The notes beneath the pieces are model-generated. The model was not told the DNA's origin and made no database searches. It saw only the letters and a program-made list of their open reading frames with translations. Positions 1-49,255 of a stretch of 49,255 nucleotides of DNA are shown here, piece by piece. The DNA comes from Thermodesulfovibrionia bacterium. GTDB taxonomy: Bacteria > Nitrospirota > Thermodesulfovibrionia > UBA6902. The stretch's first letter is position 1. The number at the start of each line of letters is the position of its first letter. The DNA lies in assembly GCA_947259645.1 (NCBI GenBank), contig CAMYND010000017.1:1-49255 (forward strand), read 5' to 3'. Made by a program: the position numbers and the translations under genes.

Positions 1-111
1 TCTTTACTTTGATAGACTTGGAAATTTCTCATTTTCTCTTATTTTTCTTGAATTTCTCCTTGAACCATGTTTTATTAGAGTGTATTATGATTAAATGGAA
101 GCTCAGAGCAA

Positions 112-2814
112 ATGAAAAGAAATAATAAAATGAAAAGAATAATATTTATTTTCATGCTTTCATTAGTGGTATCGATGCAATCTGTTTTGGCAGATTCGAC
201 AAAAACGCAAAATGAACATAGGCTTGAAAAAGTCAGGCTTCAACTGAAATGGATTCAACAGTTTAATTTTGCAGGCTATGTGGCTGCTGTAGAAAAGGGA
301 TTTTATCGCGAGGCAGGACTTGACGTCGAGTTAATCGAAGGGAAGCCCGGGGTGAACTTCTTCGAAGAGGTTTTGTCCGGCAGAGCTGAATACGGGATTG
401 AGATGTCCGAGATTCTGCTTGAACGCAACAAAGGCAAACCACTCGTAGTTGTTGCTGCAATATTCCAGCATTCCCCGCAAATATTTCTGATGAGGGAAGA
501 TTCAGGGATAAAAAGTCCTCAGGATCTGATCGGTCGTCGAGTGATGTGGCGATTCGACAGTGCGGCTGAACTTGGTGCGATGTTGAAAAATGAAGGAGTC
601 GATTATGAAGACATTGAATTTATTAAGCTGTCATGGGACATCAACGACCTGATCGACAAAAAAGTTGATGCGGTCCATGCGTATATTACAGCTCAACCTT
701 TTGAAATGGAGCAAAGAGGAACAGCTTACACATTTCTTCGTCCCATCAACTATGGAGTTGATTTCTACGGAGATTGCCTTTTTACCTCCGAAAAGGAAAC
801 CAGAGAACATCCCGAGCGTGTCAAGGCTTTTCGACAGGCCAGCCTGAGAGGGTGGGATTATGCAATGGAAAATCCCGAGGAGCTCATTAACATTCTTATT
901 ACAAAATACGGTTCAAATGCTTCGCGGGCGTTCATGCTGAATGAGTGGGAAACCATTAATAAATTGATGCTTCCAAAGCTTGTAGGAATAGGACATATGA
1001 ATCCAGGCCGCTGGAAGCATATCGGTGATACATTCGTAAAGTTAGGCATGCTCAAGCCGGATTATTCACTCAAAGGTTTTATTTATGAACCTAACCCTGA
1101 ACCTGATTACAAATGGATATACTGGACTTTAGGAATAATAGGGACAATACTTTTGATAGTAGGCGGGGCTGCTGTTGTATTGATACTTTTCAATATGCGT
1201 TTAAAAAAAGAGGTCAGATTGAAAACGTTGGAATTGTCGGAGACAAACCAGGTATTAGTTGATGACATCACCAGGCGCAAGAAGGCGGAGGAGGCGTTAA
1301 GGACAAGCGAAGAAAATTACAGGAGACTGACTGAAAATCTTGACGAAATTATCTACAGTGCAGACCCGGAAACATTTGTTTGTACTTTTATAAATCAATC
1401 CGTAGAAAAAATCTTTGGTTATACTGCAGAGGAATGGATTGAAGACCCGGAACTATTCTATCAGATACTGCATCCTGATGACAGGGACAGAGTCATAAGT
1501 GAAGTGGAGGAAGCTTCAAAAACTTTTGAAAATATAGTCATAACATATAGAATTATCAGAAAAGACAGAAGCATCCGATGGATAGATGACCATCTATCTT
1601 GGGAAATAAAGAATGGAAAGGCAGTTTCACAGAACGGGTTGCTTTATGACATTACTGAGCGTAAAGAGGCAGAAGAGGCAATGCAAAAGCTTGATAAGAT
1701 GGAATCTATGGGCACACTTGCTGGAGGAATAGCTCATGATTTTAATAACCTTTTGACGGCAATACTGAACAATCTGTATTTGATAAAAATGTTTTCAAAA
1801 TCTGAGGGGAAAATACATGACCGGATAGAATCAGCTGAAAAAGCATCAATGAAAGCTCAGTCTCTGACGCAGCAACTCCTTACCTTTGCCAGAGGTGGCG
1901 CGCCGATAAGGGAAGTAGTGGATATTAAGGATGTAATTAACGAATCCGTCTCGTTGTCCCTCAGGGGATCAAATGTTCAATATGAACCTTGTTATGGTGA
2001 TGATCTCTGGAATGTTGAAGTCGATGAAGGCCAAATGAATCAGGTATTTAATAACATCATTATAAATGCTGATCAATCTATGCCGGATGGCGGGACAATC
2101 ATTTTCAATTGTGATAACGTTTCCCTTGAAGCTGAAAGAAAAGATATCCCCGTTGAAATAGGCGCCTACGTCAAGGTATCAATTACTGATCATGGAACAG
2201 GCATATCTGAAGAAAACATTTCCAAAATATTCGATCCCTATTTCACAACCAAGGAGAAAGGAAACGGACTTGGCCTTTCAACAGCCTATTCTATTGTCAA
2301 GAGACACGGTGGTTATATATTTGTGGAGTCGGCAGGAGGAACTGGCACGACATTTCATATTTATCTCCCAGCCAGCAAGGAAAAAATATCTGATAAGAAA
2401 CTGACGAAAGCTGATCTGATACGGGGTGAAGGGAAAATACTCATCATGGATGACGATGAGCTTGTGAGGGATTCTCTGGGGCAGATGGTCGAGACCCTCG
2501 GATATCGCTCAGAGTTTGCAATTGATGGTAAAGAAGCCGTGGAAGCGTATAGAAATGCCTTGGCATCAGGCCAGCCATTTGATGTGGTTATCATGGACTT
2601 GACCATACCGGGGGGAGCGGGTGGGAAGGAGACGATTGAGAAGCTCAAAAAAGTAAATCCCCGTGTAAAGGCGATCGTGTCAAGCGGGTATTTTCATGAT
2701 CCGGTGTTGGCAAACTACCGTGACTACGGCTTTAGAGCGGTCCTCCCCAAACCATACAAATCCATCGAAGAGTTAAGTATTGTCTTGCATGATGTTATTA
2801 AAAGTCCCTCTTGA
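112..2814 (+). CDS. NMT1-PAS-hybrid histidine kinase with receiver
   Basis: This is a 900-residue membrane sensor. An N-terminal signal sequence leads into a periplasmic NMT1/THI5-type solute-binding domain (about residues 40-260, with a QLKWIQQFNFAGYVAA block). A transmembrane helix follows at about 338-362, then a PAS domain (about 400-520). The HisKA domain has phosphoacceptor His542 in GGIAHDFNN. A HATPase follows, with G boxes DHGTGISE and GNGLGLS, then a C-terminal receiver with acidic pocket MDDDE and phosphoacceptor Asp829. In known relatives a bound small molecule is sensed by the outer domain, and the kinase relays phosphate to its own receiver; the ligand cannot be told from sequence. 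A second ATG six codons downstream (position 130) gives a more ordinary signal peptide and may be the true start. The kinase and receiver closely resemble those of the hybrid kinase at 15.9-18.5 kb, so the two are probably paralogues. No separate response regulator is adjacent. Confidence 0.9.
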   Translation: MKRNNKMKRIIFIFMLSLVVSMQSVLADSTKTQNEHRLEKVRLQLKWIQQFNFAGYVAAVEKGFYREAGLDVELIEGKPGVNFFEEVLSGRAEYGIEMSEILLERNKGKPLVVVAAIFQHSPQIFLMREDSGIKSPQDLIGRRVMWRFDSAAELGAMLKNEGVDYEDIEFIKLSWDINDLIDKKVDAVHAYITAQPFEMEQRGTAYTFLRPINYGVDFYGDCLFTSEKETREHPERVKAFRQASLRGWDYAMENPEELINILITKYGSNASRAFMLNEWETINKLMLPKLVGIGHMNPGRWKHIGDTFVKLGMLKPDYSLKGFIYEPNPEPDYKWIYWTLGIIGTILLIVGGAAVVLILFNMRLKKEVRLKTLELSETNQVLVDDITRRKKAEEALRTSEENYRRLTENLDEIIYSADPETFVCTFINQSVEKIFGYTAEEWIEDPELFYQILHPDDRDRVISEVEEASKTFENIVITYRIIRKDRSIRWIDDHLSWEIKNGKAVSQNGLLYDITERKEAEEAMQKLDKMESMGTLAGGIAHDFNNLLTAILNNLYLIKMFSKSEGKIHDRIESAEKASMKAQSLTQQLLTFARGGAPIREVVDIKDVINESVSLSLRGSNVQYEPCYGDDLWNVEVDEGQMNQVFNNIIINADQSMPDGGTIIFNCDNVSLEAERKDIPVEIGAYVKVSITDHGTGISEENISKIFDPYFTTKEKGNGLGLSTAYSIVKRHGGYIFVESAGGTGTTFHIYLPASKEKISDKKLTKADLIRGEGKILIMDDDELVRDSLGQMVETLGYRSEFAIDGKEAVEAYRNALASGQPFDVVIMDLTIPGGAGGKETIEKLKKVNPRVKAIVSSGYFHDPVLANYRDYGFRAVLPKPYKSIEELSIVLHDVIKSPS

Positions 2815-3111
2815 AATCGTGTAAACTTCAAGCTGGGTAAAATCCATGTCCTTGGAAGAAGTGAGGAAAGGGATACTGCTGATGGTCATTTCTTCAAAGC
2901 GCATCATATCATACTTGATGCCAATACAGGAGAGATAATCAGTGAAGATACTTTTATGCATAAAGGTGCTTTCCCGCTTTTCATGTGCGGCTGCTATACT
3001 CTTTCCTGCGATGGGGACTGCCCGCCCCTTTTGGATCATGAATTAGCACGTAAGATACATGAAAACAGGATACAAAAACAGACAGAAACGATGACTGTAT
3101 TTGAAAATTAA
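2815..3111 (+). pseudogene. Open Cys-rich frame with no start, in frame after the kinase stop
   Basis: Directly after the TGA of the kinase the same frame stays open for 98 codons, up to a TAA. The translation looks protein-like (for example GKIHVLGRSEERDTADGHFF) and carries a Cys cluster, CGCYTLSCDGDC. There is no ATG, GTG or TTG until an ATG at 2956, which would leave only 51 residues. I do not recognise the family. The simplest reading is a decayed gene remnant that lost its 5' end. Readthrough of the TGA, or a real 51-residue Cys-rich protein from 2956, are less likely alternatives. Confidence 0.35.
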
Positions 3112-3445
3112 AAGATCTAAATTTAGATGATCTCGGTAAAAAATTCAAAGACGTAAAGTCTCATAAATAACTCATGGGCGGGCTGCTTTGCTATGGTTAT
3201 CAGGTCTACAGATTTCGCAGAATTATAATTCCCAGGGTCAGTTCTTTCATCCTGACGGTTTTATCTTGGATGGGCTTTAGGACAGTAAAGACATGACGAT
3301 GAATCATTTATGAATCATAAATATCATGACTCTCTTTTTTTGCTGGATACAATGGTGAAAAAATGTATTGCAATTATAATTAAAATCAGTCACATTATAA
3401 CAATTAAAAAGCTGGATCCATAACCTTAAACGTGGGAGGGTATGT
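3112..3445. other. Non-coding gap before the SWIB gene
   Basis: I see no convincing gene in these 334 bases. The only structure noted is a short direct repeat, ATGAATCAT at 3299-3307 and again at 3310-3318. The two copies start 11 bases apart, about one helical turn, which could suit a DNA-binding protein but may be chance. The stretch just before the next gene is AT-rich and probably carries its promoter. Confidence 0.4.
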
Positions 3446-3979
3446 ATGGCAAAGAAGAAAGCTGCAAAGAAGAAGACTGCAAAAAAGAAGGTAGCCAAGA
3501 AGAAGACGGTTGCCAAGAAGAAGACAGCAAAGAAGAAAACTGCTGCAAAGAAAAAGACCGCAAAGAAGAAAGTGGCCAAGAAGAAGACAGCAAAGAAGAA
3601 AACTGCTGCAAAGAAAAAGACTGCAAAGAAGAAAGTGGCCAAGAAGAAGACAGCAAAGAAGAAAACCGTTGCAAAGAAAAAGACTGCAAAGAAGAAAGTG
3701 GCCAAGAAGAAGACATCAAAGAAAAAGAGAACCCCAAATGCTGCATTCATGAAGCCGGTAACGATCAGTGATGCCCTGGCAAAAATAGTCGGCAGCGCTC
3801 CAATCCCGAGAACACAGGTCACGAAAAAACTATGGGCCTATATCAAGAAGAACAAACTCCAGGATTCGGTAAACAAGAGAATGATCATTGCTGACGAGAA
3901 ACTGAAGGAGATATTTGGCAGAGCAAAGAAAGTTTCAATGTTTGAAATGACGAAACTGGTGAGTAAGCATTTAAAGTAA
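3446..3979 (+). CDS. Lysine-repeat histone-H1-like tail fused to a SWIB domain
   Basis: The protein is 177 residues in two parts. Residues 1-93 are almost only Lys, Ala, Thr and Val in AKKKT/AKKKV repeats, like eukaryotic histone H1 tails and bacterial H1-like proteins. Residues about 97-176 form a SWIB/MDM2 domain: TPNAAFMKPVTISDALAKIV at its start, then PRTQVTKKLWAYIKKN and a terminal MTKLVSKHLK. In eukaryotes SWIB is part of chromatin remodelling complexes; in bacteria it occurs in chlamydiae and some environmental lineages, with unclear function. The strong positive charge suggests DNA or RNA binding and a nucleoid role; that is inference. A GGGAGGG ribosome site lies about six bases before the ATG. 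The gene stands alone with non-coding DNA on both sides. Tail length may vary because the coding DNA is tandemly repeated. Confidence 0.88.
   Translation: MAKKKAAKKKTAKKKVAKKKTVAKKKTAKKKTAAKKKTAKKKVAKKKTAKKKTAAKKKTAKKKVAKKKTAKKKTVAKKKTAKKKVAKKKTSKKKRTPNAAFMKPVTISDALAKIVGSAPIPRTQVTKKLWAYIKKNKLQDSVNKRMIIADEKLKEIFGRAKKVSMFEMTKLVSKHLK
3491..3719 (+). repeat. 63-bp tandem coding repeat in the SWIB gene
   Basis: The lysine-rich tail is built from a 63-base unit encoding 21 residues (the KKKVAKKKTAKKKTAAKKKTA type). The GTGGCC marker within the unit falls at 3572, 3635 and 3698, exactly 63 bases apart. A more diverged GTAGCC copy begins at 3491, 81 bases before the first. Copies are nearly identical at DNA level, including third codon positions, which points to recent tandem duplication rather than selection on the amino acids alone. 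It is coding, not a CRISPR array. Confidence 0.85.
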
Positions 3980-4057
3980 TATCAGGTTCTCAGCAGCAGT
4001 CAGAACGAATAGCATTTACAAATAGTGTAAATGCCATGCATGACTCCCTCAAATGGT

Positions 4058-4105
4058 GTGTCATCCTCCGACCTGCCTGCCGGTAGGCAGGTCGGGGAAT
4101 GACAC
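4058..4105. repeat. Palindromic intergenic repeat (GTGTCAT...ATGACAC)
   Basis: An 11-base perfect stem, CCGACCTGCCT at 4068-4078, pairs with AGGCAGGTCGG at 4085-4095 around a six-base loop. It is flanked by outer inverted arms GTGTCAT (4058-4064) and ATGACAC (4099-4105). This nested palindrome resembles dispersed REP- or MITE-like elements seen between genes in many Nitrospirota and Desulfobacterota genomes. It lies between the 3' ends of two convergent genes and could also act as a bidirectional transcription barrier, although there is no T-run. Confidence 0.75.
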
Positions 4106-4170
4106 CAAGAGAGGTAGTCACGAAATGCCTTCCTGATGACAAATTCTGTCACAAAGGATCTGTCTGAAAC

Positions 4171-4641
4171 TCATTCAACGCTATTTTTAGTTCTAAAAAA
4201 CTTCCTGTATGCCGGCTTGCGCCAGGCAAATTGCAGATATAAACAGGGATAGAGTAAAGCATCGAGTACTGCAGAGCCAGTGCTGAACGAGATATCGTCA
4301 ACGATTGTAGTTGTATCATTGTCGGTCTTGAGAACTTTATGCAGATGCTTCCAGTAGTGCATAGGCCGGGGAAGTACTTTTCCTTCATCGACAAAAAACC
4401 ATTCTTTTTCAGTGGCTCCATGATCGCTGATGAGGCTGATCCACTTTTGGCCAAAGCCCACCTCAAGATGGACTTCATCTCCTGTTTTTTCACCATCATA
4501 TCGGACAAGTTTAAGGGGTATGAGCGGGGGTTTGAGTGCATAAAATAATTCGCGGTTAAAATTATTGATGACCGTTTGAAAATCCACGGGCAGGGTTGTA
4601 TTAATAACTATTCTCCGGGGTTTATAGTTTAAGAAATCCAT
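4171..4641 (-). CDS. SRPBCC-like ligand-binding domain protein
   Basis: A 156-residue soluble protein without signal peptide or membrane helix. The layout is suggestive of the SRPBCC/START-like fold: INTTLPVDFQTVINNFNREL near the start, central strand-like stretches (KLVRYDGEKTGDEVHLEVGF) and a long C-terminal helix region with SFSTGSAVLDALLYPCLYLQ. Members of that superfamily bind hydrophobic ligands or catalyse cyclase and aromatase reactions. No catalytic signature is visible and the assignment rests on overall pattern only. It is a single gene, convergent with the SWIB gene. The function is unknown. Confidence 0.6.
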   Translation of the reverse strand: MDFLNYKPRRIVINTTLPVDFQTVINNFNRELFYALKPPLIPLKLVRYDGEKTGDEVHLEVGFGQKWISLISDHGATEKEWFFVDEGKVLPRPMHYWKHLHKVLKTDNDTTTIVDDISFSTGSAVLDALLYPCLYLQFAWRKPAYRKFFRTKNSVE

Positions 4642-4683
4642 AATAAGTGTTGCTTGTTTTAACGGGACTGAAAGTCAGGTATT

Positions 4684-4863
4684 ATGGTAAAATTAAATAT
4701 GTCTAAAAAATCATTAAAGGAAACCAATCCCTATCTAAAAAATACCAAGAAATATAATTCCGATCTCATTACAAATGTGATAACCTCTTCGGCGGTTGAA
4801 TGTATACGTATTACACCGGAACAGCTTCAGAAAAAAAGGACTAAAACTTCTACTCGGTCTTAG
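4684..4863 (+). CDS. Small protein convergent with fic, SSAVE motif
   Basis: A 59-codon ORF from the ATG at 4684, or 54 codons from the in-frame ATG at 4699. It begins MSKKSLKETNPYLKNTKKY and contains TSSAVEC near the middle. Codon use looks ordinary. The SSAVE stretch partly resembles the inhibitory motif of Fic regulation, (S/T)xxxE(G/N), but has Cys in the last place. The ORF runs head-on into the fic gene, and the two overlap by 14 bases at their 3' ends. I have a vague memory of similar 'NPYL...SSxIEG' small proteins but cannot name a family. It is either a separate small regulator of the Fic protein or an unrelated short protein. Confidence 0.45.
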   Translation: MVKLNMSKKSLKETNPYLKNTKKYNSDLITNVITSSAVECIRITPEQLQKKRTKTSTRS

Positions 4864-5500
4864 GTTTTAAAGTCCTCTTCATAATAGACGTGAATATTTC
4901 TTCCATTGGTATATAATTTCTGTCCAGTCCATCAATAATAGCTGCAAAATAATTCTTTCTTTTCCTGCCCGTTATATCAGCAAAATCAAGAATCGGTAAG
5001 CCGGCCTGAGAAGCCATAACTGTTGACAGTATTCTTGCAACTCTTCCGTTACCCTCTCTAAACGGATGGATGAGAACAAATTTGATGTGAACTATTGCTA
5101 GCGCTTTAATAATGCGTTTTTGATTCGTGAAGTTACACGGAGTATGTTTATTCAGGACGATTTTTTCAAATTCAGCCATTAGCTTCGGTATGTGATTGGC
5201 AGCTGCAAAAGCAATATCTACCTTGCTCAGGTTAACCTGCCTGTATGATCCCGCCCACTCATAAACCTCACCAAGCCATAATTTATGGATTTTTTTAATA
5301 TCTGATTCTTTGAAACGATAATCGGCGTTATACTTACCAAGGAGAGTATCAATAGCTACCTTGAGAGCCTGAGTCTCAACTTCTTCCATCTCCCTTTTCC
5401 TTATAATTCCAAGTTTATTTTTCAAAACCAGTCTGCGGGATCCGGGCTCAAATTGCGATTCTGTAAGGTCTGAAACGTTGTATCGTCCATGCTTTTTCAT
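4850..5500 (-). CDS. Fic/DOC family protein AMP-transferase
   Basis: A 216-residue Fic domain protein. The catalytic motif is complete: HPFREGNGRVAR at residues 145-156, with catalytic His145. The N-terminal part (EPGSRRLVLKNKLGI, then a helical segment, then KLWLGEVYEWAGSYRQVN) matches the cell-filamentation type of Fic protein. Fic proteins usually transfer AMP from ATP onto a target protein hydroxyl. With the motif intact this one should be active unless held in check. No clear (S/T)xxxE(G/N) inhibitory helix is visible within the protein itself, so a partner is expected. Two tiny ORFs flank it: one just upstream with TAATG overlap, one convergent. The neighbourhood, with a repeat, small ORFs and a pseudogene, is typical accessory DNA. 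Confidence 0.9.
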   Translation of the reverse strand: MKKHGRYNVSDLTESQFEPGSRRLVLKNKLGIIRKREMEEVETQALKVAIDTLLGKYNADYRFKESDIKKIHKLWLGEVYEWAGSYRQVNLSKVDIAFAAANHIPKLMAEFEKIVLNKHTPCNFTNQKRIIKALAIVHIKFVLIHPFREGNGRVARILSTVMASQAGLPILDFADITGRKRKNYFAAIIDGLDRNYIPMEEIFTSIMKRTLKPKTE

Positions 5501-5592
5501 TACGTCAGCCCCTCAAGCAGTATCTCCATATTTTCAACTATCCTATCCTCCGGTTCCAATGCCTCATTATGCAACATTTCCAGCGTTCTCAT
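5500..5592 (-). CDS. 30-residue ORF overlapping the fic start
   Basis: The ORF encodes MRTLEMLHNEALEPEDRI and twelve further residues, ending LLEGLT. Its stop codon overlaps the fic start in the arrangement TAATG, which predicts translational coupling. It is acidic and helix-prone, as many antitoxins are, but only half the length of known Fic antitoxins and without the full inhibitory motif. An in-frame stop sits directly before its ATG and I see no good ribosome site. It may be an antitoxin remnant, a leader peptide that tunes fic translation, or chance. Confidence 0.45.
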   Translation of the reverse strand: MRTLEMLHNEALEPEDRIVENMEILLEGLT

Positions 5593-5713
5593 TTATATCA
5601 ACATATTCGATAAATAATGATTTAGTCTTTAAAATTAAGATGATACATTGTAACGGGAATATATCTGAATCAGCAAGAATAAAATAGGGAGCGGAACCAT
5701 GCCTACACGTTAT

Positions 5714-6321
5714 TTATTTCAGATGATCCCATATATTTATATCCCCTCCATGGGGAACCTTATATTTCCCTTTTGCTGTGTTGAAAATGATACGGGCCAC
5801 ATCTTCAGGCGGTCTTCCTTCAAAGTTGCTCATCCTCGTAGCGGTCATGTCAGGACAGACGGCATAGATCCTGATATTTGAAACCTCTTTTGCAAGGGCC
5901 TGGGTAAATCCCCGAACCCCGAACTTTGTTGCGCAGTAGGTGGTTAAGTCCGCGTAACCGGTCTGCCCCGCACCACTGGCAATATTAATGATCATCTGCG
6001 TTATATGGGGAAGGCAGAGCTTTGTTACCTTAATGAGCCCTTCAAGATTTGTTCTGACCTGCAGTTCAATTTCATCAAAGTTCTGCTCCTTTAGTGGCTT
6101 CCAGGGGCACTTTCTATGCTCTTATTGTCCATTACATCAAGGCGAAGGAGGAGTGAGTCAGCAGCTCCCAGTTCTCTGCATTTTTTTAATGTGTCTTCTC
6201 CCTGTGCCTTGTCATGACAGTAGGTCAGGATGATCTTTGCCTTTTCTTTGGCGAATAGACAGGCTGTTTCTCTGCCGATGCCCCTGGCAGAACCGGTAAT
6301 GAGGATGACGCGATGGTTCAT
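5714..6321 (-). pseudogene. Short-chain dehydrogenase, broken by internal deletion and frameshift
   Basis: The N-terminal part (start ATG at 6321, MNHRVILITGSARGIGRETA) has the glycine-rich NAD(P) motif and reads to about 6104, where it ends in a spurious stop (ESAPGSH). The remainder resumes in another frame at about 6103 with WKPLKEQNFDEIE and runs to 5714. It still has the catalytic Tyr-x3-Lys (YCATKFG) and a C-terminal PHGGDINIW. Compared with intact family members, roughly 20 codons at the junction are missing, including the NNAG motif. The gene therefore carries a deletion that is not a multiple of three and should be non-functional. A sequencing error alone would not remove the missing block. 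Confidence 0.82.
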
Positions 6322-6506
6322 ACTAATAAATAATAGCACAGTTTATTCTCAGTCCCGATAGCTATTTCACACCAGTCATATAAGTTCGCTTTATATGTCT
6401 AACAGATTTATTAAATAGACAATCCAGTATTTCGGTGATACTAATGGTATATGTAATGGCATTGTAAATCCAGGTATTCATAAAGGATAAAAATAAGGAG
6501 GGAGAA

Positions 6507-7790
6507 ATGTTCTGTAATCAATGTGAGCAGACAATGGAAGGAGGCTGCGACAAGAAGATCGGGGTATGCGGAAAGAATGAGGACATTGCAAGCCTTCAGG
6601 ATATTGCAATTTTCGGCCTCAAGGGAGTAGCAGCGTATGCACACCACGCGCGTGAACTGGGGGCCATAGATCCGGAGGTCGACTCTGTGATGGCTGAAAC
6701 TCTCTATTCAACACTGACAAATGTGAATTTCCGGCTAAATGACAACGTCGAAACTGTCCTTAAAGTCGGTGAGGCAACTGTTAAAGTGATGGATTTGCTC
6801 GACAAGGCCCACACAGCCAGGCTGGGCATTCCAGAGCCTGTGACCGTGACTGAAAACAAGATAGAAGGAAAGTGCATCCTCGTGTCCGGACACAACCTCC
6901 TGGCCCTTGAGGAACTGTTGAAACAGACTGAGGGCAAGGGCATTAATATATATACCCATTCTGAGATGCTTCCTGCCCACGGTTATCCCAACCTGAAGAA
7001 ATACGATCATCTGAAGGGAAATGTAGGGCAGGCATGGCATGACCAGAGAAGATTATTTGATGATTTTCCCGGGGCGATTCTCATGACCACGAATTGTGTC
7101 ATGCCGGTAAGGGGCACCTATCGGCAAAAACTCTTCACGTACGATGTTACCGGAGTTGAAGAATGTCCATACATAGAGGGCAATGACTTTGCTCCGCTGA
7201 TTGAGAAGGCACTCTCTTTGCCTGCTGCAGACGTGAAATCCGAAAAGACGTTCACTACGGGCTTTCATCATGAAACGGTCCTGGCGCTGGCCCCCCAGAT
7301 AGTTGATGCTGTGAAGTCAGGCAAGATAAAGCGTTTCTTTGTCATTGCAGGGTGCGACGCTCCCGGAAGCGGAGGAGATTATTTCAGGGAACTGGCGGAG
7401 CTTGTCCCAAAAGACTGCGTAATACTCACCACCTCCTGCGGAAAGTTCAGGTTCAATGATATTGATTTCGGGAGCATAAACGGTATCCCGCGCTATATAG
7501 ACCTGGGGCAGTGCAACAACTCGATATCCTGCGTCAAGATAGCCACAGCCCTTGCCGAGGCATTTAACTGCTCCGTTAATGAACTGCCGCTGACGATTGT
7601 ACTCTCATGGTTTGAACAGAAAGCCGTTGCGATCCTGCTGGGCCTGTTCAGCCTTGGTGTGAAAAATATATATCTGGGCCCTGAGCCTCCGGAATTTGTG
7701 ACCCCTTCTGTCTTAAAGGTTCTTCAGGATAACTTTCATTTGAAATTTACCGGGGAGGCTGAAAAGGATATGAGAGCAATGATTCACTAG
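6507..7790 (+). CDS. hcp: Hybrid cluster protein (hydroxylamine reductase), short form
   Basis: A 427-residue cytoplasmic iron-sulfur protein. Hybrid cluster proteins carry a cubane cluster and a Fe-S-O hybrid cluster and act in NO/nitrosative stress or hydroxylamine reduction. The N-terminal cluster cysteines are Cys3, Cys6, Cys14 and Cys21. The conserved core follows: YTHSEMLPAHGYP, MTTNCVMP, AGCDAPG, TTSCGKFRFN, GQCNNS and LSWFEQKAVAILLGL. Usual bacterial proteins are about 540-550 residues. This one lacks about 110 residues of the helical domain between about 105 and 115, matching the shorter class III form known mainly from archaea and thermophiles. AAGGAGGG lies just before the ATG. I looked for FNR- or HcpR-like palindromes upstream and saw none. 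The next gene, a flavoprotein reductase, could serve redox partnership, but that is inference. Confidence 0.93.
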   Translation: MFCNQCEQTMEGGCDKKIGVCGKNEDIASLQDIAIFGLKGVAAYAHHARELGAIDPEVDSVMAETLYSTLTNVNFRLNDNVETVLKVGEATVKVMDLLDKAHTARLGIPEPVTVTENKIEGKCILVSGHNLLALEELLKQTEGKGINIYTHSEMLPAHGYPNLKKYDHLKGNVGQAWHDQRRLFDDFPGAILMTTNCVMPVRGTYRQKLFTYDVTGVEECPYIEGNDFAPLIEKALSLPAADVKSEKTFTTGFHHETVLALAPQIVDAVKSGKIKRFFVIAGCDAPGSGGDYFRELAELVPKDCVILTTSCGKFRFNDIDFGSINGIPRYIDLGQCNNSISCVKIATALAEAFNCSVNELPLTIVLSWFEQKAVAILLGLFSLGVKNIYLGPEPPEFVTPSVLKVLQDNFHLKFTGEAEKDMRAMIH

Positions 7791-7851
7791 TCCTGACCCC
7801 AAAGAGCTGGTTTTATCTTGAAAAGGAGGATGCAGGCAGTTATCATATTGA

Positions 7852-8808
7852 ATGGAGCATATGGATACGGTATACGATGTAATCATTATTGGAGGGGGTC
7901 CTGCCGGGCTTACAGCTGCGCAGTATGCTGCCCGCGCCAGATTAAAGACAATAGTGCTTGATAAATCTGCTTCCGCAGGGGCGCTGGCCTATTCGAATAA
8001 AATAGAAAACTATCCCGGGATTACTGAACCGTTGACCGGTTCGGAAATGCTCGATCTGTTCCGCGGTCAGGCCTGTTCTTTTGGTGCTGAATACGTGGAA
8101 ACGCAGGTGGTGGGCGTCAACTTTGATACTGAGATGAAAGAGGTATATGTATCTGACGGTGTGTATAAGGGAAAAACAGTTATTATAGCCACCGGATCAA
8201 TGGGCAGGAAAGCGGGCATTCCGGGTGAAGAAGAGTTTCTTGGCAAAGGGGTAAGCTACTGCGCGACCTGTGACGCGGCCTTTTTTAAAGACCTGACCGT
8301 CTCTGTAATTGGAGATTCGGAAGAGGCGGTCAAGGAAGCCGGTGTGCTGGCCCGGTTTGCAAAGACCGTTTATATTATTTCGCCGCTGAAAGAGACGACA
8401 TTTACCACCGATGATTTCTCCCTCCCCGCTGACAGGGTCCGCGTCATGACCAACAGCAGGGTTGTTTCGATTCATGGCTCTGATGTTGTCACACATATTA
8501 AGGTTAAAAATATGGAGAGCAAAGAAGAACAGGATATGGCCATGGACGGTGTGTTTGTCTATCTCGTCGGAAGCAGGCCTGTTGTTGATTTTTTGGGAGA
8601 ATCAATTTCATTACAAGAGAAAACATGCGTATTTACTCACAGATCAATGGAGACATCCATTCCGGGTATATTCGCGGCGGGAGATGTGACCTGCGGTGAA
8701 GTCAGGCAGGTTGTTGTTGCAGCATCATACGGCTGCATAGCGGCGCTCTCTGCAGAGAGATTTATCCATAACAGAAAACGGGCGAAATTTGACTGGTCCA
8801 AGTCCTAA
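7852..8808 (+). CDS. Thioredoxin-reductase-like flavoprotein without NADPH signature
   Basis: A 318-residue protein of the low-molecular-weight thioredoxin reductase fold. The FAD-binding motif is IIIGGGPAGLTAAQYA near the N-terminus. The redox-active disulfide is Cys137-Ala-Thr-Cys140. FAD contacts are also seen in the C-terminal IFAAGDVTCGEVRQV. The NADPH domain is altered: the usual GGGDSA reads VIGDSEEA, and the HRRxxFRA motif that grips the NADPH phosphate is replaced by SPLKETTFT. Known enzymes with such changes use ferredoxin (FFTR) or are diflavin forms, so an electron donor other than NADPH is likely. Two ATGs are possible, 7852 and 7861; the latter has GGAG just upstream. It follows hcp by 61 bases and overlaps the next gene. 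Confidence 0.88.
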   Translation: MEHMDTVYDVIIIGGGPAGLTAAQYAARARLKTIVLDKSASAGALAYSNKIENYPGITEPLTGSEMLDLFRGQACSFGAEYVETQVVGVNFDTEMKEVYVSDGVYKGKTVIIATGSMGRKAGIPGEEEFLGKGVSYCATCDAAFFKDLTVSVIGDSEEAVKEAGVLARFAKTVYIISPLKETTFTTDDFSLPADRVRVMTNSRVVSIHGSDVVTHIKVKNMESKEEQDMAMDGVFVYLVGSRPVVDFLGESISLQEKTCVFTHRSMETSIPGIFAAGDVTCGEVRQVVVAASYGCIAALSAERFIHNRKRAKFDWSKS

Positions 8809-9595
8809 AACAAAGCTCTTTCTATCCACTATTTCTTATCACTTATCAAGTAGAACCTCTGCTTTGAAACAGATCGTTATTATTTTGTTTATTGCTCTAT
8901 CAGCACATTTACCGACTGCAAGTGCTGCAAAAGAAGTACCGAAGGCTGAGTACACAGTAATAAAGGTCATTAACGGGGGAGATGTATCTGGGAAGGCGCT
9001 CTTTGCCGGACCGATTATTCCGAAGGATGAGATAGTGAAACTGACTTCAGAGAGGACGCTCTGCGGCGACACGCTGCCTGCCGGAAAATACATAATAAAT
9101 GAAAACCGGGAGATCAGGAATGTAATTATTTATATTGCAGATATCAGATCAGGCAAAGAGATTCCGCAGGATCCGGTCACGATCGATAATGTGATGTGTA
9201 AATTTGTGCCCCACACCAATGTATCGTTCCGCGGCAACGTTGTTATTAACCGCAATAGTGACCCCGTGCTCCATGGAGTTCACCCATACATAAGAGGCAA
9301 AAGTGTTTATAACATCGCTATCCCTGGCAAGGACCAGGAAGTGAGAAAGAAACTTGTGCGAACAGGGCTCATGGAATTCAGGTGCAGTCCCCACCCCTGG
9401 ATGCGGGCTTATATCTATGTGTTTAACCATCCCTATGCAGCAGTGACCAGCGAATCCGGTGATTTTTCCATCACAGACATACCTGCCGGTTCATATGAAA
9501 TCAGGGCCTGGCATGAGGCATTCGGCGAGATCACTTTAGGGAAAGTCGCCATTGTGGCCGGGGAACTGAAAAAGATTAATGCTGAGTTTAAATAA
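8789..9595 (+). CDS. Exported amicyanin-like copper protein with carboxypeptidase-regulatory-like tail
   Basis: The protein has an N-terminal hydrophobic signal segment (KQIVIILFIALSAHLPTASA), so it is exported. The body carries candidate type 1 copper ligands: His162/His165 in LHGVH, then Cys199-x2-His202-x2-Met205 in RCSPHPWM, the spacing seen in amicyanin. After this comes a beta-sandwich segment (TSESGDFSITDIPAGSYEIRAWHE), typical of carboxypeptidase regulatory-like domains. A periplasmic electron-transfer or copper-binding role is likely. The ATG at 8789 overlaps the previous gene by 20 bases and gives an unusually long N-region. A TTG at 8864 directly before the signal sequence is a plausible alternative start. 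Co-transcription with the reductase gene is likely. Confidence 0.75.
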   Translation: MTGPSPKTKLFLSTISYHLSSRTSALKQIVIILFIALSAHLPTASAAKEVPKAEYTVIKVINGGDVSGKALFAGPIIPKDEIVKLTSERTLCGDTLPAGKYIINENREIRNVIIYIADIRSGKEIPQDPVTIDNVMCKFVPHTNVSFRGNVVINRNSDPVLHGVHPYIRGKSVYNIAIPGKDQEVRKKLVRTGLMEFRCSPHPWMRAYIYVFNHPYAAVTSESGDFSITDIPAGSYEIRAWHEAFGEITLGKVAIVAGELKKINAEFK

Positions 9596-9633
9596 ATGAA
9601 TGGTGTCAGCGCTATTTTGCTTACTCTATCTCT

Positions 9634-9969
9634 ATGACAGAACCTGAATCTGCTCAATATGGCATTACGAAAGAAGAGTGTGATTCACTGTGCGCAAAAA
9701 AAGACAAACTGCGCAATTACTCTTTTGGAATAAGCTCGGCAGCAGGCATTCTTACGGGAACTATTTACGGTAATTATTTTTCAGAAGGGGTCTATCAGAC
9801 AGTTGTTTTTGTCCTTTTTTTCGGCTGTTTCCTGGGCAGTCTTTTTGGGGCCGCCTTCACGATCGCGCTCGTTAACATCTATACTCTTTTCCTCTATGCA
9901 TTTTCTCCAGGATTCAGAAGCTGCAGGCGGTATCTTTCTGCGAAATCAAAAAAGCAGGGGTCTGATTAA
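9634..9969 (+). CDS. Small membrane protein, two helices
   Basis: A 111-residue protein of unknown family. The N-terminal 30 residues are charged (ESAQYGITKEECDSLCAKKD). Two hydrophobic segments follow, about residues 32-52 (FGISSAAGILTGTIYGNYF) and 56-91 (VVFVLFFGCFLGSLFGAAF and on), then a basic tail. No motif indicates a function. It lies 38 bases after the copper protein gene, possibly in the same transcript. Confidence 0.6.
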   Translation: MTEPESAQYGITKEECDSLCAKKDKLRNYSFGISSAAGILTGTIYGNYFSEGVYQTVVFVLFFGCFLGSLFGAAFTIALVNIYTLFLYAFSPGFRSCRRYLSAKSKKQGSD

Positions 9970-10005
9970 TCAAACCCCTGCTATCACTGTTTATCCCGGC
10001 ACAAA

Positions 10006-10491
10006 CTAGGCTACCTGAGCGGCATATTCATCACAGAGGGACTCAATAAAGACTTGAAGTTCATCAGGTTTCAGGAGTTTGTCAGGCAAAGAAGCTCCAC
10101 GCGTACTTGCCAGGTCAATTTTCTTGATCAGCTCTAAAACACAGTGGTTCAGGAGTTTGTCAGGGAATGATTCCGGAGCGTTTTTAATAAGGATGCATTC
10201 GGTTGACCAGAGCTCATCTGTGGGAGGCAGTCCTTTGCCCTTGTACCCTCTAAGCGGCTTTGCTGATGTTCCATTTTCAAGAGCCAGGGCCATGATGTCA
10301 TATTGGATGAGTTGAAGCCCCCTGATTGCAGGGTTGGACATGGGGTTGTGCCGCCCTTTTGTGATCGGGGTAAAACGATCCACATTCACCCCCGAGCAAC
10401 AGATTAAATCCCCCGTTTCGCTGTCCTCATCCGGTTTAATCACAAAATAGAGGAAATTATTGATATATTCGTGTGATAACTGTTTTTTCAT
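10006..10491 (-). CDS. Conserved-looking soluble protein, unknown
   Basis: A 161-residue protein with no signal peptide or membrane helix. The ribosome site is clear: GGAGGTG five bases before the ATG. Recognisable blocks are YFVIKPDEDSETGDLICCSG, a central GYKGKGLPPTDELW, and a C-terminal pair of related segments beginning PDKLLNHCVLELI and PDKLLKPDELQVFI. The pair is reflected in the DNA as a 17-base direct repeat, TTCAGGAGTTTGTCAGG at 10070-10086 and 10148-10164. I do not recognise the family. It is convergent with the preceding gene, separated by 36 bases. Confidence 0.65.
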   Translation of the reverse strand: MKKQLSHEYINNFLYFVIKPDEDSETGDLICCSGVNVDRFTPITKGRHNPMSNPAIRGLQLIQYDIMALALENGTSAKPLRGYKGKGLPPTDELWSTECILIKNAPESFPDKLLNHCVLELIKKIDLASTRGASLPDKLLKPDELQVFIESLCDEYAAQVA

Positions 10492-10754
10492 CTTTTCACC
10501 TCCATGATTTATTTAAAATTGCCGTTTTGCTGCAACGTATCTATAATCCTGAAAAAAAAGGGTACTCACTGTTGTCATTGAACAGGGTGAAACATAAGTA
10601 TTCGAAATAAAAAGGAATTAATCAATTGGTACCCTCTTTCTTTTTCATTACTATTGCTTCTATATGAAGAATACGTTCTAAAGGAGAATAATTCCATGAC
10701 TTAGATCATATGAGATATTCAAGGAGAGAATTACCTTCCTTAAGCAAGTTCTGG

Positions 10755-11309
10755 TCAGGCTGTTAATCTTCGGACAATTTTCTTGAGGATCATTACCACC
10801 AGGGTCAACACAACGACCGCGGTGAGGAGCGGCAGAAGCATGGCAAGGGCGGTAAGGGCGAGAGCTATAAACGTTTCCAGTGATGTAAAGGCGAAATTCC
10901 CCATGCCAGCCGTGACCGCTGTTGATGTTCCCCGGATCAGGGTGGTTGTCCCCTGAAACAGGCCGGCAGTTCCCCCTCCCGCAATGATGGCGAGTGTCCA
11001 CTTAAGGAGCGGACTCATCTCTGTTGCAAATGATGCCATTACAATTGTTCCTGCTGCCACAGCAGCAGGTGCTGCGATGGTATCGAGAAGGTTGTCGACC
11101 AGGGGGATGTAGTACGCAGCAATCTCCGCTGCGGTTGCGACCGCAAAAACGATAAGCGCTTCAGGCGTGCCAATCCACTGCATGCCTTCTGAAAGAGATA
11201 AATGTCCCTGAGACGCGGCGATGCTCATTCCGAGGAGGGGGACAAATACGCGGTACCCGCATGCAGCACTGAGTCCTATGCCAATTGGGATGCTGAAAAA
11301 GAGGTCCAT
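10755..11309 (-). CDS. DUF4126 family membrane protein
   Basis: A 184-residue integral membrane protein with about five hydrophobic segments. The family pattern is clear: an N-terminal GIGLSAACGYRVFVPLLGMS, then PEALIVFAVATAAEIAAYYI, PLVDNLLDTIAAPAAVAAGT, and a glycine-rich GGGTAGLFQGTTTLIRGTST. The C-terminus is a long hydrophobic helix ending in a basic KKIVRR. The biochemical function of the family is unknown. No obvious ribosome site precedes the ATG. It appears to be a single-gene unit. Confidence 0.85.
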   Translation of the reverse strand: MDLFFSIPIGIGLSAACGYRVFVPLLGMSIAASQGHLSLSEGMQWIGTPEALIVFAVATAAEIAAYYIPLVDNLLDTIAAPAAVAAGTIVMASFATEMSPLLKWTLAIIAGGGTAGLFQGTTTLIRGTSTAVTAGMGNFAFTSLETFIALALTALAMLLPLLTAVVVLTLVVMILKKIVRRLTA

Positions 11310-11490
11310 ATAACCGGTTACGTTCCTTTCTGCATTATATCACAGGCCTGACCAGGTTCTGTTTATCCGGTTTATCAAAGCCCGGCAGGGAACGAAAGCT
11401 GATAATTGTGATTGAAGTCACTTCTTAACCGGAATTAATCAGAAATAATAAAACAAGAAGGTTATTCCAAGAAAGGTTAGAGAGGGCACG

Positions 11491-11877
11491 ATGACAAAGA
11501 GTAAAGCGATTATCAGATTCAAAGACAAAACCATGATGAAAGGAACAGTAAGCCGGTTTTCACCCTTTTATAAACACTTTCGTTTTGAGATGCTCAACGG
11601 CGATGTCGTATCTGTTGATATGGACAAGATCAAGGCGATGTTTTTCGTAAAAAGTTTCGATGGAAACAGGAGCTACAGGTACAGCTATAACGATGAAATT
11701 CCTGGTGCCGGTGAGAAATACTTTGTAAAATTCGATGACGGCGAAGAGATGGTGGGATATACAACGCAGTTAGATTACAGCGCCCATGGTTTTTATATGA
11801 CCCCGGCCGATGTTCAGGGGAACAATACCTATGTATTTGCTTCGCGGTCAGCTATCGAGAGCATGTCTTTTGTATGA
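11491..11877 (+). CDS. Small protein of two repeated beta-rich modules (DUF6982-like)
   Basis: A 128-residue soluble protein. The first half begins IRFKDKTMMKGTVSRFSP and continues FRFEMLNGDVVSVDMDKIKA. The second half repeats the pattern with FVKFDDGEEMVGYTTQLDY, then GFYMTPAD and AIESMSFV. Each module has the layout 'F-x-D-G/K-x-x-x-x-G ... polar strand ... hydrophobic helix or strand', similar to small PilZ-adjacent domains such as DUF6982. Internal duplication is the main thing that can be seen; no enzyme motif is present. The function is unknown. Confidence 0.6.
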   Translation: MTKSKAIIRFKDKTMMKGTVSRFSPFYKHFRFEMLNGDVVSVDMDKIKAMFFVKSFDGNRSYRYSYNDEIPGAGEKYFVKFDDGEEMVGYTTQLDYSAHGFYMTPADVQGNNTYVFASRSAIESMSFV

Positions 11878-12014
11878 TCGTTTCTGATCAGCCATACTCT
11901 CTGTGCCTGACGCCATTTCATTGTCCGGGCAAAAACTCTTTTATTCTCTCAACCCCGGTTTTTAGCATGGCAATATCCTGTGTATATGCAAATTTCATGA
12001 ACTTCCCGGTCCGC

Positions 12015-14030
12015 CTATTTAAATTTCGCCATGAAGCCTTCATAGAGGCTCTTTACATACTCTTTATCTTTTTCCGGGTCTGCTTCTTCGAACCTGTCCA
12101 GAGTTTTTGAGACACCATCGGGGATTTCCGCTAAAAACTGTGAAGGCAGGGAAGGTGTTTCCTTACCGTATTTTACCCGGTGTTCCGTGTACGTGATGAA
12201 AAGCTCTTTCATTGCCCTGGTGATGCCGACATAGAAGAGCCGTCTCTCTTCTTCAAGACCTTCATCCGTATCAGCTGATTTCTTATGAGGCAGGATGCCG
12301 TCCTCTGCAGCAGCAATAAATACAACCGGAAATTCCAGCCCCTTTGCAGAATGGAACGATATCAGTGTTACACCGTATCCGGCCTGCTCCTGCTTTTCCT
12401 CGACCAGGTCTGTGAGGGCCATTGTCTCGAGGAACCCGGAAAGGGACGGGCTGCGATCCACTGACTCATAGTGTTTTACTGACTCAATAAAGCCGTCCAG
12501 GTTCTCAATTCGCCTGTAGGCTGAATCGGGAGTCTTGTAGAGCGCTATGAGGTAATCCCTGAAGTTGATTTCATCTATGAGCTCCTTGAGCGTGTCCCCC
12601 ATATTCTTGCCGCTGCTGAAACGTTCCTGATAACGGCAGATAAGCGCATAAAAGTCTTCAGCTGACCCGGCAGCACCAGGTTTCAGTTTATTGTTATTCG
12701 ATGCTTTGCCAAAGGCCTCAAACATATCCATGGAGTTGGCTCGGGCATAATCCCCAATTGAGGCAAGGGCTGAAGGGCCAAGACCTCGTTTGGGAGCAGT
12801 AACCGCGCGGAGAAGACTGAGATTGTCTGAGGGGTTCGCGATGATCTTGAGGTATGCTGCAAGGTCTTTTATCTCTTTGCGTTCAAAGTAGCTTGTGCCG
12901 CCCACCACGGTATAGGGTGTCTTCTGCATTCGAAGGGCTTCCTCAAAGGGCCTTGAAAGAAGGTTTGCCCTGTATATGATGGCGATGCTCTCTGCAGGTA
13001 CCTGCTTTTCTTCGATGAGCGAGCTGATTCTGCCCGCGACCCAGTCTGCCTCATCTTCTGTGTTTCCTGCCTTGAAGATGTTGACTTTGGGCCCTGCTCC
13101 CCTGTCTGTCCAGAGGGACTTTTCCATCCGTCTGCTGTTGTTCTGTATGACGCCATTTGCTGCGTTAAGTATATTGTCAAATGAGCGGTAGTTCTGTTCA
13201 AGACGTATCGTTACTGTGCCGTTATAGTCCTTTTCAAAGTCAAGGATATTACTGATGTCCGCTCCTCTCCAGCCGTATATGGACTGGTCATCATCTCCAA
13301 CCACACAGAGGTTTTTTCGTTTCCCTGCCAGGAACTTTATAAAGTCATACTGAATACGGTTTGTGTCCTGATACTCATCAACCATGATATATTTGAACTG
13401 CTCCCTGTATTTTTCGAGCACATCGGCATGGTCCCTGAACAGTTTAAGCGTCAGCACCATGAGATCATCAAAGTCGAGGGCGTTCATCGACCTGAGCGCT
13501 TCACGGTAACGGGGATAAAGAAGCGCGGAAGCTTCCTCAACCGGATCTTCGTCCGCGTCTTTGTTGTCCGGTGCAAACCCGTTTTTTGTCATGCTGATCT
13601 TTTCAAGGACCGCCTCGGGTTTGAAGCTCCGGTCATAAAACTTGATGTCTGACATGATGGTTCTCAGGAGGGAGACCTGCTCCGAGGTGTCATAGATAGT
13701 GAAGTCCTTCCTGTAGCCGAGGACCTCGATTTCATGTCTGAGGATCCTCAGGCAGAGTGCGTGGAATGTTGAAATAACCGGTTTACTTTTACCTTTTTTC
13801 ACGATCTTTGATACCCGTCCCCTCATTTCACGGGCAGCTTTATTGGTAAAAGTAACGGCAAGAATCGAGTCGGCAGGAATGCCTGAGTGTATCAGGTATG
13901 CAGTTCTCATGGTTATTACCCTGGTCTTGCCTGATCCTGCTCCGGCGAGAATGAGAAGTGGACCGTCTGTATGCATGACAGCCTCTTTCTGGCGGGGATT
14001 GAGACGTGACAACTCTTTATATATATCCAC
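12015..14030 (-). CDS. Rep/UvrD-type superfamily 1 DNA helicase
   Basis: A 671-residue ATP-dependent 3'-5' DNA helicase. All core motifs are present: NPRQKEAV, Walker A AGAGSGKTRVIT, TFTNKAAREM, the DEAD-like VDEYQDTNRIQ, VVGDDDQSIYGWRGAD, LEQNYRS, FHSAKGLEFPVVF and RRLFYVGITRA. The length (Rep about 673, UvrD/PcrA about 720-740) and the C-terminal ending fit Rep slightly better than UvrD. Such helicases clear proteins from DNA, restart forks or act in repair. The start is GTG with no strong ribosome site. It is not linked to other repair genes here. Confidence 0.93.
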   Translation of the reverse strand: MDIYKELSRLNPRQKEAVMHTDGPLLILAGAGSGKTRVITMRTAYLIHSGIPADSILAVTFTNKAAREMRGRVSKIVKKGKSKPVISTFHALCLRILRHEIEVLGYRKDFTIYDTSEQVSLLRTIMSDIKFYDRSFKPEAVLEKISMTKNGFAPDNKDADEDPVEEASALLYPRYREALRSMNALDFDDLMVLTLKLFRDHADVLEKYREQFKYIMVDEYQDTNRIQYDFIKFLAGKRKNLCVVGDDDQSIYGWRGADISNILDFEKDYNGTVTIRLEQNYRSFDNILNAANGVIQNNSRRMEKSLWTDRGAGPKVNIFKAGNTEDEADWVAGRISSLIEEKQVPAESIAIIYRANLLSRPFEEALRMQKTPYTVVGGTSYFERKEIKDLAAYLKIIANPSDNLSLLRAVTAPKRGLGPSALASIGDYARANSMDMFEAFGKASNNNKLKPGAAGSAEDFYALICRYQERFSSGKNMGDTLKELIDEINFRDYLIALYKTPDSAYRRIENLDGFIESVKHYESVDRSPSLSGFLETMALTDLVEEKQEQAGYGVTLISFHSAKGLEFPVVFIAAAEDGILPHKKSADTDEGLEEERRLFYVGITRAMKELFITYTEHRVKYGKETPSLPSQFLAEIPDGVSKTLDRFEEADPEKDKEYVKSLYEGFMAKFK

Positions 14031-14269
14031 GACGACTTACAGATCCCTTCAAGTACATCAGATTCAGTATGGTAAAGCTTTCCGGGGCACGGTCCTCGTG
14101 CCCGGCAACGGGCACAGACAGATTGTTCCATTAATTCTCTTCAAAAAGCGGCAGAAAAGCCGGAGAAGATATCAGGACTATCTATATTAAAGGTTGAGGC
14201 TTAATAAGGCAATGCAGGGGACAGCTCTCCATAAAAGAAGTATGTATATGATCTTGATTCAGGAGATAC

Positions 14270-14893
14270 TCATTCCTCATCTTCAAGTTCGACCCGGTAT
14301 TTATTGTAATTAATACAGGCATGTTCGATCTGTGAACGGTCTTCCTGAGCTTTTCTGATGAGGCTGAGAACTTTTTCCACTGACGTGAGATGAAAGATGT
14401 TGTTCATGTCAGCACTGTCAAACAGTTTGCGTGCCAGTACTTCATCCCTGAGCCACTGCACAAGACCGGCCCACATATCTCCATAGAGGATAATCGGTAT
14501 GTCACAGGTATGTTTCACCTGTATGAGCTGCCATGAATAAAAGAGCTCAAGGAGTGTGCCGATACCTCCGGTGGCAACAACAACAGCATCGGACAATGAC
14601 ATAAAGGCATCCAGCCTGCCGCTGAAGCGGTCAAACTCTTTTTTGATGTCCAGGTATTTGTTTGCTTCCTGCTCATGAGCAAGCGTAATATTCAGCCCAA
14701 AAGAGTGAGCATCTGAGTCAACACTTTTATGGCCCTCATTGGCTGCGAGCATCAGGCCGGGGCCGCCGCCCGTAACAACATCAAATCCTGACTCAGCTAA
14801 CCCTTTCGCGATGAGATAGACGTTATTGTATTCTTCATCTCCTTTTTTGAGACGCGCAGAACCGAAAATAGTAACCCGATAATGTAGATCCAT
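14270..14893 (-). CDS. LOG family (TIGR00730-like) Rossmann protein
   Basis: A 207-residue protein of the lysine-decarboxylase-like LOG family. Seen: [18 protein letters not shown] at the start, [16 protein letters not shown] in the nucleotide-binding site, and [17 protein letters not shown]. The last corresponds to the family's PGGxGTxxE motif, with Thr in place of Pro. Proteins of this family release the base from nucleotide 5'-monophosphates, for example cytokinin ribotides; many bacterial members have unknown substrates. GAGGGA precedes the ATG at good spacing. The Pro-to-Thr change may not affect activity, since the Gly-Gly-x-Gly-Thr and Glu are kept. A single gene. Confidence 0.85.
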
Positions 14894-15162
14894 ATCTTCC
14901 CTCTTTCATTAAATTTACTATGCATGCACCACTGAATATGAGTGCCGGGTTAAACCGGGAGTTTGTATGCAGGCAAACCCCTTGCGTATAGTATAAACTG
15001 TTATTCCCGGAGTATAACAGTAAATTCTTTTAACTAAACAAAACCGTATAATATTACGGAATTTTATAGGGTTCTGCATTCAATCTTATTGAGTAACGCT
15101 GTTTGAAGGATTAATGCAAGATACAAGACCTGACTGCACGAATAGTAGATCCCCCCCCCTTT

Positions 15163-15684
15163 TTACTTGTTCCAGTGTCTTCTCTTGAACTCCCAGGGAG
15201 GCAGAGGATTTGAGTCCTGCCAGAGACCCAGTCCCTGGGACCGTGCCTTATTTTCAGCGGAAATATATTCAGAGGCATAGGGGCTTTTGAGATGTTTTCT
15301 GTAGGCCCAGGCATATCCCCTCTTTACCATTTCCAGGTTTACATCCATCCCCTCTTTCGTGATAATGCAGACGTCCCGGCCGTGCGTCTTTTCTCCGGTA
15401 GTCACAATCTCAACATCCTGTCCATGCACAAGGCGTTTCAGTTCCTGGCCGGCCTTTGAGGAGTAGGGTTGTCCTTTCCTGTTCTTCCGGGGGTTTTCCG
15501 GCGAATCGATTCCGTAGAGCCTGCAGGTCATCTTTTTCTTTAGTTTATCAACTTCAATGATAACCGTATCACCATCAGTGACGCGAATTACCTCACCCTG
15601 CAGAGGTTCCTGGGATGAACACGATACCGCAAAAAAGAGAAGCATGGATAGCAATGGTGCGGACAAAAAAGCTGACTTGATCAT
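15163..15684 (-). CDS. Staphylococcal-nuclease-like lipoprotein
   Basis: A 173-residue protein with a lipoprotein signal: hydrophobic LLSMLLFFAVS followed by Cys22 in the lipobox. The SNase domain spans about residues 28-160: GEVIRVTDGDTVIIEV, CRLYGIDSPENPRKN, KTHGRDVCII and RGYAWAYRKH. The arginines in CRLYGIDSPE and GRDVC match the catalytic arginines of the family. It should be anchored to the outer membrane or periplasmic face and cut nucleic acids with calcium. A run of nine C residues lies just 3' of its stop codon. A single gene. Confidence 0.88.
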   Translation of the reverse strand: MIKSAFLSAPLLSMLLFFAVSCSSQEPLQGEVIRVTDGDTVIIEVDKLKKKMTCRLYGIDSPENPRKNRKGQPYSSKAGQELKRLVHGQDVEIVTTGEKTHGRDVCIITKEGMDVNLEMVKRGYAWAYRKHLKSPYASEYISAENKARSQGLGLWQDSNPLPPWEFKRRHWNK

Positions 15685-15949
15685 AATAGTGTAACGTCTC
15701 CCCTGTTCGCGATGCGTAAATTAAGTTGATTATCGTAGTGTAATGGTTCCCCTCTGTAATGAGCAACTTGTATTGTTGTTTCCCCATGAATAGAAAGGTC
15801 ACCTGTTATCATGGCATTGCCTGACTGTCTTCGTCTATTCGTGTTTTCTGAACATATTTCTTGCTGGTGTTGTTCATGAGCTTAGAAAAAGATTATAATT
15901 CTTAATTAGATCTATGGGTTCATAAAACATCTAAAAACCGGAGCGTGTT

Positions 15950-18532
15950 ATTAAATTTAACAGACAACATATCCCAATAATCCTTGTTCTTGTAATAGGA
16001 ACTGCGGCAGCGATAGCCTCATTTTTTATAGTCAGGCACGTTGAGCTATTGAATATTAAGGGGAACTTTCTCAGGGATACACATAACAGGATCACAGCGA
16101 TAAAGAGAGAAATAGAGATCAATATTGCTCTTGTTCAAAGCATAAAGTCTTTTTACGAGAGCTCTGAAGAGGTAACAAGCGACGAGTTTCATAAATTTAC
16201 CTCTGGCCAATTAGCAGAACACAGGAGCGTTCGAGCCCTGGAATGGGTTCTCAGAGTGCCCGGTTCGGAGAGATATGCAATCGAAAATACTGATTTTCAG
16301 ATCACTGAAATTGGCAGTGATGGAAATATGGTAAGGGCTGCTGAAAGAGAGGAGTATTTCCCTGTTTATTATGTTGAACCATTCATCGGAAATGAAAAAG
16401 CACTGGGTTTTGACCTCTTTTCCAACACTGTACGGGCAGATGCCCTTAAGGAATCTCGTGACAGCGGAGAAGTTTCCGCAACGGCACAAATAGAATTAGC
16501 GCAGAAAACGGGCAATGAAAATGGTTTTCTCATTTTTCTCCCTGTGTACCATGCTCACCGTTCTTTGAAAACAGTTGGAGATCGAGGTAAGAACCTGAAG
16601 GGCTTTGTGCTGGGAGTTTTTGAAATCGGAGATGTCATAGAGAACGCATTGTCATATTTGCAGCCGAGGGGTATAGACCTTCATATATATGATGAATCGA
16701 CATCACCGGAGGGAGAATTACTCTATTCACATATGTCCAGGATGAGAACTGATGAAAGCCGGTTAAAGGAGGAAAAAGATGCGCCCCGGTCCCGGATCAA
16801 CTTTTCAGAATCCCTTAATGTAGCGAATCGCAGGTGGAGAATAACAACTGAACCAATCCCGATATATTACAGCGCGGCTAATGACTGGCATGCCTGGGCG
16901 ATCTCTTTCAGTTTATTAGTCATTGCCTTGGTAATGACCTCTTATTTAAGGAACATGGCCACACAAACTGCGCGCATTCAGAATCTTGTTCATGACCTCT
17001 CTGATGACATCTCAAAAAGAAAATTGATTGAAGAACGTCTGTTTGATGCGCATAAAAGACTTCTGACGATTCTGGATGGCATAGATTCACTGGTCTATGT
17101 CGCTGACATGGATACCTATGAACTCCTGTTTGTCAATAAATACGGCCGGGATGTCTGGGGTAATATGCAGGGCAATATCTGCTGGGAAGTGCTGCAGAGT
17201 GATCAGTCAGGCCCCTGTGAATTTTGCACGAACAGATACCTCCTTGATCCCGAGGGGCAACCGGCAGAGGCCTACACATGGGAGTTTAAAAACACCGTAA
17301 CGGGGCACTGGTATTACATCAGTGACAGGGCGATCAGGTGGATTGACGGTCGGTTAGTCAGGCTTGAAATTGCCTCTGATATTACTGAGCGGAAAACATT
17401 AGAGGAAGAACGTCAGAGAAGCCATAAGCTCGAATCCGTAGGAATTCTTGCCGGAGGAATAGCCCATGATTTCAATAATCTTATTACCGCTGTTATGAAT
17501 AATATCTATCTTTCAAAAAGGAACCTTGACAGTACAGACAAGGCATACAGGTGGCTGCAGCAGTCTGAGAAGGCATTGATGAGAGCGAGCGACTTAACCC
17601 GTCAGTTCCTTACCTTTTCTAAAGGCGGAGAACCTGTCAGGCAGTCAACATCCATAACGGAAGTGATACGTGAATCTGCCGAGTTCATACTGAGGGGCTC
17701 GAATTCACGGTGTGAGTATTCTTTTGCCGATGATCTCTGGCCTGTTGAGATTGATTCAGGGCAGATAAGCCAGGTGTTCCAGAACCTCATTATAAATGCA
17801 GACCAGTCCATGCCTGATGGAGGCATTATCAGGATCAGCGCTGAGAATGCTCCTGCCGACACGATTACCGCTCCTTTATTAAAGGATATGGATTGCGTGA
17901 AAGTTACTGTTCAGGACCAGGGAATGGGAATATCAGAGGAGCATCTTGACAAGATATTTGATCCCTACTTTACAACAAAGGATATGGGCCGGGGTCTCGG
18001 GCTTGCTATTACTTTTTCCATAATCAAAAACCATGGAGGTCATATTCTGGTTGAGACTGAACCGGGCCGGGGGGCAGCCTTCATCATCTATCTCCCGGCA
18101 ACCCGGAAGAAGCCCGAAGGGAATGAGTTATTAACAGATGCTGCCTCATTGGGAGAGGGGAAAATACTGATCATGGATGATGAAGAAATGGTACGAAACT
18201 CCCTTGGAGAAATAATATCAATTATCGGATATGACGTTGCGTTTGCCCGGGATGGAAAAGAAGCCATGGCATTGTATGAGAAAGCCATGAAATCTTCAGA
18301 CCCCTTTTGTGCTGTTATCCTTGACCTCACCGTGCCGGGAGGTATGGGGGGAAAAGAAGCTCTTCAAAGGCTGCGCGAGATTGATCCGGACGTCAAAGCG
18401 ATTGTCTCAAGCGGCTATTCAAAAGACCCTGTGATGGCCAGGTTTAGCGAATATGGATTTCTGGGTGTTATTTTTAAACCGTACAGGCATGAGGATTTGA
18501 CCGGCACGTTACGTAACGTATTAAATGAGTAA
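15950..18532 (+). CDS. CHASE-like-PAS-hybrid histidine kinase, probable ATT start
   Basis: A membrane sensor kinase. The coding frame continues upstream of the first conventional start (TTG at 16049), back to a stop at 15932. This upstream part encodes the first membrane helix (HIPIILVLVIGTAAAIASFF), so it must be translated. The only plausible initiator there is ATT at 15950, which has GGAG six bases before it, giving 860 residues. Then come an extracytoplasmic CHASE-like domain, a second helix (about 325-345), PAS, HisKA (GGIAHDFNN; His506 from the ATT start), HATPase (DQGMGISEE, GRGLGLA) and a receiver (IMDDEE, DLTVPGG). The kinase and receiver parts resemble those of the first gene of the window. 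The frame could instead carry an upstream frameshift, which would also explain the missing ATG. Confidence 0.82.
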   Translation: MKFNRQHIPIILVLVIGTAAAIASFFIVRHVELLNIKGNFLRDTHNRITAIKREIEINIALVQSIKSFYESSEEVTSDEFHKFTSGQLAEHRSVRALEWVLRVPGSERYAIENTDFQITEIGSDGNMVRAAEREEYFPVYYVEPFIGNEKALGFDLFSNTVRADALKESRDSGEVSATAQIELAQKTGNENGFLIFLPVYHAHRSLKTVGDRGKNLKGFVLGVFEIGDVIENALSYLQPRGIDLHIYDESTSPEGELLYSHMSRMRTDESRLKEEKDAPRSRINFSESLNVANRRWRITTEPIPIYYSAANDWHAWAISFSLLVIALVMTSYLRNMATQTARIQNLVHDLSDDISKRKLIEERLFDAHKRLLTILDGIDSLVYVADMDTYELLFVNKYGRDVWGNMQGNICWEVLQSDQSGPCEFCTNRYLLDPEGQPAEAYTWEFKNTVTGHWYYISDRAIRWIDGRLVRLEIASDITERKTLEEERQRSHKLESVGILAGGIAHDFNNLITAVMNNIYLSKRNLDSTDKAYRWLQQSEKALMRASDLTRQFLTFSKGGEPVRQSTSITEVIRESAEFILRGSNSRCEYSFADDLWPVEIDSGQISQVFQNLIINADQSMPDGGIIRISAENAPADTITAPLLKDMDCVKVTVQDQGMGISEEHLDKIFDPYFTTKDMGRGLGLAITFSIIKNHGGHILVETEPGRGAAFIIYLPATRKKPEGNELLTDAASLGEGKILIMDDEEMVRNSLGEIISIIGYDVAFARDGKEAMALYEKAMKSSDPFCAVILDLTVPGGMGGKEALQRLREIDPDVKAIVSSGYSKDPVMARFSEYGFLGVIFKPYRHEDLTGTLRNVLNE

Positions 18533-18809
18533 TTACTCGCTGCCTGTCAGGCGGTGATCTTTCCAGTTTTTAATTCTGTTGACAGATGCCAGGGCAATCG
18601 TGGAACGTCCTGACACACCTCCAACCCCCCTGATAGAGAAGAAATTCGCGCACTGGTTGTTCTAAAAAAAATGTGCAATACCGCAGCGGGATAAAAACGC
18701 ATGCCTGGAGCATAACCTTTCCGTCAATGCAGACTTTTTTGCGATGGAAAAAATCATGATTAATATTATTAAAGTTATTTTAAGGTCATCCCGATAAGTA
18801 AGAAACTTC

Positions 18810-20726
18810 ATGGAAAAGATGAGAGAGAATATAAAAGGGACAGAGCAGGAAGAAAACGAAAAGTCGATCGGTACAGGCATGATGAACCAGTCGAACAACA
18901 GTGACCGAAAGAGGCTTTCCCAGCAGTTTACCTGGTTCTGGGCAATAATCCTGCTGATAAACACATTTGTTGTTGTTGTGATCGCCAGCCTGCAGATTAA
19001 AAATGAATATGCCCACCTGATGCAGTCCAGGGTAGAAACCGTGGGCAGCACCCTGGAGACATTCATGCAGGACATTCTGGGCCTGGGCCTTCCCATCGGT
19101 TCATTGGAAGGTATTGAGAAGGAACTGGAGAATATCGTCAGAGGCGACCTGAAAGCCCTCTATGCCAATGTAGTAGACGACCAATCGAATGTAATTTACA
19201 GTTATCCGCAGATTAAACAGGGCATCACATTTCATCCTGAAATGCTTCTTCGCCTCATCGAGAAAAATGAGCAGCAATCATTTGCGACAGGATCATCGTA
19301 CAACACATTTATTCCGATTGAAGACCCGGTGACAAACACAGTTGTGGGCGGGATTAATATCGGGATATTGAAAAAGCAGGTCTTGCTGAAGACTTTTGAC
19401 ACCATTGGCAAGCTTATTCTTACCTTCTCTATATTCATCATTGTTACACTGATGCTCTTATACTGGGTTACAAAGCGCACGATAAAACCACTGGAAGTTC
19501 TGACCAACGGTGCACTGGCGCTGGGTAAGGGTGACCTTAAAGTGCGTGTTGATGTGGATGCAAATAATGAATTCGGCTCCCTTGCCGAGTCATTTAATTA
19601 TATGGCTGAGCAGATCGAAGATGACCGCGAGAAGTTGACCACCTACATGGGTGAGCTCAAACAGAAAAATGAAAAGCTTCAGCGCGCCCATGAGGAAATT
19701 CTCCAGAGAGAGAGAAAACTGAAAAACGCCCAGTCCCAGATTGTGCTGAGTGAAAAGATGGCATCCCTCGGTCTTCTCATCGCCGGAATCGCCCATGAAA
19801 TAAACACGCCCGCAGGTGCCATTGCGAATGTAGCCAGTGATTTGCGCGGGAGGGTGAAGGCAATAACAACTGATTTCCTTAATATTCAGGAGCTTTCAGA
19901 GGAAGAGATGCAACTTCTCGGCTCCCTCGCCGAAGAATTCACCAATGGGGAATATGTAGCGGAAGGGGGAACGCAATGGAAAAAAACCCGGGAAGTAAGA
20001 AAGTGGCTTGAGGAAACAGGTGCGGAAAACAACAAGGATATCGTAGCCATTCTCTCAAAATACAACCTTCTCGAAAAGGAAAAACTCATCAAATACGAGA
20101 CACTGCTGAAAAAACCGTGGGCGCTGGAACTGGTGGACTCATTCGGGACAATAAATGTCGGCATGAAGATATGCGATTCCAGTATAAGAAAGATCAGTGA
20201 AATTGTAAAAGCCCTGAAATACTATGCCTATACTGATATGGACAAGACGTCCCTCGTGGACATAAATGAAAATATCGACAATGTCCTTCTCCTCATGCAC
20301 AACAAAATGAAGTACAACATTGACGTGGAGAAACATCTGCAGCCCATTTCCAAGATCCATTGCACGAGCGAAATTAATCAGGTCTGGACAAACCTCGTAT
20401 CGAATGCTCATGACGCGATTATGGAGGTGAAAGCGCCTAGTGATAAGGGAAAGATCGAGATCGCAACCTCCGAGGACCCTGAATGGGTAAATGTCAGCGT
20501 TACAGATTACGGGGTTGGTATATCAGAAGAAAATGTAAACAGAATGTTTGACCCTTTCTTCACAACAAAGGGGATTGGAAAAGGCACAGGCCTCGGCCTT
20601 TCCATAGTAACAGGCATTGTGAAGAAGCATAAAGGGGAGATTTTAGTTGACAGTGTTTCAGGGAAGACAACAATAACAGTAAAATTACCGAAAGATAATG
20701 GAAAGGATGCGGGGTCAGATGAGTAA
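18810..20726 (+). CDS. HAMP sensor histidine kinase
   Basis: A 638-residue kinase. Two membrane helices (about 42-62 and 200-222) bracket a periplasmic sensing domain of about 140 residues. HAMP follows (KRTIKPLEVLTNGALALGKG), then a coiled coil, HisKA (LLIAGIAHEINTPAG, His329) and HATPase (NQVWTNLVSNAHDAI, TDYGVGISEEN, GKGTGLGLS). Between the H-box helix and the N-box there is a long helical insertion of about 120 residues (QELSEEEMQLLGSLAEEFTN and on) that normal HisKA domains lack. It has no receiver of its own. It overlaps the next gene by a few bases and is probably the sensor for the receivers of the following two genes. The first 30 residues are polar and low complexity. Confidence 0.9.
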   Translation: MEKMRENIKGTEQEENEKSIGTGMMNQSNNSDRKRLSQQFTWFWAIILLINTFVVVVIASLQIKNEYAHLMQSRVETVGSTLETFMQDILGLGLPIGSLEGIEKELENIVRGDLKALYANVVDDQSNVIYSYPQIKQGITFHPEMLLRLIEKNEQQSFATGSSYNTFIPIEDPVTNTVVGGINIGILKKQVLLKTFDTIGKLILTFSIFIIVTLMLLYWVTKRTIKPLEVLTNGALALGKGDLKVRVDVDANNEFGSLAESFNYMAEQIEDDREKLTTYMGELKQKNEKLQRAHEEILQRERKLKNAQSQIVLSEKMASLGLLIAGIAHEINTPAGAIANVASDLRGRVKAITTDFLNIQELSEEEMQLLGSLAEEFTNGEYVAEGGTQWKKTREVRKWLEETGAENNKDIVAILSKYNLLEKEKLIKYETLLKKPWALELVDSFGTINVGMKICDSSIRKISEIVKALKYYAYTDMDKTSLVDINENIDNVLLLMHNKMKYNIDVEKHLQPISKIHCTSEINQVWTNLVSNAHDAIMEVKAPSDKGKIEIATSEDPEWVNVSVTDYGVGISEENVNRMFDPFFTTKGIGKGTGLGLSIVTGIVKKHKGEILVDSVSGKTTITVKLPKDNGKDAGSDE

Positions 20727-22260
20727 ACAGATGTATCACCTATTTTTTATTGACGATGACAAGGATTTTCTCCGGTCTATGAACATGGCTGTTTCAAAGC
20801 GGATTAGCGAAAATGAAATCGGCATGGACATTCAGACCCACTTTATGAGCAACCCGAATGAGGGGCTCGCATTTGCCAAAGAGCTGACCGAAGAGTCTGA
20901 AAAGATCGCTGTTATTATCAGCGACCAGCAGATGCCGGAATTGACCGGTATAGAGCTGATGGAACAGGCAGGTGAATTCGTGCCAAACTCCTTTAAAGTG
21001 CTCCTCACCGGCTACGCGTCCCTCGATTCCGCCAAGTACGCTATCAATCACAGAATACTTGATCAGTATGTATCGAAACCGATAGCTGATTATGATAATT
21101 TTCTTTCTCTTGTTAACAATGCGATAAAGACCTTTCATTTTCGCGAGGAAAAGGAGAATGCTGAAAGGGAAATACGGCAGTATGTGGCTGAACTGGAAAT
21201 AAAAAATATAAAAATACGGGACATGCATTTGGCAGCAGAGAAGATTGCCTACCTTGCACAGGGATTGAGAAAACTGGACCTTGATGAAGTGCTTGACCTC
21301 ATTATTACCAAGATACCGGAGGTTTTCAGTGCCAAGTATGCATCGCTGTTTCTCTTAAATGAAGAGGATCAGTCCCTTCAACTGCAACGAAGCAATTACC
21401 TGACTGAAAACTACAAAAAGCTAATGAATGAAGATGACCAGTCACCAATGGTCGTTGCATTGCGCGAGAACAGGACAATCGTTCTCTCTGAAATAGGTGA
21501 ATCTTCCTATGATTTTCTGAACAAGGAATGTCTTGGGGAATCGTGCATAATTATTCCCTTTCTCATCGGAGGCGACAAAAACTCAGTGGACATACTGGGC
21601 AACTCGGAAGGGATAAAAGGTGTACTTAATCTCGGCAATATATGTGACATGGGGAGCCTGGACATCATTTCCTATGCTGCTTCACTGATCAGAAACATAC
21701 TGGGTATACATATTCTGAATGCACAGCTCTATCAGAAATCCCAGCGGCTGGCCCTCATTGACGGACTGACAGGACTGTACAACAAACATGTATTCATGGA
21801 GTTTCTGAAGAAGGAATATCTTTACAGCGAACGCCATGGAGTCCCCTTCTATCTGTCCCTGATGGATGTTGACGATTTCAAGGCTGTGAATGACACCCAT
21901 GGCCACCGGATTGGTGATGAGGTCCTCGCCCAGATCGGTTCTCTCTGCAGCAATCTCTCAAGAAAGTCCGATGTGGTAGCCCGTTATGGCGGTGAGGAAA
22001 TCGCCATGCTTATTAATGAGGGGGGCATGGATGAGATCGTTGCCATTCTTGAGCGAATCCGGGAAGGGATAGAGAAAAATAAATTTCCCAATGATATCCA
22101 GCTTGGTATGAGCATCGGGTTAAGCAAATACTGTCCCGGTGACAATGACAGCATCGAGAAAATGATTGACAGAGCTGACAGTGCTCTCTATAAAGCGAAG
22201 GCAAAAGGTAAAAACAGAGTAGAGGTATTACTAAAAGATGAAACTGGTAGAGCAGTATAA
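20719..22260 (+). CDS. REC-GAF-GGDEF diguanylate cyclase
   Basis: A 513-residue response regulator. The receiver comes first (FFIDDDKDFLRS, phosphoacceptor Asp69 in ISDQQMP, Lys in YVSKP). A GAF-like sensor region spans about residues 165-330. The C-terminal GGDEF domain has the active signature RYGGEEIAML, GGEEI at 424-428. Nine residues before it is the RxxD inhibitory site (RKSD), so product feedback is expected. The enzyme makes cyclic di-GMP from two GTP. I chose the ATG at 20719, which overlaps the previous gene's stop by eight bases; an ATG at 20698 is possible but would extend a poorly conserved N-terminus. It overlaps the next gene by 23 bases. Confidence 0.93.
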   Translation: MSKQMYHLFFIDDDKDFLRSMNMAVSKRISENEIGMDIQTHFMSNPNEGLAFAKELTEESEKIAVIISDQQMPELTGIELMEQAGEFVPNSFKVLLTGYASLDSAKYAINHRILDQYVSKPIADYDNFLSLVNNAIKTFHFREEKENAEREIRQYVAELEIKNIKIRDMHLAAEKIAYLAQGLRKLDLDEVLDLIITKIPEVFSAKYASLFLLNEEDQSLQLQRSNYLTENYKKLMNEDDQSPMVVALRENRTIVLSEIGESSYDFLNKECLGESCIIIPFLIGGDKNSVDILGNSEGIKGVLNLGNICDMGSLDIISYAASLIRNILGIHILNAQLYQKSQRLALIDGLTGLYNKHVFMEFLKKEYLYSERHGVPFYLSLMDVDDFKAVNDTHGHRIGDEVLAQIGSLCSNLSRKSDVVARYGGEEIAMLINEGGMDEIVAILERIREGIEKNKFPNDIQLGMSIGLSKYCPGDNDSIEKMIDRADSALYKAKAKGKNRVEVLLKDETGRAV

Positions 22261-23788
22261 TAACGACATTGAATCGTTCATCATATGTCTTGATGACGAC
22301 ATAGATTTCCTGAATTCACTCAAGATATCTCTGCCCACAAAATTTCGCGATAAGCCGAACTGTACTATTCTCTTTATGGATGATCCTCATGATACTCTTG
22401 ACATGATACGGGAACTTAAAGAAGGCAACGAGGAGATCGCGCTGCTCATTACTGACCAGATGATGCCGAATATGAAAGGGATTGATTTCCTGAAGGAAGC
22501 AATGAAGTTAACACCTGAGTCAATGAGAGTGCTTCTCACCGGTCATGCGGGTATGGACTCTGCCATTACTGCGATTAATGAAAACGTCCTTGACAAGTAC
22601 CTGACGAAACCGGTTAATGATATTGAAGATTTTGTGTTTACCCTGAAACGGCTGTTAAATGAGTTCTATTTGAAAAGTACCGTTGATATCCAGCAGCAGA
22701 AAATCCTTGATCTTTATCAGTTCAGCAACTCCCTCAGTAAGCTGCGCAGCCTTGATGAGACCCTGGAGCACACTCTGGGCTTTATACGTGACACACTTAA
22801 GAGTGACAGGATATCGATCCTCCTTGTAGAAGATGGAGAACTGGTTATCAGGGCCAGTATCGGAATTTCCGATGATATTATTGAGCAGGTAAGAATTCCG
22901 ATAGGGAAAAATATCTCCGGAAGAGTTCTTAAAGACAGGAAGCCCATACTCGTAAAGGATATCGACGGGATTCCCTGGATCTCACAAAAAATAAATAATG
23001 ATTTCAAGTCATTTATAAGCACTCCCATGGTCTGCGCGGAACTTACGTCCTACGATGTCCCTCTTGGCGTGATTAATGTGACAAACAGGGAAGGAAATGA
23101 GACATACAGCGAACTTGACCTGAGCGTGCTCTCTTTTATCGCAAACACAGCATCAATTGCCATACATAACCAGCAGAATCAAAGTATGCTGGAGCAGAGT
23201 TACTTTGACACCATCAGCGCGCTTATTATGGCTCTGGAAGCACGAGACACCTATACAAAAGGACATTCGGTTCGCGTGATGCAGTATTCAGAAGGAATTG
23301 CCCATGAGATTGGACTTGATGATTCACAGAAAAAGACTATCAGGGATGCTTCAATTCTCCATGATATCGGCAAGATCGGCATTCGGGATGATGTTCTGTT
23401 AAAAGGTGGCATGCTCAGCCCGGACGAGGTTGACGAGGTAAGGAAACATCCGGATATCAGTGGATCAATTATCAAGGCGATATCATCTTTGCAGGAAGTC
23501 GGCATGGTCGTAAGCCAGCATCACGAGAGGTTTGACGGGCAGGGATATCCCAAAAAACTGAAGGGTGAAGAAATTCATATAGGTGCGAGAATCATGGCGG
23601 TGGCTGACGCTTATGATGCGATGACTTCGCAACGGCCATATCGTGAACCCCTTCAACAGGAAGATGTATTGAACGAATTAAAAGACGGGACAGGTACCCA
23701 GTTTGACCCGCTCTGTGTAAACGCGCTTATCAGCTATCTGGGGGTAAGATGTGAGTCAGAAAAAGAGTCCTTACAGGAGAAACACTAA
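22238..23788 (+). CDS. REC-GAF-HD-GYP cyclic di-GMP phosphodiesterase
   Basis: A 516-residue response regulator. It has an N-terminal receiver (CLDDDIDFLNS, Asp73 in ITDQMMP, LTKPV), a GAF domain (about 165-305) and an HD-GYP domain. The metal-binding residues are complete: KGHSVRVMQYSE, His375-Asp376 in ILHDIGKIGIRDD, then His428-His429 in QHHERFDGQGYP. HD-GYP enzymes hydrolyse cyclic di-GMP to pGpG or GMP. The frame begins inside the end of the cyclase gene (23-base overlap), so the opposing enzymes are translationally coupled. Its receiver closely resembles that of the cyclase, suggesting both are phosphorylated by the same upstream kinase; that is inference. Confidence 0.94.
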   Translation: MKLVEQYNNDIESFIICLDDDIDFLNSLKISLPTKFRDKPNCTILFMDDPHDTLDMIRELKEGNEEIALLITDQMMPNMKGIDFLKEAMKLTPESMRVLLTGHAGMDSAITAINENVLDKYLTKPVNDIEDFVFTLKRLLNEFYLKSTVDIQQQKILDLYQFSNSLSKLRSLDETLEHTLGFIRDTLKSDRISILLVEDGELVIRASIGISDDIIEQVRIPIGKNISGRVLKDRKPILVKDIDGIPWISQKINNDFKSFISTPMVCAELTSYDVPLGVINVTNREGNETYSELDLSVLSFIANTASIAIHNQQNQSMLEQSYFDTISALIMALEARDTYTKGHSVRVMQYSEGIAHEIGLDDSQKKTIRDASILHDIGKIGIRDDVLLKGGMLSPDEVDEVRKHPDISGSIIKAISSLQEVGMVVSQHHERFDGQGYPKKLKGEEIHIGARIMAVADAYDAMTSQRPYREPLQQEDVLNELKDGTGTQFDPLCVNALISYLGVRCESEKESLQEKH

Positions 23789-23846
23789 AGTGAAATATCT
23801 TGATTTCTGTAAATCAGATAATAAACAAAAAGAAAGGGAGAAGAAA

Positions 23847-24803
23847 ATGAAAAAAAGATCAAAGCTGTATTCGGTAATCTTAGCAGTAGTCTTAATATTT
23901 GCAAGTGTGGCGCCATCATGGGCGGTGCATAAAGTTCACATCGCAATGGTGCTGTGGCGGGGAATGACAGAAGCGGAAAATGGATTTAAGACTCAACTCT
24001 TGGAATCTGACGAGTACGAATTTACATTCTCGGTCTTTGACGCAAATCAGGATAAAAAGGAATTGGCCAGAATCATCGATAATCTTGACACCAGTCAATA
24101 CCAGTTAATTTACTCTTTTGGTACGACGGTTACAAAAACACTCAAGAGCAAGGTGAAGGACATTCCCATTGTCTTCAACATCGTATCAAGACCGGTAAAA
24201 GCAGGGGTTATTGACGACTGGGAACATTCCGGAAGTAATATCACAGGCGCTTCAAATGCCGTTCCGATGGGTAGTGCGTTTAACACGCTGTCCAATGTCA
24301 TGTATATCGGGAGACTGGGATTTGTATACAACCCCAAGGAAGCAAACTCGAAAATCCAGCGTGATGAGCTTGAATTGCTGCAAGAAAAATTTAACTATAA
24401 AATGGTAGATGCTCCTATCACCAGTGTTGAGAAGATCCCTGAAGTAATAATGAACCTTGTTAATGAAAAAGTTGATGCGGTTCTTTTGCCGCAGGATTCA
24501 CTGGTAAAGGCGAGCGCTGATGATATTATTAAACCATTGAACAAACATAAGATCCCTTCTATCGTTACGATTCCGGGCATGGTGGCTGAGAATGGAGCAT
24601 TTCTCGGGCTGGGACCAAGCTACTATGATCTGGGAAAACTGGCAGGATACAAGGCCCTGGCAATCCTTCGGGGAGAATCACCGAACAATGTTCCGTCAAG
24701 CACGTTGAAACGTCTGCACATGACGGTAAACCTCTCGACCGCGAAGGAAATAGGCGTGAATGTACCGATTCAGATGTTAAGAATTTCAACTGTTGTGAGG
24801 TAA
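23847..24803 (+). CDS. ABC-type substrate-binding protein (PF04392-like)
   Basis: About 318 residues with a clear signal peptide (KRSKLYSVILAVVLIFASVAP, cleavage near SWA). The mature part has the layout of the orphan ABC substrate-binding protein family: HIAMVLWRGMTEAENGFKTQ, YSFGTTVTKTLKS, PIVFNIVSRPVKAGVI, SGSNITGASNAVP, and a PSIVTIPGMVAENGAFLGL segment. I placed the start at the ATG at 23847, preceded by AAAGGGAG; the frame is open further upstream but those residues look unlike a signal peptide. No permease or ATPase gene is adjacent, so it may serve as a ligand sensor for the signalling cluster rather than as a transporter part. Confidence 0.85.
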   Translation: MKKRSKLYSVILAVVLIFASVAPSWAVHKVHIAMVLWRGMTEAENGFKTQLLESDEYEFTFSVFDANQDKKELARIIDNLDTSQYQLIYSFGTTVTKTLKSKVKDIPIVFNIVSRPVKAGVIDDWEHSGSNITGASNAVPMGSAFNTLSNVMYIGRLGFVYNPKEANSKIQRDELELLQEKFNYKMVDAPITSVEKIPEVIMNLVNEKVDAVLLPQDSLVKASADDIIKPLNKHKIPSIVTIPGMVAENGAFLGLGPSYYDLGKLAGYKALAILRGESPNNVPSSTLKRLHMTVNLSTAKEIGVNVPIQMLRISTVVR

Positions 24804-24815
24804 TTGCAAATAATA

Positions 24816-24911
24816 ATGGTCAAACCCTCTGAGGAAAGAGCAACGGGCAGAACAGGCCCGGAGACCTTCTTTGCAGAGCTTTTGAACCGGAAGCGGATAT
24901 CAAGACAATGA
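24816..24911 (+). CDS. 31-residue ORF coupled to the AEC transporter gene
   Basis: A short frame beginning MVKPSEERATGRTGPETFF and ending KRISRQ. Its TGA overlaps the next gene's ATG in the form ATGA. The next gene lacks a clear ribosome site, so coupling through this ORF is plausible. The peptide is basic and not hydrophobic. It may be a leader peptide or a remnant; function unknown. Confidence 0.35.
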   Translation: MVKPSEERATGRTGPETFFAELLNRKRISRQ

Positions 24912-25903
24912 ATATGGATTTTTTCTCAATAATACAAGCAGTTATTCCATCCTTTGCGATTGTCTTTCTCGGATACATTTATTCGGTGAAAGACAATACA
25001 CTGGATTTGAAGAGCATTGCAAACCTCATATATTACATATTTTCACCGTGTCTCGTGTTTTCATCACTGGCCAGAAGGTCCTTTCATTTTCAGGAGTTTC
25101 TGATGATAGGTTTCTCCGTGATCGTGCTGATTTTTTCTCTGATGGCAATTACATGGGTATATATGAAGCTTGCACGCATCAAGGGAGGGGGTTTTTATCT
25201 GCCCATCATCTTCATGGCAACAGGCAACATAGCACTGCCGATGGCATTCTTTCTCTACGGTAACGAAGGACTGGCAAAGGCGATCATTTTTCATCTCATA
25301 AACGTGCTCTTCCTGTATTCCATGGGTGTGTTTCTTGTGAGCAGACAGACCAACTTCAAGGAATTTTTCAAGATACCTCACCTCTATGCTGCTATTTTTG
25401 GTGTTATCGTCGCCACAGTTAACTTCCAGCTCTCACCAGGTATCACAAAGTACTTTTCCCTTATTGGAGATGGTATTGATATTCTTGGTAAAGGCGCTAT
25501 TCCGATGCTCATTATCAGTCTTGGATATTCCCTCAAGAGGACCAGGGTCGCTGATTTAAAGCATGGGATGGCAGGTGCGGGAATGCGCATTTTGCTGGGA
25601 CCGGCAATCGCCTTCGGTCTGATTGTATTCTATCGTTATATCGGTCTTGCTCCGATTGAGCAGGGGTATGACCTTGTTCTGTTCACTGACATACGAACAA
25701 CTGAATCGATCATTATCCTGATGTCAGCCATGCCGGCCCCTATCGCGAGCTTTCTGCTGAATGAAAAATTTGACGACTGTCCTGAAAAAGCGGCCTCAAT
25801 GGTCCTGATCGGGACATTAATGGTTATGATTACCATTCCCGTGATAATCGCATTTTCACAACAGTATATTTTTGGCGTGCAGTTGCCAACGTTTATTGAA
25901 TAG
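24908..25903 (+). CDS. AEC-family (auxin efflux carrier-like) transporter
   Basis: A 331-residue membrane protein with about ten hydrophobic segments in two halves. Conserved patterns include FAIVFLGYIYSVKDNTLDLKS, the NLIYYIFSPCLVFSSLA helix, a middle PMAFFLYGNEGLAKAIIFHL and, in the second half, KGAIPMLIISLGYSL and SAMPAPIASFLLNEKF. Bacterial relatives export or import small carboxylates such as malate and malonate. The substrate here cannot be told. It sits between the substrate-binding protein and a GAF protein in the same direction, apparently co-transcribed with the signalling genes. Confidence 0.88.
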   Translation: MNMDFFSIIQAVIPSFAIVFLGYIYSVKDNTLDLKSIANLIYYIFSPCLVFSSLARRSFHFQEFLMIGFSVIVLIFSLMAITWVYMKLARIKGGGFYLPIIFMATGNIALPMAFFLYGNEGLAKAIIFHLINVLFLYSMGVFLVSRQTNFKEFFKIPHLYAAIFGVIVATVNFQLSPGITKYFSLIGDGIDILGKGAIPMLIISLGYSLKRTRVADLKHGMAGAGMRILLGPAIAFGLIVFYRYIGLAPIEQGYDLVLFTDIRTTESIIILMSAMPAPIASFLLNEKFDDCPEKAASMVLIGTLMVMITIPVIIAFSQQYIFGVQLPTFIE

Positions 25904-25912
25904 AGAGGACAT

Positions 25913-27004
25913 ATGGACAGCGCTATAAAAAAAGAAAATGAACTACTGAAGCAGCAGGTTGAAGGGTACCGCAGTATCCACAATATCCTTATGGAGTTAC
26001 GAAAAGACATTTCAGAGAAGCAGAAATATGAGTTGGTCTGCAGCCATTTTAAAGATCTTTCCATGGCCCGGGAGACAACGCTGTTTATGAAAAAACTCAA
26101 GTCTGATCGTTACCATTTCCTTGCAGCTTCAGATACTGAAGGGAGCAGGTACAGCGGGGGTTTTCTGGACACAGGAGGTCTGGACCTCCTGAAAGCGGAA
26201 ACAAAAGACCTGACCGCGGCCCCATCCCCGGCCATAACTGTTCAAACGAGAAAGGCTCAGTATGACTTCCATGATAAAATTATCGCGGTCGTCCCTGTAA
26301 AGGTCTTTTCCGAGGTTTATGGCATCCTGCTCTGTGAATATGATAGTTCATTTTCGCTGGATGATACGCTGAGGCAGGAAATGGTTTCGCTATTCCTTGA
26401 CCAGATCAGCCTCCTCTTTGAGTGCCATGCAGAAGCGGAACAGTTTCAGGATAAGGCAAATTCTCTTGAGCTCCTGTACGAAATAGGCAGTAAGCTCAGC
26501 ATCATAAGAAATGAGGACAAACTTCTTGAGGCCATTCTTACGCTGATTCAGCAAAAACTGGAGGTCGACCGATGTTCTTTAATGATTATCGATGAAGACA
26601 AGAAAAACCTTCAGATAAAAAAAGCTGTCGGCAAGTATGATATTGATGTCAGCAAGGTCAAAGTACCGATTGGCGAGGGTATTGCTGGACACGTAGCATT
26701 GGGGAAACTTCCTCTGCTGATAAAGGACCTCTCCTCTGAAAAGCATTTGATCAGCCATGTTCCGAAGAAGCACAGTTTTCGCACCAACTCACTATTAAGT
26801 GTCCCGCTGGTAACAGAGGGTGAGACCATCGGAGTGATCAATGTAAACAACCGGAAAGACGGACTCTCTTTTTCGGAATCTGACATGCATCTTCTGAGTA
26901 AAATAGCATCTGAAATCGCTGCAATACTGAAGAGGTCATATATTGCGCTTCAGTTAAAAAAGTCCAGAGAGCTTGACAGTGAGATAAAAAAGTTTATGGT
27001 TTGA
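25913..27004 (+). CDS. GAF-domain sensor protein
   Basis: A 363-residue cytoplasmic protein. A short N-terminal coiled coil (IKKENELLKQQVEG) leads to a first diverged GAF-like domain (about 30-170), then a linker helix and a well-formed second GAF domain (about 185-345: DRCSLMIIDEDKKN, VPIGEGIAGHVALG, LSVPLVTEGETIGVINVNN). It has no output domain, so it probably binds a ligand and acts by contact with a partner. It begins nine bases after the AEC gene with GAGAGGA as ribosome site. The ligand is unknown; cyclic nucleotides are only one option for GAF domains. Confidence 0.82.
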   Translation: MDSAIKKENELLKQQVEGYRSIHNILMELRKDISEKQKYELVCSHFKDLSMARETTLFMKKLKSDRYHFLAASDTEGSRYSGGFLDTGGLDLLKAETKDLTAAPSPAITVQTRKAQYDFHDKIIAVVPVKVFSEVYGILLCEYDSSFSLDDTLRQEMVSLFLDQISLLFECHAEAEQFQDKANSLELLYEIGSKLSIIRNEDKLLEAILTLIQQKLEVDRCSLMIIDEDKKNLQIKKAVGKYDIDVSKVKVPIGEGIAGHVALGKLPLLIKDLSSEKHLISHVPKKHSFRTNSLLSVPLVTEGETIGVINVNNRKDGLSFSESDMHLLSKIASEIAAILKRSYIALQLKKSRELDSEIKKFMV

Positions 27005-27014
27005 GGGGAAGAAT

Positions 27015-27098
27015 ATGACAACTGAAAAACTGAACACAAAAGCGATAATGATAGCGTACAGATACAGAAATGTGAGGCGAAAGAGCAGACAACTATGA
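27015..27098 (+). CDS. 27-residue ORF coupled to the PilZ gene
   Basis: A very short frame, MTTEKLNTKAIMIAYRYRNV and seven more residues, strongly basic at the end (RRKSRQL). GAGGGGAA precedes its ATG at good spacing. Its stop overlaps the ATG of the PilZ gene as ATGA. The PilZ gene itself has no good ribosome site, so the arrangement looks like a translated leader for coupling. Confidence 0.45.
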   Translation: MTTEKLNTKAIMIAYRYRNVRRKSRQL

Positions 27099-27679
27099 CA
27101 CCTATTATTATTCGATGTGAAAAATGCGGAAAAATCCTGCAGGGCAAAGTAGAGAAATCGAACATTGTCGGTAAATGTCCCCGATGTAAGGACAAGTTTG
27201 TTGTTCCCGACCCGATTAGCCGGGAGAGCCGTAAAGGCGACAGATCCATTGTCTCTGAAAGTAAATATTTCAGGGACCTGCCGGATTCTGTGACGAAAAG
27301 CAACAGTTCTGTGAATTACAGGGTTGTCTATACCGAGGCTCCCCCAATGGAATTTGCCCTGAAGCGAAAAGATCAAGTACCGTTACTTGATATTGGCGAA
27401 GGTGGAATTGGGTTTATCGCCAGGGCAGACGACAAAGCAAATAAAGCGCTTCCCGGTGATATTTTAACCATCGAGATAGATTTCCCAATTTTTGTTAAAC
27501 CGGTAAGTGCGAAAGTAGAGGTTTGCTGGGTAAGGCCCATAAAACAGAAAAAATTGATGCAGGTAGGCGTACGCTTTTATCGTCCCAGCGAAGCGCTGAA
27601 GGGTGTCTTAAAAAACATTAAAGAATATATTGCATCAAAAACGCAGTCTCTTGATTTCGAAACCTGGGGCTCATTGTAA
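27095..27679 (+). CDS. Zinc ribbon-PilZ-like protein
   Basis: A 194-residue protein. The N-terminal zinc ribbon has two knuckles, Cys8-x2-Cys11 and Cys28-x2-Cys31. A variable linker is followed by a PilZ-like barrel (about 90-185). There LLDIGEGGIGFIA takes the place of the (D/N)xSxxG motif, with Gly for Ser, and later strands read VSAKVEVCWVRP and QVGVRFYRPSE. A classical RxxxR motif is not evident, so cyclic di-GMP binding is possible but unproven. Placement at the end of a run with a cyclase and a phosphodiesterase supports a link to that messenger. Confidence 0.8.
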   Translation: MTPIIIRCEKCGKILQGKVEKSNIVGKCPRCKDKFVVPDPISRESRKGDRSIVSESKYFRDLPDSVTKSNSSVNYRVVYTEAPPMEFALKRKDQVPLLDIGEGGIGFIARADDKANKALPGDILTIEIDFPIFVKPVSAKVEVCWVRPIKQKKLMQVGVRFYRPSEALKGVLKNIKEYIASKTQSLDFETWGSL

Positions 27680-27892
27680 TAATTGTATCCGGATTCACCC
27701 CTGCAATGCCAGCTGTTCAGGACATCATTTTTACTCTTCATTCTTCTTTTTTCTCTAGAGCGCCTCGATAATTCCATACTTTTACAGACAGGTAATGTCG
27801 CTTCCGTGTATAATATGAATTCTTACGTTTTAATCTGGATATTCCAGGCTGTTTGATGAACTGATCCGTTGGTTCTCAGAAAGGGGAAGGAG

Positions 27893-28159
27893 ATGAGGAA
27901 ACGCCAGAAAATAATTCTTATTGTTTATATGTATATGGTAGTAATCATGGGGTTTATCTATGTCCCGTATAAACAATATTACCCAAATGGTGCACAGAAG
28001 TTTGTGGGACATCATCTGCGCGTCAGATTGTTTGAGGTTCTTCCCTGGGAAAAGAGTGTCTGGGGTATGGTTGTTATCGACTCTAACCTTATTATTGCTG
28101 AGGTACTCTCGATCACTGCTATAACAGCCGCTATTTTTCTTCTGTTTAAAAAGGATTAA
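27893..28159 (+). CDS. Small two-helix membrane protein
   Basis: An 88-residue protein beginning MRKRQKIILIVYMYMVVIMG. It has a first helix at about 7-25, a soluble loop with YVPYKQYYP and LPWEKSVWGMVVID, and a second helix (LIIAEVLSITAITAAIFLLF) ending in KKD. The ATG at 27893 is preceded by AAGGGGAAGG; an in-frame upstream ATG (27869) is a weaker choice. I do not recognise the family. It is a single gene, about 210 bases after the PilZ gene. Confidence 0.7.
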   Translation: MRKRQKIILIVYMYMVVIMGFIYVPYKQYYPNGAQKFVGHHLRVRLFEVLPWEKSVWGMVVIDSNLIIAEVLSITAITAAIFLLFKKD

Positions 28160-28194
28160 TAGTCTTGGATTAAACTATCTGCACTGCGGTCCTC

Positions 28195-28278
28195 TTAGTC
28201 AATGACGATAATCAGCACCGGAATTGCGATTGAGAGCCAGATTCCTGCTTCACAAAGGATACGTTTAATTTTTTTCAC
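28195..28278 (-). CDS. 27-residue hydrophobic small protein
   Basis: A GTG-start frame that reads KKIKRILCEAG, then the helix IWLSIAIPVLIIVID, then stop. The ribosome site is excellent: AGAAGGAGGT four bases before the GTG, closely matching the ideal anti-16S sequence. The basic N-terminus and single helix fit a small membrane protein. It is too short for standard gene callers. It runs antisense to an unsupported plus-strand frame. Function unknown. Confidence 0.6.
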   Translation of the reverse strand: MKKIKRILCEAGIWLSIAIPVLIIVID

Positions 28279-28401
28279 CTGTACCTCCTTCTGCCTTAAA
28301 CAGTATTTTCTTTTTAAATGCAAATTTGCTTCCAGCCCGGTTTTGCTATGCATGCAAGATATTTATTATTTAAAATTAAGTCTTTAGGAGGTCTTAGAGA
28401 G

Positions 28402-28515
28402 ATGGGTAGAATTGTGCCACAAGGCCTATTTGTGCCACTATTGTGCCAAAATCAGCAACGTAGTGACCGGCAGAGGGCATTCAATGAGTATTAAATGACT
28501 CAATGGGAGTTTTGC
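28402..28515. repeat. TTGTGCCA repeats and a doubtful 30-codon ORF
   Basis: TTGTGCCA occurs three times, starting at 28412, 28430 and 28441. The same stretch is an open frame of 30 codons from the ATG at 28402 to a TAA at 28492, with AGGAGG ten bases upstream. The repeat spacing (18 and 11) is irregular. It could be a binding-site array or a tiny peptide gene; neither is well supported. Confidence 0.3.
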
Positions 28516-28983
28516 CTAGCTGCCTCTGATCTGTGTCTTGACCCGGAGTTTTGCATCTATGAAGTCTTTATGGGAAACATAGATCAGCCCCGCAATTTTG
28601 CGGACCATATATTCTTCGTGTTTATCAAGAATAGAATCTGCAAAGGCGACTTCCCATAAATGCTCGATTACCTTGATCTTCTGCTTCCGGGTAAAGCCTT
28701 TGTTTATCATGGAGGTAAATTCATGATAGCCTGTTGATTCCCATATTTTAGCCTCGGCAAGACCGGTCAAAGCTTCTGCTTCTTCATCGGAAAGTCCGAA
28801 TTTAGTTCTCATCGATGCTGAAATGGTTCTTTTTTCCTCTTCCCTGATCTCTGAATCAGCACGCATCATTTCTATCAATAGAGCTGCTGTCGCGATCTGG
28901 AGAGCGTGCTCAGACACCTTGTCCGGACTTTCCGTATCTTTCTTGATATATTTCTCGAAAAACTGCTTTATACTATTTGTCAT
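28516..28983 (-). CDS. TerB family tellurite-resistance-like protein
   Basis: A 155-residue all-helical cytoplasmic protein. The TerB signature is plain: LQIATAALLIEMMRADSEIR, EEEKRTISASMRTKFGLSDEE, IKVIEHLWEVAFADSILDKHE and a terminal EEYMVRKIAGLIYVSHKDFI. Acidic residues in the first and last of these blocks form the family's presumed metal site. TerB-like domains are widespread, and most members outside ter operons have unknown roles. No other ter genes are nearby. It is divergent from the rpiB region. Confidence 0.85.
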   Translation of the reverse strand: MTNSIKQFFEKYIKKDTESPDKVSEHALQIATAALLIEMMRADSEIREEEKRTISASMRTKFGLSDEEAEALTGLAEAKIWESTGYHEFTSMINKGFTRKQKIKVIEHLWEVAFADSILDKHEEYMVRKIAGLIYVSHKDFIDAKLRVKTQIRGS

Positions 28984-29109
28984 GATATCTACTTATTATA
29001 TAAGTGAAAGGAGTGCTAATACAACGGGCCCGGGATTATTTCTGCTTTTGTTTCCTTGTATAATCCTGACTCAACTATCATGTGCTTCCGAAAGTAAGGA
29101 GACTACTGA

Positions 29110-29550
29110 GTGCCAATAACTATAGCCCTGGCTTCTGATCATGCCGGATATCTTTATAAGGAAGGAATTAAGAGTCATCTGTTGACCAGGGGATATGAAG
29201 TGAAGGACTTTGGTACATTTTCAGAAGACTCTGTTGACTACCCCCAATGGATCAGGCCGGCTGCCAAATCAGTGTCCCGCGGAGAGTGTGACCAGGGAAT
29301 CATATTCGGGGGCTCGGGCAACGGGGAAGCGATTGTTGCCAATAAAGTAAAGGGGATCAGATGTGCTGTCTGCTGGAACGATGAGTCAGCACTTCTTGCC
29401 AGGGAACACAACAACGCTAATATCATATCGATCGGTCAGCGGATGGTGAGCCTAGAAACAGCCCGCGACATTGTGGACAGATGGCTTTCCGCGCAATTTC
29501 AGAAAGGACGTCATGAAAGACGGATCAACCAGATCGAGCCTGATTCGTAG
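29110..29550 (+). CDS. rpiB: Ribose 5-phosphate isomerase B
   Basis: A 146-residue enzyme that interconverts ribose 5-phosphate and ribulose 5-phosphate in the pentose phosphate pathway. Conserved parts: ALASDHAGYLYKE, FGTFSEDSVDYPQW, FGGSGNGEAIVANKVKGIRC, and HNNANIISIGQR. The catalytic base in the Escherichia coli enzyme is a Cys in the CGTG position. Here that place is Gly, and a Glu in GSGNGE is found as in the mycobacterial type, so this is a Glu-type RpiB. The start is GTG. An upstream 45-codon frame (from 28981) overlaps the first codons; I judge it not supported. Confidence 0.93.
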   Translation: MPITIALASDHAGYLYKEGIKSHLLTRGYEVKDFGTFSEDSVDYPQWIRPAAKSVSRGECDQGIIFGGSGNGEAIVANKVKGIRCAVCWNDESALLAREHNNANIISIGQRMVSLETARDIVDRWLSAQFQKGRHERRINQIEPDS

Positions 29551-29641
29551 GCACTCGTTCTGCATGCTACCCTTGTCATGATGCGCATTCGACACAGTTA
29601 CGGTAAAATATGAATATGTCGAAGGGCGGAGAAACAGACGC

Positions 29642-31570
29642 ATGAAATGTATCGTATGCCACGTTGATAATAAGAGATCGCTGAAATATTGTGAAAAATG
29701 CGGAGCCCCCCTGCCGGTCATCAAGAGAAGCGGTTTCTTCAAAGCGGCAGTGGGTGTAGGGGCCATGGTTATTCTTTTTGCACTCATTGGCCGTTATGCT
29801 GATATGCAGCGCCCCCCAAGTTATTCAGCGCTTCAGTTATCAGAAAGTCAGAGAGAGATCTCTCAAAGAGAAGAGGGGAATCAGGAGCGGATAAATCCAG
29901 AGGGTTCTCCAATGACAGGGAAGGCAGCAGTGACGGGACAGTCGGAATCGCGGAAGGAGAAAGAGGAAAGAGCAGCCCTGGCAGGTGAAACCCTGCAGGG
30001 CGACAGGGAAAATCAGGCAAGACTTACGACAGGATGGGTCCAGATCACTGACCCCTGGGGCAGACAGGTCAGAAGATTCAGATCAGCATTGGCGGGCAAT
30101 GGCTGGCTGGCATTACCGGCACGGGCCTGTTATGGTGGCAAGAGCTGGCGCTTTTACTCAGACTCAGGTGAAAACGGGGAAATTTCCGGTGGCTTGTGGA
30201 TCTTTGGTGACAAAGTCGGTTTTTGGCAGCTCGCAGCAAAAGGCGGGATGTCTGACGGGCCTGAGCTTGCACCCTGGAATGAAAAAGAGCCGGTCTCATG
30301 GGTGAGCCTTGAATCCACAGCTGAATATAATGGCATTACATTATTGGCCGGCCTCAATATGGGCTATTTTCTTTCCTCGCCTTTGCCCGATTTTATTAAT
30401 GAATCGGGCATCTTTCTTCAGGGAGACAGGATTGTCGGCTGGTCCTTTGGTGAATTTCTGCCGGAGGCTTATATGTGGAGTGGCGAGGCAGGGACAAACC
30501 TAGAATATAAAACCTGGGTGCAATATTTCTACAATATTACCTTTGCCAATGGACGTGAAGAGAAATTTTCCGAGGCACTGGCCATGAAGGAAAGCCGTAC
30601 CGGCTTAGACCAGCTTAGCTCCTTTGTTGATGGGTTTGCCTTGAAGCCGAAACTGAGCACCGGGGACACACCTGACTACCTCCTGCCCGAAAAAATCCTG
30701 AAAAGAATGGGAGCCCTCACGAAAAGCGTTGTGCAGCGGGGTGATGGCGCCAGGGTTCTGAGTGTGCTTAACAGTCAGGTCCTGAAAAACCTCGAAGACA
30801 TTCCCTTGTTGATCGAAGTTGTTCCGGCGATTCTCGCTGCAGGGGGCTATGAGGCGGCCATTGCTGAGATTGAGGAGACCGGGGCATACCTGGTGCAGAA
30901 AACAGGGGATGATGCCCCTGGACTTGACAGCATTCATTTGGAGCTCTATCAGCAGTGGTTAAACTCCCTTGTTGATGACAACACCTTTGATGAGGGATGG
31001 CAGGTTTTTACTTCGGCCAGGTACTTTTATCCTGATGACCCCCTTATTCACTTGCTGGGAGTTGAACTTGCGCTAATGAATAATGACTGGGAAGAAGCTG
31101 AACGGCTGCTCTATATGAAAAATTATCCGGCCTCTTTTCAGGACCGCTTCGAGCTTCTTGCCAGCGAGATCACGGAGATGAAGGGGCAGGAAGAAAAGAT
31201 AGTTATATCCTTTCCACACGGATCCAGCAGGATTCCTGTAACCGCGATGATCAATGAAGCAGTTGATCAGAATTTTATCATAGACACAGGCGCGTCAATG
31301 GTAACAGTGCCCCTGTCAACGGTTGAAGCCCTGGGACTGAAAAAAGTTCCGGGACAACGCACACTGTGGACTGCCAGCGGGGTTGTTACGGTCAACGAAG
31401 TGATCATTGATCAGATAGAAGTCAATGGCTGGGTGGAGTACAATGTGAGGGCCCTGGTCCTTGATATGCCTGATCAGCAGGGACTGGGCCTTCTTGGCCT
31501 GAATTATCTTGGAAGGTTTCAGATGGACCTGAGACCTGATGAGGGCACTCTGCTGCTTACGCCCAGATGA
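29642..31570 (+). CDS. Zinc ribbon, membrane anchor and retropepsin-like protease
   Basis: A 642-residue protein. Residues 1-25 form a zinc ribbon (Cys3, Cys6, Cys17, Cys20). One transmembrane helix (about 33-52, FFKAAVGVGAMVILFALIG) follows, then a charged low-complexity linker. A middle region (about 120-480) has no family I recognise. The C-terminal domain (about 528-642) is a retropepsin-like aspartic protease of the TIGR02281 kind: FIIDTGASMVTVP with catalytic Asp548, then WTASGVVTVNEVIID and LLGLNYLGRFQMDL. Retropepsins work as dimers. With the zinc ribbon first, the N-terminus is probably cytoplasmic and the protease outside, but topology is uncertain. The target is unknown. No partner gene is close. 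Confidence 0.82.
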   Translation: MKCIVCHVDNKRSLKYCEKCGAPLPVIKRSGFFKAAVGVGAMVILFALIGRYADMQRPPSYSALQLSESQREISQREEGNQERINPEGSPMTGKAAVTGQSESRKEKEERAALAGETLQGDRENQARLTTGWVQITDPWGRQVRRFRSALAGNGWLALPARACYGGKSWRFYSDSGENGEISGGLWIFGDKVGFWQLAAKGGMSDGPELAPWNEKEPVSWVSLESTAEYNGITLLAGLNMGYFLSSPLPDFINESGIFLQGDRIVGWSFGEFLPEAYMWSGEAGTNLEYKTWVQYFYNITFANGREEKFSEALAMKESRTGLDQLSSFVDGFALKPKLSTGDTPDYLLPEKILKRMGALTKSVVQRGDGARVLSVLNSQVLKNLEDIPLLIEVVPAILAAGGYEAAIAEIEETGAYLVQKTGDDAPGLDSIHLELYQQWLNSLVDDNTFDEGWQVFTSARYFYPDDPLIHLLGVELALMNNDWEEAERLLYMKNYPASFQDRFELLASEITEMKGQEEKIVISFPHGSSRIPVTAMINEAVDQNFIIDTGASMVTVPLSTVEALGLKKVPGQRTLWTASGVVTVNEVIIDQIEVNGWVEYNVRALVLDMPDQQGLGLLGLNYLGRFQMDLRPDEGTLLLTPR

Positions 31571-31695
31571 TGAGTCTGCCGGGGAAAACCTGCTCTGATT
31601 AATGGCGGGCCCCCTTTTGTTTATGACATGGATCATGGACGGAAGGCGTCTGTATGGTATGATTAACTGAAATACACCACGAAAGGAGAAGAGAG

Positions 31696-32322
31696 ATGGC
31701 ACAGTTACTCTATATAGAATCTTCACCGAGAAAAGAGAGGTCTGTCTCAATACGGGTTGCAAAGACCTTCACTGAAGAATATTTAAAGACCCATCCCAAT
31801 GATTCTGTTGAAACAATTGATTTGTGGAGCAATGAATTTCCTCCCTTTAATGGCGACACTATAAACGCAAAGTACGCGCTGCTCCACGGGGAAGAACATT
31901 CAGAAGAGCAGATAAGGGCATGGAAGCCGGTCGAGATACTGATTGACAATTTTAAAAAAGCTGATAAATATCTTATCTCGCTGCCGATGTGGAATTTCGG
32001 AATTCCCTATAAACTGAAACATTATATCGATATCCTTGTTCAGCCGGGCTACACATTCAGTTTTTCTCCTGATGAAGGGTACAAGGGACTGGTTACCGGT
32101 AAACCTGCAACTGTCGTGTATGCACGGGGCGGGGCATATCAGGCTGGACCAGAGGGACTTGATCTTCAGAAGGCGTATATGGAGCTTGTCCTGGGGTTTA
32201 TCGGATTTACTGAAATAAAATCTATAGTTGCAGAACCGATGCTCATGGCAACGCCCGAGGAAAAAAAGAAGATCATCCAGTCGGCAGAGGAGCAGGCACG
32301 GACTATTGCTGCAGCTTTTTAG
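31696..32322 (+). CDS. azoR: FMN-dependent NADH:quinone reductase / azoreductase
   Basis: A 208-residue flavodoxin-like protein. The FMN-binding start is LLYIESSPRKERSVSIRVAK. The loop LISLPMWNFGIPYKLKHYID is the hallmark of the AzoR family, and ATVVYARGGAYQ is the third FMN contact. These enzymes reduce quinones and azo dyes by two electrons and protect against thiol or quinone stress. GAAAGGAGAAGAG precedes the ATG at good spacing. A single gene. Confidence 0.92.
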   Translation: MAQLLYIESSPRKERSVSIRVAKTFTEEYLKTHPNDSVETIDLWSNEFPPFNGDTINAKYALLHGEEHSEEQIRAWKPVEILIDNFKKADKYLISLPMWNFGIPYKLKHYIDILVQPGYTFSFSPDEGYKGLVTGKPATVVYARGGAYQAGPEGLDLQKAYMELVLGFIGFTEIKSIVAEPMLMATPEEKKKIIQSAEEQARTIAAAF

Positions 32323-32439
32323 CATGGGAGTCAATGTTGATCTGGATCGCTTCTGATAAAAAATAATGTATCGTATATATTATGGCTTAACTATGGCCTA
32401 TCAAATATAAATTAACTTACCATGAATGAAGGAGGAACC

Positions 32440-33126
32440 ATGCAACAGAGATTAATGAGAACCCACTATGACAGTATGAAAAAACTAGCCCTGATCAGTA
32501 TAGCGGCCCTTTTCCTTATTACGTCCTGTGCCACAAGCAACAAGACACAAAAGGGTGCGGCGGTTGGCGCTGGAGGCGGAGCAATCGCCGGAGCGATCAT
32601 CGGCCAGATCATTGGCGGTGACACGAAGGGAACGCTCATAGGCACTGCAATCGGTGCTGCAGTTGGAGGAGCGACAGGCGCGGGTGTCGGAAGAATGATG
32701 GACAACCAGGAACGGGATATGAGGCAGGCCCTGGCAGAGTCAGAAGCGGCAGCAGTACGCCGTGAAGGAAACCTTCTCGCTATTACCCTGAAAGGAGACA
32801 TCACCTTTGATCATAATTCAGCATCAGTCCGGCCAGGACTGTATTCTGAAATTGACCGTATTGGAAATGTGATGCTCCAATATCCCGATACAGTAATCAG
32901 GGTGGAAGGCCACACTGACAGTACCGGATCGGAAGATTATAACCTGGAGCTCTCTGCGAGACGGGCGGTGGCTGTGAAAAATTTAATAGTGCAGAAAGGC
33001 ATTGGACAACACCGGATAGAGACGATTACATTCGGCGAGTCAAGTCCCATTGCCACCAATAGCACTGAGTCGGGACGCCGGTTGAACCGCCGTGTAGAAA
33101 TAAAAATAGCGCCGAAAAATTATTAA
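32440..33126 (+). CDS. OmpA-family lipoprotein with glycine zipper
   Basis: An outer-membrane lipoprotein. The signal (KKLALISIAALFLITSC) has its lipobox Cys in LITSC. A glycine-zipper segment (GAAVGAGGGAIAGAIIGQII and on) follows, then an OmpA C-terminal domain with the peptidoglycan-binding pattern VEGHTDSTGSEDYNLELSARR and NRRVEI. It should tie the outer membrane to the cell wall. GGAGG four bases before the ATG at 32440 supports that start. An ATG at 32476 would give a tidier signal peptide, and one at 32422 a longer form. A strong terminator follows. A single-gene unit. Confidence 0.92.
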   Translation: MQQRLMRTHYDSMKKLALISIAALFLITSCATSNKTQKGAAVGAGGGAIAGAIIGQIIGGDTKGTLIGTAIGAAVGGATGAGVGRMMDNQERDMRQALAESEAAAVRREGNLLAITLKGDITFDHNSASVRPGLYSEIDRIGNVMLQYPDTVIRVEGHTDSTGSEDYNLELSARRAVAVKNLIVQKGIGQHRIETITFGESSPIATNSTESGRRLNRRVEIKIAPKNY

Positions 33127-33132
33127 AACATT

Positions 33133-33170
33133 AAGCGGGGCTCTTCGCGGGCCCCGCTTCCTTTATTTTC
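33133..33170 (+). terminator. Rho-independent terminator of the OmpA lipoprotein gene
   Basis: AAGCGGGGC at 33133-33141 pairs perfectly with GCCCCGCTT at 33151-33159 around a nine-base loop. A T-rich stretch (CTTTATTTTC) follows directly. It begins six bases after the lipoprotein stop codon. Confidence 0.9.
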
Positions 33171-33279
33171 TGTTTCTCCCTGAAGTGCAAATTCGATTGT
33201 AAACAATTTATAATAAGGTCAGTTTCCCTTTAATCAATAAAGCCACATTTATCTGATGAAGTATCCTGCGTGATTGCCA

Positions 33280-34236
33280 ATGGAAAATTTGCAGCGGAGT
33301 GTAGCAGAATTTACAGCACTTGAGGAGATGATCACTGATGGTGGATATCAGCTCTACCATAAAGTCGTTGCCTCCATGCATGAGCTCTGCTTTGCTATTC
33401 TGGAGGCTGAAAAAAACAGCAGAACCCGGGCGGTAATAGAAGAAATCATAGAGCCTGCTCGAGAGATTCACGGCAGATCTGTTTTTATCAAGCGTCTTCA
33501 GGAATGGCCAAGAAAATATCCCGGGGACTTTGAGACTATAGAGTATTTATGTGACCTCGAAAACAAGTCTCTGTACGGCACGGTCGAATATTACATTGAA
33601 GAATACGCACTGAATTCCGCAATAGCGCAGCAGCAGAGAAACAAACTGCATCACCAGTCAGAGATCATACTTGATACACTGCTCAGCAGCGGGGAGGAGA
33701 AAAGGATTTTGTCAGTGGGCTGCGGCGGCTGCCGGGACATCCTCAGTATCGAAAAATATATTAAGAATATTCGGAGTGAAATCATTATCAACGACAGAGA
33801 CAGTGATGCACTGGATTTGTCAAAAGAAAGACTGAAAAACCTGAAGGGCTTGCGCGTGGTTCCTGGCAATATCATTCAGGCATTGAGGACAGCGGAAAAA
33901 CTTGGCCCCTTTGATTTGATTGTTACAGGAGGACTCTTCGATCACATGTCAGATAAACATGTTTCATTCTTCCTGAAACATGCATTAAAAAAGCATCTCA
34001 AGCACGATGGCACGCTCTTTTTTGCCAACGCGGTTGAGGGAAATCCCTTCAGGGTATGGATGGAGTATCTGGCAGACTGGAGGCTTAACTACAGGTCTGA
34101 AGATGATATTGTTTCCCTCTTCAATGCCGCAGGCTGTCCTGATCGCTCGATGAGAATTAATAAAGATGAAACAGGCCTGGCTTTTTTTGTTGAAGTGAAC
34201 GGCAAAGGGCGCGAACTGAATAATGCAGTTCCTTAA
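33280..34236 (+). CDS. Class I SAM-dependent methyltransferase
   Basis: About 318 residues. An N-terminal helical part of about 130 residues (FTALEEMITDGGYQLYHK and on) has no match I can name. The C-terminal methyltransferase core has the SAM-binding LSVGCGGCRDILSIE, acidic loop EIIINDRDSDALDL and GPFDLIVTGGLFDHMSDKH. The late part (GTLFFANAVEGNPFRVWMEY) closes the fold. The substrate is unknown. A TTG two codons upstream (33274) is the first possible start; ATG at 33280 is preferred, though neither has a strong ribosome site. The next gene, in the same direction, is hemerythrin-like. Confidence 0.82.
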   Translation: MENLQRSVAEFTALEEMITDGGYQLYHKVVASMHELCFAILEAEKNSRTRAVIEEIIEPAREIHGRSVFIKRLQEWPRKYPGDFETIEYLCDLENKSLYGTVEYYIEEYALNSAIAQQQRNKLHHQSEIILDTLLSSGEEKRILSVGCGGCRDILSIEKYIKNIRSEIIINDRDSDALDLSKERLKNLKGLRVVPGNIIQALRTAEKLGPFDLIVTGGLFDHMSDKHVSFFLKHALKKHLKHDGTLFFANAVEGNPFRVWMEYLADWRLNYRSEDDIVSLFNAAGCPDRSMRINKDETGLAFFVEVNGKGRELNNAVP

Positions 34237-34287
34237 TTTTATTGATAAGTTAAGCAGAGTGACGATATACTAGCAGATGGAGAGAAG

Positions 34288-34689
34288 ATGTCAGAATTGA
34301 TCGATGACCTGAAAAAAGAGCATGCTGAAATGAAGGAGTCCTTGAGAGAGCTCAGCAGGATGGATCTCAGCAGCAAAGCAGCGAAAAAGCGATTAATGCA
34401 GGTCAGGGAAACATTTATTGAGCACATTCATAAAGAAGATAGAGAAATTTATCCCAGGCTGAAACAGGAATCCGCCGGCGACGGGCAGCTGCTGAGCGTA
34501 TTAACCTATCTCGAAGAAGAAATTGAACTTATCTCAAAGTTCGTGTTTATCTTTTTTGACAAGTTCTCAAAGAAGCAGTCTTTCCCCGGTTTAGAAAGAG
34601 AATTTCACCTCATCTGCTCAACGTTGATAAAAAGGATTGAAAAAGAAGAAGAACTCTTCTTTCCCGAGTTCGAGAAAATCAGCAGGTGA
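34288..34689 (+). CDS. Hemerythrin-like domain protein
   Basis: A 133-residue four-helix protein. Iron ligand candidates are His12 in KKEHAEMKE, and His46/His48 with Glu50 in EHIHKEDREIYP. A further His and Glu occur in the last helices (REFHLICSTL, KRIEKEEELFFPEFEKI). Hemerythrins bind oxygen or nitric oxide at a di-iron site; cytoplasmic small forms may store or detoxify either. It follows the methyltransferase gene by 51 bases. Given hcp elsewhere in the window, an NO- or oxygen-related role is plausible but unproven. Confidence 0.85.
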   Translation: MSELIDDLKKEHAEMKESLRELSRMDLSSKAAKKRLMQVRETFIEHIHKEDREIYPRLKQESAGDGQLLSVLTYLEEEIELISKFVFIFFDKFSKKQSFPGLEREFHLICSTLIKRIEKEEELFFPEFEKISR

Positions 34690-34838
34690 TGGTCAGCTCA
34701 TTATGGAATTTCCCATTGTAATCGCGTCCCCTAATGTTTTATGATTGAATTAGAATGATTACAAAAAAGGATCCTTGTCAATCCGGTAACGGAATAATAA
34801 CAATATGTTAGACCTGTAGCAAGAAGAACAGTCTCTTT

Positions 34839-35501
34839 ATGGATTATATTTACTCAGCCCTGCAGGTAATGACGCACTGGGATACATATATTGTTGTGCT
34901 CGTCTATCTTTTTCTGATGCTCGCCCCCATAATCCTTATTTTCATGATCCTGCATAAAAAGCATGCTCTCAGTGCCCGATACTTCAGGAGACTCTTTCTG
35001 CCGTTATTTGAAGCGATTGCAGCAGCAGTGGCCGTGCTGACGCTCTTCCCCATAATATTAGGTATGGGTGATGATGCGCTCTGGGGTTTCCCCCTGAAGA
35101 TCATGCGCTCATCGCCTGCGGGATTTTTCGGACTTATGAGCATCCTTGTTGTATTGGCTTATATTATCGAAGTTATTCCCCAGCTAAGAAAACTGCAGTC
35201 TTTCAAAACACTGATACTGGGCGGTGTTTCTTTGGTCTTTGTGCAGATATTCCTGAGTTTTATAAACCCTGTAGTAGATATAGAGCTAACTGATTATGTG
35301 CCCGGATTCTGGTTTGCCTGCGGAACCATACTTGTTTCCGGCGTCCTTTCAAGACTGGGTCACTTTGTTTTTGTTTCATTGACAACTGTGCTGGGGAATA
35401 AATTTAATCTTCGGGAGGAAGTTGCTGAGCTGTTGATCCTCCCGGCCATCGCGTCCCTTGGACTTCTGCCTGTTTTTATATACGGGGCATGGCTTGCTTA
35501 A
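34839..35501 (+). CDS. Polytopic membrane protein, unknown
   Basis: A 220-residue protein with about six transmembrane segments. They include IVVLVYLFLMLAPIILIFMI, LFEAIAAAVAVLTLFPIILG, GLMSILVVLAYIIEVIP and VELLILPAIASLGLLPVFIY-like stretches. Conserved-looking polar spots are DDALWGFPLKIM and GVLSRLGHFVFVSLTTVLGN. I do not recognise the family. It appears to be a single gene. Confidence 0.65.
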   Translation: MDYIYSALQVMTHWDTYIVVLVYLFLMLAPIILIFMILHKKHALSARYFRRLFLPLFEAIAAAVAVLTLFPIILGMGDDALWGFPLKIMRSSPAGFFGLMSILVVLAYIIEVIPQLRKLQSFKTLILGGVSLVFVQIFLSFINPVVDIELTDYVPGFWFACGTILVSGVLSRLGHFVFVSLTTVLGNKFNLREEVAELLILPAIASLGLLPVFIYGAWLA

Positions 35502-35741
35502 CAGTACAGAGTAAACAGCTGAATTATGCCTCGCCACAGCAGCCGCGCAGTCTGAATTTATTATCTAAATAATAATAGATATTATTTTTTAATATGCCGT
35601 ACAATATATTCTGAGACGCACAATATCCCTGTTTCTTTGACTGAAAATAAGTTGTTTTGCTGCGGCATGCGGGGACTCTCTCCCGCTGCCTTCGCTCTGA
35701 ATCGACACGTATGAAACAACACATTATAAAGGAGGAGTCTA
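35502..35741. other. Intergenic stretch before prpE
   Basis: The 240 bases hold no gene I can support. A minus-strand frame ends in LDNKFRLRGCCGEA, which looks protein-like, but it has no ribosome site and its upstream part looks random. It may be the C-terminal remnant of an old gene. The last 30 bases carry the prpE ribosome site AAAGGAGGAG. Confidence 0.3.
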
Positions 35742-37634
35742 ATGGGCAAGTATGATGAGATTTTCAAACGGAGCATTCATGACCCTGAGGGTTTCTGGAG
35801 TGAGGCTGCAGAGAATATCGACTGGTATAAAAAATGGGACAAGGTGCTTGACGACTCAAACAAGCCATTCTACCGCTGGTTTTCCGGCGGAGAAATGAAC
35901 ACCTGTTATAATGCTGTTGACCGCCATGTACGGGACGGCAGGGGTGAGCAGACAGCAATTATCTATGACAGCCCGGTTACAGACCAGATTCAGAAAATCT
36001 CCTATAAAGAGCTCCTTTCGCATGTGTCCAAATGTGCGGGCGCATTAAAAAGCCTTGGTGTTTCCAAGGGTGATACAGTGATCATCTATATGCCCATGGT
36101 ACCTCAGGCCGCGGTTGCCATGCTTGCCTGTGCCCGTCTTGGCGCGGTTCATTCTGTTGTGTTTGGAGGGTTTGCCCCCCATGAACTTGCGATACGAATT
36201 GATGACTCAAAACCAAAGGTTATTATTACGGCATCCGGCGCGATTGAGGGGAAGAAACTGCTTGAGTACATGCCCATGGTCAACAAGGCTATAGAACTTG
36301 CTGATCACAAGCCCGGGAACTGCCTCGTTCTTCAGAGGTCCATTGTCAAGGCTGAATTAATGGAGGGCCGTGATCATGACTGGGATGACATAGTGCCCGC
36401 AGCAGAGCCTGTGGATTGTGAGCCGGTACAGGCCACAGACCCCCTCTATATTTTATACACATCAGGCACTACGGGAAAGCCGAAGGGGATTGTCAGGGAC
36501 AACGGAGGCCATGCAGTTGCTCTGCGCTGGAGCCTGGAAAATATATATGACGTTAAACCGGGTGATGTCTTCTGGTCTGCGTCGGATGTAGGATGGGTAG
36601 TCGGGCATTCCTATATTGTATATGCTCCGCTGTTGACCGGTTGCACAACCGTATTTTTTGAAGGGAAGCCTGTGGGTACTCCTGATCCGGGAGCCTTCTG
36701 GAGAGTCATATCAGAACATGACGTTAAAGTGCTTTTTACCGCTCCCACGGCATTCCGTGCAATCAAGAGGGATGACCCTGACGGAGAGTATCTGAAAAAA
36801 TATGATATTTCCGGATTTAAATATCTTTTCCTTGCAGGGGAGCGTCTTGATCCTGATACCTACCACTGGGCGTGCAAATTACTGGACCGTCCTGTTATTG
36901 ATCACTGGTGGCAGACTGAGACCGGATGGCCTATTACTGCAAACCCGATGGGTATAGAGAAGTTCCCCATTAAACCCGGTTCTTCAACCAAACCGGTTCC
37001 GGGTTTTGACGTTCAGATTCTTGATGCGGACGGGAAACAGGTGGAGGCAGGCAAAGAGGGGCTTGTTGCCGTAAAACTGCCGCTCCCTCCCGGAACACTG
37101 CCGACCCTCTGGCAGGCGGAACAGCGGTTTCTTGAGGCCTATATAAATGTGCTTCCCGGTTATTATTTCACCAGTGACGGGGGATATATTGATGAAGACG
37201 GATATGTGTTTGTCATGGGACGCGTTGATGATGTCATTAATGTGGCAGGGCACAGGCTCTCAACGGGAGAGATGGAAGAGATCGTTGCCACCCATAAAGA
37301 CGTAGCCGAGTGTGCTGTCTTTGGCGTGGAGGATGAATTAAAAGGGCAGCTTCCTGTGGGGCTTGTTGTGTTAAAAACCGGCATTGAGAGAAAGGAAGAT
37401 GAGTTGAAACAGGAAATTGTTAAAATGATACGGGAAGAGATAGGAGCGATTGCAAGCCTGAAGCAGGCCGCGATTGTACAGAGACTCCCCAAAACCCGCT
37501 CCGGTAAAATACTGAGAGGCACGATGCGCAAAATGGCAGACAGTCAGAAATATTCAATCCCTTCAACGATAGATGACCCGGCAATCCTGGACGAGATAAA
37601 AGAGGCCCTCAATCGAATGGGTTATGCTCAATAA
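35742..37634 (+). CDS. prpE: Propionyl-CoA synthetase
   Basis: A 630-residue acyl-CoA synthetase of the ANL family. It activates propionate, or acetate less well, with ATP and CoA. The P-loop is LYTSGTTGKPKGIVRDNGG; WWQTETGWPI and VMGRVDDVINVAGHRLSTGE are the adenylation and hinge motifs. The C-terminal catalytic lysine lies in KTRSGKILRG. The stretch VYAPLLTGCTTVFFEGKPVG with GAFWRVISEHDVKVLFTAPT is typical of PrpE rather than acetyl-CoA synthetase. AAAGGAGGAG lies before the ATG. No methylcitrate or methylmalonyl genes are in the window, so propionate may be handled elsewhere. An inverted repeat follows the stop. Confidence 0.93.
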   Translation: MGKYDEIFKRSIHDPEGFWSEAAENIDWYKKWDKVLDDSNKPFYRWFSGGEMNTCYNAVDRHVRDGRGEQTAIIYDSPVTDQIQKISYKELLSHVSKCAGALKSLGVSKGDTVIIYMPMVPQAAVAMLACARLGAVHSVVFGGFAPHELAIRIDDSKPKVIITASGAIEGKKLLEYMPMVNKAIELADHKPGNCLVLQRSIVKAELMEGRDHDWDDIVPAAEPVDCEPVQATDPLYILYTSGTTGKPKGIVRDNGGHAVALRWSLENIYDVKPGDVFWSASDVGWVVGHSYIVYAPLLTGCTTVFFEGKPVGTPDPGAFWRVISEHDVKVLFTAPTAFRAIKRDDPDGEYLKKYDISGFKYLFLAGERLDPDTYHWACKLLDRPVIDHWWQTETGWPITANPMGIEKFPIKPGSSTKPVPGFDVQILDADGKQVEAGKEGLVAVKLPLPPGTLPTLWQAEQRFLEAYINVLPGYYFTSDGGYIDEDGYVFVMGRVDDVINVAGHRLSTGEMEEIVATHKDVAECAVFGVEDELKGQLPVGLVVLKTGIERKEDELKQEIVKMIREEIGAIASLKQAAIVQRLPKTRSGKILRGTMRKMADSQKYSIPSTIDDPAILDEIKEALNRMGYAQ

Positions 37635-37651
37635 TACTTAAAATAAGACGG

Positions 37652-37699
37652 CACAGAGACGCAGAGAATTTATAAATATATTTTCTCCGTGTCTCTGTG
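37652..37699. terminator. CACAGAGAC inverted repeat after prpE
   Basis: The arm CACAGAGACGCAGAGAA (37652-37668) pairs with TTCTCCGTGTCTCTGTG (37683-37699) except at two positions, around a 14-base AT-rich loop. No T-run follows. It may be a transcription-stopping hairpin or a dispersed palindromic element; similar CACAGAGACGCAGAGAA units are often seen scattered in bacterial genomes. It begins 17 bases after the prpE stop. Confidence 0.6.
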
Positions 37700-37715
37700 G
37701 TTCAATCAGATAGTA

Positions 37716-38570
37716 ATGATAAAATCAAAAATGAAGCTGGGAAACTTTGAACTCTTCTGGCTCAATGGCGGCCGCTTTGAGATGGACGGCGGGGCTGTGT
37801 TTGGCGTGGTGCCAAAGGTCCTGTGGAAAAAGAAATATCCCTGTAATGAAGAGAATTTTGTCCCAATTGTTTCTTGGCCGATTCTGATAAAGACACCTGA
37901 AACGAATATACTGATAGAAACCGGCATCGGGAACAAGCTCACTGACAAGCAGAAGAAGATATTCCGCGTCAGCGAAGACTGGAATGTCTTAAATGATTTA
38001 ACAGAGCTGGAAGTAAAAAGGGAAGATATTGATTATGTAATCCTTACCCATTATGATTTTGACCACGCCGGCGGGGTACTCACAACTGATGACAGCAATA
38101 ACATTAACCTTACCTTTCCCAATGCACGACATATTATTCAAAAAGCTGAATGGGAAGATGTCCTCAGTCCCACAATCCGCTCTATCAATACATTTTGGCC
38201 GATTAATAACGAGGCATTAAGAGAAAGTGATAAACTCGATCTCAGAGAAGGTGACTCTGAAGTGGTCAAGGGCATTGATCTCATTTTGACAGGCGGCCAT
38301 AACCGGGGCCACCAGATCGTGAAAATAGTATCAGAGGGGGAAACTGCCTACCACCTCGCTGACCTTCTCCCCACGCATGCTCATTACAACCCTCTCTGGA
38401 TAATGGCCTACGATAATTTCCCTCTTGACGTAATCAGTCAGAAAGAGATCTATGAGCAAAGGGTCCTGGAGGAAGATGCCTGGATCATTTTTTACCATGA
38501 TCCTTTTATGACAGCCTGTAAATTTGATGCAGAAGGTAATATCGCAGATAAAATGCCTTGTCTCGGATAA
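37716..38570 (+). CDS. MBL-fold metallohydrolase
   Basis: About 284 residues. The metallo-beta-lactamase metal site is complete: ILTHYDFDHAGG (His-x-Asp-x-Asp-His type), a later His in TGGHNRGHQ and Asp in HLADLLPTHAHY. The fold resembles lactonase-like hydrolases (quorum-quenching or general ester hydrolases), but the substrate is not known. I chose the ATG at 37716; 37731 (MKLGN) is a possible shorter start. The frame is open back to a GTG at 37689 that lies inside the inverted repeat and is unlikely. A single gene. Confidence 0.85.
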   Translation: MIKSKMKLGNFELFWLNGGRFEMDGGAVFGVVPKVLWKKKYPCNEENFVPIVSWPILIKTPETNILIETGIGNKLTDKQKKIFRVSEDWNVLNDLTELEVKREDIDYVILTHYDFDHAGGVLTTDDSNNINLTFPNARHIIQKAEWEDVLSPTIRSINTFWPINNEALRESDKLDLREGDSEVVKGIDLILTGGHNRGHQIVKIVSEGETAYHLADLLPTHAHYNPLWIMAYDNFPLDVISQKEIYEQRVLEEDAWIIFYHDPFMTACKFDAEGNIADKMPCLG

Positions 38571-38633
38571 TGAGCTGTGACGTCCGCTCTCAAGTTTGCA
38601 TGTGTGATTCCATGATCATGATTCACTAGAGAG

Positions 38634-39602
38634 TCAATCTTTCCGGTCTTTCACCAAACCGTATTTTTTATTCAGGCTGTTAAACCAGACTGCTGACTGC
38701 TGCTGAATTAAAAAAGCCAGGGCAACCATCATAGTTGTTTGAGGTCCAAATGCCGATGCTGCGAGACCGATCGCAATGGCGAGGTTTCTCAATATCATGC
38801 TCAGCACCAGGGTTATCCCGTCTGCCCTGTTAAATAATGTTCTTGCCGCCATGATCCCGGTAACGTAAACAAGAAGGTAAAACACAAGGAGCGCTGTCAA
38901 TCCTTTTGCAAGCAGTTCAGGGTATGAAATAATCATTTTGGCCTTGATGCTGATGCTCGTAAAGATGATATACATGAGCCCCCATGAGCTGAAACCGGGC
39001 AGCAAAGGCCGTATCTGAGAATTAAAATCCTCCACACTGTATTTTTTCATCAAAATCGTGTACGTAATAATTCCCATTGTCATGGGAACAAAAACCACGA
39101 TTGCTATGTTTTTAAAGATGTTTATGATATCGACAGGGACATATTTGCCTACCATAATATACAGGTAGACCGGCGCCAGGATAGAACCTGCTACAAGACT
39201 GGCTGTCGTTAGTTTGACCGCGGCTTTTATATTGCCGTTGAATAGCATTACAAAGGCAATGATCATGTTGCCTCCCGGAATAACAGAAATGATGATCAAC
39301 CCTGTATACAGCTCGGGATAACCCTTGAGTAATACATTGCCTGTTATATAAGCAACAAGGGGGATAAAGGTGAAATTCAGCAGGAGGTTGGACAGGAGCA
39401 GCTTATTGTCACCGAATACCATCAATTCACGGAGCCTGAACCCTATCATGGATGGGTAGACAGTGTACATAATTACCGGCAGCATATAAATCCTCAGCGG
39501 AGCTGTATCTACAAAATACCCTGTTACAAGCCCGGCGATAATAACTGCCGGAAGGACATACTTAAGTTGTCTTGACGGGAATGTCAGGATCTTTCTGAAC
39601 AC
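38634..39602 (-). CDS. SBF/ACR3-like membrane transporter
   Basis: A 322-residue membrane protein with about ten hydrophobic segments. The pattern fits the bile acid:sodium symporter / arsenite exporter superfamily: PVIMYTVYPSMIGFRLREL, LIIISVIPGGNMIIAFVMLF in the first half, and MILRNLAIAIGLAASAFGPQ in the second. ACR3 proteins carry a conserved Cys near the middle, which I do not see, so arsenite transport is uncertain. The start is GTG with AGAGGG seven bases upstream. A 23-bp palindrome in front suggests a dedicated repressor. No ars genes are adjacent. Confidence 0.8.
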   Translation of the reverse strand: MFRKILTFPSRQLKYVLPAVIIAGLVTGYFVDTAPLRIYMLPVIMYTVYPSMIGFRLRELMVFGDNKLLLSNLLLNFTFIPLVAYITGNVLLKGYPELYTGLIIISVIPGGNMIIAFVMLFNGNIKAAVKLTTASLVAGSILAPVYLYIMVGKYVPVDIINIFKNIAIVVFVPMTMGIITYTILMKKYSVEDFNSQIRPLLPGFSSWGLMYIIFTSISIKAKMIISYPELLAKGLTALLVFYLLVYVTGIMAARTLFNRADGITLVLSMILRNLAIAIGLAASAFGPQTTMMVALAFLIQQQSAVWFNSLNKKYGLVKDRKD

Positions 39603-39622
39603 TATACACCCTCTTAATGCAT

Positions 39623-39645
39623 ATGATTATTCCTGTAATAATCAT
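39623..39645. promoter_or_regulatory. 23-bp perfect palindrome, candidate operator
   Basis: The arms ATGATTATT (39623-39631) and AATAATCAT (39637-39645) are perfect inverted repeats around CCTGT. It lies 21 bases before the start of the SBF-like transporter, in the position of a repressor-binding site. AT-rich 9-bp arms with a 5-bp spacer suit a winged-helix or TetR-like dimer. The binding protein is unknown. Confidence 0.65.
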
Positions 39646-39871
39646 GATATAAGATGTCTGTCTCTGGAATGAGTTATTCCTTTGTCGTAAATTTCTTAAG
39701 CTGACGCATTGATTGTACAAATTCAGAATAGAAAATTCATAAAAGATGTCCTGGAAATAAATGTATATATCTCTCGCTACATTGTAACAATCAGGAGAGA
39801 TTTCATTTATTTTTCAGAGTAAAAATGATAGAATGTGCACCTTAATGGAAGAATAACAGGAGACAAAGAAT

Positions 39872-40234
39872 ATGCCTATGGAACGGTTAAAAGTATTATT
39901 TCACGTAAATGAGATGGAAAAATGGGACACAGCGCTCGGTAATATGGTAAACCTCCTCAAGGATGCCGGTGAAGGGGCTGTAGATGCGGTTGTACTGGCA
40001 AATGGCCCCTCTGTGAATGCCTATGGCAACGAGAATAAACTTGCAGTGATGAAAGAGCTTTCAGTGAAGGGAATCAGGTTTCTTGCCTGCAGGAACTCAT
40101 TAAGAAAACTCTGTTCCTCCGGGGATTCCTGTATCACCGAGGAAAGCCTGCCTGCTTTTATAGAGGTAGTGCCTGCCGGTATTACAGCGATCATAAAGAT
40201 TCAGGCTGATGGATATGCCTATGTCAAGCCCTGA
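39872..40234 (+). CDS. DsrE-like small protein
   Basis: A 120-residue protein of the DsrE/DsrF-like fold: RLKVLFHVNEMEKWDTALGN at the start, VVLANGPSVNAYG in the middle and LSVKGIRFLACRNSLRKL, where the Cys is at the position used for sulfur relay in active relatives. DsrE-type proteins bind or transfer persulfide sulfur. AGGAGA precedes the ATG. It lies upstream of the peptidase-ChaN fusion and of the ergothioneine genes; a sulfur-relay link to them is possible but speculative. Confidence 0.82.
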   Translation: MPMERLKVLFHVNEMEKWDTALGNMVNLLKDAGEGAVDAVVLANGPSVNAYGNENKLAVMKELSVKGIRFLACRNSLRKLCSSGDSCITEESLPAFIEVVPAGITAIIKIQADGYAYVKP

Positions 40235-40385
40235 GATGAAGGATGCATTGAGTATTTCTGAAAGAGCAGCGTCAGAAGGATCAGGCAACGGTGAATGAGC
40301 GTGCAGGTTGATATTGAACCCCTATCTGATATATTTTAAATAATCTGATAACCTTCTTCATTTGTTAAGAAACGTAGCCTTTATT

Positions 40386-43364
40386 ATGCTAAAAAACCTT
40401 ATCGCATTGTCTGTAACAATACTATTTCTTGCTGTTACTCCTCCGGAAGCAGGAGCAGTCCACAAGAATAAGCTCAACGTTGAGATTGATATTAACAAAT
40501 CCCGTTTGACCGGTACATCACGGGTGGGGGTAAAAGGAGGGGAAGAGATTGTTGTGCAACACAGAGGTCTGGAAATCCTGAAAATAGTTCAGGATGACAA
40601 GGAGCTCCCTGTTCAGCAGCGTGATGGGTATATCATTGTCATGCCGGAAAAATATGGTGTTGTGGAGATATTTTATCAGGCTACATATGACAACTCTTCT
40701 TCAACTCAGACAGGCAGAGGGTTTGCCGCCAATGTTATCGACAACAGAGGAGTGTCCCTTACAGGGATATGGTATCCCATTATCGGTGACCTCAATTACT
40801 ATGATCTTACGGTGACGCTCCCTGTGGGATATGAAGCGATATCAGAGGCAGAGGAGATCAGAAAGAAGGAGAGCAAAGAGAGGGTAGAATTTCAGTTTGT
40901 CTTTTCCCATCCTGTTGACGGTATTAATCTTGTAGCCTCTGACAGATACACCATTGTAAAAGACAACCATGAAAATGTTGAAATTTACGCGTATTTTTTC
41001 AGGGAGGATCTTCATCTGGCAAAAACCTATATTGAGTATACGAAAAAATATCTGAAATTCTATGAGGACCTTATCGGCCCCTATCCCTATAAACGGTTCG
41101 CCATAGTTGAGAATTTTCTGCCAACCGGCTACTCAATGCCTACCTATACGCTCCTTGGAAGCAGTGTTGTCAGGCTACCCTTTATTGTAAAGACTTCCCT
41201 GGGGCATGAAATACTGCACCAGTGGTTCGGCAATCTCGTATACATTGATCATGAGACGGGCAACTGGGCGGAAGGTCTCACAACATATCTGGCGGATTAC
41301 CTTTACCTGGAGCAGGAAAACAAAGGAATGGAATACAGAAAACAGATGCTTATCAGCTATATGAGCTATGTTGATGCTGAGCATGATCTGCCATTGAAAT
41401 ATTTTAAAGGCGGTACAGATAAGGCTTCCCGGGCGATCGGGTATGGCAAGACAGCAATGGTGTTTCATATGCTGAAGAATATTGTTGGAAAGGAAGTGTT
41501 TTACGATTCGCTGAGAGATGTCATCAATGAATACAGCTTTCGCAAGGCATCATGGGATAATTTCAGGACTTCCTTTGAGAAAAAATATGGTCAGGACCTT
41601 CAATGGTTTTTCAGTCAATGGACGGAAAAGGAGGGACTCTTTGAACTCCGACTTCATGGGACTGAACTCACGCAGAAAGGTGAAGAGTATGAGCTTCATT
41701 TCCATATTGACCAGGAAGGAAGTCTCTTTCAGCTGGCCCTTCCTATAACAATATATTATAAAGACCAGGTTTCGTTTGACACCCTCAGGATAAACGATGA
41801 AGAGAACAGCTTTGAATTAACCCTGCCGGAGGCGCCGAGCAGGATCGTCCTCGATGAGGATTACGATATTGCAAGGGGGCTCAACAGGGACGAGTATCCT
41901 CCTGTCATTTCAGGGCTTCTGGGAGAAGACGAGCTCATCGTTGCTGTTCCGGAAGGCGGAGAAATACTCTATGGAAAAATAATAGAGAAATTTGTAGAAC
42001 TGGGGGCGGTCGAGAAGCCGGTTGAAGATATTACCATTGCTGATATTGAGGCCGGCTCTCTTGTCCTCTTCGGCAACAGCAGTCAACTGGTTCAACGATT
42101 GTACGGCAGTATTTCCGGTTTTGATGCCGGATTCCAGGTCACGGTCAAAAAAAATCCCTGGAACAGAGAGAAAATTATCGCGGTATTTGACGGTACATCG
42201 AGGGATGAAGTTGATGCAGCCTACAGGAAAGTAAGACATTACGGCAAGTACAGCAGACTGGCATTTGATAACGGCATAATCAAAGAGAAAGAAATAGCGG
42301 AATCTCAGAGGGGTATAGTCATGGAACTGAAAGAGGACGCGACAGCGATAGATATGTCTGCCGTAAATAAACTGTCCGATGTAATCACAAAAGTTGCTGA
42401 AAAGAAAATTGTATACGTGGGAGAAGTCCACAATGTTTTTGCCCACCATGCTGTCCAGCTAGACATTATAACGGGCATATACAAGAAGAATAAGAATATA
42501 GCGATCGGCATGGAGATGTTCCAGCGGCCTTTCCAGGAAACACTGGACAGTTTTATATCAGGAACCCTGGGTGAACAGGCTTTTCTGAAAGAGTCGGAAT
42601 ACTATAAAAGGTGGAGTTTTGACTACCACCTGTACAAACCTATCCTTGATTTTGCCAGAACAGAAAAAATTCCGCTCGTGGCACTGAATCTGAAACGTGA
42701 AATCATTGAAAAAGTTTCTGCCAATGGTCTGGATTTCCTTGATGATCAGGAGAAAGAGGAAATACCGGCGGAACTCGATTTTACGGACGCTGCTTACAGG
42801 GAGAGGCTTGAAGAGGTGTTCACCATGCATACCCGTTCACATGAAAGGAACTTTAATAATTTTTACCAGTCCCAGATACTGTGGGATGAAACAATGTCCG
42901 AGTCAGTGGACAACTATCTCAGAGAGAATCCTGACCGTCAGATGATCGTGCTGGCAGGCCAGGGCCATCTCCGCTACAGGTCCGGCATTCCCGCAAGAAC
43001 ATACAGGAGAAATAGCTTTGATTATGCGACGATTCTGATTGATGAGGACGTTAAAGCGGATATCGGAGATTTCATTATATTCCCGAAGACTGTTGAGGGA
43101 ATTACCACCCCGAAGCTTATGGTTTTTCTGGAGGAGATAGAGGACAGGGTAAAGGTCTCGGGTTTTCCTGATGCAAGCGTGTCTGAAAGGGCAGGTCTTA
43201 AAGAGCGGGACATAATTCTGTCCATAAATGATGTTGAGGTACGCACTGTCGGTGACCTCAAGATACAACTGCTGTATAAAAAGAAGGGAGACAGTGTCAG
43301 GTTGCGGGTCTTGAGAAAGGTAATGTTTTTAGATAAGAACGTGGATATTGAAATAGAGCTGTAG
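40386..43364 (+). CDS. Exported peptidase M1-ChaN-PDZ fusion
   Basis: About 992 residues, with a signal peptide (LIALSVTILFLAVTPPEAGA). An M1-type metallopeptidase domain comes first: HEILHQWFGN gives two zinc His and the catalytic Glu, and NWAEGLTTY gives the third zinc ligand. The spacing between them is one residue shorter than the canonical 18, and no GAMEN exopeptidase motif is seen, so substrate handling may differ. A region of unknown fold follows (about 545-670). A ChaN-like domain comes next (about 680-900; VYVGEVHNVFAHHAVQLDII, MEMFQRP, GQGHLRYRSGIP). Last is a PDZ domain (about 925-985). ChaN is known as an outer-membrane lipoprotein that binds haem. The start is the ATG at 40386; a TTG at 40362 is possible. 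It ends 17 bases before the metallopterin fusion, so co-transcription is likely. Confidence 0.87.
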   Translation: MLKNLIALSVTILFLAVTPPEAGAVHKNKLNVEIDINKSRLTGTSRVGVKGGEEIVVQHRGLEILKIVQDDKELPVQQRDGYIIVMPEKYGVVEIFYQATYDNSSSTQTGRGFAANVIDNRGVSLTGIWYPIIGDLNYYDLTVTLPVGYEAISEAEEIRKKESKERVEFQFVFSHPVDGINLVASDRYTIVKDNHENVEIYAYFFREDLHLAKTYIEYTKKYLKFYEDLIGPYPYKRFAIVENFLPTGYSMPTYTLLGSSVVRLPFIVKTSLGHEILHQWFGNLVYIDHETGNWAEGLTTYLADYLYLEQENKGMEYRKQMLISYMSYVDAEHDLPLKYFKGGTDKASRAIGYGKTAMVFHMLKNIVGKEVFYDSLRDVINEYSFRKASWDNFRTSFEKKYGQDLQWFFSQWTEKEGLFELRLHGTELTQKGEEYELHFHIDQEGSLFQLALPITIYYKDQVSFDTLRINDEENSFELTLPEAPSRIVLDEDYDIARGLNRDEYPPVISGLLGEDELIVAVPEGGEILYGKIIEKFVELGAVEKPVEDITIADIEAGSLVLFGNSSQLVQRLYGSISGFDAGFQVTVKKNPWNREKIIAVFDGTSRDEVDAAYRKVRHYGKYSRLAFDNGIIKEKEIAESQRGIVMELKEDATAIDMSAVNKLSDVITKVAEKKIVYVGEVHNVFAHHAVQLDIITGIYKKNKNIAIGMEMFQRPFQETLDSFISGTLGEQAFLKESEYYKRWSFDYHLYKPILDFARTEKIPLVALNLKREIIEKVSANGLDFLDDQEKEEIPAELDFTDAAYRERLEEVFTMHTRSHERNFNNFYQSQILWDETMSESVDNYLRENPDRQMIVLAGQGHLRYRSGIPARTYRRNSFDYATILIDEDVKADIGDFIIFPKTVEGITTPKLMVFLEEIEDRVKVSGFPDASVSERAGLKERDIILSINDVEVRTVGDLKIQLLYKKKGDSVRLRVLRKVMFLDKNVDIEIEL

Positions 43365-43381
43365 CTGTATGACAATCTTAT

Positions 43382-46300
43382 ATGACCTTGAACGAAAAGA
43401 ATAGGAACAGTGAACGCCGTGCCCTCTGCGGCATCTGCCCTGCCGGCTGCTGGGTGATTGTAACCTATGACAATGAGGGCAGGATCGAGAAAGTCCGCCC
43501 TGATGAAAGCTCCAGTCTGGGAGTGATCTGCAGGCTTGGTGAGAGTTCCCCTGACATAGTCTATTCCAAAGACCGTCTGCATTACCCAATGAGAAGAAAA
43601 GGCCCCCGGGGGGCCTATGATTTTGAACGGATATCATGGGATGACGCGTACGGAATTATCGTTGAAAAGCTCAATGCCATTAAGAAAAAATATGGACCAG
43701 AGGCCCTTTCCATATACACCGGCAGGGGAAGTTTTGAACTGGCGATGTGCGACGTATTCCAGCCGAAAGGGGTAGCTGTTTCCTCTGCTTCCAGTGTGCT
43801 CTTCCCCTTTGGGTCTCCAAACACAATGGGAGTAGGCGCGCTGTGCTATGTTTCATTCGCCATGATAGCTCCCCATGTAACCATGGGCAGCATGATGATC
43901 AATATGTTTTCAGATATTGAAAATGCCGGTTTGATTGTAGTCTGGGGTGCAAACCCGGCAACAGATTGCCCTCCCCTTGACCTGAACAGGATCATCGAGG
44001 CCCAGAACAGGGGAGCGGAAGTGGTGGTCATAGATCCCAGGCGCACCATGACGGCAAAGCTTGTCAACGCAGAATGGGTTCCTGTCCGGCCCGGGACAGA
44101 CGGTGCACTTGCCCTTGGTATGTGTAATATCCTGATAAGCGAAGAGCTTTATGATGAGGCCTTTATCAGGGAATGGTCAGTTGGCTTTGAGGAGTTTTCC
44201 CGATATGTCCAGCATTTCAGGCCTGAAGTTGTTGAGGATATTACCGGGGTGTCTGCTGCTGCAATAGTCAGTCTCGCAAGACGCATTGCTTCAGCAGACG
44301 GCGCAAGTCCTGTTATGTACAGCGGCCTCGAGTACAGTGACAGCGGGGTCCAGGCAATACGGGCAACACAGGTGCTCTGGGCCATGGCAGGACAGCTCGA
44401 TGTCCCGGGAGGACGCTGTTTCAGCATGAGGGAGAACAGCTTTCCCATCAACAAAAATGGCCACATTGAAAACCCTGACGTGAGGAAAGCGCTGGGCCGG
44501 GATCGATTCCCTGTTTACAGCTCCTACAGGGGCGAGTCTCATGCGATTGCTTTGCCGGATTCTGTCCTGCATGGGAAGCCATACAAGGTCAGGTCACTGA
44601 TAATTTTGGGTGGATCCATGATAACTGCCTGGCCTCAGCCTGAGATCTGGAAAAAAACATTAAATGCTCTGGAATTCCTTGTTTGCATAGACCGACAGCT
44701 TACAGCGGATGCGGCATATGCTGACATTGTGCTTCCGGGAAGTACCATGTATGAGATCGAATCCTACATGACCTACGGTCCTGTTTTCAGAATTCGCGAA
44801 AAAGTCGTTGAGCCTGTTGGTGAAGCAAGAAATGATTTTTTCATTATGGCTGAACTTGCCCAAAGACTCGGTTACGGACACCTCTATCCCCAGAATGAGG
44901 AAGAGCTGTTAAGGCATGTATTACAGGGCTCAGGATATTCCCTTGAAGATGTTCAGGAGGCCGGAGGAATTGTTCAGAAAGAGGCGAAAATTATGCAATA
45001 CCGGAAATGGGAAAAAGGGCTGTTGAGAAAAGACGGTATGCCCGGTTTTGACACTCCCACAGGTAAGTTTGAAATTGCCTCAACAATCCTGGAAGAACAT
45101 GGCTATGATGCCCTTCCTGTTTACACAGAGCCCCGGGAAGGGCCCCTGTCGAGGCCTGATCTGTCCCGGAAATATCCTCTTGTTTTTAATTCAGGAGCAC
45201 GGGTTACAACAGATTTCCGTTCCCAGCATCATGGTGTCAGGGCTTTAAATAAGGACCGGCCTGAACCGACGGTCACCATAAACAGAGGAGATGCTGAGCA
45301 GCGGGGCATAGAAATGGGTGACATTGTCAGCATCAAAACCCAGAGGGGGAGCGTTCAGATGAGAGCCTTTGTGACAGAAGATATTGTCCAGGGTGCTGTT
45401 GATGCGAATATGGGAGGGGGCGGCCCAATAGGACCTGAAGCATGGCAGAAATGCAATATAAATGAGTTGACAGACCTTCAGGCCTATGACCCTGTTTCAG
45501 GTTTTCCGGTCTACAAAGCCCTTTTGTGTGAGGTGGAGAAGGTCCTCAAAGGGGAAGGCGCTGCTGCGATCGATTCGGGAGAATATGATGTATCGAGTGT
45601 TGCCTTTACAGAAGAACAGTCCCCGGAGCCGGCAGCGCGTATTTATCTCGACCACAATGCCACAACCCCTCTGGATGATGAAGTCCGGAAAGTAATAGTT
45701 GAGCATATGGAAGACAACAACGGAAATCCATCCGGTATTTATCACGAAGGGAGAAAAGCTGCGTTGAGCCTTGAATCAGCCCGCAGAAGCCTTTCCCGGC
45801 TCCTGAACTGCACCGCCCGCAGGATAGTATTCACCGGCTCCGGATCAGAAGCGAACAACCTTGCCCTGAAAGGTGCAGCCTTTGCACAGGGGGGCAGAAA
45901 AAAGCATATCATTACCTCATCGATTGAACACCCGTCAATCCTGGCGGCCTGCGCGTGGCTGGAAACGTACGGCTGTGCTGTAACCTGTCTGAACGTTGAT
46001 TCAACAGGGATAGTCGACCCCGGTGACCTCGAAAGAGCAATACATCAGGATACCTTTCTCGTCAGCATCATGACGGCCAATAACGAGACAGGATCAATAC
46101 AGCCTGTATCTGAAATTGCAGAAATATGCAGAAGGAAAAAAGTTATTTTCCATACTGATGCAACCCAGGCTGTCGGTAAAATCGAGGTGGACGTTGAGGA
46201 GTATGGAGCAGACCTCCTGACGCTGTCGGGCCACAAGTTTCATGGACCCAAAGGGACAGGGGCCCTTTATATGAGAAAAGGGGTCCTCCTGGATTCGCTC

Positions 46301-46792
46301 GTTCACGGGGGTAAGCAGGAAAAGGGCATACGGGCCGGTACGGAAAATCTCGCAGGAATAGCAGGCCTTGGCAAGGCCTCCGAACTTGCGGTGCAGAGAC
46401 TGCCTGAAATGGAAAGAGTCAAACAGATGCGGGACAGTTTGGAGAACCGCATACAGGCCTTAATCTCCGGAGCACGGATGAATGGGCACTGTGATAACCG
46501 TCTTCCCAATACGCTCAATATGATGTTGCCGGGGTTCAGAGGAGAATCGCTTGTGATGGCCCTTGACCGGGAAGGTGTCTCCCTGTCATCGGGATCTGCC
46601 TGCCGCTCAGGCTCGCCGAAACCGTCTCACGCACTAATGGCCATGGGGCTGACAGAAGAGGAAGCACACTGTTCAATACGGATGACACTTGGCATCGGGA
46701 ATACCTCTGAAGAAATTCAACGTGTAGTGACGATCCTTGAACGGGTCATAAACAAAACAGCGCATGAGGTGAGGTTTGCCCCCTGCCGTTAA
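43382..46792 (+). CDS. Metallopterin oxidoreductase-cysteine desulfurase fusion, probable ergothioneine synthase
   Basis: A 1136-residue fusion. The N-terminal part (about 1-720) is a DMSO-reductase-family molybdo- or tungstopterin enzyme: a 4Fe-4S motif with Cys16, Cys19, Cys23 and Cys50, ISWDDAYGIIVEKL, VWGANPATDCPP, DPRRTMTA and the late pterin-binding domain. Cys155 (in GVGALCY) sits at the place of the metal ligand. The C-terminal part (about 752-1120) is a complete IscS/NifS desulfurase: YLDHNATTPLDDEV, TGSGSEANNLAL, PLP-lysine Lys952 in SGHKFHG and active-site Cys1074 in SGSACRSGS. This order, with egtD directly after, matches the metallopterin-dependent ergothioneine synthase I recall from Caldithrix abyssi. 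The desulfurase would supply sulfur from cysteine to the C2 of hercynine's imidazole without oxygen. No clear ribosome site precedes the ATG, so translation may couple to the gene upstream. Confidence 0.88.
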   Translation: MTLNEKNRNSERRALCGICPAGCWVIVTYDNEGRIEKVRPDESSSLGVICRLGESSPDIVYSKDRLHYPMRRKGPRGAYDFERISWDDAYGIIVEKLNAIKKKYGPEALSIYTGRGSFELAMCDVFQPKGVAVSSASSVLFPFGSPNTMGVGALCYVSFAMIAPHVTMGSMMINMFSDIENAGLIVVWGANPATDCPPLDLNRIIEAQNRGAEVVVIDPRRTMTAKLVNAEWVPVRPGTDGALALGMCNILISEELYDEAFIREWSVGFEEFSRYVQHFRPEVVEDITGVSAAAIVSLARRIASADGASPVMYSGLEYSDSGVQAIRATQVLWAMAGQLDVPGGRCFSMRENSFPINKNGHIENPDVRKALGRDRFPVYSSYRGESHAIALPDSVLHGKPYKVRSLIILGGSMITAWPQPEIWKKTLNALEFLVCIDRQLTADAAYADIVLPGSTMYEIESYMTYGPVFRIREKVVEPVGEARNDFFIMAELAQRLGYGHLYPQNEEELLRHVLQGSGYSLEDVQEAGGIVQKEAKIMQYRKWEKGLLRKDGMPGFDTPTGKFEIASTILEEHGYDALPVYTEPREGPLSRPDLSRKYPLVFNSGARVTTDFRSQHHGVRALNKDRPEPTVTINRGDAEQRGIEMGDIVSIKTQRGSVQMRAFVTEDIVQGAVDANMGGGGPIGPEAWQKCNINELTDLQAYDPVSGFPVYKALLCEVEKVLKGEGAAAIDSGEYDVSSVAFTEEQSPEPAARIYLDHNATTPLDDEVRKVIVEHMEDNNGNPSGIYHEGRKAALSLESARRSLSRLLNCTARRIVFTGSGSEANNLALKGAAFAQGGRKKHIITSSIEHPSILAACAWLETYGCAVTCLNVDSTGIVDPGDLERAIHQDTFLVSIMTANNETGSIQPVSEIAEICRRKKVIFHTDATQAVGKIEVDVEEYGADLLTLSGHKFHGPKGTGALYMRKGVLLDSLVHGGKQEKGIRAGTENLAGIAGLGKASELAVQRLPEMERVKQMRDSLENRIQALISGARMNGHCDNRLPNTLNMMLPGFRGESLVMALDREGVSLSSGSACRSGSPKPSHALMAMGLTEEEAHCSIRMTLGIGNTSEEIQRVVTILERVINKTAHEVRFAPCR

Positions 46793-46812
46793 TAAAAACA
46801 AGGGAATAACAG

Positions 46813-47811
46813 ATGAGTAAAGAATTGATTTTGAAAAAAGAGCGGATCGAGGTAAGGAGCCGCGTAGCACAGACTTACAGCAGCAGCATCGCCACTGATG
46901 TGTACCGGGGACTGACCGCTTCCCAGAAATATATCCCGAGTAAATATTTTTATGATGACCGAGGGTCCCGGCTTTTTGATGAAATCTGCTATTTGCCGGA
47001 GTATTATCCAACGAGGACAGAGATGTCGATACTCGACAGTGTTGCGTCTGAAATTATGGCGCCTTTTGGTGAGGGAGATATTGTCGAACTGGGATCAGGA
47101 GCAAACCGCAAGATACGGGTGCTTCTCGACGCTGTCGGTCCTGAGCGGATATCCTCTTTCCGTTATGTGCCGGTTGATGTGAGCGAGGCAGCACTGATTG
47201 CCTCTTCCAAGGAACTGCTGGAGCTCTATCCTGATCTCGAAGTTCTCGGTATTATCGCTGACTTCACGGTCCATCTGAAAGACCTTCCCTCTGACAGGCC
47301 GAGGATGATCATTTTTCTGGGCAGTACGATCGGTAACTTTCATGAGCGGGAGAGGAAAAAATTTCTAAGCCTTGTGGCTGAGACAATGACCCCTGATGAC
47401 AGGTTTCTTATAGGCTTTGATATGATAAAGCAAAAGAAGACACTTGAAGCCGCCTATAACGACTCTCAAGGCCTGACATCCGCTTTTAATAAAAATGTGC
47501 TGCATGTGCTTAACCGTGAGTTAAAGGCTGATTTCAATCCCACAGAGTTTAAACACGTAGCTTTTTTTAACGAGGAAATGGAACGGGTGGAGATGCACCT
47601 CCAGGCAAAGGAAGATATGGAGATCCGTGTGAAAGATCTCGACCTGACTATTGAACTGGAAAAGGACGAAACCATTCATACGGAGATTTGCGCAAAATTC
47701 AGCAGGGAAGGGATCAAGCGCATGGCAGCTGACCTTGGACTTGAAATAAGACGATGGTTCTTTGACGAGAAAGCCTGGTTTTCCCTTGCAGAGCTTGTGC
47801 TCAAGGACTAA
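46813..47811 (+). CDS. egtD: L-histidine N-alpha-methyltransferase
   Basis: A 332-residue SAM-dependent enzyme that methylates histidine three times to hercynine, the first step of ergothioneine synthesis. Family marks: KYFYDDRGSRLFDEICYLPE, SAM-binding VELGSGANRKIRVLLDAV, VPVDVSEAAL, FLGSTIGNFHE, QGLTSAFNKNVLHVLNREL and HTEICAKFSREG. The binding pair in characterised EgtD proteins is Glu and Ser in TEIS; here the Ser is Cys (TEIC). It starts 20 bases after the metallopterin fusion with AAGGGAA as ribosome site, so the two form an operon. No oxygen-dependent EgtB is present in the window. Its stop overlaps the convergent VanZ gene by 11 bases. Confidence 0.92.
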   Translation: MSKELILKKERIEVRSRVAQTYSSSIATDVYRGLTASQKYIPSKYFYDDRGSRLFDEICYLPEYYPTRTEMSILDSVASEIMAPFGEGDIVELGSGANRKIRVLLDAVGPERISSFRYVPVDVSEAALIASSKELLELYPDLEVLGIIADFTVHLKDLPSDRPRMIIFLGSTIGNFHERERKKFLSLVAETMTPDDRFLIGFDMIKQKKTLEAAYNDSQGLTSAFNKNVLHVLNRELKADFNPTEFKHVAFFNEEMERVEMHLQAKEDMEIRVKDLDLTIELEKDETIHTEICAKFSREGIKRMAADLGLEIRRWFFDEKAWFSLAELVLKD

Positions 47812-49021
47812 TCTCTTCCATTTTAAGCTTTTTTTCCCAGAACAAACCTGCTGCCGAGATTATTACAAAGTTCATTATAATGAGTACCCAGACTGTTTTT
47901 AATCTGACAACAGTTATCATTTTACCTGCTTTGCCAGTATCGGTTCCTTTCCATGAAGAAGCATACAGCTCTGCTTTCGATCTTTTCGTTTCTGACCATG
48001 TTTGAGCGGTCCGCTCCAGGGTAGTGCTGAAAAAGTTCTCTAAAATAGTATTTTCTCTCAAGGCGTTCATGGCTGTCTCGATTGTCTCATCCGTTGTCGC
48101 GTCAGAAGACAATTTGTTATAGTTCAGATCTCTTTTCAATATATGCATATTAAATTCAAAGTGGAACATGCTTCCATAGGGTCCCGGTGGTTTCTGTATT
48201 AAGGCATGTGCGCGTTCTGTTGAAACCGTGTTGAGTGTCAGTACGTCGTCCGCTGTCAGACTGTTATTCCGGTCCTTTCTCTTCAGTTCTTCAATGCTGA
48301 AATGGGAATAGAATGTACCGATTTCAGGGTCACTATGTCTGAAGCCATAATCTGTCATGGTTTCTTCATGCCGGAGCCAGGAAAGGCCGCTAATCTTGCC
48401 TGTGTAATCATGAACAGCTTCAGGAGTATTGGAGAGGCACAGACCCAGAACAAAGAGAGCGGCGAGGGCGGCCTTCATTAAAAGGGCTGCTGAATATTTC
48501 CTGACCTTGCTGTTGATCACTGTCGGATTGATTCCTTTGGCAATTGCGAGCATGAAAAATGCTCCGGCAAGGGTATTAATCCCGACGTCCTTATAGCTCC
48601 AGTATCTCGATGGAGTGAGCCACTGGATAAATTCGTCTGCAGTTCCTATGATAAAAACAAGGAATGCTGAGGTGATATAGACGGTCCAGTCATGAATCTT
48701 GAAGCTCAGGGCCCGGAAGATTAAAAAAGCCAGAAGGCCGTATTCAAGAAGATGTACCGCTTCCTCCGGGTGTGTTCGTAGTTGTAACGTAGAGTAAATA
48801 AATATACTACTGCAGAGTCCAAGCCACGCATACTGGGAGACATTTCTGACCTTAAGCCGACTGATTAGATAATATATAAGTGTGACAAGGACTGCTCCTA
48901 TAATGAAAAGAACCGCGTAGGTGAAAAACTCAGCCCCCAAAGAGCTGTATACATATTTCTGAATACCGCGGGCTAAGGGTATCGTGGCAAATATTGTGAT
49001 AATGCATATGATGACCCACAA
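47801..49021 (-). CDS. VanZ-like membrane protein with large extracytoplasmic domain
   Basis: A protein of at least 406 residues. The first part has about five helices and a VanZ-like core: HPEEAVHLLEYGLLAFLIFR, IGTADEFIQWLTPSRYWS and KDVGINTLAGAFFMLA. A helix (about 178-196) leads into a soluble domain of about 170 residues, then a final helix (about 375-395) and a short basic tail. The first conventional start is TTG at 49021, but the frame stays open for about 26 codons upstream and the residues there look natural (NKRIAIREETEKWDIHSW). The true start is therefore uncertain and may be non-standard. The C-terminal domain has no family I recognise. It lies behind the ComEC-type gene on the same strand. 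Confidence 0.7.
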   Translation of the reverse strand: MWVIICIITIFATIPLARGIQKYVYSSLGAEFFTYAVLFIIGAVLVTLIYYLISRLKVRNVSQYAWLGLCSSIFIYSTLQLRTHPEEAVHLLEYGLLAFLIFRALSFKIHDWTVYITSAFLVFIIGTADEFIQWLTPSRYWSYKDVGINTLAGAFFMLAIAKGINPTVINSKVRKYSAALLMKAALAALFVLGLCLSNTPEAVHDYTGKISGLSWLRHEETMTDYGFRHSDPEIGTFYSHFSIEELKRKDRNNSLTADDVLTLNTVSTERAHALIQKPPGPYGSMFHFEFNMHILKRDLNYNKLSSDATTDETIETAMNALRENTILENFFSTTLERTAQTWSETKRSKAELYASSWKGTDTGKAGKMITVVRLKTVWVLIIMNFVIISAAGLFWEKKLKMEEISP

Positions 49022-49070
49022 CCATGAATGAATATCCCATTTTTCAGTTTCTTCCCTGATGGCTATCCTC

Positions 49071-49255
49071 TTATTTTTCTTTGGTTTTCGCGAAATTATG
49101 CGTCATGACCGAATATCTCTTTCCTGTAGATGTTACTGTTACGGAACCATCCAGGTCTGTTCTGTAAACATGGGCTCCGTAACTTTTCAGCCGGTTGAGG
49201 GCGGCCTCTCCGGGTTGTCCGTATTTATTATTTTCAGCCAGAGATATAATGACGA
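49071..49255 (-). CDS. C-terminus of a ComEC/Rec2-like MBL protein (partial)
   Basis: The last 60 codons of a gene that continues beyond the window. The pattern VIISLAENNKYGQPGEAALN, then LKSYGAHVYRTDLDGSV, is the typical end of the ComEC-type metallo-beta-lactamase domain (NNxYGxP...RTDxDG). ComEC proteins take up DNA across the inner membrane; free-standing MBL relatives share the same tail, so the full protein is needed to decide. The tail ends 49 bases before the VanZ-like gene's first usual start codon. Confidence 0.8.
   Translation of the reverse strand, partial: VIISLAENNKYGQPGEAALNRLKSYGAHVYRTDLDGSVTVTSTGKRYSVMTHNFAKTKEK

Follow-up and report, generated by a model that had tools for sequence, protein, structure and literature searches.

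A predicted oxygen-independent ergothioneine cassette pairing a metallopterin-dependent synthase with EgtD in a Thermodesulfovibrionia bacterium

Introduction

Does a gene that fuses a metallopterin module to a cysteine desulfurase, followed closely by a histidine methyltransferase gene, equip its host to make ergothioneine in the absence of oxygen? The question is raised by a locus within a 49,255 nt stretch of DNA from a Thermodesulfovibrionia bacterium (assembly GCA_947259645.1, contig CAMYND010000017.1, positions 1-49,255, forward strand; GTDB lineage Bacteria; Nitrospirota; Thermodesulfovibrionia; UBA6902), the whole of which we refer to as the window. Metallopterin-dependent ergothioneine synthase (MES) was described from Caldithrix abyssi by Beliaeva & Seebeck in 2022 (PMC9516567). 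In this enzyme, CaMES, a pterin module (residues 1-718) precedes a desulfurase (747-1136); C14, C17, C21 and C48 belong to the cluster, C153 is the metal ligand, and the desulfurase contains K952, the persulfide cysteines C1074 and C1135, and a conserved C1097 (PMC9516567). CaMES was shown to carry out its reaction in E. coli; the C153S, K952A, C1074S and C1135S variants form essentially no ergothioneine, and sulfur transfer takes place within one polypeptide (PMC9516567).

Here we report that the window pair is, judged by sequence, almost certainly a MES/EgtD cassette, and that it should yield the antioxidant ergothioneine without oxygen. As the class has been known since 2022, the pair is a further well-preserved example and nothing new in kind.

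Results

The fusion protein matches the residue fingerprint of CaMES

The fusion gene (43382-46792, + strand) encodes 1136 aa in one uninterrupted frame. Its N-terminal bis-MGD metallopterin module covers approximately residues 1-723 (43382-45550, + strand), with Pfam matches across residues 1-713 to Molybdopterin (PF00384, 2e-44) and Molydop_binding (PF01568, 4e-18). The C-terminal NifS/IscS-type cysteine desulfurase module spans approximately residues 754-1136 (45641-46789, + strand), matches Aminotran_5 (PF00266, 1e-72) over residues 754-1115 and aligns with solved cysteine desulfurases at an E value of 1e-95; it scores 458.8 bits against TIGR03402, below the equivalog cut-off of 530.75. 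Among solved structures, the nearest relative of the pterin module is acetylene hydratase (2e7z), and formate dehydrogenases also appear. AlphaFold2, run on a 23-row alignment, modelled the desulfurase well and the pterin module poorly (mean pLDDT 64.6).

Comparison with the published residues of CaMES revealed a match at every position of the fingerprint. The 4Fe-4S motif, C16-x2-C19-x3-C23 ... C50 (43427-43531, + strand), corresponds to C14/C17/C21/C48 of CaMES, and C155 (43844-43846, + strand), the cysteine predicted to ligate the Mo/W ion, corresponds to C153; the spacings of 3, 4, 27 and 105 among these five residues equal those of CaMES. In the desulfurase module, the PLP lysine K952 (46235-46237, + strand; SGHK motif) and the first persulfide cysteine C1074 (46601-46603, + strand; SSGSAC motif) bear the same numbers as in CaMES and, together with C1097 and the second relay cysteine C1135 (46784-46786, + strand; RFxxCR tail), are separated by the same intervals.

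An earlier note on this DNA had placed the two reading frames and the 20-base gap between them exactly, to the base. The 4Fe-4S motif, metallopterin domain and desulfurase with Lys952 and Cys1074 that it described were all recovered by motif and Pfam searches under the same numbering, and the Caldithrix-type layout that it proposed is borne out by the fingerprint above. C155 and C1135, the latter at the extreme C-terminus, had gone unmentioned there and are both present. NCBIfam contains no model that names MES, and routine annotation would therefore probably label such proteins as a cysteine desulfurase or an oxidoreductase.

EgtD follows the fusion

Located 20 bases past the MES stop codon, the second gene (46813-47811, + strand) encodes a 332 aa EgtD, or L-histidine N-alpha-methyltransferase, as had been claimed: it scores 372.5 bits against TIGR03438, above the equivalog cut-off of 290.9, matches Methyltransf_33 (PF10017) at 6e-112 and aligns with PDB entry 4pim at an E value of 2e-74. 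Five of the six histidine-site residues are conserved. Y39, Y56, N166, Y206 and E282 (M. smegmatis numbering) are kept here and in each of the 29 further EgtDs that we compared; at the sixth position, Ser284, the window EgtD and those of the loci L009, L011 and L044 have Cys, and the rest have Ser. In EgtD structures, Ser284 binds the histidine carboxylate together with Tyr56 and Tyr206 (PMC8593015). A Cys could probably fill the same role.

Both modules of the fusion form clades of their own

A scan of genome contigs returned 28 loci, the fusion being present in 26. Homologues are 55-74% identical along nearly the whole fusion, which excludes chance as an explanation for it, and C16, C19, C23, C50, C155, K952, C1074, C1097 and C1135 are invariant in 23/23 full-length fusions. 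Three loci carry a MES frame split into two or three ORFs (L034:5995-9412, L026:5926-9397 and L028:1-3295), the first of them in the isolate genome of Geotalea toluenoxydans; these are either sequencing errors or decaying genes.

We then ran the phylogenetic check suggested in the earlier note, using quick trees whose deep branches are long; only the MES clade was used, and the order among outgroups was disregarded. In the pterin tree, 29 MES N-terminal modules form one clade with an SH-aLRT support of 100 and do not group with the families of other known function included in the tree. Acetylene hydratase, formate dehydrogenase H, the hydrogen-dependent CO2-reductase FdhF, thiosulfate/polysulfide reductase and two paralogues from the window's own genome all fall outside it. 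The clade is tied to CaMES by the published residue fingerprint and not by the CaMES sequence itself. Within it, the window MES lies beside those of BMS3Abin06, a Nitrospira MAG and one genome of the same family.

No curated cut-off among the DMSO-reductase-family equivalogs, formate dehydrogenase included, is reached by the pterin module. We reject identification as a formate dehydrogenase from the tree and the curated cut-off (Fdh-alpha, the best match, gives 297.6 bits versus 666.25), and identification as an acetylene hydratase from curated cut-offs and tree placement.

The fused desulfurase modules likewise form one clade (support 99) when compared with 10 stand-alone enzymes, and the C1135 tail is missing from 10/10 stand-alone cysteine desulfurases, three of which are from the window's own genome. 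Each half being a single clade, as one fusion event predicts, these sequences suggest that the fusion probably arose once.

MES and EgtD are linked across a patchy distribution

EgtD adjoins the fusion in 30/33 fusion loci, in either order: 24/26 from the scan of genome contigs, 5/6 from genomes of the phylum, and the window itself. EgtD precedes MES in 10 of these loci and follows it in 20. At the two exceptions among the genome contigs (L020 and L022), EgtD is encoded elsewhere in the genome. No third conserved cassette gene was found among 30+ neighbourhoods, where only MES and EgtD recur widely. A gene of 92-93 aa with an EGNHYFPP motif lies directly upstream of MES at three loci (L012:441-722, L047:7094-7372 and L048:6932-7210); it is not in the window, and the L047 copy has no NCBIfam match.

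MES occurs in 7/296 sampled genomes of the window's phylum, a patchy distribution. Six of the MES genomes also contain EgtD, and no EgtD was found in nine genomes of the same family that lack MES. The exception, G154, is 99% complete and encodes a full MES (L045:7308-10703), with no EgtD found in the genome; this MES may act on hercynine taken up from outside, or on a different substrate. Three genomes of the same class (L047-L049) carry MES that group with those of Thermodesulfobacteriota in the pterin tree, suggesting that the cassette has been transferred horizontally. In the EgtD tree, EgtD from Geobacteraceae-type EgtD-MES loci stand apart from those of other loci. In one Myxococcales MAG (G296, with its MES at L020), MES and EgtD are accompanied by an EgtB that exceeds the curated cut-off, the three genes lying on separate contigs; unless this MAG is mixed, oxygen-free and oxygen-dependent routes to ergothioneine are present in one genome.

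Stand-alone pterin proteins resemble the N-terminal half of MES

Two loci (L035:5887-8214 and L036:1-1998) encode MES-like metallopterin proteins that are 47-48% identical to the N-terminal module of the window MES and keep the metal cysteine. Both proteins end before any desulfurase domain, and neither has EgtD alongside. The L035 genome, from Tectomicrobia, encodes EgtD elsewhere, as well as an EgtB-like protein just below the cut-off. These proteins may represent the unfused relative that gave rise to MES. We searched the window's phylum for a desulfurase-less sister group of this type and found none. At another Tectomicrobia locus (L052:1309-3906, on contig G298:C7), EgtD is followed by an ABC ATPase and, by eye, an OpuC-like betaine-type substrate-binding protein; a hercynine or ergothioneine transporter is one possible identity for these transport genes.

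Genomic context of the cassette

The cassette copy is the single EgtD of the window's genome, which also contains MoaA, for molybdopterin synthesis, and several other DMSO-reductase-family enzymes, two of them with an in-frame TGA. EgtB was not found in this genome above the curated cut-off; a weak match is of a type also seen in control genomes. Ending 17 bases before MES, a 1000 aa gene (40362-43364, + strand) encodes an M1-peptidase-like/ChaN haem-binding/PDZ fusion. It is probably co-transcribed with MES and is at most a candidate member of the pathway. Upstream of MES elsewhere, a homologue is present in L009, a broken remnant in L011 and none in L044-L046.

Two other genes of the window drew our attention. 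One (112-2814) encodes a sensor histidine kinase with an NMT1/THI5-like binding domain as its N-terminal sensor; the other (6507-7790) matches the prismane/hybrid-cluster profile from position 162 of 513, and is a short or N-terminally lacking form.

Discussion

We observe in the window both genes and the named residues, together with the family grouping and gene linkage, and infer by analogy that the two proteins act as CaMES and EgtD do, including in the details at the metal. EgtD would methylate histidine three times from SAM to give hercynine (trimethylhistidine, TMH). The desulfurase half of MES would remove sulfur from L-cysteine with the PLP on K952 and hold it as a persulfide on C1074, from where C1135 on the C-terminal tail would relay it to the bis-MGD centre, where C155 would ligate the Mo or W ion. 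Transfer of the metal-bound sulfide to C2 of the hercynine imidazole would then produce ergothioneine. No observation spoke directly against this account.

Could the desulfurase instead serve only to mature the cofactor, replacing FdhD in a self-sulfurating DMSO-reductase-family oxidoreductase of the formate dehydrogenase/reductase type? The pterin module does belong to the DMSO-reductase family, with a Cys ligand and a 4Fe-4S cluster, its solved relatives include formate dehydrogenases, and these enzymes need a sulfido ligand derived from a desulfurase (PMC9516567). However, MES modules group neither with formate dehydrogenases nor with reductases, no oxidoreductase equivalog cut-off is reached, and EgtD adjoins the fusion in 30/33 loci. 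In CaMES, moreover, the desulfurase acts in turnover, and the pterin site of the K952A variant remains able to swap sulfur between ergothioneine and TMH (PMC9516567). We therefore consider a self-sulfurating oxidoreductase extremely improbable.

A different doubt concerns the product, which might be a related 2-thioimidazole, such as a thiolated analogue or a thiohistidine with fewer methyl groups. The Cys found in this lineage in place of Ser284, which contacts the carboxylate of histidine, would fit such a product, as would the acceptance by MES of an N-alpha-methyl-fluoro analogue of TMH (PMC9516567). Against this, EgtD lies far above a histidine-specific equivalog cut-off and retains its imidazole- and amine-binding residues, and four MES from diverse organisms, all active in E. 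coli, all gave ergothioneine (PMC9516567); we regard another thioimidazole as highly improbable. It is also very unlikely, in our judgement, that product or use in this lineage departs from textbook ergothioneine synthesis towards a specialised thioimidazole, for example in haem or metal handling. If it did, the Ser284-to-Cys exchange and the upstream ChaN/M1 gene would be its marks.

Read as a MES/EgtD cassette, the window pair is a clear and complete added case of the anaerobic MES route. MES is spread over Nitrospirota, Thermodesulfobacteriota, Myxococcota, Gemmatimonadota, Rokuibacteriota and methanogens of the Methanomicrobiaceae, with a patchy occurrence within a phylum, and the spread of this route would fit a function of ergothioneine beyond oxygen defence. 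Leads of greater interest lie outside the window, in the stand-alone pterin proteins, in G154, where MES was found and EgtD was not, and in the MAG that combines MES with EgtB.

Among known systems, the closest counterpart is CaMES, which shares with the window MES its fusion order and its length of 1136 aa, is likewise co-encoded with a histidine methyltransferase, and has its catalytic and relay residues at positions that are identical or shifted by +2 in the window; the host differs, the nearest relatives of the window MES being in Nitrospirota. The tungsten enzyme acetylene hydratase (PDB 2e7z) has a 4Fe-4S cluster and a Cys metal ligand in common with the pterin module, but it lacks a desulfurase domain, hydrates acetylene and has a long branch that falls outside the MES clade. 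NifS and IscS share the PLP lysine and the SSGSAC loop with the C-terminal module, whereas the latter is fused, has an extra RFxxCR tail bearing C1135, scores below both the NifS and IscS cut-offs and forms a separate clade. The EgtD of Mycobacterium (4pim) is the counterpart of the window EgtD, which is an equivalog match with conserved SAM-site residues and five of the six histidine-site residues; the two differ in the Ser284 to Cys exchange, which the window EgtD shares with three close relatives, and in the partner enzyme, which is MES here and not EgtB. Finally, the EgtB and EanB routes start from hercynine and end in the same product as the MES route, but EgtB needs O2, and EanB, an enzyme of the rhodanese type, is not related to MES.
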